Assembly: GCA_945860285.1 (NCBI GenBank)
Contig: CAMAQB010000028.1
Coordinates: 1 to 38,375 of the forward strand
Direction: 5' to 3'
Length of the DNA stretch: 38,375 bases
DNA from: Akkermansia muciniphila
GTDB taxonomy: Bacteria; Verrucomicrobiota; Verrucomicrobiia; Verrucomicrobiales; Akkermansiaceae
In this document: positions 1-38,375 of the stretch, piece by piece
Layout of the letters: each line of letters begins with the position of its first letter
Numbering within the stretch: the stretch's first letter is position 1
Position numbers and translations under genes: made by a program
Notes under the pieces: model-generated
Databases searched by the model: none
What the model saw: the letters and a program-made list of their open reading frames with translations, nothing else
Told to the model about the DNA's origin: nothing

Positions 1-91
1 CAAGCCGACCGCGAAAATCGTCGAGCAGCTTCCAACTGCGGAGCTTCTTCTCATCGATCTTTTCCTTGGCGCGGCCCACACCCACAGGAAA
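1..91 (-). CDS. possible N-terminal end of an unknown gene leaving the window
   Basis: On the minus strand a frame stays open from an in-frame stop at 92-94 to the window edge. It reads as a plausible charged soluble segment (RAKEKIDEKKLRSWKLLDDF) with possible GTG starts at 85 and 79. About 28 codons are visible and I do not recognise the product. The coding-looking sequence stops abruptly near position 92 and gives way to AT-rich DNA, so this may be a gene start or a fragment cut by a rearrangement next to the IS element. Confidence 0.22.
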
Positions 92-375
92 TCAGAAACG
101 ACCCAATAGTACAAGTGACAATTTTGTCACATTGGAGCACTAAATCGGTCAGCAAAGAGCATGCCGAACAGTTCTGATCTAAAATTTGGTAAGTTTTTTT
201 GCATACAAAAAAAACTAATAAAATTATTGTTAGTCAATTCTGAAAATTAGCTGCAATTTTAATAATTTTACAACTGAGCTAATTGCAAAATTAGAAAGCG
301 ATGGCATTTAAATTCTCAAAATGAGAAACTTTAGCTTTCTAAACGAGTTCTGTTCCTGCCTATTTTCGCTTTACA
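92..375. other. AT-rich non-coding flank of the IS element
   Basis: No gene is visible. The stretch is much more AT-rich than the rest of the window. It holds a near-palindrome AAAATT-AGCTGC-AATTTT (243-260) and the left terminal inverted repeat of the IS (276-291). The 84 bp between that repeat and the transposase ATG presumably carry the transposase promoter, but no convincing -35/-10 pair stands out. Confidence 0.5.
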
Positions 376-1805
376 ATGAACTATAACAAACAGGAACAAA
401 AACTCGCGAGCGCATCTAATCCAACCCTTCAACGGCTGTCAAACTTTTTTCAGCGCATTACATCCATGCAAAACGTGATGCCATTCTTCTTTGGTGAAAA
501 TTCCCAAGAGTACATCATCACCGCACCATTACAAAAACTCATCCACACCATCGAAACCCTCCAGCTCAACCTCACCCTACCTGCCGACTCCCAATTCCTC
601 GGTCGCAAACGCGCAGATCGCCTGACCCTAGCACACTGCTTCGTGGCCAAATGCGTGCTCAACATCCCCACCACCAAAGCCCTCATCGAGCGCCTCACCA
701 TCGACTCATCCCTGCGCCGCATCGTCGGCTACGACAGAAAAAATGAAGTGCCTAACGAATCCACATTCTCACGAGCATTCGCAGAATTCGCGAACATGGA
801 ACTTTTTCAACACAATCATGGCACACTCATCAAAACCCATCTTGGCGACACATTAATTGACAACCTCAGTCGCGATGCCACCGCCATCGAAGCTCGTGAA
901 AAGCCCGACAAACGCCGCATGAAAGCCATCAAAGACGCGAAAATCGACAAGAAAAAACTCAAAGCCGAGCGCAAAAAATCAGGTGCTACAAAACGCGGAC
1001 GCCCCAGCAAAAACAGCCAACAAACTAACAAAGCCCCCACCCCCGCCCCCAACGTCATCGCTCAACAACGCACCCAAAGCCTAGAACAAAACCTCAGAAC
1101 CCTATCCACCGTCTGCGATGTTGGCACTAAATGCAACGCCCAAGGCTTCAAAAACAGTTGGAAAGGCTACAAACTTCATCTTGATACAGACACCTTCGGA
1201 GTGCCCATATCCGCCATACTCACAAGTGCATCCGTGCACGATTCCCAAGTCGCCATCCCGCTCACCCAGCTGAGTAAAAGCCGCGTCACCAACCTCTACG
1301 ACCTGATGGATGCTGGCTATTGCAGCGAAAGCCTGCGAGAATACAGCCGCGAACAAGGCCACGTTCCGCTGATCGACCACAACGCCCGGCGCGGAGAAAA
1401 GAAAGAATTTTTAGACTTCGAAGCCGAGCGCTACAAAGCCCGCAGCGGAAGTGAACGCAGCAATGGACGGATGAAAGACGAATTTGGAGCCCGCAGCATC
1501 CGCGTCAAAGGACACGCCAAAGTAGCGTGTCATCTGATGATAGGAATCGTCTGTTTAGCGGCAGATGCGCTCATGCGCATGACGCAATAGTGAAGCCGCG
1601 TAGAACCGCCTAACAAAAACCAGCAAAAATGGACGAGCAGCTCCATGAAGCGAAGGGTCGTGCCAAAAAAAGGCAAATAAACGCAAAATCCCAGCCCCAA
1701 AATGGCACCAAAGAACAATCGCACCAGATAAAATAAGCCGAAACAAAAAGAGTATTCATGTGAACACATTTACATAATGCTGTAAAAACATTTTGCAATT
1801 GGCTC
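276..1805 (+). mobile_element. insertion sequence with 16-bp terminal inverted repeats
   Basis: A DDE transposase gene is bracketed by an imperfect 16-bp inverted repeat: GAGCTAATTGCAAAAT at 276-291 and the reverse complement of GAGCCAATTGCAAAAT at 1790-1805 (15 of 16 identical). The element would be about 1.53 kb, normal for an IS of this type. The bases just outside the repeats share only CT, so no clear target duplication is seen. The exact ends are therefore provisional, or the target duplication is very short. The right non-coding part (1591-1789) holds no gene. Confidence 0.6.
376..1590 (+). CDS. IS4/IS5-superfamily DDE transposase
   Basis: A 404-residue transposase that would cut and paste its own IS. 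The N-terminal part (about 40-150) resembles the DUF772-type domain found before DDE_Tnp_1 catalytic domains. The likely catalytic triad is D167 (in SRDATAIEA), D312 (in DLMDAGYCSE) and E360 (in SGSERSNGRMKDEFG). The C-terminal ERSNGRMKDE pattern is typical of the IS4/IS5/IS1182 superfamily; I cannot fix the subfamily. A lysine- and proline-rich linker (about 178-230) separates the first Asp from the second half of the fold. The frame is intact, so the element may still be active. Codon use is more AT-rich than in neighbouring housekeeping genes, consistent with recent arrival. The ATG at 376 is the natural start. Confidence 0.88.
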   Translation: MNYNKQEQKLASASNPTLQRLSNFFQRITSMQNVMPFFFGENSQEYIITAPLQKLIHTIETLQLNLTLPADSQFLGRKRADRLTLAHCFVAKCVLNIPTTKALIERLTIDSSLRRIVGYDRKNEVPNESTFSRAFAEFANMELFQHNHGTLIKTHLGDTLIDNLSRDATAIEAREKPDKRRMKAIKDAKIDKKKLKAERKKSGATKRGRPSKNSQQTNKAPTPAPNVIAQQRTQSLEQNLRTLSTVCDVGTKCNAQGFKNSWKGYKLHLDTDTFGVPISAILTSASVHDSQVAIPLTQLSKSRVTNLYDLMDAGYCSESLREYSREQGHVPLIDHNARRGEKKEFLDFEAERYKARSGSERSNGRMKDEFGARSIRVKGHAKVACHLMIGIVCLAADALMRMTQ

Positions 1806-2000
1806 CTTGGTAAACGCTATAGTTGCTGCAGTTGAATAGGAACATTTTTCCCGTATTGACACAATATCCATTTGGGGACTGTTTTGAAACTTTCAGGGCA
1901 TAGCCAAATCGTAGAGAAGAGAACGCGCCCTCGGACGCTGTTTCCCTTTTCTAACCGGAAACCGGATCCGTAAGCGCGACGCACCGACAGATTTGCCAAA

Positions 2001-2043
2001 CCGGAGCGCGGGGGCGCGCTCCGGAACACGCGAGGGCGCGTGT
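2001..2043. repeat. pair of adjacent GC-rich palindromes (REP-like)
   Basis: Two perfect stem-loops stand back to back. The first is CCGGAGCGCG, loop GGGG, CGCGCTCCGG (2001-2024, 10-bp stem). The second is ACACGCG, loop AGGG, CGCGTGT (2026-2043, 7-bp stem). The loops are nearly the same, while the stems differ in sequence but are both fully paired. No T-tract follows on either strand, so a simple intrinsic terminator is unlikely. A paired layout next to an IS resembles REP/BIME-type dispersed repeats. No RAYT gene (the REP-associated transposase) is in the window. Confidence 0.6.
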
Positions 2044-2196
2044 GCTCCCCCGTTGATTCAGTCAGTAAGCGCTCAATCAGGGATGGGGAAGAACCATGCC
2101 AGTCACGGCTACTCTCCCCGTAACTTCAGGGCAGTCAGGTTGGTTCCAAATCCAGACTCCTGCATGCGGGCAAATTTCCCGGCAAAAAATGCCTTC

Positions 2197-2225
2197 TTGA
2201 CCATCAGGCTTTCCCCACCTATAAA
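2197..2225 (+). promoter_or_regulatory. sigma-70-type promoter for the L,D-transpeptidase/rhodanese unit
   Basis: TTGACC (2197-2202) and TATAAA (2220-2225) are separated by exactly 17 bp. Transcription would start near 2232, leaving a very short leader before the ATG at 2246. This is the clearest housekeeping-type promoter in the window. Confidence 0.65.
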
Positions 2226-2245
2226 GTGCACACCTTTCCGAACAC

Positions 2246-2860
2246 ATGAAGCGCCCTGCCATTCTCCTGTTTTTTTCCCTCAGCGCATTGCTCACGTCGT
2301 GTTTCCAGAACAATCAGGCTAACCCTCGGGGCAACTATCTTGCAGGTCTGGGACCGCTGAAATATTCCTCCCACGGCAGCGGGCCGGCTCCGGCGATACC
2401 CGATGATGTTTCATACTGGGATGGCGACGGCGTTTCCGGCGCCCCTCTGATCAAAATCAACCGCGCCCACCAGAAGGCCTATTTTTACAAGGATGGCAAA
2501 CTGGTAGGTCTTTCCACCATTTCAACCGGCAAAGAGGGCCACAATTCCCCCGCTGGCAAGTTCAAGATTCAGGAAAAGGATCAGGATCATCATTCCTCAA
2601 TTTACGGAGTCTTCACGGACAAAGCGAGCGGCAAGATGGTCAATGAAAACGTGGACATCCGCGTCGACAAAATCCCACCCGGTTGCATCTTCTATCCCGC
2701 GCCGATGAAAAACTTCCTGCGTATCAACGGTGGTGTCGGCATGCACACGGGATATCTTCCCGGATACGCGGCATCGCACGGCTGCATCCGCATGCCCGAC
2801 TTCATGGCGCAGAAGTTTTTTGAAAATGCCGAGGTCGGCACACCGGTGATCATTGAATGA
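2246..2860 (+). CDS. L,D-transpeptidase (YkuD fold), predicted lipoprotein
   Basis: A 204-residue cell-envelope enzyme of the YkuD family, which forms L,D-cross-links in peptidoglycan or anchors proteins to it. The first 19 residues form a lipoprotein signal (hydrophobic stretch, then LLTSC, with Cys19 as the lipidated residue), placing it at the periplasmic face of a membrane. The catalytic motif SHGCIRMP lies at 177-184 with nucleophile Cys180, and the upstream conserved His is His167 in GMHTGY. The YkuD domain fills about residues 65-204, so nothing extra follows the catalytic region. The gene is preceded by a strong promoter and overlaps the rhodanese gene by 4 bp (ATGA), so the two are probably co-translated. 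The exact substrate cannot be told from the sequence. Confidence 0.88.
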   Translation: MKRPAILLFFSLSALLTSCFQNNQANPRGNYLAGLGPLKYSSHGSGPAPAIPDDVSYWDGDGVSGAPLIKINRAHQKAYFYKDGKLVGLSTISTGKEGHNSPAGKFKIQEKDQDHHSSIYGVFTDKASGKMVNENVDIRVDKIPPGCIFYPAPMKNFLRINGGVGMHTGYLPGYAASHGCIRMPDFMAQKFFENAEVGTPVIIE

Positions 2861-3204
2861 AATTTCCCGACCCCGAACAATGCGAGGAATTGAGCCCGCG
2901 GCAAGTGAATGAAATCATCGGCGAAGGCGGCGATTTCGATTTGATCGACTGCCGAGAGCAGGACGAATGGGATTTGTGCCGACTGGACAACGCACGGCAC
3001 GTTGCGCTTTCGGCGTTTGCCTTGAATGTCTCGTCGTTGCTTGCATTGGATGCCAAGCCGATGGTGATCTACTGCCATCACGGCATGCGCTCGCTGCACG
3101 CCACCCGCTGGCTGCGCCAACAGGGTCGGCAGAATGTTTTCTCCCTGTCAGGCGGCATCCAGCGCTGGTCGGAGGAGATCGACCCGCAGGTGCCAATGTA
3201 TTGA
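2857..3204 (+). CDS. single-domain rhodanese-like protein
   Basis: A 115-residue protein consisting of one rhodanese domain, the fold that transfers sulfane sulfur through an active-site cysteine persulfide. The start of the fold is seen in FDLIDCREQDEW (about 27-38), and the active-site loop is YCHHGMRS with Cys73 as the catalytic residue. No signal peptide is visible, so it is probably cytoplasmic. Its ATG overlaps the stop of the L,D-transpeptidase (ATGA), indicating one transcript. It ends 2 bp from the stop of the convergent gene on the other strand, leaving no room for a conventional terminator. The acceptor of the sulfur is unknown; functional coupling to the transpeptidase is not obvious. 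Confidence 0.87.
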   Translation: MKFPDPEQCEELSPRQVNEIIGEGGDFDLIDCREQDEWDLCRLDNARHVALSAFALNVSSLLALDAKPMVIYCHHGMRSLHATRWLRQQGRQNVFSLSGGIQRWSEEIDPQVPMY

Positions 3205-3206
3205 TC

Positions 3207-5315
3207 TTACTTTTTCAGAATCTCGAAAAGATTGTGGTAGCGGTCCGTCCACAACGGCACGTCAAGAACCGGATCGCTCTTGTCAACCTGTGAGGGATTG
3301 GCGCTGAGGAACGCCTTGTTCTGCGTTACGAGAGCGTAATCGGTGCTGTAATGATCGCCTTTTTTGTGGGTTGTGTAGCGAGTCGAGCTCCACCCCAACT
3401 CGGTAGCCTGTTTTTCCACTACCGGAAAAAGATAAAGATATTTGTTAGTCACGTGCACGGCAATGATGCCATCGGGATTCATGTGGCGTCGATAGATTTG
3501 AAAAGCCTCGCGGGTCAGCAAGTGCATGGGAATCGAATCGCCACTGAAGGCATCGAGAAGGATTACATCGAAATTCTGATCCGGCTCGCGTTCGAGCATG
3601 AGGCGAGCATCTCCAATGATGGTGGTCACCGATGCCCCCCGCTTCTCAGCATCGCTGAGATAACTGAAATGCTTGCGAGCCAGACGCACGACATCCGGAT
3701 TGATTTCATAGAATCGATAGGACTGACCATTTTGGGCATAACAGGCGGCGGTGCCGGCCCCTAGTCCCACAATCGCGACACGGGCGTTTGTTTTGTCGTG
3801 GGTCGATTCCAGCGCCCTGCCGATGCCCGTATGCCGTCCGTAGTAGGTGACTGGCTCCTCCTTGTAGGCATCGGCCAGATTTTGCAAGCCATGCAGCGTG
3901 CCGCCATGGGTGAGCATCCTGTAATCAGTGTCGAGGCCAGTGTCATGCCCTTCTCTCACATTCACGGTGCCGTAGAAATTGCGAACCCGTTCCAGGCGCT
4001 TTTCCACCTGCAATTCTTCGATGGACAGCCAAACCACTGCCGAACCGAATGCGACGAGCAACAAGCCTTGCAGGGAATAGCGCAGCGGTTTGCGACGCAG
4101 AGGTTTGATCGAGAACAAACACGCGATGCCGGCGACAATCAGGCAAAAAATCAGCCCAAGCGGCCACTCCATGTAGGTCACGAAAACATGCGGGGCAACC
4201 AAGCTCACCAGCAAACCGCCGATGGCACCGCCCGCCGACATGCAAAGGTAAAACTCCGTGAGCCGCGCCGGAGCCGGCTTCAGACGTCCGAGTTCGCCAT
4301 GACAAACCATGCAGGCCAGAAACATCGCGCTGAAACTCCAGGTGATCTCGTAGCGATAATCCGGCATCAGATCCACTTCGAGACCGAACCATTTATTCGC
4401 CAGATCAGCGATCAATGAGTCGCCACCCGCCGTGACGAAGATGGCGATCAATGCCAATGGAGCCCACAACCAGGGTTGATACCAGCGTTCGTGCTCGAAG
4501 CAGATGATGAATGTCAGCAGGTACAAGCTCAGCGGAATCACCCACAGGAAAGGGACGACAGCCACATCCTGGCAGACATGATTGGTGGTCGCTAGCAGCA
4601 TCACACTTGCCAGGGCGGGAAGAAACACCCAGAGCAAACGACGCCACCATGCGGGACGAGCCGATGCCCACTCCTCCGCGCGCGCGGCTGATTGTCGGGC
4701 TGCGTCTTTTCCGCTCGAAAGCCAGGCCAGCAGAAGCGACAAGAAGCCGAACACCACGAAAGCAATCGACCAGAGCTTCGTTTGCGCGCTGACATCGATC
4801 CTGGGCTCGAAAAAAAACGGATAGCTGATCAGCGCGAAAAGCGAGCCGACATTGGAAAGCGCGTAAAGCCGCCATGGCGATCCGCCGGGGACGGCGCGCG
4901 TGAACCAAACCTGGGCCAGCGGGCTGGTGCTGGAGAGGATGAAATAGGGCAATCCAACGGTTCCCAACAGCAGCAGCAGAATGCGACCCGCCGGATCCTC
5001 ATTCCCTGTAGGTTTCCAGGTTTCCGCCGGGGCGATTGGCAACAGGGCAAAAGCCCCGATCATCAGCACCGTGTGAATGATTGCCTGCCAGCGGGGTTGC
5101 AGTCGGGAGAGAAAATGCGCGTACGCATAACCGCCGAACAATACCACTTGGAAAAACACCATGCAGGTAGTCCACACCCCCGGACTGCCGCCGAACCAAG
5201 GCAGGATGAATTTGCTGATCACAGGCTGCACCTGAAAGAGAAGAAAGGCGCTCAGCAAACTCAGAGTCCCCAGAAAAAAGGCCATCGAAATGCGTGGGTT
5301 TGGGCTTGTTGTCAT
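3207..5315 (-). CDS. spermidine-synthase-like membrane protein
   Basis: About 702 residues from the chosen ATG. The first ~430 residues are mostly hydrophobic with many predicted membrane spans. The C-terminal third is a spermidine-synthase/methyltransferase Rossmann fold: GLGAGT (517-522), YEINP (536-540), GDAR (568-571) and DAFSGD (588-593), the last supplying the Asp used in aminopropyl transfer. Such membrane-fused proteins are widespread and most are uncharacterised, so polyamine synthesis is only a family-level guess. The frame stays open upstream to 5375, but ATG at 5315 (MTTSPNPRIS) gives a compact N-terminus just before the first membrane span. It lies downstream of smc on the same strand with a gap of 76 bp. 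Confidence 0.82.
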   Translation of the reverse strand: MTTSPNPRISMAFFLGTLSLLSAFLLFQVQPVISKFILPWFGGSPGVWTTCMVFFQVVLFGGYAYAHFLSRLQPRWQAIIHTVLMIGAFALLPIAPAETWKPTGNEDPAGRILLLLLGTVGLPYFILSSTSPLAQVWFTRAVPGGSPWRLYALSNVGSLFALISYPFFFEPRIDVSAQTKLWSIAFVVFGFLSLLLAWLSSGKDAARQSAARAEEWASARPAWWRRLLWVFLPALASVMLLATTNHVCQDVAVVPFLWVIPLSLYLLTFIICFEHERWYQPWLWAPLALIAIFVTAGGDSLIADLANKWFGLEVDLMPDYRYEITWSFSAMFLACMVCHGELGRLKPAPARLTEFYLCMSAGGAIGGLLVSLVAPHVFVTYMEWPLGLIFCLIVAGIACLFSIKPLRRKPLRYSLQGLLLVAFGSAVVWLSIEELQVEKRLERVRNFYGTVNVREGHDTGLDTDYRMLTHGGTLHGLQNLADAYKEEPVTYYGRHTGIGRALESTHDKTNARVAIVGLGAGTAACYAQNGQSYRFYEINPDVVRLARKHFSYLSDAEKRGASVTTIIGDARLMLEREPDQNFDVILLDAFSGDSIPMHLLTREAFQIYRRHMNPDGIIAVHVTNKYLYLFPVVEKQATELGWSSTRYTTHKKGDHYSTDYALVTQNKAFLSANPSQVDKSDPVLDVPLWTDRYHNLFEILKK

Positions 5316-5391
5316 TGTGTTGGATAAAAATGACAGATTGCCCCGGCGCGGGAAAGAAAAATCACCGCGCGCCAAATTGCATTACTTCGTG

Positions 5392-8300
5392 TCAGGAACC
5401 CAGACTCAAGGGCGCTTGTTCGGGAATGGCCGGCTCCGACTGAGTGAAGCGCATGCCCACCGGTTTGGAAATGCCGAATTCCTCCATTGTCACTCCATAG
5501 ATCACATCGGCGCGCGCCATGGTGCGCTTGCTGTGGGTGACAATGATGAACTGGCTCTTGTCGATGAACCGGTCCAACACCCGCACGAAACGACCAATGT
5601 TCGCTTCATCGAGCGGCGCGTCAAGCTCATCGAGCACGCAGAACGGGCTGGGCTTGATCATGTAGATCGAGAACAACAGGGCGACCGCGGTCATCGAACG
5701 CTCGCCACCGGAAAGCAGGGAGATCGATTGCAACTTCTTGCCCGGCGGTTTGGCAATCACCTCGATGCCGCTTTCCAACGGATCGTTCTCATCGATCAAC
5801 ATGAGGTCGGCTTTGCCTTTTTCTCCGAACAACTCTCTGAACATCTCCTTGAAATTCTCCCGCACCTTGGCAAAGGTTTCACTGAAACGACGCTGCGTTT
5901 CCTCATTGATTCGCTCGATGATGGCGAGCAGTTCTTTTTTCGCACTGGAAAGGTCGTCGAACTCACCGCGCATGAAATTGAAGCGTTCCTCCAACTCCTC
6001 GAACTCCTCGATCGCATCGAGATTGACAGGACCCATCGAGTCAAGCCGACGTTTGAGATCCGCCACAATCTCCTCCACGAACAACCAGTCGGGCTCCCCT
6101 TCCAGCTCGCCGGGCAAGACCGGCACAAGCTCACGGGCGGGGCAACCCCGACCCGACTCGTTGAAGACCACGGTATCGGGTTCGTCGTCCCCGTCTCCGC
6201 TGTCGGCAATGATGCGACGTGAATTTTCCTTTTGCAGGGCTTTCTGGGAATCGATGCACGTCAGCAACGCATGGGCGTCGGGACAGAAGGCCGTGAGATC
6301 GACCTGATGGCGCTCCCGGGTGGTTTGCACGAGACTTTCCAAGCGCAGTTCGATTTTTGTCGCGGCAACCTCTTCGCGACCGCGTTGCTCCACAACCCGC
6401 GCATGCTGACGGCGAAGTTCCGACAAATGACGTTCCGCCTGATCGATCCGTTCCATGATCGCCTCGCGGCCTGAAGCGCGTTTGTTGGATTCCTCCGTCA
6501 AATCCGTTAGTTCCAGCCGGTGCATTTCCATCTCGTCTGCCAGGCGGGCGTTTTCCGTCACCGCATCCTCGATGCGCTGGATGAACTGTGCGATCTCCGC
6601 CTCGCGGCGCAGGGAAAGTTCGCGCAGTTCCATGAGCCGCAATTCCATGGGTTTTTGTTGTTCCTCCGCCGCCTGCTTTGCCCGCTTGTCTACGGCCAGG
6701 GAAGTTTTGAGTTCGTTCAGCATCATCACCAACTCGGATTCCTCGCGCAGAATTGAATCCAACTCCGATTGCAAACGCCGCTGCTCGTCTTCCAACAACT
6801 CCAAGCCGGCGCGGGCCGTGCTCAACTCCTGTTCCATTCCGGCGCGATTGTCGGCGACAATTTGTTCCCGTTTCTCCAGTTCGCCCCGTTCCCAAACCAC
6901 GTTTTGAAGTTTTGTTTCAAAGGATTCCACCTCGCGTTTTGCGAGTGAAAGCTGACCCTGCAATGTGGAAACCTCCACTTTTTGCCGGTGCAAACGTTCA
7001 CGACACAACTCCACGGTTTCGCGCTGTTGCTCCAGGGCCTTTTCAAGCTCCACCAGCTTCCCGCGGCACGCCTGTTCTTCCTCGGCGAGCTGATTGACTT
7101 CCAAGGTGAGATCGCGAACTTCGTTTTGTCGTTCCAACAGGGAATCACCTCCGTTACCGGACATGCCGCCGCTGATCGTGCCGACCCGGCCTAACAGTTC
7201 TCCGCGCAGGGTCACATAGGTCACGGCGGGCATGACATGCCGAAGTTGCATCGCGGCGGGCAGATCGGCGACAATCAGGACATTCTCTAACAGTTTTTCA
7301 ATCACGGCCGAAATGCGGCGGTCCGCCTTGACGCGATCAAGAGCCCAGGCGATCGCGCCCGCAGGCACGGCTTCCATCTGGGTCGCCGTGGGCTGGCCGA
7401 CGAATGTTTCGGGAATCAAAGCGGCTTTGCCGAGCTTTTGTTCGGTGAGACGGTCGACCACGGCGGTTGCCAGTGCCTCATTGCTCACCAACACCGCCTG
7501 CACATTGGCACCGAGGGCGGCTTCGATCGCACGGGCACAAGTGCTTTCTGCTTCGATGAATGAGGCCACCACGCCGTGGATGCCATCGCTGAATTTCTCC
7601 GCTTGGCCCAGACCCGCAAGCACACTGCGCGTGCCCTTCTCGTAGCCTTCTCCGCTTTTCACCAATTGGCTGACGACCTCGAGACGCGACGAGCGCTGCA
7701 CCAGATTTTTATGGCACGCGGCTGCGGCCACGCGGCTGACATCGAGATCAGCGCGAATGTGTTGATAGCCTCGTTCCGCGCTTTGGAACGCCTCCTCAAA
7801 AGAGGCGATCGCCTCGCTGCTTTGCTGCAGTTCCCCGCTCACCCGCGATTCTTCATTGCGCAATTCCTCCAGATTCAGACGGAGGCGCTGCTCCTCCTCG
7901 GACAACTGGCGTGCACGGTCGCGATTGCCCTCCATTTGCGCGATCGAGCTCTCAATTTTCGCCTGGGTTGAGGTAACGGCGGTTTGAGTTTTCGCTGCGG
8001 CATTGCGATTCTCCTTGAGGGCGGATTCCATGCCCTCGCGGCGCGATTTGACACCCCGCGTGCGTTGTTCATGCGTTTCCAATTCTCCTTCGCGTTCGAT
8101 GATGCGCTTGGTCAGATTTGCGAGTTCGGTGTGACAATTCAAGAAGTCGAACTCCTGTTGAGTCAGCTTTTGGCGGGTATCCTCAACATCCTCGTTATTC
8201 TGGCGAATGCGTCCCTCGAGTTCCGTTTTGCGCTCGTTGTTGAACGCCACCCGGCCTTCGGAAGTATTCAACGCATTGCGGTGCTCGTTGATTTTCTGAC

Positions 8301-9159
8301 GCAATTCCGAAAGTTCGGATTCAAAACTGCGCGCCACCGCGCGTGCCTCCTCAACCAAGGCCTCGCGTTCGGGCATTTGCTGCTCAATCTCGCTTTCCCG
8401 GGCATCGAGCACCCGGATCGATGTTTGCAGTTCACCGAGTTCGGCGGAAAGTTCTCCGAATTTCTTGTGGCAGAGATGCGTGTCAAGAACTCGAACGTCA
8501 ACAGCCAGAGCCTGATAGCGCCGCGCCTTGGCCACCTGGCGGCGCAGCGAATTCATCCGTCGCTCCTGCTCGGCCAACACGTCACCGACCCGCAACAGGT
8601 TTGCCTCGGTGTATTCCAGTTTGCGCAACGCCTCTTTTTTCTCACGCTTGTATTTGGTAATGCCTGCGGCCTCTTCGAACACCACGCGGCGCTCCTCGGG
8701 CCGCGATGACAAGATCTGGTCGATCTGACCTTGCGCCATGATGGAATAGGCCGTGCGACCGATGCCCGTGTCCATGAACAGATCGTGAATGTCTTTCAGG
8801 CGGCACAAGGTGTGATTGATCCGATACTCCGATCTTCCATCGCGAAACACACGTCGGGTGATCGCCACCTCGTTGTAATTCACCTTCAGCGATTCCTCGC
8901 AGTTGGCCATTGTCAAGGTCACTTCCGCCATCCCCTGGGCCTTGCGTTTCTCGGTGCCGTTGAAAATCACGTCGGCCATCTCCCCGCCGCGCAATGCTTT
9001 GGCGGATGTTTCCCCCAGCACCCAACGGATCGCATCGACCACATTCGATTTGCCACATCCGTTCGGACCGACGATGCCGGTCACCCCCGTCGCAAATTCG
9101 AAAGTGGTTTTGTCAGCAAAAGATTTGAAGCCGTGGATTTCGAGAGATTTCAGATGCAT
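5392..9159 (-). CDS. smc: chromosome segregation protein SMC
   Basis: A 1255-residue structural-maintenance-of-chromosomes ATPase, the core of the bacterial condensin that compacts and helps separate sister chromosomes. The N-terminal head carries Walker A GPNGCGKS (31-38). Long Glu/Gln/Arg-rich coiled coils follow and surround a central hinge (about 510-680). The C-terminal head has the ABC signature LSGGERS (1149-1155) and Walker B ending in DELDAPLD (1177-1184). Length and layout match bacterial SMC. The start MHLKSLEIHGFKSF is the conserved N-terminus of the family. No ScpA or ScpB gene is in the window. About 220 bp upstream are non-coding and probably hold its promoter. Confidence 0.97.
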   Translation of the reverse strand: MHLKSLEIHGFKSFADKTTFEFATGVTGIVGPNGCGKSNVVDAIRWVLGETSAKALRGGEMADVIFNGTEKRKAQGMAEVTLTMANCEESLKVNYNEVAITRRVFRDGRSEYRINHTLCRLKDIHDLFMDTGIGRTAYSIMAQGQIDQILSSRPEERRVVFEEAAGITKYKREKKEALRKLEYTEANLLRVGDVLAEQERRMNSLRRQVAKARRYQALAVDVRVLDTHLCHKKFGELSAELGELQTSIRVLDARESEIEQQMPEREALVEEARAVARSFESELSELRQKINEHRNALNTSEGRVAFNNERKTELEGRIRQNNEDVEDTRQKLTQQEFDFLNCHTELANLTKRIIEREGELETHEQRTRGVKSRREGMESALKENRNAAAKTQTAVTSTQAKIESSIAQMEGNRDRARQLSEEEQRLRLNLEELRNEESRVSGELQQSSEAIASFEEAFQSAERGYQHIRADLDVSRVAAAACHKNLVQRSSRLEVVSQLVKSGEGYEKGTRSVLAGLGQAEKFSDGIHGVVASFIEAESTCARAIEAALGANVQAVLVSNEALATAVVDRLTEQKLGKAALIPETFVGQPTATQMEAVPAGAIAWALDRVKADRRISAVIEKLLENVLIVADLPAAMQLRHVMPAVTYVTLRGELLGRVGTISGGMSGNGGDSLLERQNEVRDLTLEVNQLAEEEQACRGKLVELEKALEQQRETVELCRERLHRQKVEVSTLQGQLSLAKREVESFETKLQNVVWERGELEKREQIVADNRAGMEQELSTARAGLELLEDEQRRLQSELDSILREESELVMMLNELKTSLAVDKRAKQAAEEQQKPMELRLMELRELSLRREAEIAQFIQRIEDAVTENARLADEMEMHRLELTDLTEESNKRASGREAIMERIDQAERHLSELRRQHARVVEQRGREEVAATKIELRLESLVQTTRERHQVDLTAFCPDAHALLTCIDSQKALQKENSRRIIADSGDGDDEPDTVVFNESGRGCPARELVPVLPGELEGEPDWLFVEEIVADLKRRLDSMGPVNLDAIEEFEELEERFNFMRGEFDDLSSAKKELLAIIERINEETQRRFSETFAKVRENFKEMFRELFGEKGKADLMLIDENDPLESGIEVIAKPPGKKLQSISLLSGGERSMTAVALLFSIYMIKPSPFCVLDELDAPLDEANIGRFVRVLDRFIDKSQFIIVTHSKRTMARADVIYGVTMEEFGISKPVGMRFTQSEPAIPEQAPLSLGS

Positions 9160-9377
9160 GATCGCGTGGGAGTGATGTTATGGCGGCGAAGAACCGCGTG
9201 GGGAAAATCGTAGTCAGCCCACGCAAAAATGCAAGCAAGCAGATTGCGTGAACACAATATGTCGCACATAAAACAAACGTTTAATACCATATGTTGCGGT
9301 AGAGGGAATTTAAGACAAACGTAGCAATGCGCAAAGTGATGGCGATTGAGCCGCGATTTACTCGGCTCCCGGTGCGC

Positions 9378-9824
9378 TCAAACCGAGTCAGCCTGCCCGA
9401 GATTTTTTTGCATCTTCACATGAGGAATTCCCACTTCGATAAACTCAACTCCGATGGTCGAGTAGCCGAGTTTTCCGTAAAAACCCACAGCTGACATCCG
9501 TGCGTTCAGGGAAATATGGATGAAACCTCGTTTGAGCAAATGCTCTTCAAGGCAGCGGATGATTGCGTTTCCGCAACCGGTTCCCTGAACTGTTGCGGCA
9601 ACCGCCATTTGCCGAAGTTTCACTTCCGTAGCTGAAAGAGGCGCCGCGATGACGCAGGCCACTAGACTGTCCCCGTCGAACAGGCCGAAGTGCATTTGGT
9701 CCCGTTCATCTGTTAGATCCTGATCGTCGAGACTCAGCCCCAGCGGCACACGCAGAATTTGATTCCTGAGTTCGCATTCCTGGCGGAATTTCTCCGAGCC
9801 AAATTCGATTTCCCGAAAGTTCAT
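9378..9824 (-). CDS. GNAT-family N-acetyltransferase
   Basis: A 148-residue single GNAT domain that would move an acetyl group from acetyl-CoA to an amine. The acetyl-CoA-binding motif is seen in LRQMAVAATVQGTGCG (about residues 70-85), followed by the usual helix and the FYGKLGYSTIG strand near the C-terminus. The overall layout resembles small ElaA-like GNATs. Its ATG lies 15 bp after the stop of thrS on the same strand, so the two genes are very likely co-transcribed. The substrate is unknown. Confidence 0.82.
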   Translation of the reverse strand: MNFREIEFGSEKFRQECELRNQILRVPLGLSLDDQDLTDERDQMHFGLFDGDSLVACVIAAPLSATEVKLRQMAVAATVQGTGCGNAIIRCLEEHLLKRGFIHISLNARMSAVGFYGKLGYSTIGVEFIEVGIPHVKMQKNLGQADSV

Positions 9825-9839
9825 CTTGGCAAGGCATCG

Positions 9840-11711
9840 TCACAAGGAACGCTCCGCCACCTCGCGGGTGATCGCGGCGAGGAAGTCACCCAGCGCTTGC
9901 GAACCGAGATCGTCCTTGTCGCGATGGCGAACCGAAACCGCCTGCTCTTCTTGCTCTTTTTGACCGATGATCAGCATGTAAGGGACCCGTTCGAGGCGGG
10001 CATTGCGGATTTTGGCACCGATTTTATCGGAACTGCGATCCATGCTCACGCGGATTTTTTGGTCGGCAAGCTGCGCGACAACCACTGCGGCATAGTCCAT
10101 GAATTTTTCGGAAATCGGAAGCACGCGGACCTGTTCGGGCGCGAGCCAGGTCGGGAACTTGCCTTCGAAATGTTCGATCAGCAGACCCGTGAAGCGCTCC
10201 AACGAACCGAAAGGAGCGCGATGGATCATCACCGGGCGGTGCGGACGATTGTCCTCGCCGACATAGCTGAGATTGAACCGCTCTGGCAAGTTGTAATCCA
10301 CCTGCACCGTGCCGAGTTGCCAGTCGCGACCGATGATGTCCTTGACCACGAAGTCGATCTTGGGACCATAGAATGCCGCCTCACCGAGTTCCTCGCTGTA
10401 GTCGACCCCGAGTGTCAAAACCGCCTGACGAAGCGCGTTTTCTGCTTTGTCCCAGTTTGCCGGATCGCCCACATACTTGTCGGAATCAGGATCGCGAAGA
10501 GAAAGCCGCACGCGGTAATCGTTCATTCCAAGTGTGCCGAGAACTTTTTTCACCAAACCAAGGCAGCCTTGAACCTCCTCCGCCACCTGATCCGGTGTGC
10601 AGAAAAGGTGGGCATCGTCCTGTGTGAAGCCACGCACCCGGGTCATGCCGCCGAGTTCGCCCGATTGCTCCCAGCGGTAAACCGTTCCAAACTCGGCCAG
10701 GCGCACGGGCAAGTCGCGATAGGAATGCGGCTCGCTGTCGAACACCTTGATGTGATGCGGGCAGTTCATCGGCTTGAGCATGTAGCCCTCGTATTCACCG
10801 CTTTCCAGACCGTTCACCAAAGTGGCGCAAGATGCGTCCTCATCCGCCAGCTTTTCGATGACGCTGCGCTCGGGAATCGCCGGATACTGGCTCTCCTGAT
10901 AATAGGGAAAATGTCCCGACGTGCGATAGAGCTCGAGTTTGCCGATATGCGGGGTGAAGACCTGGGAGTACCCCTGCTTGTCGAGTTCGGCGGTGATGAA
11001 ATCCTGCAAGGCCCGGCGGATCAATGCTCCCTTGGGCTTCCAGAGGATCAAACCCTGGCCCACCATTTCATCAATGTGAAACAGCCCCATCTCGCGACCC
11101 AGCTTGCGATGGTCGCGCTTTTTCGCCTCCTCTAATTTCGTTAGATGATCCTGCAGGTCCGTGGAATTTTTAAAACAGGTGCCGTACAAACGTTGCAGCA
11201 TCGGACGTGTCTTGTCGCCCTTGTGAAAAGCGCTCGCGACGCTCATCAGCTTGAAGGCCTTGCAGTTCCCAGTACGGCCGACGTGAGGGCCGGCGCAGAG
11301 ATCCCAGAAGTCGCCGTTTTTATAAAGGGATATTTCCTCTCCCGCGGGAATGTCGTTCAGAAGATCCACCTTGAATGTGCTGGCGACACCACGCTCCGCG
11401 ACAAAGCTCAATCGCCCGCTCAAAGCCAGGGCCATGGCCTCGTCGCGGCTGACCACAACACGTTCGAACGGGTCGTTGTCCTTCACCACCTTTTTCATTT
11501 CCTCCTCGATTTTGGCAAAATCATCCGGGGTGATGCGGTGTTGCAAATCCATGTCGTAATAGAAGCCGTTCTCCACCGGTGGGCCTGCGGCGAATTGCAC
11601 GTCGTCCCACAGCCGCGATATCGCCGTCGCCATGACATGGGCGCAGGAATGGCGGAGACGGTCCAGATCGGACATTTGATGACGCTCTTCTAATGTTTTT
11701 CTCTCAGACAT
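9840..11711 (-). CDS. thrS: threonyl-tRNA synthetase lacking the TGS domain
   Basis: Charges tRNA-Thr with threonine and edits mischarged Ser-tRNA-Thr. From ATG 11711 it is 623 residues. The editing domain is complete: HSCAH (21-25) and the DLCAGPH segment with Cys139 and His143. The class II core follows, with YMLKPMNCPHH, RVRGFTQDDAHLFC (motif 2) and HRAPFGSLERF (motif 3), then the C-terminal anticodon-binding domain. E. coli ThrRS begins with a TGS domain of about 60 residues; here the editing domain begins almost at once. An in-frame TGA at 11730-11732 rules out an upstream extension in the same frame. A TTG at 11726 is a possible but less likely start. The gene is divergent from lpxA. 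Confidence 0.96.
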   Translation of the reverse strand: MSERKTLEERHQMSDLDRLRHSCAHVMATAISRLWDDVQFAAGPPVENGFYYDMDLQHRITPDDFAKIEEEMKKVVKDNDPFERVVVSRDEAMALALSGRLSFVAERGVASTFKVDLLNDIPAGEEISLYKNGDFWDLCAGPHVGRTGNCKAFKLMSVASAFHKGDKTRPMLQRLYGTCFKNSTDLQDHLTKLEEAKKRDHRKLGREMGLFHIDEMVGQGLILWKPKGALIRRALQDFITAELDKQGYSQVFTPHIGKLELYRTSGHFPYYQESQYPAIPERSVIEKLADEDASCATLVNGLESGEYEGYMLKPMNCPHHIKVFDSEPHSYRDLPVRLAEFGTVYRWEQSGELGGMTRVRGFTQDDAHLFCTPDQVAEEVQGCLGLVKKVLGTLGMNDYRVRLSLRDPDSDKYVGDPANWDKAENALRQAVLTLGVDYSEELGEAAFYGPKIDFVVKDIIGRDWQLGTVQVDYNLPERFNLSYVGEDNRPHRPVMIHRAPFGSLERFTGLLIEHFEGKFPTWLAPEQVRVLPISEKFMDYAAVVVAQLADQKIRVSMDRSSDKIGAKIRNARLERVPYMLIIGQKEQEEQAVSVRHRDKDDLGSQALGDFLAAITREVAERSL

Positions 11712-11828
11712 GGGCGGGGCTAGCAAGCATCAATCGGACGAGCATTTCAACGCCAAAATGCCTGTTGTCGACAAGTTGGTCATCTTTGCCCTTTGCCAAA
11801 TCAAAAGATCCGCTACATTTCCGCCACT

Positions 11829-12644
11829 TTGCAAACGACATCGATTCATCCCAGCGCCATCATTTCACCCGCAGCCGTCATCGGCCAGAACGTGAAAATC
11901 GGACCCTTCACTGTCATCGACGGCCCCGCGTCCATCGGCGATGATGTCAACATCGACGGCCACGTGCTGATCCGCGGCCGCTGTACCATCGGCGCGCGCA
12001 GCCAGATCGGCTGGGGCAGCGTGATCGGCGCCGATCCCCAGGATTTGGGCTTCGACCCGCAAACCGACTCCGGGGTGATCCTCGGTGAAAACAACCGCTT
12101 GCGCGAATACGTGACCATTCATCGCGCCACGGTGCCAAATGCCAACACCATCATTGGCAACGACAATTTCATCATGACCGGTGTGCACCTTGGGCATGAT
12201 GTCGTGATGGGCAGCCACAACATTCTGGCCAACAACATTCTGGTGGCCGGACATGTGGTTTTCGGCGACCGCTGCGTTGTTGGTGGAGCCAGTGTGTTTC
12301 ACCAGTTCGTCCGCATCGGCGATTACGCCATGGTGCAGGGGATGTCTGGCCTGAGCCTCGATGTCCCCCCTTACTGCCTTGCATACGAAATCAATCGACT
12401 CGCATCGCTCAATGCCATCGGCCTCAAACGCGGTGGATTCAGCCCCGAGCAGCGCTCCGAAATCAAGGAAGCCTTCCGCCTGCTCCTCAATGGCGGCAAT
12501 CGCGAAGCGGCCTTGAAGGAAGCGGAGACCCGCACATGGGGCGCGGCCGCCGCCCTGCTGGTGGAAGCGGTGCGCCATCCATCCAAAAAAGGAATCCTCA
12601 CTTGCGTGCGACATCCCGAGCCCCCTGCCACCAACAACAGATGA
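11829..12644 (+). CDS. lpxA: acyl-ACP--UDP-N-acetylglucosamine O-acyltransferase LpxA
   Basis: Catalyses the first step of lipid A synthesis, adding a hydroxyacyl chain to UDP-GlcNAc in the cytoplasm. The protein is a left-handed beta-helix of hexapeptide repeats (VIGQNVKIGPF, TIGARSQIGWGSVIG and more) with the active-site segment TGVHLGHD (117-124), whose His123 matches the catalytic His125 of E. coli. A C-terminal helical domain completes the trimer fold. No ATG lies in frame upstream. I chose TTG 11829, which gives MQTTSIHPSAIIS, the usual LpxA N-terminus, and 271 residues against 262 in E. coli. Another in-frame TTG lies at 11793. The other lpx genes and fabZ, often neighbours, are not here. 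It overlaps the next gene by 4 bp. Confidence 0.95.
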   Translation: MQTTSIHPSAIISPAAVIGQNVKIGPFTVIDGPASIGDDVNIDGHVLIRGRCTIGARSQIGWGSVIGADPQDLGFDPQTDSGVILGENNRLREYVTIHRATVPNANTIIGNDNFIMTGVHLGHDVVMGSHNILANNILVAGHVVFGDRCVVGGASVFHQFVRIGDYAMVQGMSGLSLDVPPYCLAYEINRLASLNAIGLKRGGFSPEQRSEIKEAFRLLLNGGNREAALKEAETRTWGAAAALLVEAVRHPSKKGILTCVRHPEPPATNNR

Positions 12645-13249
12645 ATGCGCTCCATTTGCCCGACCAGGTCGGTGTGATGATCCTGCCGGACTGCGTGCTC
12701 TTTCCGCACGGCGGTCTGCCGTTGCGAATTTTCGAAGACCGCTATCGCTTGATGCTTCAGGATGCGATTGACGGCGATTGTCTTTTCGCTGTAACGCAGC
12801 AGATTTCTGAAGACTCGGCCGACCCGCAACAGTGCGCCGCTCCGGTGGGCACCATCGGCATCATCCGGGCCTCCCACGAGCAGGAGGACGGCACATCCCA
12901 TCTGCTGCTACACGGCATCATTCGTGTCAAATTCCTCGAATGGCTGGACGAAAAGCCTTATCCGGTGGCAACCATCCAACCGATCCACTCGGAATTCTTT
13001 CCGGCACACCAGAAAGCAGCGGCGACCAAAACCCTGCGCGGCTCGGTCGAAGATGCGATCAGAGGGTTGCCCGAAGAAGTCCAGAACGCAGTCATGGAAA
13101 TGATCCATCGCACCGACGACCCAGTTATCATTGCGGACATCGTCTCACAGCAATTCTTCCAGGATGTGCACATTCGCCAGCATCTGCTGGAAATTGAATC
13201 ACCGGCGGCACGGATATCATATCTTTGCAACGCTCTGCAGGGGATCTAA
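12641..13249 (+). CDS. Lon N-terminal (LAN) domain protein without the protease
   Basis: A 202-residue protein matching the substrate-recognition (LAN) domain of Lon protease, with no AAA+ or serine protease part. The hallmark start is VGVMILPDCVLFPHGGLPLRIFEDRY, read here in two parts: VMILPDCVLFPHGGLPLRIF, then EDRYRLM. A helical tail follows (about 125-202). The ATG at 12641 overlaps the lpxA stop (ATGA), so the two are translationally coupled. Stand-alone LAN proteins are common and their role is largely unknown; binding unfolded proteins is a family-based guess. The sequence after its stop holds the hairpin element starting at 13297. Confidence 0.85.
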   Translation: MNALHLPDQVGVMILPDCVLFPHGGLPLRIFEDRYRLMLQDAIDGDCLFAVTQQISEDSADPQQCAAPVGTIGIIRASHEQEDGTSHLLLHGIIRVKFLEWLDEKPYPVATIQPIHSEFFPAHQKAAATKTLRGSVEDAIRGLPEEVQNAVMEMIHRTDDPVIIADIVSQQFFQDVHIRQHLLEIESPAARISYLCNALQGI

Positions 13250-13286
13250 CATCACGCCTGATGGGGCACGCTCGCTTTCTCAAGGG

Positions 13287-13375
13287 AAAAAATGAAGCGG
13301 TCCGATCAGAATACCTAGGAAAAACCCAAAACCTAGTGCTAATTGATCGGACCGCCTGCTAGTCGCTCTGCGACA
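13287..13375 (-). ncRNA. candidate small RNA 1 with intrinsic terminator
   Basis: Read on the minus strand, a promoter (13381-13408) would start an RNA near 13375. It opens with a small hairpin GTCGC-AGA-GCGAC (13362-13374) and then a long hairpin. The outer stem is GCGGTCCGATCA with TGATCGGACCGC (12 bp, 13297-13308 with 13344-13355). The inner stem is CTAGG with CCTAG, and the loop is TTTTGGGTTTTT. A run of six T follows four bases after the stem (13287-13292). The RNA would be about 88 nt. No minus-strand gene lies immediately upstream that would need a terminator here. A matched element sits at 13556-13615. Function is unknown. Confidence 0.5.
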
Positions 13376-13380
13376 CGCAA

Positions 13381-13408
13381 AACATAGACGAAAAGCGGCT
13401 TAAGTCAA
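13381..13408 (-). promoter_or_regulatory. promoter for candidate small RNA 1
   Basis: On the minus strand TTGACT (13403-13408) and TATGTT (13381-13386) are 16 bp apart. The expected start, near 13375, falls exactly at the first base pair of the small 5' hairpin. Confidence 0.45.
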
Positions 13409-13530
13409 CAACTTTTTTTTTTGATTTGGAGACTTTTTTTTGTTTTCTCAATATACGACTGATAATCAAAGGATTATTCGGCACATTTCACCAATTGTGA
13501 CGAAACCGTACCCCATCGAAATGACCAACA

Positions 13531-13547
13531 GCGGTCTCAGCCGAGCA
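13531..13547. repeat. partial copy of the hairpin arm
   Basis: GCGGTCTCAGCCGAGCA here nearly repeats GCGGTTCAGCCGAGCA at 13556-13571, the start of the second hairpin element. The two differ by one inserted base and are separated by the A-run. It looks like a slipped duplication or the remnant of a third element, and could offer an alternative pairing partner for the 3' side of element 2. Confidence 0.6.
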
Positions 13548-13668
13548 AAAAAAAAGCGGTTCAGCCGAGCAATGCAGGAAAAAACCCTAAAACCTGACAT
13601 TGCCGACTGAACCGCCAGCCGATTCAACCGCAAGCGGCGCAATGCAACTGTGGATGTTGGTCCGAAGA
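13547..13668 (-). ncRNA. candidate small RNA 2 with intrinsic terminator
   Basis: Same design as the element at 13297-13355. On the minus strand the outer stem is GCGGTTCAG with CTGAACCGC (13607-13615 with 13556-13564). The middle stem is CATTGC/GCAATG-like, the inner stem CAGG/CCTG, and the loop TTTTAGGGTTTTTT. Nine T follow immediately (13547-13555), an excellent intrinsic terminator. Upstream lie a CCGC-TT-GCGG hairpin (13628-13637) and a UUCG tetraloop hairpin GGTC-TTCG-GACC (13659-13670). The 5' end is uncertain: a weak box pair TTGGTT/TAAATC ending at 13675 would start the RNA near 13668. No minus-strand protein gene nearby explains the terminator. Confidence 0.45.
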
Positions 13669-13871
13669 CCCCTCGATTTATCCCGGATTACCGATACAAA
13701 CCAACCATATCCGTAGAAGAAACGTCAGAACCTTCATGAATTATCTGTAAAATCGTAAATCCCCACAAGTTTACAACTGATGTCAATTCCGCAGAACTTT
13801 GACATTGATCGACAAAACAAACCACGGAAGCGAAAGAATTCGTTGGTTTTTCACGTTTACAGCAGGCACGT

Positions 13872-14741
13872 ATGCCAAATCCATGGACGGGAGAAGGAAA
13901 TCCCTACACTAGAAGAGAAGTACTGGATCGACTGCACGACACCTTGTCGAAAGGCGAAGCCATCATCGCCGCCGGTGCGGGAACTGGCATTAGTGCAAAA
14001 TTCATCGAAAAAGGTGGAGCCGACCTGATCATCATTTACAACTCGGGCCGCTATCGCATGTCGGGACATGGGTCGACTGCGGGTTTGATGTCCTATGGCG
14101 ACGCGAATGCCATCGCGATGGAAATCGGGGAGTTCGAGGTTCTTCCGGTGGTCAAACAAATTCCGGTGATCTGCGGGGTTCATGCCACCGATCCACGACG
14201 CCGCATGTGGCACTGGCTGGGCAAAGTCAAGGACATGGGTTTTAGCGGCGTGAACAATTTTCCCACTCATTGCATCGTCGACGGCAAGTTCCGGCAGATT
14301 CTCGAAGAAACCGGGATGAGCGTGAAAAAAGAATTTGAAATGGTCGCCCTCGCCCGGCGCATGGACCTGTTCAGCATTGTGTATGTGGATGCCGCCGAAG
14401 AAGCTGTTGCGATGGCCGAAGCCGGTGCCGATGTGATCATCGCCCATGTCGGCACGACGGTGGGAGGATCAATTGGTGTCGTCGATGCCACCATGACATT
14501 GCCCGAGGCCGCCAAGCGCACCCAGATGATCATCGATGCGGCCAGCACGGTACGAAAAGACATCATTTTCCTCAGTCACGGCGGTCCGATCAACACGCCG
14601 GAAGATGCCGCCTATATCAATGAGCACACCGATGCCGTCGGATTCGTCGGCGCCTCCAGCCTGGAGCGCATGGCGGTGGAGAACTCACTGGTTGACCTAA
14701 CAAAACAGTTCAAGGCCATCCCGGTCAAACGCAGGCACTGA
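13872..14741 (+). CDS. PEP-hydrolase-type TIM-barrel protein
   Basis: A 289-residue TIM barrel of the family named after phosphoenolpyruvate hydrolase (PF09370), often called a TIM-barrel signal transduction protein. Conserved segments include AAGAGTGISAKF (about 33-44), DLIIIYNSGRYR, ICGVHATDP, GVNNFPTHCIVDG and the barrel-end FLSHGGPINTPED. No signal peptide is present, so it is cytoplasmic. It starts what looks like a four-gene unit: the next ATG is 27 bp after its stop and encodes a Tm-1-like protein, its usual genomic partner. Members near Tm-1 genes are thought to act in catabolism of small carboxylates or sugars, but the substrate is not established. No clear promoter is seen. Confidence 0.85.
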   Translation: MPNPWTGEGNPYTRREVLDRLHDTLSKGEAIIAAGAGTGISAKFIEKGGADLIIIYNSGRYRMSGHGSTAGLMSYGDANAIAMEIGEFEVLPVVKQIPVICGVHATDPRRRMWHWLGKVKDMGFSGVNNFPTHCIVDGKFRQILEETGMSVKKEFEMVALARRMDLFSIVYVDAAEEAVAMAEAGADVIIAHVGTTVGGSIGVVDATMTLPEAAKRTQMIIDAASTVRKDIIFLSHGGPINTPEDAAYINEHTDAVGFVGASSLERMAVENSLVDLTKQFKAIPVKRRH

Positions 14742-14768
14742 AGCGCCGCAACAAAATTGTACTTCGAC

Positions 14769-15983
14769 ATGCCAATCATCGCCGTCATTGGAACTCTCGA
14801 TTCCAAAGGTCATGAACACGCCTTCGTGGCCGAGGAAATCCGCAAACGGGGTCATACGCCCATGCTGATCGATCTCGGCACGGGCGCGGAACCGACGGTC
14901 TCGCCCGATGTCACCCGTTACGAGGTCGCGGCGGCGGCGGGGCTCGACCTGCAACCCCTGCTCGACCGCCACGACCGCGGTGAATGCGTGGTAGCCATGT
15001 CAACCGCGGCTCCGGTATTGTTAGAAAAGCTGGCGGCGGATGGAAAAATCCACGGTGTTGTTTCCCTCGGCGGCGGCGGCGGCACGGCATTGGCCACGGC
15101 GGCGATGCGCGCCCTACCCCTGGGCTTCCCGAAACTGATGGTTTCCACACTCGCGAGCGGCAACACCGCCCACTATCTGGGCACCAAAGACATCGCGATG
15201 ATGCCGGCCATCGTTGATGTCGCCGGACTCAACCGTGTCTCGCGCATGGTCTTCACCCGCGCCGCCGCTGCAATTTGTGCCATGGTGGATGCCGATGTGG
15301 CCACTGAGGATGCCAAACCGGTCATCGTGGCCAGCATGTTCGGCAACACCACCGAGTGCATCAATCACGCCAAGGTCATTCTCGAAAACGCGGGATACGA
15401 AGTGCTGGTTTTCCACGCCACCGGGCAGGGTGGCAGGGCCATGGAAGACCTCATTGCCAGCGGCATGGTGAGTGGCGTTCTCGATGTCACCACCACCGAA
15501 TGGGCAGATGAACTTGTCGGCGGCACTCTTGGTGCAGGTCCCGAACGGCTCGATGCCGCAGCAAAGGCCGGCATCCCGACGATCATCGCACCGGGATGTC
15601 TCGACATGGTGAATTTCGGATCGAGCGAGTCGGTTCCGGAAAAATTCGCAGGCAGAAATTTCTACATCCACAACCCCCAGGTCACCTTGATGCGCACCAC
15701 GGAGGAGGAATGCGCGGAACTCGGAAAAATCCTCGCGGAAAAGGCCAACAGCTACCGCGGACCGGTCGAGATTTTCATTCCCTTGCAGGCGATCAGCATC
15801 ATCAGCGCCCCAGGCCAGCCTTTTCATGACGAGGGAGCCGACCACGCTCTTTTTGATGCGATCACCCGCCATGCGAAAGTTCCTGTCGAGATCATCAATG
15901 AAACCATCAACAGCGCCGCTTTCGCCCGGGCTTGCGCCCTGCGACTTCTTGAGCTTGTCAAAGAGGGCGCGACTCACCCATAA
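14769..15983 (+). CDS. Tm-1-like ATP-binding protein (UPF0261)
   Basis: A 404-residue protein of the UPF0261/Tm-1-like family, the bacterial relatives of the N-terminal half of tomato Tm-1, which blocks tobamovirus replication. The hallmark start is IIAVIGTLDSKGHEHAFVAE (residues 3-22). The glycine-rich loop VVSLGGGGGTALATAAM (about 97-113) begins the nucleotide-binding region, and MFGNTTECINHAK opens the second domain. I chose ATG 14769 over an in-frame TTG at 14757 because it places the conserved GTLDSKG segment at the usual distance. It follows the TIM-barrel gene by 27 bp; in plants and fungi the two domains are often one protein, so a shared complex or pathway is likely. Confidence 0.9.
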   Translation: MPIIAVIGTLDSKGHEHAFVAEEIRKRGHTPMLIDLGTGAEPTVSPDVTRYEVAAAAGLDLQPLLDRHDRGECVVAMSTAAPVLLEKLAADGKIHGVVSLGGGGGTALATAAMRALPLGFPKLMVSTLASGNTAHYLGTKDIAMMPAIVDVAGLNRVSRMVFTRAAAAICAMVDADVATEDAKPVIVASMFGNTTECINHAKVILENAGYEVLVFHATGQGGRAMEDLIASGMVSGVLDVTTTEWADELVGGTLGAGPERLDAAAKAGIPTIIAPGCLDMVNFGSSESVPEKFAGRNFYIHNPQVTLMRTTEEECAELGKILAEKANSYRGPVEIFIPLQAISIISAPGQPFHDEGADHALFDAITRHAKVPVEIINETINSAAFARACALRLLELVKEGATHP

Positions 15984-16010
15984 TTTCCCCAACAACCAAA
16001 ACAAAAAATC

Positions 16011-16307
16011 ATGATCAGACACCTTGGCGTACTTCAGTTCAAACCAGAAATCAACCAGGATCAAATCGATGAATGCTTCCGCGAATTGGCAGGCATGGTC
16101 GGAAAAATCCCCGGCCTGCTCTCCATCGAACACGGCCCTTACCAAAGCGATGAGGGACTTAACGACGGCTTCACCCATGGATTCATCATGACCTTCGACA
16201 CGGCGGAAAGTCGTGACAAGTATCTCCCCCACCCCGAACATGAACGCGTGCGCCAAATCGTCGTCCCTTGCCTCGAACGGGTTGTCGTTTTTGATTTCGC
16301 TTGCTAA
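16011..16307 (+). CDS. Dabb-family (stress-responsive A/B barrel) protein
   Basis: A 98-residue ferredoxin-like alpha/beta barrel of the Dabb family. Visible marks are the N-terminal strand MIRHLGVLQFKPE, the GLLSIEHGPYQSDEGLNDGF segment and the DKYLPHPEHERV helix with its conserved HP-H pattern. These small dimeric proteins bind or turn over aromatic or polyketide-like ligands in some characterised cases, but most have no known role. It sits 27 bp after the Tm-1-like gene, which makes it a likely member of the same operon. Its ligand is unknown. Confidence 0.85.
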   Translation: MIRHLGVLQFKPEINQDQIDECFRELAGMVGKIPGLLSIEHGPYQSDEGLNDGFTHGFIMTFDTAESRDKYLPHPEHERVRQIVVPCLERVVVFDFAC

Positions 16308-16370
16308 ACCTCATGCTTTCAACTGATTTCCCAATTCTTCGCATAAATTTTGACCCAACACCACCACCAC

Positions 16371-19300
16371 ATGAAACATCTGCTGCCTCTGCTGCTCACT
16401 TTATCCGCTTTCGCCGAACCGGTTTCCCTTTTCGACGGCAAGACACTCGACAACTGGAGCACCCGCCAGGGCGAGGAAAAATGGTGGCGCGTGCAGGACG
16501 GCATGATCACCGGTGGCTCGCTGACGGAAACCCTTCCCTTCAACTGCTTTCTCGCTTCGCAAAAAACCTATCAGAATTTCGAACTGAAGTTGAAAATCAA
16601 ACTCACCAAGGGCGAGGGATTCATCAACTCCGGCATCCAGATCCGCAGCACGCGTGTTCCTAACAATTCCGAGATGTCCGGTTACCAGGTGGACGCGGGG
16701 ATTGACTGGTGGGGCAAGCTGTATGACGAGTCACGCCGCAATCGCGTCATCGGTGAACCGGTGGACGCCGCGGCCATCAAGGCCACAGCCAAGGACTGGG
16801 ACTGGAACGAATACCGGATTGTCTGCGAGGGAAAACGCATCCGCTCGTGGATCAACGGCGTCGCCGCACTCGACTACACCGAGGCCGATCCGAATATTCC
16901 GACCGGCGGCCTGATCGGAGTGCAAGCACATGCGGGCGGAAAATTTCTCGTCCAGTTCAAGGATATCACCATCAATGAACTGCCCGCAACTGCCGAATTC
17001 AAGCCGGCGGAGGAGCCGAAAATGCAACCGATCCAGAACGCGCAACCTCGCACCGCACAGGAACAAAAAGCATCCTTCCACCTCCCGCCGGGTTTTGAGA
17101 TCGAGCTGGTCGCCGCGGAAGATCCTGCCGCCAATGTCGGAAAGTTCATCTCGGTGTATTTCGACCAACGCGGTCGGATGTGGACGCAAACCGCGCTGGA
17201 ATACCCGGTCGATGCCAATGAAAATGCCGCGATCGCGGATGCCCTCTACGCCAGCAAGGCAAAAGACAAAATCATTGTCTATGATCGTGCGGCTTTGTTC
17301 GACAAACCCCTGCCCGCCGAAGGACTGAAGCCTGCGTTTACTTTCGCCGAAGGTCTCGCCATTCCCCTCGGGATTCTGCCCTGGGGCGACGGTTCGAAAT
17401 GTTATGCCTTGCATGGTCGCGATATCGTCCTGCTTACTGACACCGACAATGACAACAAAGCGGATAAACAGGAGGTTCTGCTCACGGGCTTCGGTGTGCA
17501 GGATTCTCACCTTTTCCCCCACCAGTTCACCCGTGCTCCGGGAGGATGGATCTGGATGGCGCAGGGTGCATTCAACTACAGCAATGTCCGCCGTCCGAGC
17601 GATCCCGCCGACAAGACGATCAAATATGATCAAACCCGCATGGCGCGCATTCGACCCGACGGCAGCGCTTTTGAAATCACCTCGAACGGCCCCTGCAATA
17701 TCTGGGGGCTGGTCATTGATCGAAATGGTGAATCCTTCATCCAGGAAGCTAACGATTTCGGCTATGGCGTGATGCCCTTCCACGAATACGGCAATTACCC
17801 CGGCTGCTCGGACGGACAGTGGAAAAGTTACTCCCCGGAATTTCCCGGCACTTTTGTTTCCCAGCGCTTCGGCGGCACCGGCCTCAGTGGCCTTTGTCTG
17901 ACCGACAAGGAGGGTGTCTACCCCGCTCCTTACAACAACCTGATGCTTGTCGCCAATCCGATCACCAACCGCATCAACACCGTGAAACTGGAACCGGTGG
18001 GAAAAACCAGCGTGGATCATTATCTCAGCGATTGGAAATTTGAGAAAATCGGCGATTTTGTCACCTGTGACGACCCATGGTTCCGTCCCGTAGCGATGAC
18101 TCTTGGTCCGGACGGCTGTGTGTACATTGTCGACTGGTACAACAAGATCATCAGCCACAACGAAGTGCCGCGCACCCATCCCGACCGCGACAAAATCCGC
18201 GGCCGGATCTGGCGCATCAAACATCAGCAGCAGAAAGCCATCAGCGTGCCCGACTTCACTAAACTGGATGACAAGGCGCTTGCGGAAAAACTCGGTTCCC
18301 CCTCGCTGACCCAAACCGTCATTGCGTATCAAACCCTGGCCGACCGCAAGTCGTCCGCTTCGATCCGCTCCAACAGCATCGCCGGGCTCTGGGCATGGGA
18401 GTCCTCGCACATCAACCAGTTCGAGCCCATGACCGATGCCGATCACGCCTATTTGCAATCCTTTGCCAAGCACAGCGACCCCCAATTCCGTCGCGAGGCA
18501 GTGCGCGTGGCGGGTAATGTCCGTCTTTATGAGAACAAAACGCTGGCTCTGGAAAAAATGCTGCCGCTCATCAAAAAGGCCCGGACCGACGAGCATAAAA
18601 ACGTCCGCCGTGAGTGCATCAACAGCGTTGGCAACCTGCTCGCACTCGGGCAGCAGGTCGACCAACTTTTCGGCATCCTGCTGGATGGCGATCTCGGCGT
18701 ACTGCCCGAGCCACTGGCCCGCAGCACCCGCGGCAACAAGATGATCCCCGTTCGCGAGGCCTACGACCGCGAGTATGAACGCTACCTCACCCGGATGTTT
18801 CTGGAGCGGCAACCTGAAATCACCGGCACGTTTCTCAGCTCCGCAGCCGCCAAAAATCTTCCTGTCGAAAGCCAGTTGCTCGCTGCGCTCGCGCTTCCCC
18901 CCGCCCAGGGAGCGGTGATCATCTCAGGACAATTGGCAGGGCTCAAACGGGCACCCAACGCCGAGGAAGTATTGCGCCTTGTTCAGGCCCTCGATCAACC
19001 GCAAATCCAACAATCCCTCCAGGCCGGCATCGCCAATCCCGCCACCAGTCAGACGATCATCGACGCGCTTTTGAAAAATAAAAACCGCATCCCCGCTGAA
19101 CGCATGCAGAGTCTGCTGACTTCCACGGTCGACCAGCTTTTCAAGGGGAATGCCGAAGAAGTGCAGCGCGCCGTGGCACTCAGCGCCGCGTTTTCACTGA
19201 CCAACACAGCGGAAAAACTGCTAGCCATCGCCCAGGCAGCCGGCCCGGCGGAAAACCGCATCGCAGCTCTGGACGCGATCGCCACCCAGCAAAACGGCGA

Positions 19301-20666
19301 GCCCGCTGCGCTGCTTGGCATCTATCAAAAAGAACACGACGCCCTGCAGCTTGCAGCTGTTAGAGCGCTCGCGTCCTCCCGACAGCCGAATGCCGCCAGT
19401 CAGGCCTTGGGTATTTTTGCCAAACTTGGTCCTGCATTGCAACGCCAGGTCATCGAGGCCCTTTGCAGCCACAAGGAAGGTGCCCTGGCGCTGGTCAAGG
19501 CCTGCCTCGACGGACAAGTGGCCGCGAAAAATCTCAACTCGATCGCCATCGACCGCCTGCAGGTGGTGTTGCATGACGACCCCTCGCTTAAAAAACTGCT
19601 GGACGGGCTCTCGGACATCTATCGCCCCGTGTTGGCCCTCAAAGGCAACGAAAGCAGCTTTGTTGCGACCAACATTTCCCTGCCCGGAGCGTTCACTGTG
19701 GAAACCTGGGTGAAACTTGATCCGGAAATCGACAACCGCGACAGCCTCGGCGGTGCGCCGGGTCAGTTGGATCTCAACTTTTTCGGCAGCAACTTCAGAA
19801 TCTATGTTTTCGGTGCCGCGAACGATGTGATTGTCGCCAAAAAACAAACAATCGCAGGATTATGGACGCACATCGCCGCCGTGCGCGATGAAAAGGGTTC
19901 CTATAAAATCTACATCAACGGCGAACTCGATAACGCGGTGTCCAAAACCCAACTTCACCGCATTGAAAACTTCCGCATCGGCTGGAGTTCGTCGGACGGG
20001 GGTAGCAACGAGCAACTCGCCGAGTTCCGCATCTGGAACCGTGAACGCAGCGCTGCGGAAATCCGCGCCAATTTCGACCGCAGCCTCGCCAACAGCAAGG
20101 ACCCGTCCCTGCTCTTCAACGGCAGCGGCGACCAGGGCTGGGGCACTCTGAACGAGCATGCCAGCATCTCCCGCGCCACCAACCTGCCCCCGGTGATGAG
20201 CTTGGATCAGGCGGCGGCATTCGACAAAAAATACCAGCACATGCTCACTCTGGCCAAGCCTGGTGGAAAAGCCGAACAGGGCAAAACACTCGCCGCGGTC
20301 TGCATGGGCTGTCACCAGTTCGGCAACGCGGGCGGACAGATCGGACCAAACCTCAGCAGCGTCGGCGCCATGGGTCCCGAGGCAATCGTCCGCAACATCC
20401 TCACGCCGAATGCAGCGATCGAACCAGGCTATCGGATTTTCCGTGTGGAGATGAAGGACGGTTCGCTGGTCGATGCCTTTTTCGTCAGCGAGGACAAGGA
20501 TGCCATCCTGGTCCGACAGATGGGCGCGGGCGACAAACGCATCGAACGCAAGAACATCCAATCGACGCAGTTTCTCCGCCAGAGCCTGATGCCTGAAGGT
20601 TTGCTGGATGCCTACAGCGATGACCAAGTCAAGGACCTTTTCAGCTTCCTGATGTCATTGAAATAA
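16371..20666 (+). CDS. secreted DUF1080 / PVC dehydrogenase / LamG / cytochrome c fusion
   Basis: A 1431-residue exported multidomain protein. A short signal peptide ends near AFA (13-15). A DUF1080 domain (3-keto-disaccharide hydrolase family, about 17-210) begins VSLFDGKTLDNWS. A PVC-type membrane-bound dehydrogenase propeller follows (about 237-620, starting FHLPPGFEIELVAAEDPAA). A helical HEAT-like stretch covers about 640-1060. A LamG/concanavalin-like domain (about 1090-1235) contains AFTVETWVKL and THIAAVRDEKGSYKIYING. A c-type cytochrome closes it, with heme site CMGCH (1311-1315) and probable axial Met1407 in LMPEG. The layout suggests periplasmic sugar oxidation with electron transfer to heme. 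Start ATG 16371 was chosen over TTG 16350 because it begins the signal peptide. Last gene of the operon. Confidence 0.9.
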   Translation: MKHLLPLLLTLSAFAEPVSLFDGKTLDNWSTRQGEEKWWRVQDGMITGGSLTETLPFNCFLASQKTYQNFELKLKIKLTKGEGFINSGIQIRSTRVPNNSEMSGYQVDAGIDWWGKLYDESRRNRVIGEPVDAAAIKATAKDWDWNEYRIVCEGKRIRSWINGVAALDYTEADPNIPTGGLIGVQAHAGGKFLVQFKDITINELPATAEFKPAEEPKMQPIQNAQPRTAQEQKASFHLPPGFEIELVAAEDPAANVGKFISVYFDQRGRMWTQTALEYPVDANENAAIADALYASKAKDKIIVYDRAALFDKPLPAEGLKPAFTFAEGLAIPLGILPWGDGSKCYALHGRDIVLLTDTDNDNKADKQEVLLTGFGVQDSHLFPHQFTRAPGGWIWMAQGAFNYSNVRRPSDPADKTIKYDQTRMARIRPDGSAFEITSNGPCNIWGLVIDRNGESFIQEANDFGYGVMPFHEYGNYPGCSDGQWKSYSPEFPGTFVSQRFGGTGLSGLCLTDKEGVYPAPYNNLMLVANPITNRINTVKLEPVGKTSVDHYLSDWKFEKIGDFVTCDDPWFRPVAMTLGPDGCVYIVDWYNKIISHNEVPRTHPDRDKIRGRIWRIKHQQQKAISVPDFTKLDDKALAEKLGSPSLTQTVIAYQTLADRKSSASIRSNSIAGLWAWESSHINQFEPMTDADHAYLQSFAKHSDPQFRREAVRVAGNVRLYENKTLALEKMLPLIKKARTDEHKNVRRECINSVGNLLALGQQVDQLFGILLDGDLGVLPEPLARSTRGNKMIPVREAYDREYERYLTRMFLERQPEITGTFLSSAAAKNLPVESQLLAALALPPAQGAVIISGQLAGLKRAPNAEEVLRLVQALDQPQIQQSLQAGIANPATSQTIIDALLKNKNRIPAERMQSLLTSTVDQLFKGNAEEVQRAVALSAAFSLTNTAEKLLAIAQAAGPAENRIAALDAIATQQNGEPAALLGIYQKEHDALQLAAVRALASSRQPNAASQALGIFAKLGPALQRQVIEALCSHKEGALALVKACLDGQVAAKNLNSIAIDRLQVVLHDDPSLKKLLDGLSDIYRPVLALKGNESSFVATNISLPGAFTVETWVKLDPEIDNRDSLGGAPGQLDLNFFGSNFRIYVFGAANDVIVAKKQTIAGLWTHIAAVRDEKGSYKIYINGELDNAVSKTQLHRIENFRIGWSSSDGGSNEQLAEFRIWNRERSAAEIRANFDRSLANSKDPSLLFNGSGDQGWGTLNEHASISRATNLPPVMSLDQAAAFDKKYQHMLTLAKPGGKAEQGKTLAAVCMGCHQFGNAGGQIGPNLSSVGAMGPEAIVRNILTPNAAIEPGYRIFRVEMKDGSLVDAFFVSEDKDAILVRQMGAGDKRIERKNIQSTQFLRQSLMPEGLLDAYSDDQVKDLFSFLMSLK

Positions 20667-21213
20667 TCCTGCGCTCTCAGACCGACTGCTTTTCCCATCG
20701 CGAAGGCCGGGGGAAGCAGTCAGTCATCCAACGCATCAAGCTTCGTTGTGGACAAACGAATCATCAATATTCAACGATCAAATCGTTGGGTCATCGCGAA
20801 TTTCCAACGTCGCTTTTTCCTGCATCAACTTCCCTTCCCTACCGAAAAAATCGAGGCAGGCAAGCACCATGAGAAACTTGTGCCAGGATCCGAAGACATC
20901 AATTTGCCCCGCTCGCGCAGCCTGTAAGCCATCGGCATCGTTGCAATAAACAAAAAGAAGAATTCGACTCGCATGGAAAGCGCGCCTTCAACCATTGCGC
21001 CCATAGCCTTTTCGCCTGTTGCTGATTATAAAATCTTTGCAGGCTGCGATGAGTCAGGATGTGATTCAAAATGATCGCACGCTCGGCGATTTCTCTCGCT
21101 GGCAGACATGTTGTCTAACGCCTGTCAGATATGCAATGCGCCACACTTGGATGGAAAAAGCATATTTTTAGTTGCAGAATCCGTTGGGTTGTGATTGAAT
21201 CGTCTAGTAAACA
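20667..21213. other. intergenic region
   Basis: About 550 bp. It begins with a hairpin that probably ends the upstream operon (20684-20721). The rest shows no recognisable gene; a 67-codon ORF at 20746-20949 has no family resemblance and is judged to be chance. The promoter of the next gene should lie near 21150-21210, but no good -35/-10 pair is visible. Confidence 0.5.
20684..20721 (+). terminator. hairpin after the DUF1080/cytochrome gene
   Basis: GACTGCTTTTCCC (20684-20696) pairs with GGGGGAAGCAGTC (20709-20721), a 13-bp stem with two G-T pairs and a 12-base loop, 17 bp after the stop codon. There is no T-run, so termination would need Rho or the hairpin may only protect the mRNA end. 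Confidence 0.45.
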
Positions 21214-21902
21214 ATGAAACTTCAAACATTAATCGCTATTGCTGGTTCCATCACCGCCACGGCTTTTGCCGGAGGATCGAAGGAAGTCATCGCACCCACA
21301 CCACCACCTCCGCCTGCACTGGGCGGCTGGTTCATTGGCGGCACTTATGGACAATTTGAGAGCGATAGCAATATCGATGATTATGATGGTGAGGCCGGCA
21401 CGGCTTTAGCGGCCGATAAATTTGATTTCGACATGTACACGCTCCACATTGGTCGCGACTTGGGTTCCCAAGTAGCTGGTTTCGATGTCGCGGCCTACCT
21501 TGAAGTCGGTTACCTTGACGGCAGTGCCGCTGTTAAGACAGAATACGGCGTAACAGCACTCTTTTTTGGACAGGTTGACTTCGACGCGCAGATTGGCCGA
21601 TCACCATCAACCTCAAGCTGGAGCGCCCCTTGTTTGGCCCCGTGAATTTCTACCTCACCGGTGGCCTTGGATATGCATTCACGGATCTTTCCGTTTCAGA
21701 ATCCCCCGGATCTGATTACTCGGACAGCGATGGCGGCTTCTATGCGCAAGCATCGGCTGGTCTGCTTTACAACATCAATTCCCAGTTTGAATTGTATGCG
21801 GGCGGTCGCTGGCTGCACTTGAACAGCCTTGAGTTTGGCGACATCCCTCTCGAACTCGACGATTCATTCGCTTGGGAAGTTGGTGCCCGGGTAAATTTCT
21901 GA
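21214..21902 (+). pseudogene. outer-membrane beta-barrel protein, broken by a 1-nt frameshift
   Basis: First of two tandem paralogues. Residues 1-19 are a signal peptide (ending AFAGG), followed by the linker SKEVIAPTPPPPPALGGW and beta-strands such as GWFIGGTYGQFE. Compared with the intact copy at 22011-22673, the reading frame is lost near 21594-21597: here ATTGG-CCGATC, there ATTGTTCCGATC. The upstream frame stops at 21645, while the downstream part continues in the +2 frame (GPVNFYLTGGLGYAFTD to the end WEVGARVNF). The final Phe is the usual mark for outer-membrane insertion. Without the deletion the protein would be about 229 residues. A sequencing or assembly error is possible, since everything else is well conserved. 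A terminator follows. Confidence 0.8.
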
Positions 21903-21928
21903 TTTCACCCTGCGCAACTTCATTCACC

Positions 21929-21960
21929 AAAAGCATGTGCTCGGGCACATGCTTTTTTTT
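21929..21960 (+). terminator. intrinsic terminator after the first beta-barrel gene
   Basis: AAAAGCATGTGC, loop TCGG, then GCACATGCTTTT, followed by a run of T to 21960. A near-identical terminator follows the second paralogue (22707-22737), showing that the duplication included the 3' end. Confidence 0.9.
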
Positions 21961-22010
21961 CGAAAAATCGCTTGACATATCCTAAGCAATTGCTGCACGC
22001 TGACGTCGCT

Positions 22011-22673
22011 ATGAAACTCACAATACTTGTTACAATCGCAGCCTCGATCACAGCCACCGCATTCGCTGGCGGATCGAAGGAAGTTATCGCCCCCACCCCG
22101 CCACCTTCCCCTACACTGGGCGGATGGTTCATCGGTGGCACTTATGGACAGTTCGAAGCCGATGGCGACCTTGGCTATTCTGTTCTAAGTAAAGCGGCGG
22201 CCGCCATCGACCCGATTGATGTTGACAAGTTTGATTTCGACATGTATACGCTGCACTTCGGTCGCGATCTTGGCACTCAAGTAGCAGGCTTCGACGTTGC
22301 GGCTTACCTGGAAGTCGGCTTCCTTGACGGCAGCGCAACCCTAGCCGACAAAGACGAAAGTGATATCGATGTGGAAATTGTTCCGATCACTGCCAACCTC
22401 AAATTGGAGCGCGCTTTGTTCGGCCCTGTCAACTTCTACCTGACCGGCGGTTTGGGTTACGCATTCACGGATGTTTCAGCCGATGGCGGTTCTGACAATG
22501 ACGGTGGCTTTTATGCACAAGCGTCGGCTGGTCTGCTCTATAACGTCAATTCCCAATTCGAATTGTTCGCAGGTGGTCGCTGGCTCTATCTGAACAGCCT
22601 GCAATTTGGCGATGCTCCCCTTGAACTGGACGACGCATTCGCCTGGGAGGTTGGTGTCCGCGTCAATTTCTAA
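22011..22673 (+). CDS. outer-membrane beta-barrel protein, intact paralogue
   Basis: 220 residues from ATG 22011. A signal peptide (MKLTILVTIAASITATAFAGG) would export it: hydrophobic core at about 4-17, cleavage near AFA. A proline-rich linker (PTPPPSP) leads to a small beta-barrel with alternating polar and hydrophobic residues, ending in VRVNF with the C-terminal Phe expected for outer-membrane insertion. It is highly similar to the broken copy at 21214-21902, most strongly in FDFDMYTLH, VAGFDVAAYLEVG, GPVNFYLTGGLGYAFTD and DGGFYAQASAGLLYN. Size suggests an 8-stranded OmpA/OmpW-like barrel, but no exact family is claimed. It has its own terminator. Substrate or role is unknown. Confidence 0.82.
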   Translation: MKLTILVTIAASITATAFAGGSKEVIAPTPPPSPTLGGWFIGGTYGQFEADGDLGYSVLSKAAAAIDPIDVDKFDFDMYTLHFGRDLGTQVAGFDVAAYLEVGFLDGSATLADKDESDIDVEIVPITANLKLERALFGPVNFYLTGGLGYAFTDVSADGGSDNDGGFYAQASAGLLYNVNSQFELFAGGRWLYLNSLQFGDAPLELDDAFAWEVGVRVNF

Positions 22674-22706
22674 TTGATCGCTTCATAACCCATCTGAAAA
22701 CTAAGG

Positions 22707-22737
22707 AAAGCATGTGCTCCGGCACATGCTTTTTTTT
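22707..22737 (+). terminator. intrinsic terminator after the second beta-barrel gene
   Basis: AAAGCATGTGC, loop TCCG, then GCACATGCTTT, followed by T to 22737. It separates this gene from the convergent GNAT gene ending at 22778. Stem sequence is almost the same as at 21929-21960. Confidence 0.9.
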
Positions 22738-22777
22738 CAGACATTTTAAATTGCATCGAATCCAGATGCCTCCCAGA

Positions 22778-23683
22778 TCAACCGCTCTCCGGCAAAAAGG
22801 TGGCCAGAGTCACGCCCGTCAATGGCGGAGCTGTGCCGAGCACACTAAGCACGTTGATTTCGCGATTTCTGCCCCCCCAAGCATAAGCCTGCTGGACAAG
22901 GAGGGTAGCCTTCGATGGTAGAATGAACGCCACCTTTTTTCCGCGGAATGATTGATCCATCAAGCCAACCATCAGTTCACGCATTGTTTCCTCATCTTCC
23001 GCGACTCCCTGCCCCAACATGATCTCCGCAGGCAGGAACGAAGCAGCAAGGAACCCGGCGAGCTGGCCATCGGATTTCTCGATCACCGCGAGTCGCCAGA
23101 AATCGGCGTGGTTGTCGACGAAAAATCGATAATCCTTTTCCTTGCGAATGCCGTTGAGCCTGAATTCAAGATCGGCGATCGCACCAACGTCCGCCGCCGT
23201 GGCGGGTCTGACCCGAGTACCCAAGCCGGGCCATCCTTCCTCAGGGACTTGCATCGTCATCGATTGCAGCAGCATTTGCGGAACAAAACCAAGACGGGTA
23301 TAGAGCGAGAAGGAGTCGAGATTCATCGCGTTGGAAACCAAGCGCAAGGGCATGCCAGCGGCGGCACGGATGATTTCCTGCATCATTGCCCGGGCGACAC
23401 CCCGACCAAAAGCAGTTGGGGAAACGCTGACAATTCCCACGCCGACATGGGTCTCGCGAGGATGAAAAAACGCCGCACCCAACAATGGACCCCCATCATC
23501 CATCGCCACCACACAGCATCCGGGGTCGAGAGCTTCATAAATTTCAACCATCGGGCGGAACGGCCGCCAGTCCGACCCGAAACGATCCGTATTCAACCGG
23601 GTGCGATGCCAGACATCCAGCGAAGAGTGCAACAGCCTGGCGAGATCGTCGTATTGATGCGTTTGGAGTCGGAGCAGTTTCAT
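22778..23683 (-). CDS. double GNAT-domain acetyltransferase
   Basis: 301 residues from ATG 23683 (MKLLRLQTHQYDDLARLL). Two GNAT folds lie in tandem. The first (about 1-155) has the acetyl-CoA-binding segment VGIVSVSPTAFGRGVARAMM and the FSLYTRLGFVP strand. The second (about 160-301) begins TRVRPATAADVGAIADLEF and looks degenerate, without a clear Q/RxxGxG/A loop. Such proteins often keep activity in one half only. The frame stays open to 23806, but that extension has no family resemblance. It is convergent with the beta-barrel gene and divergent from the small membrane protein. The substrate is unknown. Confidence 0.78.
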   Translation of the reverse strand: MKLLRLQTHQYDDLARLLHSSLDVWHRTRLNTDRFGSDWRPFRPMVEIYEALDPGCCVVAMDDGGPLLGAAFFHPRETHVGVGIVSVSPTAFGRGVARAMMQEIIRAAAGMPLRLVSNAMNLDSFSLYTRLGFVPQMLLQSMTMQVPEEGWPGLGTRVRPATAADVGAIADLEFRLNGIRKEKDYRFFVDNHADFWRLAVIEKSDGQLAGFLAASFLPAEIMLGQGVAEDEETMRELMVGLMDQSFRGKKVAFILPSKATLLVQQAYAWGGRNREINVLSVLGTAPPLTGVTLATFLPESG

Positions 23684-23829
23684 GGCAGATGAGTCAGCAG
23701 TGGTCGGCACCCAGCGTAGTCGTGCACGATGACAGCACAATGCCAAATCGCCATGGCGGAGAAAAGAGCATTGATCATTGACAGCCCATGCTCCGTCACC
23801 CAACATTTCGACCCGGTTTTCGGGCTACT

Positions 23830-24171
23830 ATGAATCCAATTATTTTCAAGGTCATTCACCTCGCAGGCGCTCTGGGAGTTTTCACTGCCATGGGAGCCAT
23901 CCTCGCGGGAGCGACGGATAGCCATCGCAAAATGGCATCGATGCTGCATGGCATTTCGCTGCTGCTGTTGTTGCTTGCCGGCTTCGGCATGCTGAAAAAC
24001 CCGCCGATGGATCTGCATTTCTGGAAAATCAAATTGGTGCTCTGGTTGTTTCTCGGCATCGTACCCGTACTGGCCCGCAAGAAAACCCTGCCAACCTGGG
24101 CTCTTCTCGCACTGACCCTGGGTGCCGGAATCTTTGCGGCCTACCTGGGAGTGATGCTGCCCAAATGGTAA
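23830..24171 (+). CDS. small membrane protein with four predicted spans
   Basis: 113 residues from ATG 23830. Four hydrophobic stretches are visible: about 5-25 (IIFKVIHLAGALGVFTAMGA), 38-53 (rich in Leu), 62-79 (FWKIKLVLWLFLGIVPVL) and 88-108. Short loops carry positive charges (SHRK, ARKK). It is an inner-membrane protein of unknown role; I recognise no specific family. An alternative in-frame ATG at 23788 would add 14 polar residues that look unnatural ahead of the first span. It is divergent from the double-GNAT gene. Confidence 0.7.
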   Translation: MNPIIFKVIHLAGALGVFTAMGAILAGATDSHRKMASMLHGISLLLLLLAGFGMLKNPPMDLHFWKIKLVLWLFLGIVPVLARKKTLPTWALLALTLGAGIFAAYLGVMLPKW

Positions 24172-24271
24172 AAATCATGGCGATTCCCCCGATTTAGTTT
24201 GCGCAATTTACGTATTTGCCATTTGATTTGTCCGGTTCCATTCTCATCAGAGCCGTTCTCAAGCCCCAGCC

Positions 24272-24550
24272 ATGGATCTCGACCTTATTGACGTTCACTT
24301 TGATCTGCGTGACATCAAGCCACGCGAGTTGGAGGAAATATTGGAAGACCCCTTCGGCGTTCGGTTTCTTCCCGATGTGGAGCGGGCCGATGGCGAGTCG
24401 CGCTATTATGCGCTGGGTCGCACGGTCGGTGGCCGGCAGTTGTTTCTATGTTTCTGGACCGATGGAAAAACCACCCGCGTGGTGGCGGCGCGGGAAATGA
24501 CGGAAAACGAAGGACGCTTCTACGAACGGCGCTATGCAGCACTGAAGTAA
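24272..24550 (+). CDS. BrnT-like toxin of a type II toxin-antitoxin pair
   Basis: 92 residues matching the BrnT/RelE-fold ribonuclease family: LEEILEDPFGVRFLPD, then SRYYALGRTVGGRQLFLCFW, TRVVAAREMTENE and the closing RFYERRY. Family members cleave mRNA and slow growth until their antitoxin binds them. The usual BrnT N-terminus with FEWDPxK is replaced by VHFDLRDIKPRELEE, so this is a divergent member. The stop is 6 bp before the antitoxin gene, the toxin-first order typical for brnTA. Such operons usually repress themselves through the antitoxin. A weak promoter may lie in the 100 bp upstream, but no box is convincing. Confidence 0.78.
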   Translation: MDLDLIDVHFDLRDIKPRELEEILEDPFGVRFLPDVERADGESRYYALGRTVGGRQLFLCFWTDGKTTRVVAAREMTENEGRFYERRYAALK

Positions 24551-24556
24551 ATCATC

Positions 24557-24844
24557 ATGAACTCGGTCACCAACTGGTCACAAATCCCCGCTTTTGCCGA
24601 TGAACTCAGCGAAGCACGTTTCTGGGATGAACACGAACTCGATGCCCGGTTGATGCAGGCCTGCGTTCATGAACCCGATTCCCGCGAGTCCACCACCATC
24701 ACCCTGCGGTTCGATCCACGCATGCTCTCCCGTATCAAACGGGTGGCCCGATCCCGTTATCTGAATTATCAATCGATGATGAAACAGTGGCTGGCCGAGC
24801 GACTCGAAGAGGAAATCCGTCGCCAGGACAATGGTGCGCGCTGA
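24557..24844 (+). CDS. CopG-type antitoxin partner of the BrnT-like toxin
   Basis: 95 residues. The N-terminal part has the IPAFADELSEARFWDEHE motif seen in CopG_antitoxin proteins (the xxFWDxHD signature). The C-terminal part is a ribbon-helix-helix: TTITLRFDPRMLSRIKRVAR, then YLNYQSMMKQWLAERLEEE. These proteins bind the toxin through the N-terminal part and the operon DNA through the ribbon. Placement 6 bp after the toxin gene supports the pairing. The order of toxin-binding and DNA-binding parts matches the CopG_antitoxin type rather than a typical BrnA. Confidence 0.8.
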   Translation: MNSVTNWSQIPAFADELSEARFWDEHELDARLMQACVHEPDSRESTTITLRFDPRMLSRIKRVARSRYLNYQSMMKQWLAERLEEEIRRQDNGAR

Positions 24845-24859
24845 GCCCGTTGAATACCC

Positions 24860-25255
24860 ATGCAAGTTCCCGGCATCGCACGACGACCTTTTTTTTGGCT
24901 GGCTGCCTTCGTGTTGTGGTTTGCGATCCTGTGGAACCTATCCTCGGGACCGGTGATGATAAAAACGGGAATTGAGATTCCTCATTTCGACAAGGTGCAA
25001 CACTTCGGCTACTTTTTCGGGGGTTCGGGATTGTTGACAGCATTTTTTTTCCGAAGAAAACCCGACAAACCCGACTGGACAATGATCCTGACGAGCGTGA
25101 CAATCGCATTGACCGCTGTGGGCTGCCTCGATGAATGGCATCAATCCTGTGTGCCCGAGCGAAGCGGCAACGATGCGCAGGACCTGACCGCCGATGTGCT
25201 TGGCTCCATTGCGGGTGTTCACGTTTTCAGACGACTGCAACACCTATTGCGATAA
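24860..25255 (+). CDS. VanZ-like membrane protein
   Basis: 131 residues with four likely membrane spans (about 10-27, 49-62, 75-90 and 108-123). The VanZ hallmark is DEWHQSCVPERSGNDAQDLT (about 92-111), with FDKVQHFGYFF earlier (about 43-53). VanZ of enterococci gives low-level teicoplanin resistance, but most bacterial VanZ-like proteins have no known role, so resistance should not be assumed. It starts 15 bp after the antitoxin stop and may be co-transcribed. Its 3' end overlaps the convergent hrpA gene by 12 bp. Confidence 0.82.
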   Translation: MQVPGIARRPFFWLAAFVLWFAILWNLSSGPVMIKTGIEIPHFDKVQHFGYFFGGSGLLTAFFFRRKPDKPDWTMILTSVTIALTAVGCLDEWHQSCVPERSGNDAQDLTADVLGSIAGVHVFRRLQHLLR

Positions 25256-28200
25256 AACGCCCGATTCCTCCAGGATCAAGCGGATTTTTTTTTCTGAAAT
25301 GCCACCCATTGAAGGAATGGTCGGCGCGAACAGTGTGACCCGCCATTCTTCCAGCAACCAACCGGCATCCCAGAGCGACGGATCATCGGGATCGGCATTC
25401 CATGCTCGAAACCACGGTGCCCAAAGTGCGCGCACGCGGTCCATTTTTTCGAGATCCTTGATGATGGGCAGGCTCTGCAAGCGGGCAATCCTCATTTGCA
25501 TGGCCTGAAGCAATCGAGGATAATTTTTCAGTCGCTCGTGACCCGTGCGCCAGGCGAAACCAGCGCGGGTCAACCAGCTCAACTCCTCTTCCAAGTCATC
25601 GGCAACCGCAGCGAGGAATTTGGAATTCCGCTGCTGGTGAATCCATTCGCGCAAGTTGGGCAGGGAGTCGACCATTGCGTCGAGACTTTTTCCTATCGCG
25701 GATGCCGATTCGAACCAAGCACCCTTGGCCTTCGCCGCCTGCGCGGCAAAATCCGCTGCGCTGCGAGGCAGGATTTTTCCCAGTGCTCCCTCAGCTGCGA
25801 GCATGAGGCAATCTTCCATCGTGGTTCCGCCCTGACCCAACCGAGGCAGTTCCACCCGGGCCGATAATCCAAGGGGAAATTTTTTTGTCAGATAAGCAGG
25901 CTGGTCGGATTGGCCTATCATCAGCAGCCGCGCGCATCCGGCGCGATGGGATTGGGCGGCGAGATGACGGCAATGATACGCCCGTACGCCAATGCTTTTG
26001 CCTTCGTCAACCAGGGCCGGATAGGCATGACCACCGGTGCTCTCGACCGACACAGGTATTTCTTCAATCGGCCAGACCAGCGCCCCGGAACAAAACCATT
26101 CATCATTCGCATGCTCCTCAAGACGGTTTTTCAACAAGGGTTCGAGTTTGCTGCGAATGATTCCTATGTCGGTTCCCATCGCCAATTCCGCTCCTTCGTC
26201 GTCGCAGACCCAGCATTTCACCTGCCATTCCGGTGGCAACTGATGGATCATCACGTCGGATTCAGGAACCTGATAACGCACGCGTTTTTGCACTTCATCG
26301 GCGATAACCCGGCTTAACCTGTTAGGAACCGGCGCATCCCGATGGACCGCCGTGAACTCTTCAACAAATGCCGCAACCGGCTGGCAGGCCTTGCGCAGGT
26401 CTTTGGGCAATGCTCTAACGAGAAACTCCACCCGCTCCGCCAGACAGCCCGGCACCCCCCATTGCAACAACGCATCGGGAAAATCGCGCAACTGGTCGAT
26501 GTGCACGCCAATCGTCACGCCGTCGTCGCGTTCCCCCGGAGCCATGGCGTAATAGACGCTGTACTCCTCGCCATTGAAGCGAAGAGTGTCCGGAAACCCT
26601 TCCAGATCCTCCAACAAATTTTCATCCCATACGACATCGGCAATGGTCGGCATGATCTCTTTTTCATGCACCATGCGCCAGTCGTGAAAAGCTTTTGCGG
26701 TGCACATGCCCGCGGGAATTCTGGCTTCGAAAAACTGATAGACCGCTTCCTCGCTCCACAACAGGTCGGGACGGCGCATTTTCGTCTCCATCAAACGCAC
26801 ATCCTCGCGAAGTTGGGCGAGCGCTTCGAGCGACGGGCATTTTGCCGGGATGCCGCCGCCGAGCAGTCCATCGCGAATGAAAACCTCCCGTGCCGCAGCG
26901 GGATCGACGCGTCCCAGATGCACCGGACGATCCTTGACCACAACCAGTCCTCCACAAAGCACGGTTTCCTTCGCATAGGCCGCCCCTTGCTTTTCATCCC
27001 AATAACCCTGGCTGTATCGCCTTGTGCATAGATGTGTCGCGACCTGTTCGATCCATGCGGGATCGATGCGTGCCAGTCTTCGCGCCCATAGCCGTGAGGT
27101 TTCAACGATCTCCATGCCCAACACCCAGTCATGACGTTTGCCACCAAACAGCGCGGAACCCGGAAAGATGGCGAATCCGCCACCGGCCCCGCTGCGATAG
27201 GACTTTTCCTGGATATCCCAGCAACCGAACTGCCGCGGCACGCCGGACAGCAACGAACGATGCAGGGGCGCGTCGAGAGCCTGCCACTCGGCATCGGTGG
27301 ATTTTTCATCGATGCGCGCCGAAACCACCTCCCAGCGCAGTTCGCGGTGCAGCAGGTCCGACAACTCATCGTGGACATTCGCCCACTCGATCACGCGACG
27401 CATGTTGAGAAATGCTTCGTTGCAGTATTTGCGCAGGGCATTGCGACGCCAACCGCCCTTTTCGCGAAACCTCTGGACATCGAGCCAAAGGCGCAACATG
27501 GAAAGGAAATCCGAATGCGGCACTTTCCAACGGGCGTGAGCGGCGTCCGCCTCCCTCTGCTTTTCGGCAGGTCGTTCGCGAGGGTCGCTGCTTTCCAGCG
27601 ATGCGATGACAGGCAATACCTCATGAAGGCATTTTTCGTGATGTGCCTCTAACAACATACGCGCCAAACGGGGATCGACCGGCATGCGCGCCATGTGCTT
27701 TCCGGCTTCGGTCAAGCGACGATCTTTGGTCAGCGCCCCGACTTCGCGAAGAGTGCGATATCCTTCCGACACCGCTTTCGGTGCCGGTGGATCAATCAAT
27801 GGAAACTCGTCGATGTCCGGCAAACCGAGCGAAATCATGCGCAGGATCACGCCGGCCAGGGAACTGCGACGGATTTCCGGGTCGGTGAACTCGGCGCGAT
27901 CCGCGAGATCATCCTCATCGTACAACCTCACACAGATGCCCTCTTTCACCCTGCCGCAGCGTCCCTTGCGTTGCCGCGCACTGGCCCGGCTCACCGGTTC
28001 AACCTGCAATCGCTGGACACCACGCCCGGGACTCCAGCGGCTCACCCGCGCCAATCCACAATCCACCACGCTGGAGATGCGTGGAATGGTCAAAGAGGTT
28101 TCCGCCACGTTGGTGGCAAGGATCACCCGGCGCAGCCCACCCGGCACAAAAACCCTTTGCTGATCGGCCATGCTCAGCCGCGCGAACAACGGCAGTATCT

Positions 28201-28963
28201 CGGTGCGGAAATACCGTCGACCTTCCAAAGCATCCGCACATTCGCGGATCTCTTTCTCTCCGGGCAGAAAAACCAGCACGTCACCCTGTGGATCCTCCGT
28301 TGAAAGCCAGTCGACCGCCCGCACGACATGTTGCGGCAGCTCTTCCTCACCATCGGGCGGAAGAAACAATTCCTCCACCGGGTACGTGCGACCCTCGGCC
28401 TCGATGATCGGCACATCTTCGCCCTCTTCGTGAAAAAAATCCGCGAAAGCTCCGGCATCGAGCGTGGCCGACGACACCACAATCTTCAGCTTCGGCCGCT
28501 GTTTGCGCAGCTCCTTGAGGTAGCCTAACAAAAAATCAATGTTCAGCGATCGTTCGTGCGCTTCATCGAGAATGATCGCGTCATATTTTTTCAGCGACCT
28601 GTCACCCTGCGTTTCCGCGAGCAGGATGCCATCGGTCATGAACTTGATCCGGGTGGCGGGCGAGATTTTCTCCTCGAAGCGCACCTGATAACCGACCAAT
28701 CCGCCGAGCGGCACGTGCAGTTCCTCCGCAACCCGGCGCGCCACGCTGACCGCCGCGATCCGCCGCGGCTGGGTCACGCCGACGAGCCCCATTTTGTCGG
28801 CATAAATTTCGCCCAACACCTCGGCCACCATTTTCGGCAACTGTGTGGTTTTGCCGGAACCGGTTTCACTGACGACAACCACCACGTCGTGATGTCGCAA
28901 AGCATCGAGGATGTCATCGCGCCGCGCCACCACCGGCAAGCTGCCGGGGTAATGCCAGTTCAT
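25244..28963 (-). CDS. hrpA: ATP-dependent RNA helicase HrpA
   Basis: 1239 residues from ATG 28963, a DEAH-box helicase of the long HrpA type (E. coli about 1300). HrpA unwinds RNA and in E. coli helps rescue stalled ribosomes. Motifs in order: Walker A SETGSGKTTQ (32-41), TQPRRIAA (64-71), DEAH (133-136), SSATLDAGAF, the Q-R-GR motif QRKGRCGRV, then winged-helix and OB regions and a long C-terminal DUF3418-type extension ending near GGISEKKIRLIL. A longer frame to 29029 uses only TTG or GTG starts. It is divergent from xylA with about 126 bp between, and overlaps the VanZ-like gene tail to tail by 12 bp. Confidence 0.95.
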   Translation of the reverse strand: MNWHYPGSLPVVARRDDILDALRHHDVVVVVSETGSGKTTQLPKMVAEVLGEIYADKMGLVGVTQPRRIAAVSVARRVAEELHVPLGGLVGYQVRFEEKISPATRIKFMTDGILLAETQGDRSLKKYDAIILDEAHERSLNIDFLLGYLKELRKQRPKLKIVVSSATLDAGAFADFFHEEGEDVPIIEAEGRTYPVEELFLPPDGEEELPQHVVRAVDWLSTEDPQGDVLVFLPGEKEIRECADALEGRRYFRTEILPLFARLSMADQQRVFVPGGLRRVILATNVAETSLTIPRISSVVDCGLARVSRWSPGRGVQRLQVEPVSRASARQRKGRCGRVKEGICVRLYDEDDLADRAEFTDPEIRRSSLAGVILRMISLGLPDIDEFPLIDPPAPKAVSEGYRTLREVGALTKDRRLTEAGKHMARMPVDPRLARMLLEAHHEKCLHEVLPVIASLESSDPRERPAEKQREADAAHARWKVPHSDFLSMLRLWLDVQRFREKGGWRRNALRKYCNEAFLNMRRVIEWANVHDELSDLLHRELRWEVVSARIDEKSTDAEWQALDAPLHRSLLSGVPRQFGCWDIQEKSYRSGAGGGFAIFPGSALFGGKRHDWVLGMEIVETSRLWARRLARIDPAWIEQVATHLCTRRYSQGYWDEKQGAAYAKETVLCGGLVVVKDRPVHLGRVDPAAAREVFIRDGLLGGGIPAKCPSLEALAQLREDVRLMETKMRRPDLLWSEEAVYQFFEARIPAGMCTAKAFHDWRMVHEKEIMPTIADVVWDENLLEDLEGFPDTLRFNGEEYSVYYAMAPGERDDGVTIGVHIDQLRDFPDALLQWGVPGCLAERVEFLVRALPKDLRKACQPVAAFVEEFTAVHRDAPVPNRLSRVIADEVQKRVRYQVPESDVMIHQLPPEWQVKCWVCDDEGAELAMGTDIGIIRSKLEPLLKNRLEEHANDEWFCSGALVWPIEEIPVSVESTGGHAYPALVDEGKSIGVRAYHCRHLAAQSHRAGCARLLMIGQSDQPAYLTKKFPLGLSARVELPRLGQGGTTMEDCLMLAAEGALGKILPRSAADFAAQAAKAKGAWFESASAIGKSLDAMVDSLPNLREWIHQQRNSKFLAAVADDLEEELSWLTRAGFAWRTGHERLKNYPRLLQAMQMRIARLQSLPIIKDLEKMDRVRALWAPWFRAWNADPDDPSLWDAGWLLEEWRVTLFAPTIPSMGGISEKKIRLILEESGVLSQ

Positions 28964-29089
28964 CGATGCGTCAACCCCGTTCACCCGCCCCGTGTATCGC
29001 GGAACCCCCGGAATGCAAAGTCGAAACAACGCCGGAACTTTTCCTTTTTCCCACTTGCTGAATCCCCGGAGCGCTGATAATCATCCGCC

Positions 29090-30397
29090 ATGGCTTACTT
29101 TCCCGATATTCCACATGTCCGCTACGAAGGCCCTTCGTCGAAAAACCCCTTTGCATTCAAGCACTACAATCCCGACGAGATCATCGAGGGGAAATCCATG
29201 CGCGACCACATGCGCTTCGGCGCCGCTTACTGGCACGTGATGCGCAACGGCCTGTCGGACCCCTTCGGCGGAGCCACGGCGCTGATGCCTTGGGACGACC
29301 AGTCGAGTTCGGTCGACAATGCACTCAAGCGCGCCGATGTCTTTTTTGAATTTCTCGAAAAAATCGACATCGACTACTACTGCTTTCATGATCGCGACAT
29401 CGCGCCGGAACTAAATGATCTGGCAAAATCCACTGCGGCGTTGGAAAAGGTTACCGCCCACCTGAAGGAACTGCAAAACGCACACGGCAAGAAACTGCTC
29501 TGGGGCACCGCTTGTTTGTTCTCGCACGCACGTTTCTCGCAGGGTGCCGCGACATCTCCGAGCGCCGACGTTTTCGCTTATGCCGCCGCACAGGTCAAAG
29601 CAGCGATGGATTCGACCCTGGCCCTGGGTGGCGAAGGCTACACCTTCTGGGGCGGTCGCGAGGGTTACTCGACCCTGCTCAACACCGACATGAAACGCGA
29701 ACTCGACCACCTCGCGGCACTGCTTCATCTCGCCGTCGATTACGCGAAAAAAATCGGCTTCAAGGGGCAGTTTTACATCGAACCAAAACCGCGCGAACCT
29801 TCCACCCACCAATACGACTCCGATGCCGCGGCCTGCCTGAATTTCCTCCGCCAATACGGCTTGATGGGTCACTTCAAGCTCAACCTGGAAACCAATCACG
29901 CGACACTCGCCGGACACACCATGCTCCATGAAATGACCGTCGCCATCGACGCTGATTCGCTTGGCTCGGTCGATGCGAATCAGGGTGATGAGTTGATCGG
30001 CTGGGACACCGACCAGTTCCCCACCGACCTCTATCTCACCACCGGCATCATGCAGAAGGTTCTCGAAATGGGCGGCTTCACCACGGGCGGATTGAACTTC
30101 GATGCCAAACGCCGTCGCGAATCGCACGAGCCCGAAGATCTTTTCCACGCGCACATCGGCGGCATGGATGCTTTCGCCCGCGGTCTCAAAGCCGCTGCGG
30201 CAATCCGCGCGGACGGACGCATGGCGGACTTTGTCGCCAAACGCTACGACTCATGGAACTCCGGCATCGGAGCCAAGGTCGAGGCCAAATCCGTGACACT
30301 CGAAGAACTAAGCACTTACGCGCTGGGCAACGGCGAACCGACCATCGGTTCCGGTCGCCAGGAGATGCTGGAAAATCTGCTCAACGAGTTCATTTGA
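29090..30397 (+). CDS. xylA: xylose isomerase
   Basis: 435 residues, a metal-dependent TIM-barrel enzyme turning D-xylose into D-xylulose. Active-site residues match the E. coli enzyme: His100 and Asp103 in CFHDRD, Glu231 and Lys233 in [16 protein letters not shown], and the later metal ligands in [31 protein letters not shown] and [13 protein letters not shown]. Length fits the class II group (about 440). No xylulokinase, xylose transporter or XylR regulator lies next to it, so it is solitary here. A hairpin 28 bp after the stop may end its mRNA. Confidence 0.96.
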
Positions 30398-30425
30398 GCC
30401 GGAGCTGACCGCACACCGCCTTTCA

Positions 30426-30458
30426 CGCTACATGGCAAACGGAGAGAGCCATGTAGCG
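30426..30458 (+). terminator. hairpin downstream of xylA
   Basis: CGCTACATGG (30426-30435) pairs with CCATGTAGCG (30449-30458), a perfect 10-bp stem with a 13-base purine-rich loop. No T-run follows, so it is a Rho-type or mRNA-stabilising hairpin at best. Confidence 0.45.
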
Positions 30459-30530
30459 ATGCATTAGCGCGCATCGATCGAACGAAAGAAAGATCTTGCC
30501 GCGCGCTCCATGCGTGACTACTCTTTCCCC

Positions 30531-30848
30531 ATGAAGAGATATTCCACGTCGCCGACTGGAACTCCCGCTTCGCCGACTGGATATTCTGCTTCGCCGACTG
30601 GATATTCCGCTTCGCCGACTGAAACTTCTGCTTCACCAACTGGATATTCTGCTTCGCCGACTGGAAATCCCGTTTTGCCGACTGTAAATTCCGCTTCGCC
30701 GACTGAAACTTCTGCTTCACCGACCGGAACTTCTTCTTCGCCAACTGGAGCTACTGCTTTGAAGAGTGCATATTCCATTTTGGTGCAAACAGCAGCGATA
30801 CAGGCATCGGAAATCGAGCCACAGGGCGAGGAGGTGGGCCATGAGTAA
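30531..30848 (+). CDS. small repeat protein of unknown function, coding uncertain
   Basis: An ORF of 105 codons from ATG 30531 whose first 75 residues are about ten copies of a 7-residue unit close to ASPTGYS, followed by a non-repetitive tail (ALKSAYSILVQTAAIQASEI). It has no signal peptide and no recognised domain. It ends 8 bp inside the ArsR-type gene, which could couple the two. The same repeat is also open in two minus-strand frames, one giving a heptad coiled coil (FQSAKRN/IQSAKQN), so the true coding strand is not settled. It could also be a non-coding minisatellite. Confidence 0.35.
   Translation: MKRYSTSPTGTPASPTGYSASPTGYSASPTETSASPTGYSASPTGNPVLPTVNSASPTETSASPTGTSSSPTGATALKSAYSILVQTAAIQASEIEPQGEEVGHE
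30549..30758. repeat. 21-bp tandem repeat, ten units
   Basis: Ten contiguous 21-bp units, consensus close to TCGCCGACTGGATATTCTGC plus a final T. Units 4-5 and 8-9 share GACTGAAACTTCTGCTTCAC, pointing to a block duplication of four units (84 bp). Unit length is a multiple of three, so expansions keep every frame. There are no spacers, which rules out CRISPR. Confidence 0.92.
30829..30835 (+). promoter_or_regulatory. strong Shine-Dalgarno for the ArsR-type gene
   Basis: AGGAGGT lies 5 bp before ATG 30841. Most genes in this window lack such a site. It decides the start of the regulator and argues against the longer in-frame extension to 30766. Confidence 0.7.
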
Positions 30849-31146
30849 CCTTCCGCCATCGTCGATCCCCTTGGAAAAGCTGGCGCAATTGTTGAGCGAC
30901 CCGGCGCGATGGGCGATTCTCCTTGAGTTGGCGAAGGGTGAGCCGTTACCGGTGAAAGAACTGGCGCGGCGGGTGGGGCGCACGCCGGACATGACATCCA
31001 AACACATGGCGGTTTTCCGCGCTGCCGGCGTAGCGGTCGTCGGCTATGGCCGCCTCTATCAACTCGCGCCCGGCCTGCGTCCTGAACCAGGAGCGACGAC
31101 GCTGGATCTAGGCCACTGCCTTCTGAAACTAGACACACGAAAGTGA
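30841..31146 (+). CDS. ArsR-type winged-helix transcription regulator
   Basis: 101 residues. The winged helix is clear: KLAQLLSDPARWAILLELAK (about 13-32), LPVKELARRVGRTPDMTSKH (recognition helix, about 36-55) and a wing GVAVVGYGRLYQL. ArsR-family proteins are usually small dimers that repress DNA until an inducer binds. No Cys pair for metal binding is seen in the usual alpha3 or alpha5 sites; the only Cys is near the C-terminus (HCLLKL). The target is unknown. It follows the 21-bp tandem repeat and overlaps its ORF by 8 bp, so repeat number could influence its expression. Confidence 0.8.
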   Translation: MSNLPPSSIPLEKLAQLLSDPARWAILLELAKGEPLPVKELARRVGRTPDMTSKHMAVFRAAGVAVVGYGRLYQLAPGLRPEPGATTLDLGHCLLKLDTRK

Positions 31147-31260
31147 ATTCTCGGTAAAATTGTTAGGGAGAAATGTGTGATCCAGTTAGTCTCCTCCGCA
31201 ACAAGGAATTCACTGGTGTCATATCGAGTGAAATTCATTCCATCATCCTACCTCAAAAAA

Positions 31261-31294
31261 ATCTGTGAAATCCGCGCAATCTGTGGTTAAAAAT
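31261..31294. repeat. probable dispersed repeat upstream of the defence locus
   Basis: ATCTGTGAAATCCGCGCAAT followed by CTGTGGTTAAAAAT. The AATCTGTG word occurs twice at a short period. From memory, strings of this type (AATCTGTG... TCTGTGGTTAAA) occur as scattered intergenic repeats in many environmental bacterial genomes. Nearby are an 8-bp inverted repeat, GTGAATTC (31143-31150) with GAATTCAC (31206-31213), and a hairpin CATGCT-CCGC-AGCATG (31330-31345). No promoter of the restriction gene is obvious. Confidence 0.4.
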
Positions 31295-31389
31295 GACTAC
31301 CCCGGCTCAAGCTGTCCTTCACATTCCATCATGCTCCGCAGCATGGGCCTGAAAGCCGGATCAAAATATCCCCATACAGTTTCCCGACC

Positions 31390-34182
31390 ATGGCACTTCA
31401 TCCAGAATTCCCTACATCACCCTACGCTCCGCTGATCCCGGCGCAGCGCTGGTTTCCTGCTGCCGAGGAACTGCGCAACACAGCATACGAAAAACTTCTC
31501 CCGCCGCTGGTCTCCAGGATTCGCGAGGAGGTTCATGCATGGCGCATGGCAGGTTACCCCGGAGCATCACAGACTTCTCACTCTCTCCTCCACTGGTGGT
31601 TTGATACGCAGCATCTTCTCGAAACCGCAGACGGCACTCTGGCTCCTTTTCAATACTACTATGCCCAACGTGAGGCCGTAGAGACGGTCATCTGGCTTTA
31701 TGATGTCCGCAAGGCTCGCGATAAATTTGATTTGCTGCGCTTCGATGCATCAGGCGCAGTATCGCATGGCATGTTTGCCGAGGACTGGCCGCGCTACGTT
31801 TTGAAAATGGCCACCGGCGCGGGGAAAACCAAGGTGATTTCCTTGCTTATCGCTTGGAGCTTTTTTCATAAACTCTACGAGCCTGGTTCCACTCTCTCAC
31901 GGAACTTTCTTGTCATTGCTCCGAACATCATTGTACTTGACCGCCTCCGCGCCGACTTCGATGGGCTGAAAATCTTCTTCAACGATCCCATCCTGCCCGA
32001 CAACGGCCACCAGGGACAAAACTGGCGCGATGATTTCCAGCTTACACTCCATATCCAGGATGATGTGCGTGTTCTCCGCGACACGGGAAACATCTTCCTT
32101 ACCAACATCCACCGCGTCTTCCTCGGTGACGTTCCCGAGTCATCGTTGGATGACGATGACCTGCGCGACTATTTCCTCTCCGATGCCTTCGGTGCAAAAC
32201 CTTCCGGCAAAACTACCGATAGTAAAACCGACCTTGGCGAGATCGTGCGGGAAATCGAGGAACTCGCGGTTTTCAACGACGAGGCCCACCACATCCACAA
32301 TCCCAAGATGGCTTGGTTCAAAAATATCCAGGACATCCATCACAAGATGCTCCAGAAGGACTGCCGCCTCACCCTGCAAATCGATGTCACCGCCACGCCG
32401 CGCCATGACAACGGAGCCATCTTCGTCCAAACCGTTTCCGACTATCCGCTCGTCGAGGCCATCTACCAGAACGTGGTGAAGCACCCAGTCCTGCCGGATG
32501 CGGCCAGCCGCGCAAAACTTCACGATAAAAAGACCGCCATCTTCTCCGACAAATACGCCGACTTCCTCGCCCTCGGCGTCGAGGAATGGAGCAAGAGCTA
32601 CGCCGAACACGAAGCACTCGGCAAAAAGGCTGTTCTCTTTGTCATGGTTGATGACACGAAGAACTGTGATGAAGTCGGCGAATACCTTCAGAAAATCTGC
32701 CCTGAACTGAAGGATGCTGTTCTCACCATTCACACCAAAAACAATGGCGAAATTTCCGAAGCAGCCTCGGGAAAAAACAAGGAAGAACTTGATCTGTTGC
32801 GCAAACAATCCAACGAGATTGACTCTTGGAAATCACCCTTCAAAGCGATCGTCTCGGTGCTCATGCTCAAGGAGGGCTGGGACGTGAAAAATGTCACTAC
32901 CATTGTTGGCCTCCGCGCCTATGCCGCGAAGTCGAACATCCTTCCCGAGCAAACTCTCGGCCGTGGCTTGCGTCGAATGTATTTCGGTAGTGATCAACGT
33001 GAAACTGTTTCGGTCATGGGCACACCAGCCTTCATGGACTTTGTCGAATCCATCGAAAACGAAGGTGTCACCTTTGATCACGTGCCGATGGGTGCGGGTG
33101 CGCAACGAAAGGATTCGCTGATCGTCGAAATCGATACTGAAAACAAGGACAAAAATCTATCCGATCTCGAAATCCCGATCCCGCGTCTCAGTCGGCGCTT
33201 TCAACGCGATTTCAAAGACCTCAACGACTTGAACCCCGCCACTTTGGGAAATAAACGACTCCCACTGAAACCCTTCACACCGGAAGAATCCCGCGAGATC
33301 GTTTTCAAGACGATGCTCGATTCCGAAATCCACCACACCATCCATCTTGATGGATCGGGACCAGCGGACTACCGATCGGTCGTTGCCTTCTTCGCCCGCC
33401 AGTTGCTCAAGGACCTCCGGCTCGTCGGTGGCTACGACGTGCTCTATCCGAAGGTCCGCGACTTCATGCGCTTCCATCTCTTCAGCACCAACGGTGCGAA
33501 AGATGCCAGCCCAGGGCAACGCCCTGGGTCCGATGTCCCAAGTAGTCCGAGCACTGAAAGTGCGACACAATCCGCGGTGGACCTCGAAGACCCCGTTGTC
33601 CTGCGCAATCTCTCCGAGCCGGATGTTGGAAAAGTCCTCTACGATTCATTCAAGGCAGCGATGAACGCCCTCACCATTGCAAATACCGGAACCACCCGCA
33701 TTGAGGATTACATTCGCTTGCAAAACACTCGTCCCTTTCGCACGGAAAATCGTCCTTTCCTTGCCGCAAATAAATCCATCTTCAATAAAATTGTGGGCGA
33801 GGTGAATTCCGGCGGATTCGAGCTGAAGTTCGCGTCATTCCTGAACGAAGCAGTGGACGTGATGGCATTCACCAAGAACTACCTCGCGATTGGCTTCAAG
33901 TTCGATTACGTCAAAGCCAATGGCGATCTCTCCAACTACGTCCCCGACTTCATCGTCCGCGACACGCAGGGCACCGTCTGGATCATTGAAACAAAAGGCC
34001 GCGAAGAACTTGACCTGCCACAGAAAATGGAGCGCTTGCGCCAGTGGTGTGCGGATGCCACCGCCGCCGATGAAAATGGCACGCGCTACGATTTTATCTA
34101 CGTAGATCAAGCCAGCTTCGTGAAACACACACCAACAACATTGGCTGACCTCATCGTTAGCTTCACGGAATACAAGGCCTGA
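31390..34182 (+). CDS. type III restriction enzyme, Res-type helicase/nuclease subunit
   Basis: 930 residues. An SF2 helicase motor is joined to a PD-(D/E)XK nuclease, the layout of type III Res subunits that move along DNA and cut foreign DNA with the Mod subunit. Motifs: Walker A ATGAGKT (141-147), DEAH (297-300), TATP (334-337), the later helicase motif LGRGLRRMYFG, and the nuclease PD at 852-853 with ETK at 867-869 (YVPDFIV ... IIETKGRE). The N-terminal 120 residues (WWFDTQHLLE, YYYAQREAVETVIWLYDV) are typical of a Res-like subfamily. A palindromic insert encodes the SPGQRPG segment (about 707-713). It precedes DUF3800 and the Mod gene lies 2.8 kb downstream, whereas classical systems have mod directly before res. 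Confidence 0.9.
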   Translation: MALHPEFPTSPYAPLIPAQRWFPAAEELRNTAYEKLLPPLVSRIREEVHAWRMAGYPGASQTSHSLLHWWFDTQHLLETADGTLAPFQYYYAQREAVETVIWLYDVRKARDKFDLLRFDASGAVSHGMFAEDWPRYVLKMATGAGKTKVISLLIAWSFFHKLYEPGSTLSRNFLVIAPNIIVLDRLRADFDGLKIFFNDPILPDNGHQGQNWRDDFQLTLHIQDDVRVLRDTGNIFLTNIHRVFLGDVPESSLDDDDLRDYFLSDAFGAKPSGKTTDSKTDLGEIVREIEELAVFNDEAHHIHNPKMAWFKNIQDIHHKMLQKDCRLTLQIDVTATPRHDNGAIFVQTVSDYPLVEAIYQNVVKHPVLPDAASRAKLHDKKTAIFSDKYADFLALGVEEWSKSYAEHEALGKKAVLFVMVDDTKNCDEVGEYLQKICPELKDAVLTIHTKNNGEISEAASGKNKEELDLLRKQSNEIDSWKSPFKAIVSVLMLKEGWDVKNVTTIVGLRAYAAKSNILPEQTLGRGLRRMYFGSDQRETVSVMGTPAFMDFVESIENEGVTFDHVPMGAGAQRKDSLIVEIDTENKDKNLSDLEIPIPRLSRRFQRDFKDLNDLNPATLGNKRLPLKPFTPEESREIVFKTMLDSEIHHTIHLDGSGPADYRSVVAFFARQLLKDLRLVGGYDVLYPKVRDFMRFHLFSTNGAKDASPGQRPGSDVPSSPSTESATQSAVDLEDPVVLRNLSEPDVGKVLYDSFKAAMNALTIANTGTTRIEDYIRLQNTRPFRTENRPFLAANKSIFNKIVGEVNSGGFELKFASFLNEAVDVMAFTKNYLAIGFKFDYVKANGDLSNYVPDFIVRDTQGTVWIIETKGREELDLPQKMERLRQWCADATAADENGTRYDFIYVDQASFVKHTPTTLADLIVSFTEYKA
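33510..33528. repeat. palindromic element inside the res gene
   Basis: CCCAGGGC-AAC-GCCCTGGG is a perfect 8-bp stem within the coding sequence, encoding SPGQRPG in a Ser/Pro-rich, non-conserved-looking stretch (about residues 704-727). It keeps the frame. It looks like a REP-type palindrome that settled in a flexible linker. Confidence 0.6.
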
Positions 34183-34183
34183 T

Positions 34184-34975
34184 ATGCACCTCGTTTATTA
34201 TGATGAATCCGGTGATGATGGCTTTCCCGCCTATGCCTCGCCGCTTTTTGTGCTCAGTGCGGTTTATTGTCCTGCGCTCGATTGGAGGGAAAACTTTGAT
34301 ATCATCGCTGGCTTCAAACGCCAACTTTCCAAGGATTTCAATCTGCCCTTCCAACTGGAAATCCACACCCGTGAGTTGTTGCTCAATAAAAAACCGTATG
34401 CCCCATTGAGGCTTACTGGTGCAGAGCGCACCGAAATTGTCATGCGCTTTTGCCAAATCGCTGCCCAGTTATCCTTACGCGCCATTTCCACAGTTGTTAT
34501 TAAGCCATGGATCAAAAAATCTGAGTTCCCCGTGCTGAACCGTGCGCTTTCTTACTCCGTGAATCGCATCGAGACTGATCTACAAGGCTCATCAGCCAAT
34601 CGATTTTTAATCATTACCGACGACGGCAGAGTTGCCAAGATGCGTGCCACCACGCGGCGCATGCAGAAAATCAATTACGTTCCCTCGCAATACGATAGCA
34701 CACCCTATCAGCGAGATATCCGTCATTTGATTGAAGACCCGTTGCCGAAAGATTCCAAAGAGTCTTATTTCATCCAATTGGCCGATATGTTGGCATTCCT
34801 ATTTTATGCTCACACCGCTCATGTGACTGGCCTGGCCTCCCTACCACACCGCTCGCCGCCAGAGTTGAATCAGAACTTTATCGTTCGCTGCTTGGAGTTG
34901 CTCAAGCCTATGCTCAATTTGAAAGCTAGTTCTACACACCCGTATGGTCTCGTTCGTATTCCCAGCAACCCTTAA
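34184..34975 (+). CDS. DUF3800-domain protein
   Basis: 263 residues covering the DUF3800 family. The two hallmark motifs are present: YYDESGD at 5-11 (acidic Asp7 and Glu8) and QLAD at 198-201. A central acidic segment, ITDDGR (about 143-148), could supply a further metal ligand. The pattern suggests an RNase-H-like metal-dependent nuclease, but this is a prediction and the family is not biochemically settled. DUF3800 genes are often found in defence regions. It starts 1 bp after the res stop, so it is co-transcribed with res. Base composition is more AT-rich than in res, suggesting a separate origin. Confidence 0.85.
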   Translation: MHLVYYDESGDDGFPAYASPLFVLSAVYCPALDWRENFDIIAGFKRQLSKDFNLPFQLEIHTRELLLNKKPYAPLRLTGAERTEIVMRFCQIAAQLSLRAISTVVIKPWIKKSEFPVLNRALSYSVNRIETDLQGSSANRFLIITDDGRVAKMRATTRRMQKINYVPSQYDSTPYQRDIRHLIEDPLPKDSKESYFIQLADMLAFLFYAHTAHVTGLASLPHRSPPELNQNFIVRCLELLKPMLNLKASSTHPYGLVRIPSNP

Positions 34976-35153
34976 AACAAAACGCCATCTCCCTTTCAGG
35001 AAACGGCGCTTTGAAGTTCACCACCTACCTCCTATACGGGAGTTGAGTGGTTCGGGGGGAATTTGGCATCGGCCTCAGGCACTGTCAAGGTCATTTTTTC
35101 CAAGTCCCATTAATCCCGTAACGCTATTCTGCGAGGAAAGAAGATAATGCTTT

Positions 35154-35182
35154 TTGTCAGATTTCGTAGATTCGCTTACCCT
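35154..35182 (+). promoter_or_regulatory. possible promoter for the ATPase gene
   Basis: TTGTCA (35154-35159) and TACCCT (35177-35182) are 17 bp apart, about 27 bp before the ATG at 35209. The -10 box is poor. If real, the ATPase gene is separately transcribed inside the restriction locus, which fits the 233-bp gap after DUF3800. Confidence 0.3.
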
Positions 35183-35208
35183 ACCGCATAAATCACAGAT
35201 TGTTAGAT

Positions 35209-36951
35209 ATGATTATTAAACTCAAAATCTCGCGCTTTAAAGGCCTTCGCTCTGCTGAAATTGAACTTGGTGGCAATGTTGTATTTATTGGTCCCAATAA
35301 CTCAGGCAAGTCAACTGCGCTGCAGGCATTGACACTGTGGGATGCGGGATGGCGCAGATGGGCGGAGAAATGGGAAAAACAAGATGCGAATGGGAATTTT
35401 GTAAAACGCCCCAAGACCAAATCAGGCGTGACAATCAACCGCCGTGATTTACATGCGATTCCCGTGCCCACCGCAAAGCTATTATGGCATGATTTGCATA
35501 CACACGAGACCGACAAAGACAAAAAAACGATCAATGTTTATATGCAGGTCGAAGTTGAGGGTGTTTCATCTACGGGACCATGGTCCTGCGGCATTGAGTT
35601 CTATTATGCGAATGAAGAGTCACTCTACTGTCGCATGATCGGTTCTTCTGAGCAACACCTCCCTCAAGAGGTTTACCAACATCGTGTCGTTTTTTTACCG
35701 CCGATGTCAGGACTGGCAGACCGAGAATTTCGTAAGGAAGCGGGTGAAATCCGCATGCTTACTGGACAAGGACAAACCGCACAGGTCCTAAGGAATCTCT
35801 GTTGGCAACTGTATTCAAGTGAAAACAAAACACCTTGGATTCGCTTGATTGGCCACATTAAAGATCATTTTTCTGTAACTTTATTGCCTCCTGTGTACGA
35901 TCCGGTCAATAGCAGTCTGTCTCTCTCCTATAAAGATCATAAGGGGACAGAACTGGATATATCCAGTTCTGGCAGAGGTTGTCAGCAAGTTACTTTGCTT
36001 CTCTGTTTTCTGTTGCAGAATCCGGGAGCCATCCTTCTTCTTGATGAACCTGATGCCCATTTGGAGATTTTACGCCAGCGTGATATTTACTCATTGCTAA
36101 CCGAAATCGCTGCCGAACAGCAATCTCAAATCATTGCAGCCAGCCACTCTTCCACTGTAATGCAAGTGGCTGGTGAAAGCGATGTCCTTGTGGCTTTCCT
36201 TGGTGCACCCCATCGGGTTGATACACGTGCTCGCCAAAACCAAGTAAAAAAAGCGTTAGAATCCATCCCGCTCTCTGATTTTTACCTCGCCCAGCAAGCC
36301 GGGTGGATGTTGTACTTGGAAGGTACCACCGATTTGGCAATCTTACGAAAGCTGGCAATACGAAAAAAACATGCTGCTGCCGCAATACTGGCAGGGCGCG
36401 TTCCATTGATTTGCCCAGGCAGCAATAAGCCGGGAGATGCGCGTTCCCATTATGAGGCCATGCGTGAGGCCATGCCGGGCTTGCCTGGATTAGCCATTTT
36501 CGACCGACTGCCTAATCCTGACATGCCACTCTCCGTCATGACAGGTTTATGCGAATTGATGTGGAGACAGCGGGAAATCGAAAATTACTTGGTCACTAAA
36601 GAGTCCCTTCTAGCCTACGTGTCCTCGGGCCTAGATTCAGATGACCTGTTCTCGCTGGCAGAGAAGGAAAGACGCACACGTTTCATGACCGAGTGCATCG
36701 CTGAATTGGAACAAGCTCTCGCTGTTACTCGCAAACCGTCACCATGGAGCGCAGACATCAAAGTAACAGACGATTTTTTGGATCCTCTCTTTGTGAACTA
36801 TTATCAGAAACTGGGCACTCCTCAGCTCACCTACAAGAGAGATTACCACGGGCTCGCGGATGTCATTCCGCTGGAACAACTTATTCCAGAAATTGACACC
36901 GTTCTCGACGCTGTAGTGACTGCTCATCAAAACGCAATTCCTGCGCAATAA
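35209..36951 (+). CDS. ABC/SMC-like ATPase fused to a TOPRIM-like domain
   Basis: 580 residues from ATG 35209. The N-terminal part (about 1-365) is an AAA15/OLD-type ATPase: Walker A GPNNSGKS (28-35), a degenerate signature SSGRGCQQ, Walker B ILLLDEPDAHLE and an H-loop ASHSS. The C-terminal part (about 365-580) has LYLEGTTDLAILRKLA, LAIFDRLPNPD and REIENYL, features of TOPRIM or DUF4435-type nuclease domains. Characterised relatives include OLD nucleases and PARIS defence, in which AriA (ATPase) and AriB (TOPRIM) are sometimes one protein. The role is therefore probably anti-phage, but the exact family is open. It is more AT-rich than res and mod, lies 233 bp after DUF3800, and ends 15 bp before mod. 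Confidence 0.8.
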   Translation: MIIKLKISRFKGLRSAEIELGGNVVFIGPNNSGKSTALQALTLWDAGWRRWAEKWEKQDANGNFVKRPKTKSGVTINRRDLHAIPVPTAKLLWHDLHTHETDKDKKTINVYMQVEVEGVSSTGPWSCGIEFYYANEESLYCRMIGSSEQHLPQEVYQHRVVFLPPMSGLADREFRKEAGEIRMLTGQGQTAQVLRNLCWQLYSSENKTPWIRLIGHIKDHFSVTLLPPVYDPVNSSLSLSYKDHKGTELDISSSGRGCQQVTLLLCFLLQNPGAILLLDEPDAHLEILRQRDIYSLLTEIAAEQQSQIIAASHSSTVMQVAGESDVLVAFLGAPHRVDTRARQNQVKKALESIPLSDFYLAQQAGWMLYLEGTTDLAILRKLAIRKKHAAAAILAGRVPLICPGSNKPGDARSHYEAMREAMPGLPGLAIFDRLPNPDMPLSVMTGLCELMWRQREIENYLVTKESLLAYVSSGLDSDDLFSLAEKERRTRFMTECIAELEQALAVTRKPSPWSADIKVTDDFLDPLFVNYYQKLGTPQLTYKRDYHGLADVIPLEQLIPEIDTVLDAVVTAHQNAIPAQ

Positions 36952-36966
36952 ACCACCCATTCCACC

Positions 36967-38375
36967 ATGTCCCGTCCATCCACTGAACACTACGATCTCA
37001 CCGAGACCGAGAAGCGCGATCTCATCAAGCTCATCGAGCAGGGCAAGCCGCTGCCGGAAAAATACCGCTTCATGCTCTTCGCCGACAAGCGCGAGGTGGA
37101 GCTGGTGTGGAATGGCAAGACCCGCGAGGTCTGCACCGCCATCCTGCCCTTTCAGACGCTCGAACACATCGACGAGCCGCGCAAGGAAATGGAGCGCGGA
37201 CTTCAGTCCGCCACCCAAATGGACCTGCTCGATACCTCCGGCCGCCAGACCAAGGGCTGGACCAACAAGCTCATCTGGGGCGATAACAAGCTCATCCTCT
37301 CCTCCCTCAAAAGCGGGGCCCTGCGCCGTCAGATCGAGGACGCCGGTGGCCTCAAGCTCATCTACATCGATCCCCCCTTCGACGTCGGCGCGGACTTCTC
37401 CATGGACATCGAGATCGGCGGCGAAACCTTCCACAAGGAACCCAACCTCCTCGAACAAATCGCCTACCGCGATACCTGGGGGCGGGGCGCGGATTCGTTC
37501 ATCAGCATGATCTATGAGCGGCTGATTCTGATGCGGGATCTGATGCACCCGGAGGGGAGCATCTACGTGCATTGCGATTGGCGGGTAAATGCACACGTCC
37601 GCTCTGTGCTCGACGAGGTGTTTGGGTCGGAGAACTTTCTAAATGAAATTCTGTGGCGACGTAGAACGAATACCGTCAAGGCGGTTTCGCAGAAATTTTC
37701 AGTCAATACGGACACAATCTTTCTCTACGCCCGTGACCGGAACTCGTATCAATTCAACATCCAATACGGCGACTACCCGCCGGAATACTACGAGCGATTC
37801 AACCAAGAAGATAAATATGGCAAATACTATTGGAACGTGATGGCGACCTACTCGCAGGAACGTCTCAAGAAGCTTCAAGAAGAGGGAAAAGTTAAATTTT
37901 CAGAGGGCGCTAAATTCCCTCGGTTCAAACAATACCTTCACGAACTCAAAGGCCGTCCTATTGAAAACATTTGGGACGACATCGACATGATTAACGCAAT
38001 GGGGTCGGAGCGTTTGGGTTATTCCACCCAAAAGCCCGAAGCACTTGCTGAGCGCATCATTAAAGCCAGCTCTAACGAAGGCGACCTAATTGCCGACTTC
38101 TTCGGCGGTTCCGGGACCACCGCCGCCGTCGCCGAAAAGCTCGGGCGCAAGTGGATTACCAGCGATCTCGGCAAGTTCGGCATCCACACCACGCGCAAGC
38201 GGTTGATCCAGGTGCAGCGGGATTTGAAGACGGCGGGCAAGCCGTTCCGCGCCTTCGAGGTGCTCAACCTCGGCCGCTACGAGCGCCAGGCCTACCTCAA
38301 CGTCGGCGGGCGGCTCAGCGGGAAAAAGAAGGAACAAGCCCTCGCCCGCAAGGAACAGGAATTCCGGGAATTGAT
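36967..38375 (+). CDS. type III DNA adenine methyltransferase (Mod), 3' end cut by the window
   Basis: A continuous frame of 469 codons from ATG 36967 to the window end with no stop, so the protein is longer than seen. It is a beta-class N6-adenine methyltransferase: the catalytic motif DPPF (135-138, in YIDPPFDVGADF) precedes the S-adenosylmethionine-binding motif FFGGSGTT (378-385), followed by RKWITSDLGKFGIHTTRKRL. Such Mod subunits also supply sequence recognition to Res. Its target-recognition part probably lies in about 190-340, where composition turns more AT-rich (37640-38080). The catalytic motif is DPPF rather than DPPY, a known variant. The gene starts 15 bp after the ATPase gene. 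Confidence 0.92.
   Translation, partial: MSRPSTEHYDLTETEKRDLIKLIEQGKPLPEKYRFMLFADKREVELVWNGKTREVCTAILPFQTLEHIDEPRKEMERGLQSATQMDLLDTSGRQTKGWTNKLIWGDNKLILSSLKSGALRRQIEDAGGLKLIYIDPPFDVGADFSMDIEIGGETFHKEPNLLEQIAYRDTWGRGADSFISMIYERLILMRDLMHPEGSIYVHCDWRVNAHVRSVLDEVFGSENFLNEILWRRRTNTVKAVSQKFSVNTDTIFLYARDRNSYQFNIQYGDYPPEYYERFNQEDKYGKYYWNVMATYSQERLKKLQEEGKVKFSEGAKFPRFKQYLHELKGRPIENIWDDIDMINAMGSERLGYSTQKPEALAERIIKASSNEGDLIADFFGGSGTTAAVAEKLGRKWITSDLGKFGIHTTRKRLIQVQRDLKTAGKPFRAFEVLNLGRYERQAYLNVGGRLSGKKKEQALARKEQEFREL

Follow-up and report, generated by a model that had tools for sequence, protein, structure and literature searches.

A type III-like restriction locus of Akkermansia muciniphila carries two accessory genes and an antisense hairpin RNA between res and mod

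The window, that is, the whole stretch of DNA analyzed (38,375 nucleotides), is the entire contig C28 of genome G000 of Akkermansia muciniphila. Four open reading frames (ORFs) lie on its plus strand in the order Res, DUF3800, ATPase fusion, and Mod, separated by gaps of 1, 224, and 15 bp. A preliminary description had placed these four genes on one strand, which was confirmed by the ORFs and by Pfam, the scores of all four products exceeding the family cut-offs. Res (31390..34182; 930 aa) combines a superfamily 2 helicase (ResIII, 50.6 bits) with a PD-(D/E)xK-type motif, and the DUF3800 protein (34184..34975; 263 aa) scored 65.1 bits against PF12686 (cut-off 21). The next gene (35200..36951) encodes an ABC ATPase of the OLD/PtuA/AriA type (AAA_21, 63.6 bits; AAA_15, 60.7 bits), followed by a C-terminal domain with TOPRIM-like conserved glutamate and aspartate. 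Its ORF comprises 583 aa when read from the TTG at 35200; the aligned homologues begin at the ATG at 35209, which is likely the true start. Mod (36967..38375), a β-order N6 adenine methyltransferase (N6_N4_Mtase, 145.2 bits), is cut by the contig end. Its frame is open there (36967 to 38373 in the window, 469 aa) and is completed on the reverse strand of contig C50, which shares 149 identical bases with the end of the window, to a total of ∼757 aa. The 224-bp gap (34976–35199) holds a structured antisense RNA missed in the preliminary description.

Type III restriction-modification (RM) systems of the EcoP1I/EcoP15I type consist of Mod and Res, and their cleavage is ATP dependent and requires two inversely oriented sites. 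The locus shares with them the β-order N6 methyltransferase and the helicase Res with its C-terminal PD-(D/E)xK-type motif. In Mod, DPPF (position 135) precedes FGGSG (379), which corresponds to the β order (DPPF before FxGxG), and the PADLOC model MTase_III matched at 9.4e-96. Res contains GAGKT (143), DEAH (297), PDF (852), and ETKG (867), its nuclease part being assigned from the motif alone (PDF..ETKG). The locus differs from the known systems in that its Res matches the NCBI and PADLOC type III models weakly (256 bits against NF046055, below the cut-off of 800), in that its subgroup is partly res first, and in that the junction carries two accessory genes plus the antisense RNA. By sequence, no PDB relative of Res was found at E 0.001; across 387 phylum genomes, Res matched at E 1e-20 in 14, with the window's genome counted. 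The res-first order pointed out in the preliminary description is not peculiar to this locus: L028, L029, L030, and L088 share it, and L026, L027, L032, and L167–L170, which belong to that Res family, begin with mod.

The ATPase is OLD/PtuA/AriA-like. An AlphaFold2 model of the full-length protein (pLDDT 81.4) found the OLD nuclease 6p74 as its best Foldseek match (E 4.6e-10), and VIA aligned 251 residues with AriA (8ux9_B; Z 15.8, rmsd 4.7; residues 2–336, the VIA listing for the full-length model spanning residues 1–356). PADLOC placed NsnB (6.3e-20) first and AriA (4e-19) second. The AriA-type match is not specific because PtuA and SMC heads tie with it. None of 22 ATPase C-terminal domains matched DUF4435 (PF14491) or a Toprim family of Pfam at E 1, and the window's own genome had no match to PF14491 or PF20469 at E 0.001. 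When the C-terminal domain was compared with five OLD Toprims by hhalign (Prob 13.9, E 0.002), the glutamate motif alone matched; the DUF3800 control reached Prob 0.3. Residues E374 and D435 are invariant in two sets of aligned ATPase sequences (13 and 30), and the second aspartate of the DxD motif is leucine in the window protein. Of the ATPase/TOPRIM fusion in the preliminary description, the ATPase thus stood, confirmed by Pfam, and the TOPRIM identity of the C-terminal half stood in part, weakly supported by the conserved glutamate and aspartate.

For the DUF3800 protein, an RNase HII-like fold is predicted: when its full-length AlphaFold2 model (pLDDT 78) was searched with VIA, the first 18 matches were all RNase H2/HII/H3 entries (Z 9.2–7.6). 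Acidic residues D7, E8, D11, E59, E130, D146, E184, D185, and D201 are invariant in eight aligned sequences, and no PDB relative was found by sequence at E 1. Plasmid records contained 4 relatives (26–33% identity), and phage records 15 (29–31%), all from Gordonia and Rhodococcus phages.

The RNA (35-nt core, 35019..35053, minus strand), recognized by pattern search and covariation, lies antisense to and 3′ of the DUF3800 gene. A promoter-like site (TTGACA-16-CCAAAT; 35061..35088, minus strand; 9/12) ends 7 nt before the core, and the fold of the 78-nt stretch contains a terminator-like hairpin (34978..35013, minus strand) 3′ of the RNA. This stretch (34976–35053, minus strand; RNA plus hairpin) folds with −38.8 kcal/mol (z −6.25), the 39-nt core of the window RNA alone moderately better than shuffles (z −2.44). 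The hairpin is absent from the listing of a generic terminator scan, as is the promoter-like site from that of a generic scanner, which is stricter on the second hexamer. The core pattern GAACYACTSAA-N14-GTMGGTGGTG occurred in 5 of the 387 genomes and, when reversed as a control, in none. Because this pattern fixes the outer stem, covariation was tested by the inner four pairs only, which gave 27 cells with double changes, against 6.7 in shuffled data. In the phylum, the RNA stands beside DUF3800 in 4 of 5 genomes with this DUF3800 (own counted). The window RNA matched no Rfam family, no DUF3800 RNA model matched in the window at gathering or at E 5, and its identity with a known family was rejected (best weak match Trans44_sRNA, 15 bits versus a gathering threshold of 108). 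At gathering, these models also gave no match in L029, L174, L175, L198, or 16 of 19 viral loci. It resembles DUF3800-VII (RF02967) in position, both being small RNAs that run antisense to a DUF3800 gene at its 3′ end, but it is shorter and of other sequence; locus L067 contains such a DUF3800-associated RNA together with an ATPase relative. Phage records contained only a 17-base chance-level match to the window RNA (E 4), and the RNA of L181 was found in one unannotated phage record and had no match in plasmid records.

The exact order Res-DUF3800-ATPase-Mod was found in the window locus only, and its parts recur separately. Genome G260 carries Res-DUF3800-RNA-Mod (73%, 61%, and 61% identity to the window's Res, DUF3800, and Mod), Res-ATPase-Mod occurs in L088 and L092, and Mod-ATPase-Res in L040 and L073 (two genomes). 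In L088 (67/59/62% identity), the genes abut with a 4-bp overlap and a 2-bp gap. Res places were inspected at 24 sites (15 in the phylum, window counted; 2 of 88 plasmid records; 7 viral), five of them without both genes visible (L024, L031, L033, L034, and L038) and some with partial genes (Mod end only in L036, Mod in pieces in L037, a 58-residue Res piece in L039). The 18 other Res-Mod loci (fetched by Res, both genes seen, window excluded) had an ORF at the junction in 8 cases, MNT-HEPN and KilA-N among them, and an empty junction in 10. The junction contents in other loci were MNT-HEPN, Abi_2, KilA-N, DUF4357, DUF3800, and ATPase; Mod-Abi_2-Res stands at another place in the window's own genome. 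As each extra gene recurs independently there, and as the junction elsewhere holds other toxin-type genes (MNT-HEPN, Abi_2), it can be read as an accessory slot. Insertion of DUF3800 and ATPase by chance as one unit was rejected, since each recurs separately at the junction. Because the same modules occur separately in related restriction loci, a layered defence seems a better description of the locus than a chance insertion. The added effector module of the preliminary description accordingly survived in the sense that both genes recur as restriction accessories, and failed in that they are not one module. The four-gene order was found only here, the ATPase mostly lacks RM genes nearby, and DUF3800 has an RNA of its own and stands in L175 and L176 without a Res or Mod match in the 15.5 kb covered.

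RM genes lay within 5 kb of the ATPase in 15 of 80 loci from genome contigs (651 kb of flank) and beyond 5 kb (457 kb of flank) in 2, both among the 15; four of the 15 (L110, L121, L126, and L139) rest on their own seed proteins, which were Pfam-matched, leaving 11 without them. In the other 65 loci, including that of the nearest relative, L087 (64%), no RM gene of the tested kinds lay within 5 kb. In the phylum, RM genes were near the ATPase in 10 of 17 loci examined, 3 of these 10 (L066, L072, and L080) resting on their own seed proteins. Of 21 phylum places outside the window, 18 were fetched (the weak G385, G061, and G074 were left out), and L079, which has stops inside, was excluded from the 17. 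One RM case stands in both sets because L065 and L107, which are of equal length, are apparently a single contig. DUF3800 occurred in none of the 80 ATPase stretches and in 3 of the 17 phylum loci, all from genome G158. Plasmid records yielded three weak ATPase matches. The RM association is hardly clustered on the ATPase tree (FastTree only), where the RM label takes 16 changes versus a shuffled mean of 17.9, with 78–81 of 500 shuffles as low. Neighbor and gene-order counts leave out L090, L128, L150, L157, and L158 (ATPase ORF not intact); the tree leaves out 10 of the 80, namely, these five, L145, L165, L166, and, for stops, L108 and L164, as well as L065, L070, and L076–L080. Among the 25 commonest Pfam families listed, 91 immediate same-strand neighbors included N6_N4_Mtase (3), ResIII (3), N6_Mtase (2), and DUF1156 (2), and 98 control genes at distances above 6 kb included ResIII (2); this excess is modest and was rejected as strong evidence. 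The commonest ATPase neighbors were oxidoreductases of Poribacteria.

We propose, with a probability of about 0.5 for the full proposal, that the locus is a type III-like RM operon with a slot for backup effectors at its res/mod junction. It builds on the Res and Mod homologues, the gene order, the recurrence of accessories, and the conserved antisense RNA with its promoter- and terminator-like signals, all demonstrated at the sequence level. Mod would mark the DNA and Res would cut unmodified phage DNA. The ATPase fusion may sense infection or the loss of restriction, upon which its C-terminal domain would damage the cell in the manner of PARIS or OLD-type systems. DUF3800, as an RNase HII-like nuclease restrained by the adjoining short hairpin RNA, would act once the RNA is depleted or displaced, that is, upon host shut-off or loss of the locus. 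The ATPase and DUF3800-RNA modules would have been acquired separately. A serious competitor, although given somewhat less credence, is that the accessories are passengers and the junction is a tolerant insertion site for selfish or stabilizing (toxin-antitoxin-like) genes that do not respond to restriction. The mixed junction contents, the empty junctions, and the occurrence of both modules alone agree with it. The close packing and overlap of the same-strand genes in L088 and L073, the recurrent choice of defence-type genes at the junction, and the fact that ATPase relatives adjoin type I, Eco57I-type, and type III methylase genes argue against it.

Within the proposed slot, the DUF3800-RNA pair is, judged by sequence, probably toxin-antitoxin-like. 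More specifically, and only tentatively, DUF3800 might be an RNase HII-like toxin silenced by the ∼40-nt antisense hairpin RNA and released when phage take-over or locus loss stops the RNA supply; stand-alone phage RNAs with strong promoters might then be RNA antitoxins or decoys, a counter-defence against DUF3800. That DUF3800 and the RNA instead form a small element that is mobile or carried by phages (transposon- or moron-like), the RNA being an element end or a regulatory signal, is rather unlikely. It would account for the DUF3800-RNA pairs in viral contigs and for RNAs without DUF3800 in G289 (within 1.5 kb) and in 14 of 19 viral contigs (within 2.5 kb; near-duplicates L177/L189, L184/L187, and L180/L192 included), although DUF3800 may be cut off in L180, L187, and L195 because these contigs end near the RNA. 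Against a mobile element speak the single exact pattern match in the window's genome, the T-rich tails, and the promoter-like site, which reached 9/12 or better in 15 of 22 distinct upstream regions, always in nearly the same position (expectation by mononucleotide shuffling, 0.8). So do the intact RNAs beside broken DUF3800 in L175 and L183 and beside a remnant in L188, as expected if loss of the nuclease is tolerated and loss of the RNA is not. That the RNA is a guide or cofactor and the pair an accessory nuclease for interference, a role suggested for DUF3800 at loci of Cas12a2 and in keeping with the link of RNase H-fold DUF3800 to type V-A2 and VI-F CRISPR loci in two reports (PMC10910872, PMC12669027), is improbable, as the variable RNA part forms a covarying stem instead of a free spacer, and the RNAs occur without DUF3800 nearby.

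ATPase backups in RM and BREX loci are known in kind from publications. OLD-ABC/TOPRIM modules are shown or proposed as second-line effectors for RM and BREX (PMC9122126, PMC12839542). PARIS (AriA-AriB, including single-gene fusions; PMC9122126) shares with the window protein an ABC ATPase of the OLD type to which a putative TOPRIM-like domain is fused, and the AriA structural match (Z 15.8) is shared with PtuA and SMC heads. The window ATPase differs in lacking a DUF4435 match and in sitting inside a restriction operon. Membership in PARIS, whose trigger is an anti-restriction protein of the Ocr type, was rejected, the AriA-type ATPase being present and the DUF4435 (AriB) domain not. PMC12839542, in which the word DUF3800 is absent, describes TOPRIM-linked OLD-ABC and nuclease genes in methylase-helicase defence loci, termed backup suicidal effectors at BREX and BREX-related loci; the difference is that these loci are BREX, whereas the window holds type III RM. 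PrrC/EcoprrI is comparable in that a killer enzyme is linked genetically to an RM enzyme and switched on by a phage anti-restriction factor; it differs in that the locus is of type I and PrrC cuts anticodons. What is novel is that a type III locus contains the DUF3800-RNA module. If the proposal is true, the res/mod junction of type III systems, between the gene that cuts and the gene that marks, would be a plug-in site for second-line effectors, and DUF3800, reported at CRISPR loci and beside noncoding RNAs, would gain a role that can be tested and a defined partner, the 35-nt RNA, which viral contigs also carry alone.

All four genes lie on the forward strand, as the preliminary description had stated, and each open reading frame (ORF) has Pfam matches above cut-off: Res (31390-34182; ResIII, 50.6 bits), DUF3800 (34184-34975; DUF3800, 65.1 bits), the ATPase (35200-36951; AAA_21, 63.6 bits, and AAA_15, 60.7 bits), whose relatives begin at an ATG matching 35209, and Mod (N6_N4_Mtase, 145.2 bits), which runs incomplete from 36967 to the contig end. 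The window spans one whole contig (38,375 bp) of a 3.70-Mb genome; contig C50 starts with 149 bases identical to the window end and extends Mod to about 757 aa, the next forward-strand ORF following ∼0.6 kb beyond. PADLOC assigned Mod to type III (9.4e-96) and Res likewise through a weak match (2.5e-18), and NCBIfam placed Res near the BPTD_3080 family, below the family cut-off. A second related methylase copy, a partial Mod with 87% DNA identity to the window Mod over 326 bases, lies at the end of contig C35 (L248). Inside res, at about residues 699-713, an Acido-Lenti-1-like element (RF01687) was found on the reverse strand (33484-33528), scoring 34.3 bits against a gathering score of 37; in five other Res homologues the match is broken at about 699/727-730. 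Scoring 150 of 609 candidates in the genome gave at least 10 Acido-Lenti-1 matches, at least five of them exceeding the gathering score, so this so-called RNA family may act in the manner of a dispersed repeat. Degenerate repeats of ∼21 bp, GCTTCGCCGACTGGAtATTC-like and seen by eye (30540-30760, forward strand), directly precede a small ORF (30766-31146), presumably an ArsR-type regulator.

Res homologues occurred in 14 of the 387 phylum genomes, the window's own included (E 1e-20); the locus set comprised these genomes, two rhizobial plasmids (2 of 88 plasmid records) and seven viral contigs. The res-first order was borne out and varies among relatives: it recurs in L028, L029, L030 and L088, and mod comes first in both plasmids, L032 and L167-L170. 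Besides the window, both genes were visible in 18 loci. The junction is empty in 10 of these (L026, L027, L028, L030, L037, L168, L169, L171, L172 and L173) and is occupied by at least one ORF in eight: DUF3800 (L029), KilA-N (L032, L167), DUF4357 (L035), ORFs of 291 aa (L039) and 170 aa (L170), an ATPase between Mod and Res (L040) and, in genome G114, an MNT and HEPN pair (L036, 12608-13370) that is flanked by the end of a Mod and by Res and is a known toxin-antitoxin type. The two genes proposed as an added module each recur at this position, DUF3800 in L029 and the ATPase in L088, the latter without DUF3800. The same Akkermansia genome carries a second type III-like locus (L249, contig C99, 3167-8579) with the order Mod, Abi_2 (172 bits), Res.

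Relatives of the ATPase were found in 18 of the 387 phylum genomes, own included. Among the ATPase loci, the best case of a parallel to the window is L088, from an uncultured proteobacterium, in which Res (67% identity), ATPase (59%) and Mod (62%) abut in the window order minus DUF3800. The order Res-ATPase-Mod is also present in L092 and Mod-ATPase-Res in L040 and L073, and further relatives stand beside Eco57I-type, DUF1156 and type I HsdM/HsdS/HsdR genes. Restriction-modification (RM) genes lay no more than 5 kb from the ATPase in 10 of 17 phylum loci examined. In the genome_contigs sample (80 named loci kept out of at least 314 relatives), 15 loci had RM genes within 5 kb (651 kb of flank), four of which depend on seed proteins taken from those same loci; beyond 5 kb (457 kb of flank) RM genes appeared in two loci, both already among the 15. 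Since the other 65 had no RM gene within 5 kb, and since on a FastTree phylogeny of 82 rows the RM label (20/79) needs 16 changes where shuffled labels averaged 17.9 and did as well in 78-81 of 500 cases, the gene seems to enter and leave RM loci. Genome G158 has three loci (L066, L067 and L072) each with an ATPase relative and DUF3800, L067 with two DUF3800 genes.

The proposed ATPase/TOPRIM fusion held for its first half. The AlphaFold2 model (pLDDT 81.4, 30 sequences) matched the OLD nuclease 6p74, retron PtuA, PtuA and GajA, and AriA over residues 2-336 (Z 15.8, tied with SMC heads and PtuA). The C-terminal half contains invariant E374, D435 and E461, and gave no DUF4435 or Toprim match in any of the 22 members tested; at E 0.001 neither DUF4435 nor OLD-like_TOPRIM matched anything in the window's genome. 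When the profile of this half was compared with five OLD Toprims, only a LYLEG..D motif aligned (Prob 14 at E 0.002, as against Prob 0.3 for a DUF3800 control). We class the protein as an OLD-type ATPase with what is probably a TOPRIM-like effector domain.

In the 224-bp gap 3′ of DUF3800 (34976-35199), the opposite strand reads GAACCACTCAA-N14-GTAGGTGGTG, the 35-nt core of a structured RNA. A degenerate form of this pattern was found in five of 387 genomes (reversed-pattern control, 0), four of the five sites being directly 3′ of DUF3800 and antisense; among the five phylum genomes with a homologue of the window DUF3800, own included, only G324 lacked it. All four pairs of the inner stem covary (20 distinct cores), with 27 double-change cells versus 6.7 in shuffles (0/500 as high) and a covariation score of 0.435 versus 0.119 (slid controls, 0.02-0.13). 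Of 22 distinct upstream regions, 15 have a sigma-70-like site (≥9/12) ending 6-8 nt upstream of the core, compared with 0.8 expected. The site of the window, TTGACA-16-CCAAAT, was unlisted by a generic promoter scanner; the viral RNA of L179 has a 12/12 site. With its terminator hairpin (78 nt) the window RNA folds at −38.8 kcal/mol (z −6.25; core alone, −2.44). No RNA locus tested matched an Rfam family, and Rfam DUF3800-VII takes the same antisense position beside DUF3800 in L067, where an ATPase relative is also present.

Viral contigs held the pattern at 19 loci, four with an adjoining DUF3800 (L183, broken; L185, L186 and L193), one with a 57-aa DUF3800 remnant (L188) and 14 with no DUF3800 within 2.5 kb (L177-L182, L184, L187, L189-L192, L194 and L195). 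A separate search by DUF3800 gave nine viral loci: four with the RNA (L201, L203, L204 and L206, the contigs of L186, L185, L193 and L183), L205 with a variant, L202, which stops at the gene, and L207-L209, without the pattern. In L176 and L208 there are antisense hairpins whose inner loop is TGAA...AGTAG, and in L205 a variant; L207, L209, L066, L067 (both genes) and L072 failed this test, whose strict form has a background of 37 in 20,000 windows.

The predicted DUF3800 fold (pLDDT 78, 8 sequences) has RNase H2/HII/H3 entries as its first 18 structural matches (Z 9.2 to 7.6), with weak Foldseek E-values (best, 0.026), and the invariant residues of the protein include D7, E8, D146 and D201. 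Published work assigns DUF3800 an RNase H fold and links it to ncRNAs (PMC10910872; PMC12669027). A transposon study in Legionella counts a DUF3800 gene, its function unassigned, among the essential genes specific to a strain, a group that includes several antitoxins (PMC7811196); there it is the protein gene itself that is essential, a poor fit for a toxin. The DUF3800 literature examined yielded no description of the gene in a restriction locus; the RNA may already be described in the original DUF3800-RNA paper.

Judging by family membership, Mod and Res would carry out restriction. The ATPase may serve as a backup for blocked restriction, by analogy with PARIS, a second line behind RM triggered by the anti-restriction protein Ocr (PMC9122126), and with the OLD-ABC/TOPRIM dyads of BREX loci, termed backup suicidal effectors (PMC12839542); such a role is already published in kind. 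The antisense position of the RNA, its persistence intact beside broken DUF3800 genes and its stand-alone copies in viral contigs would be consistent with DUF3800 as a putative toxin under RNA control.
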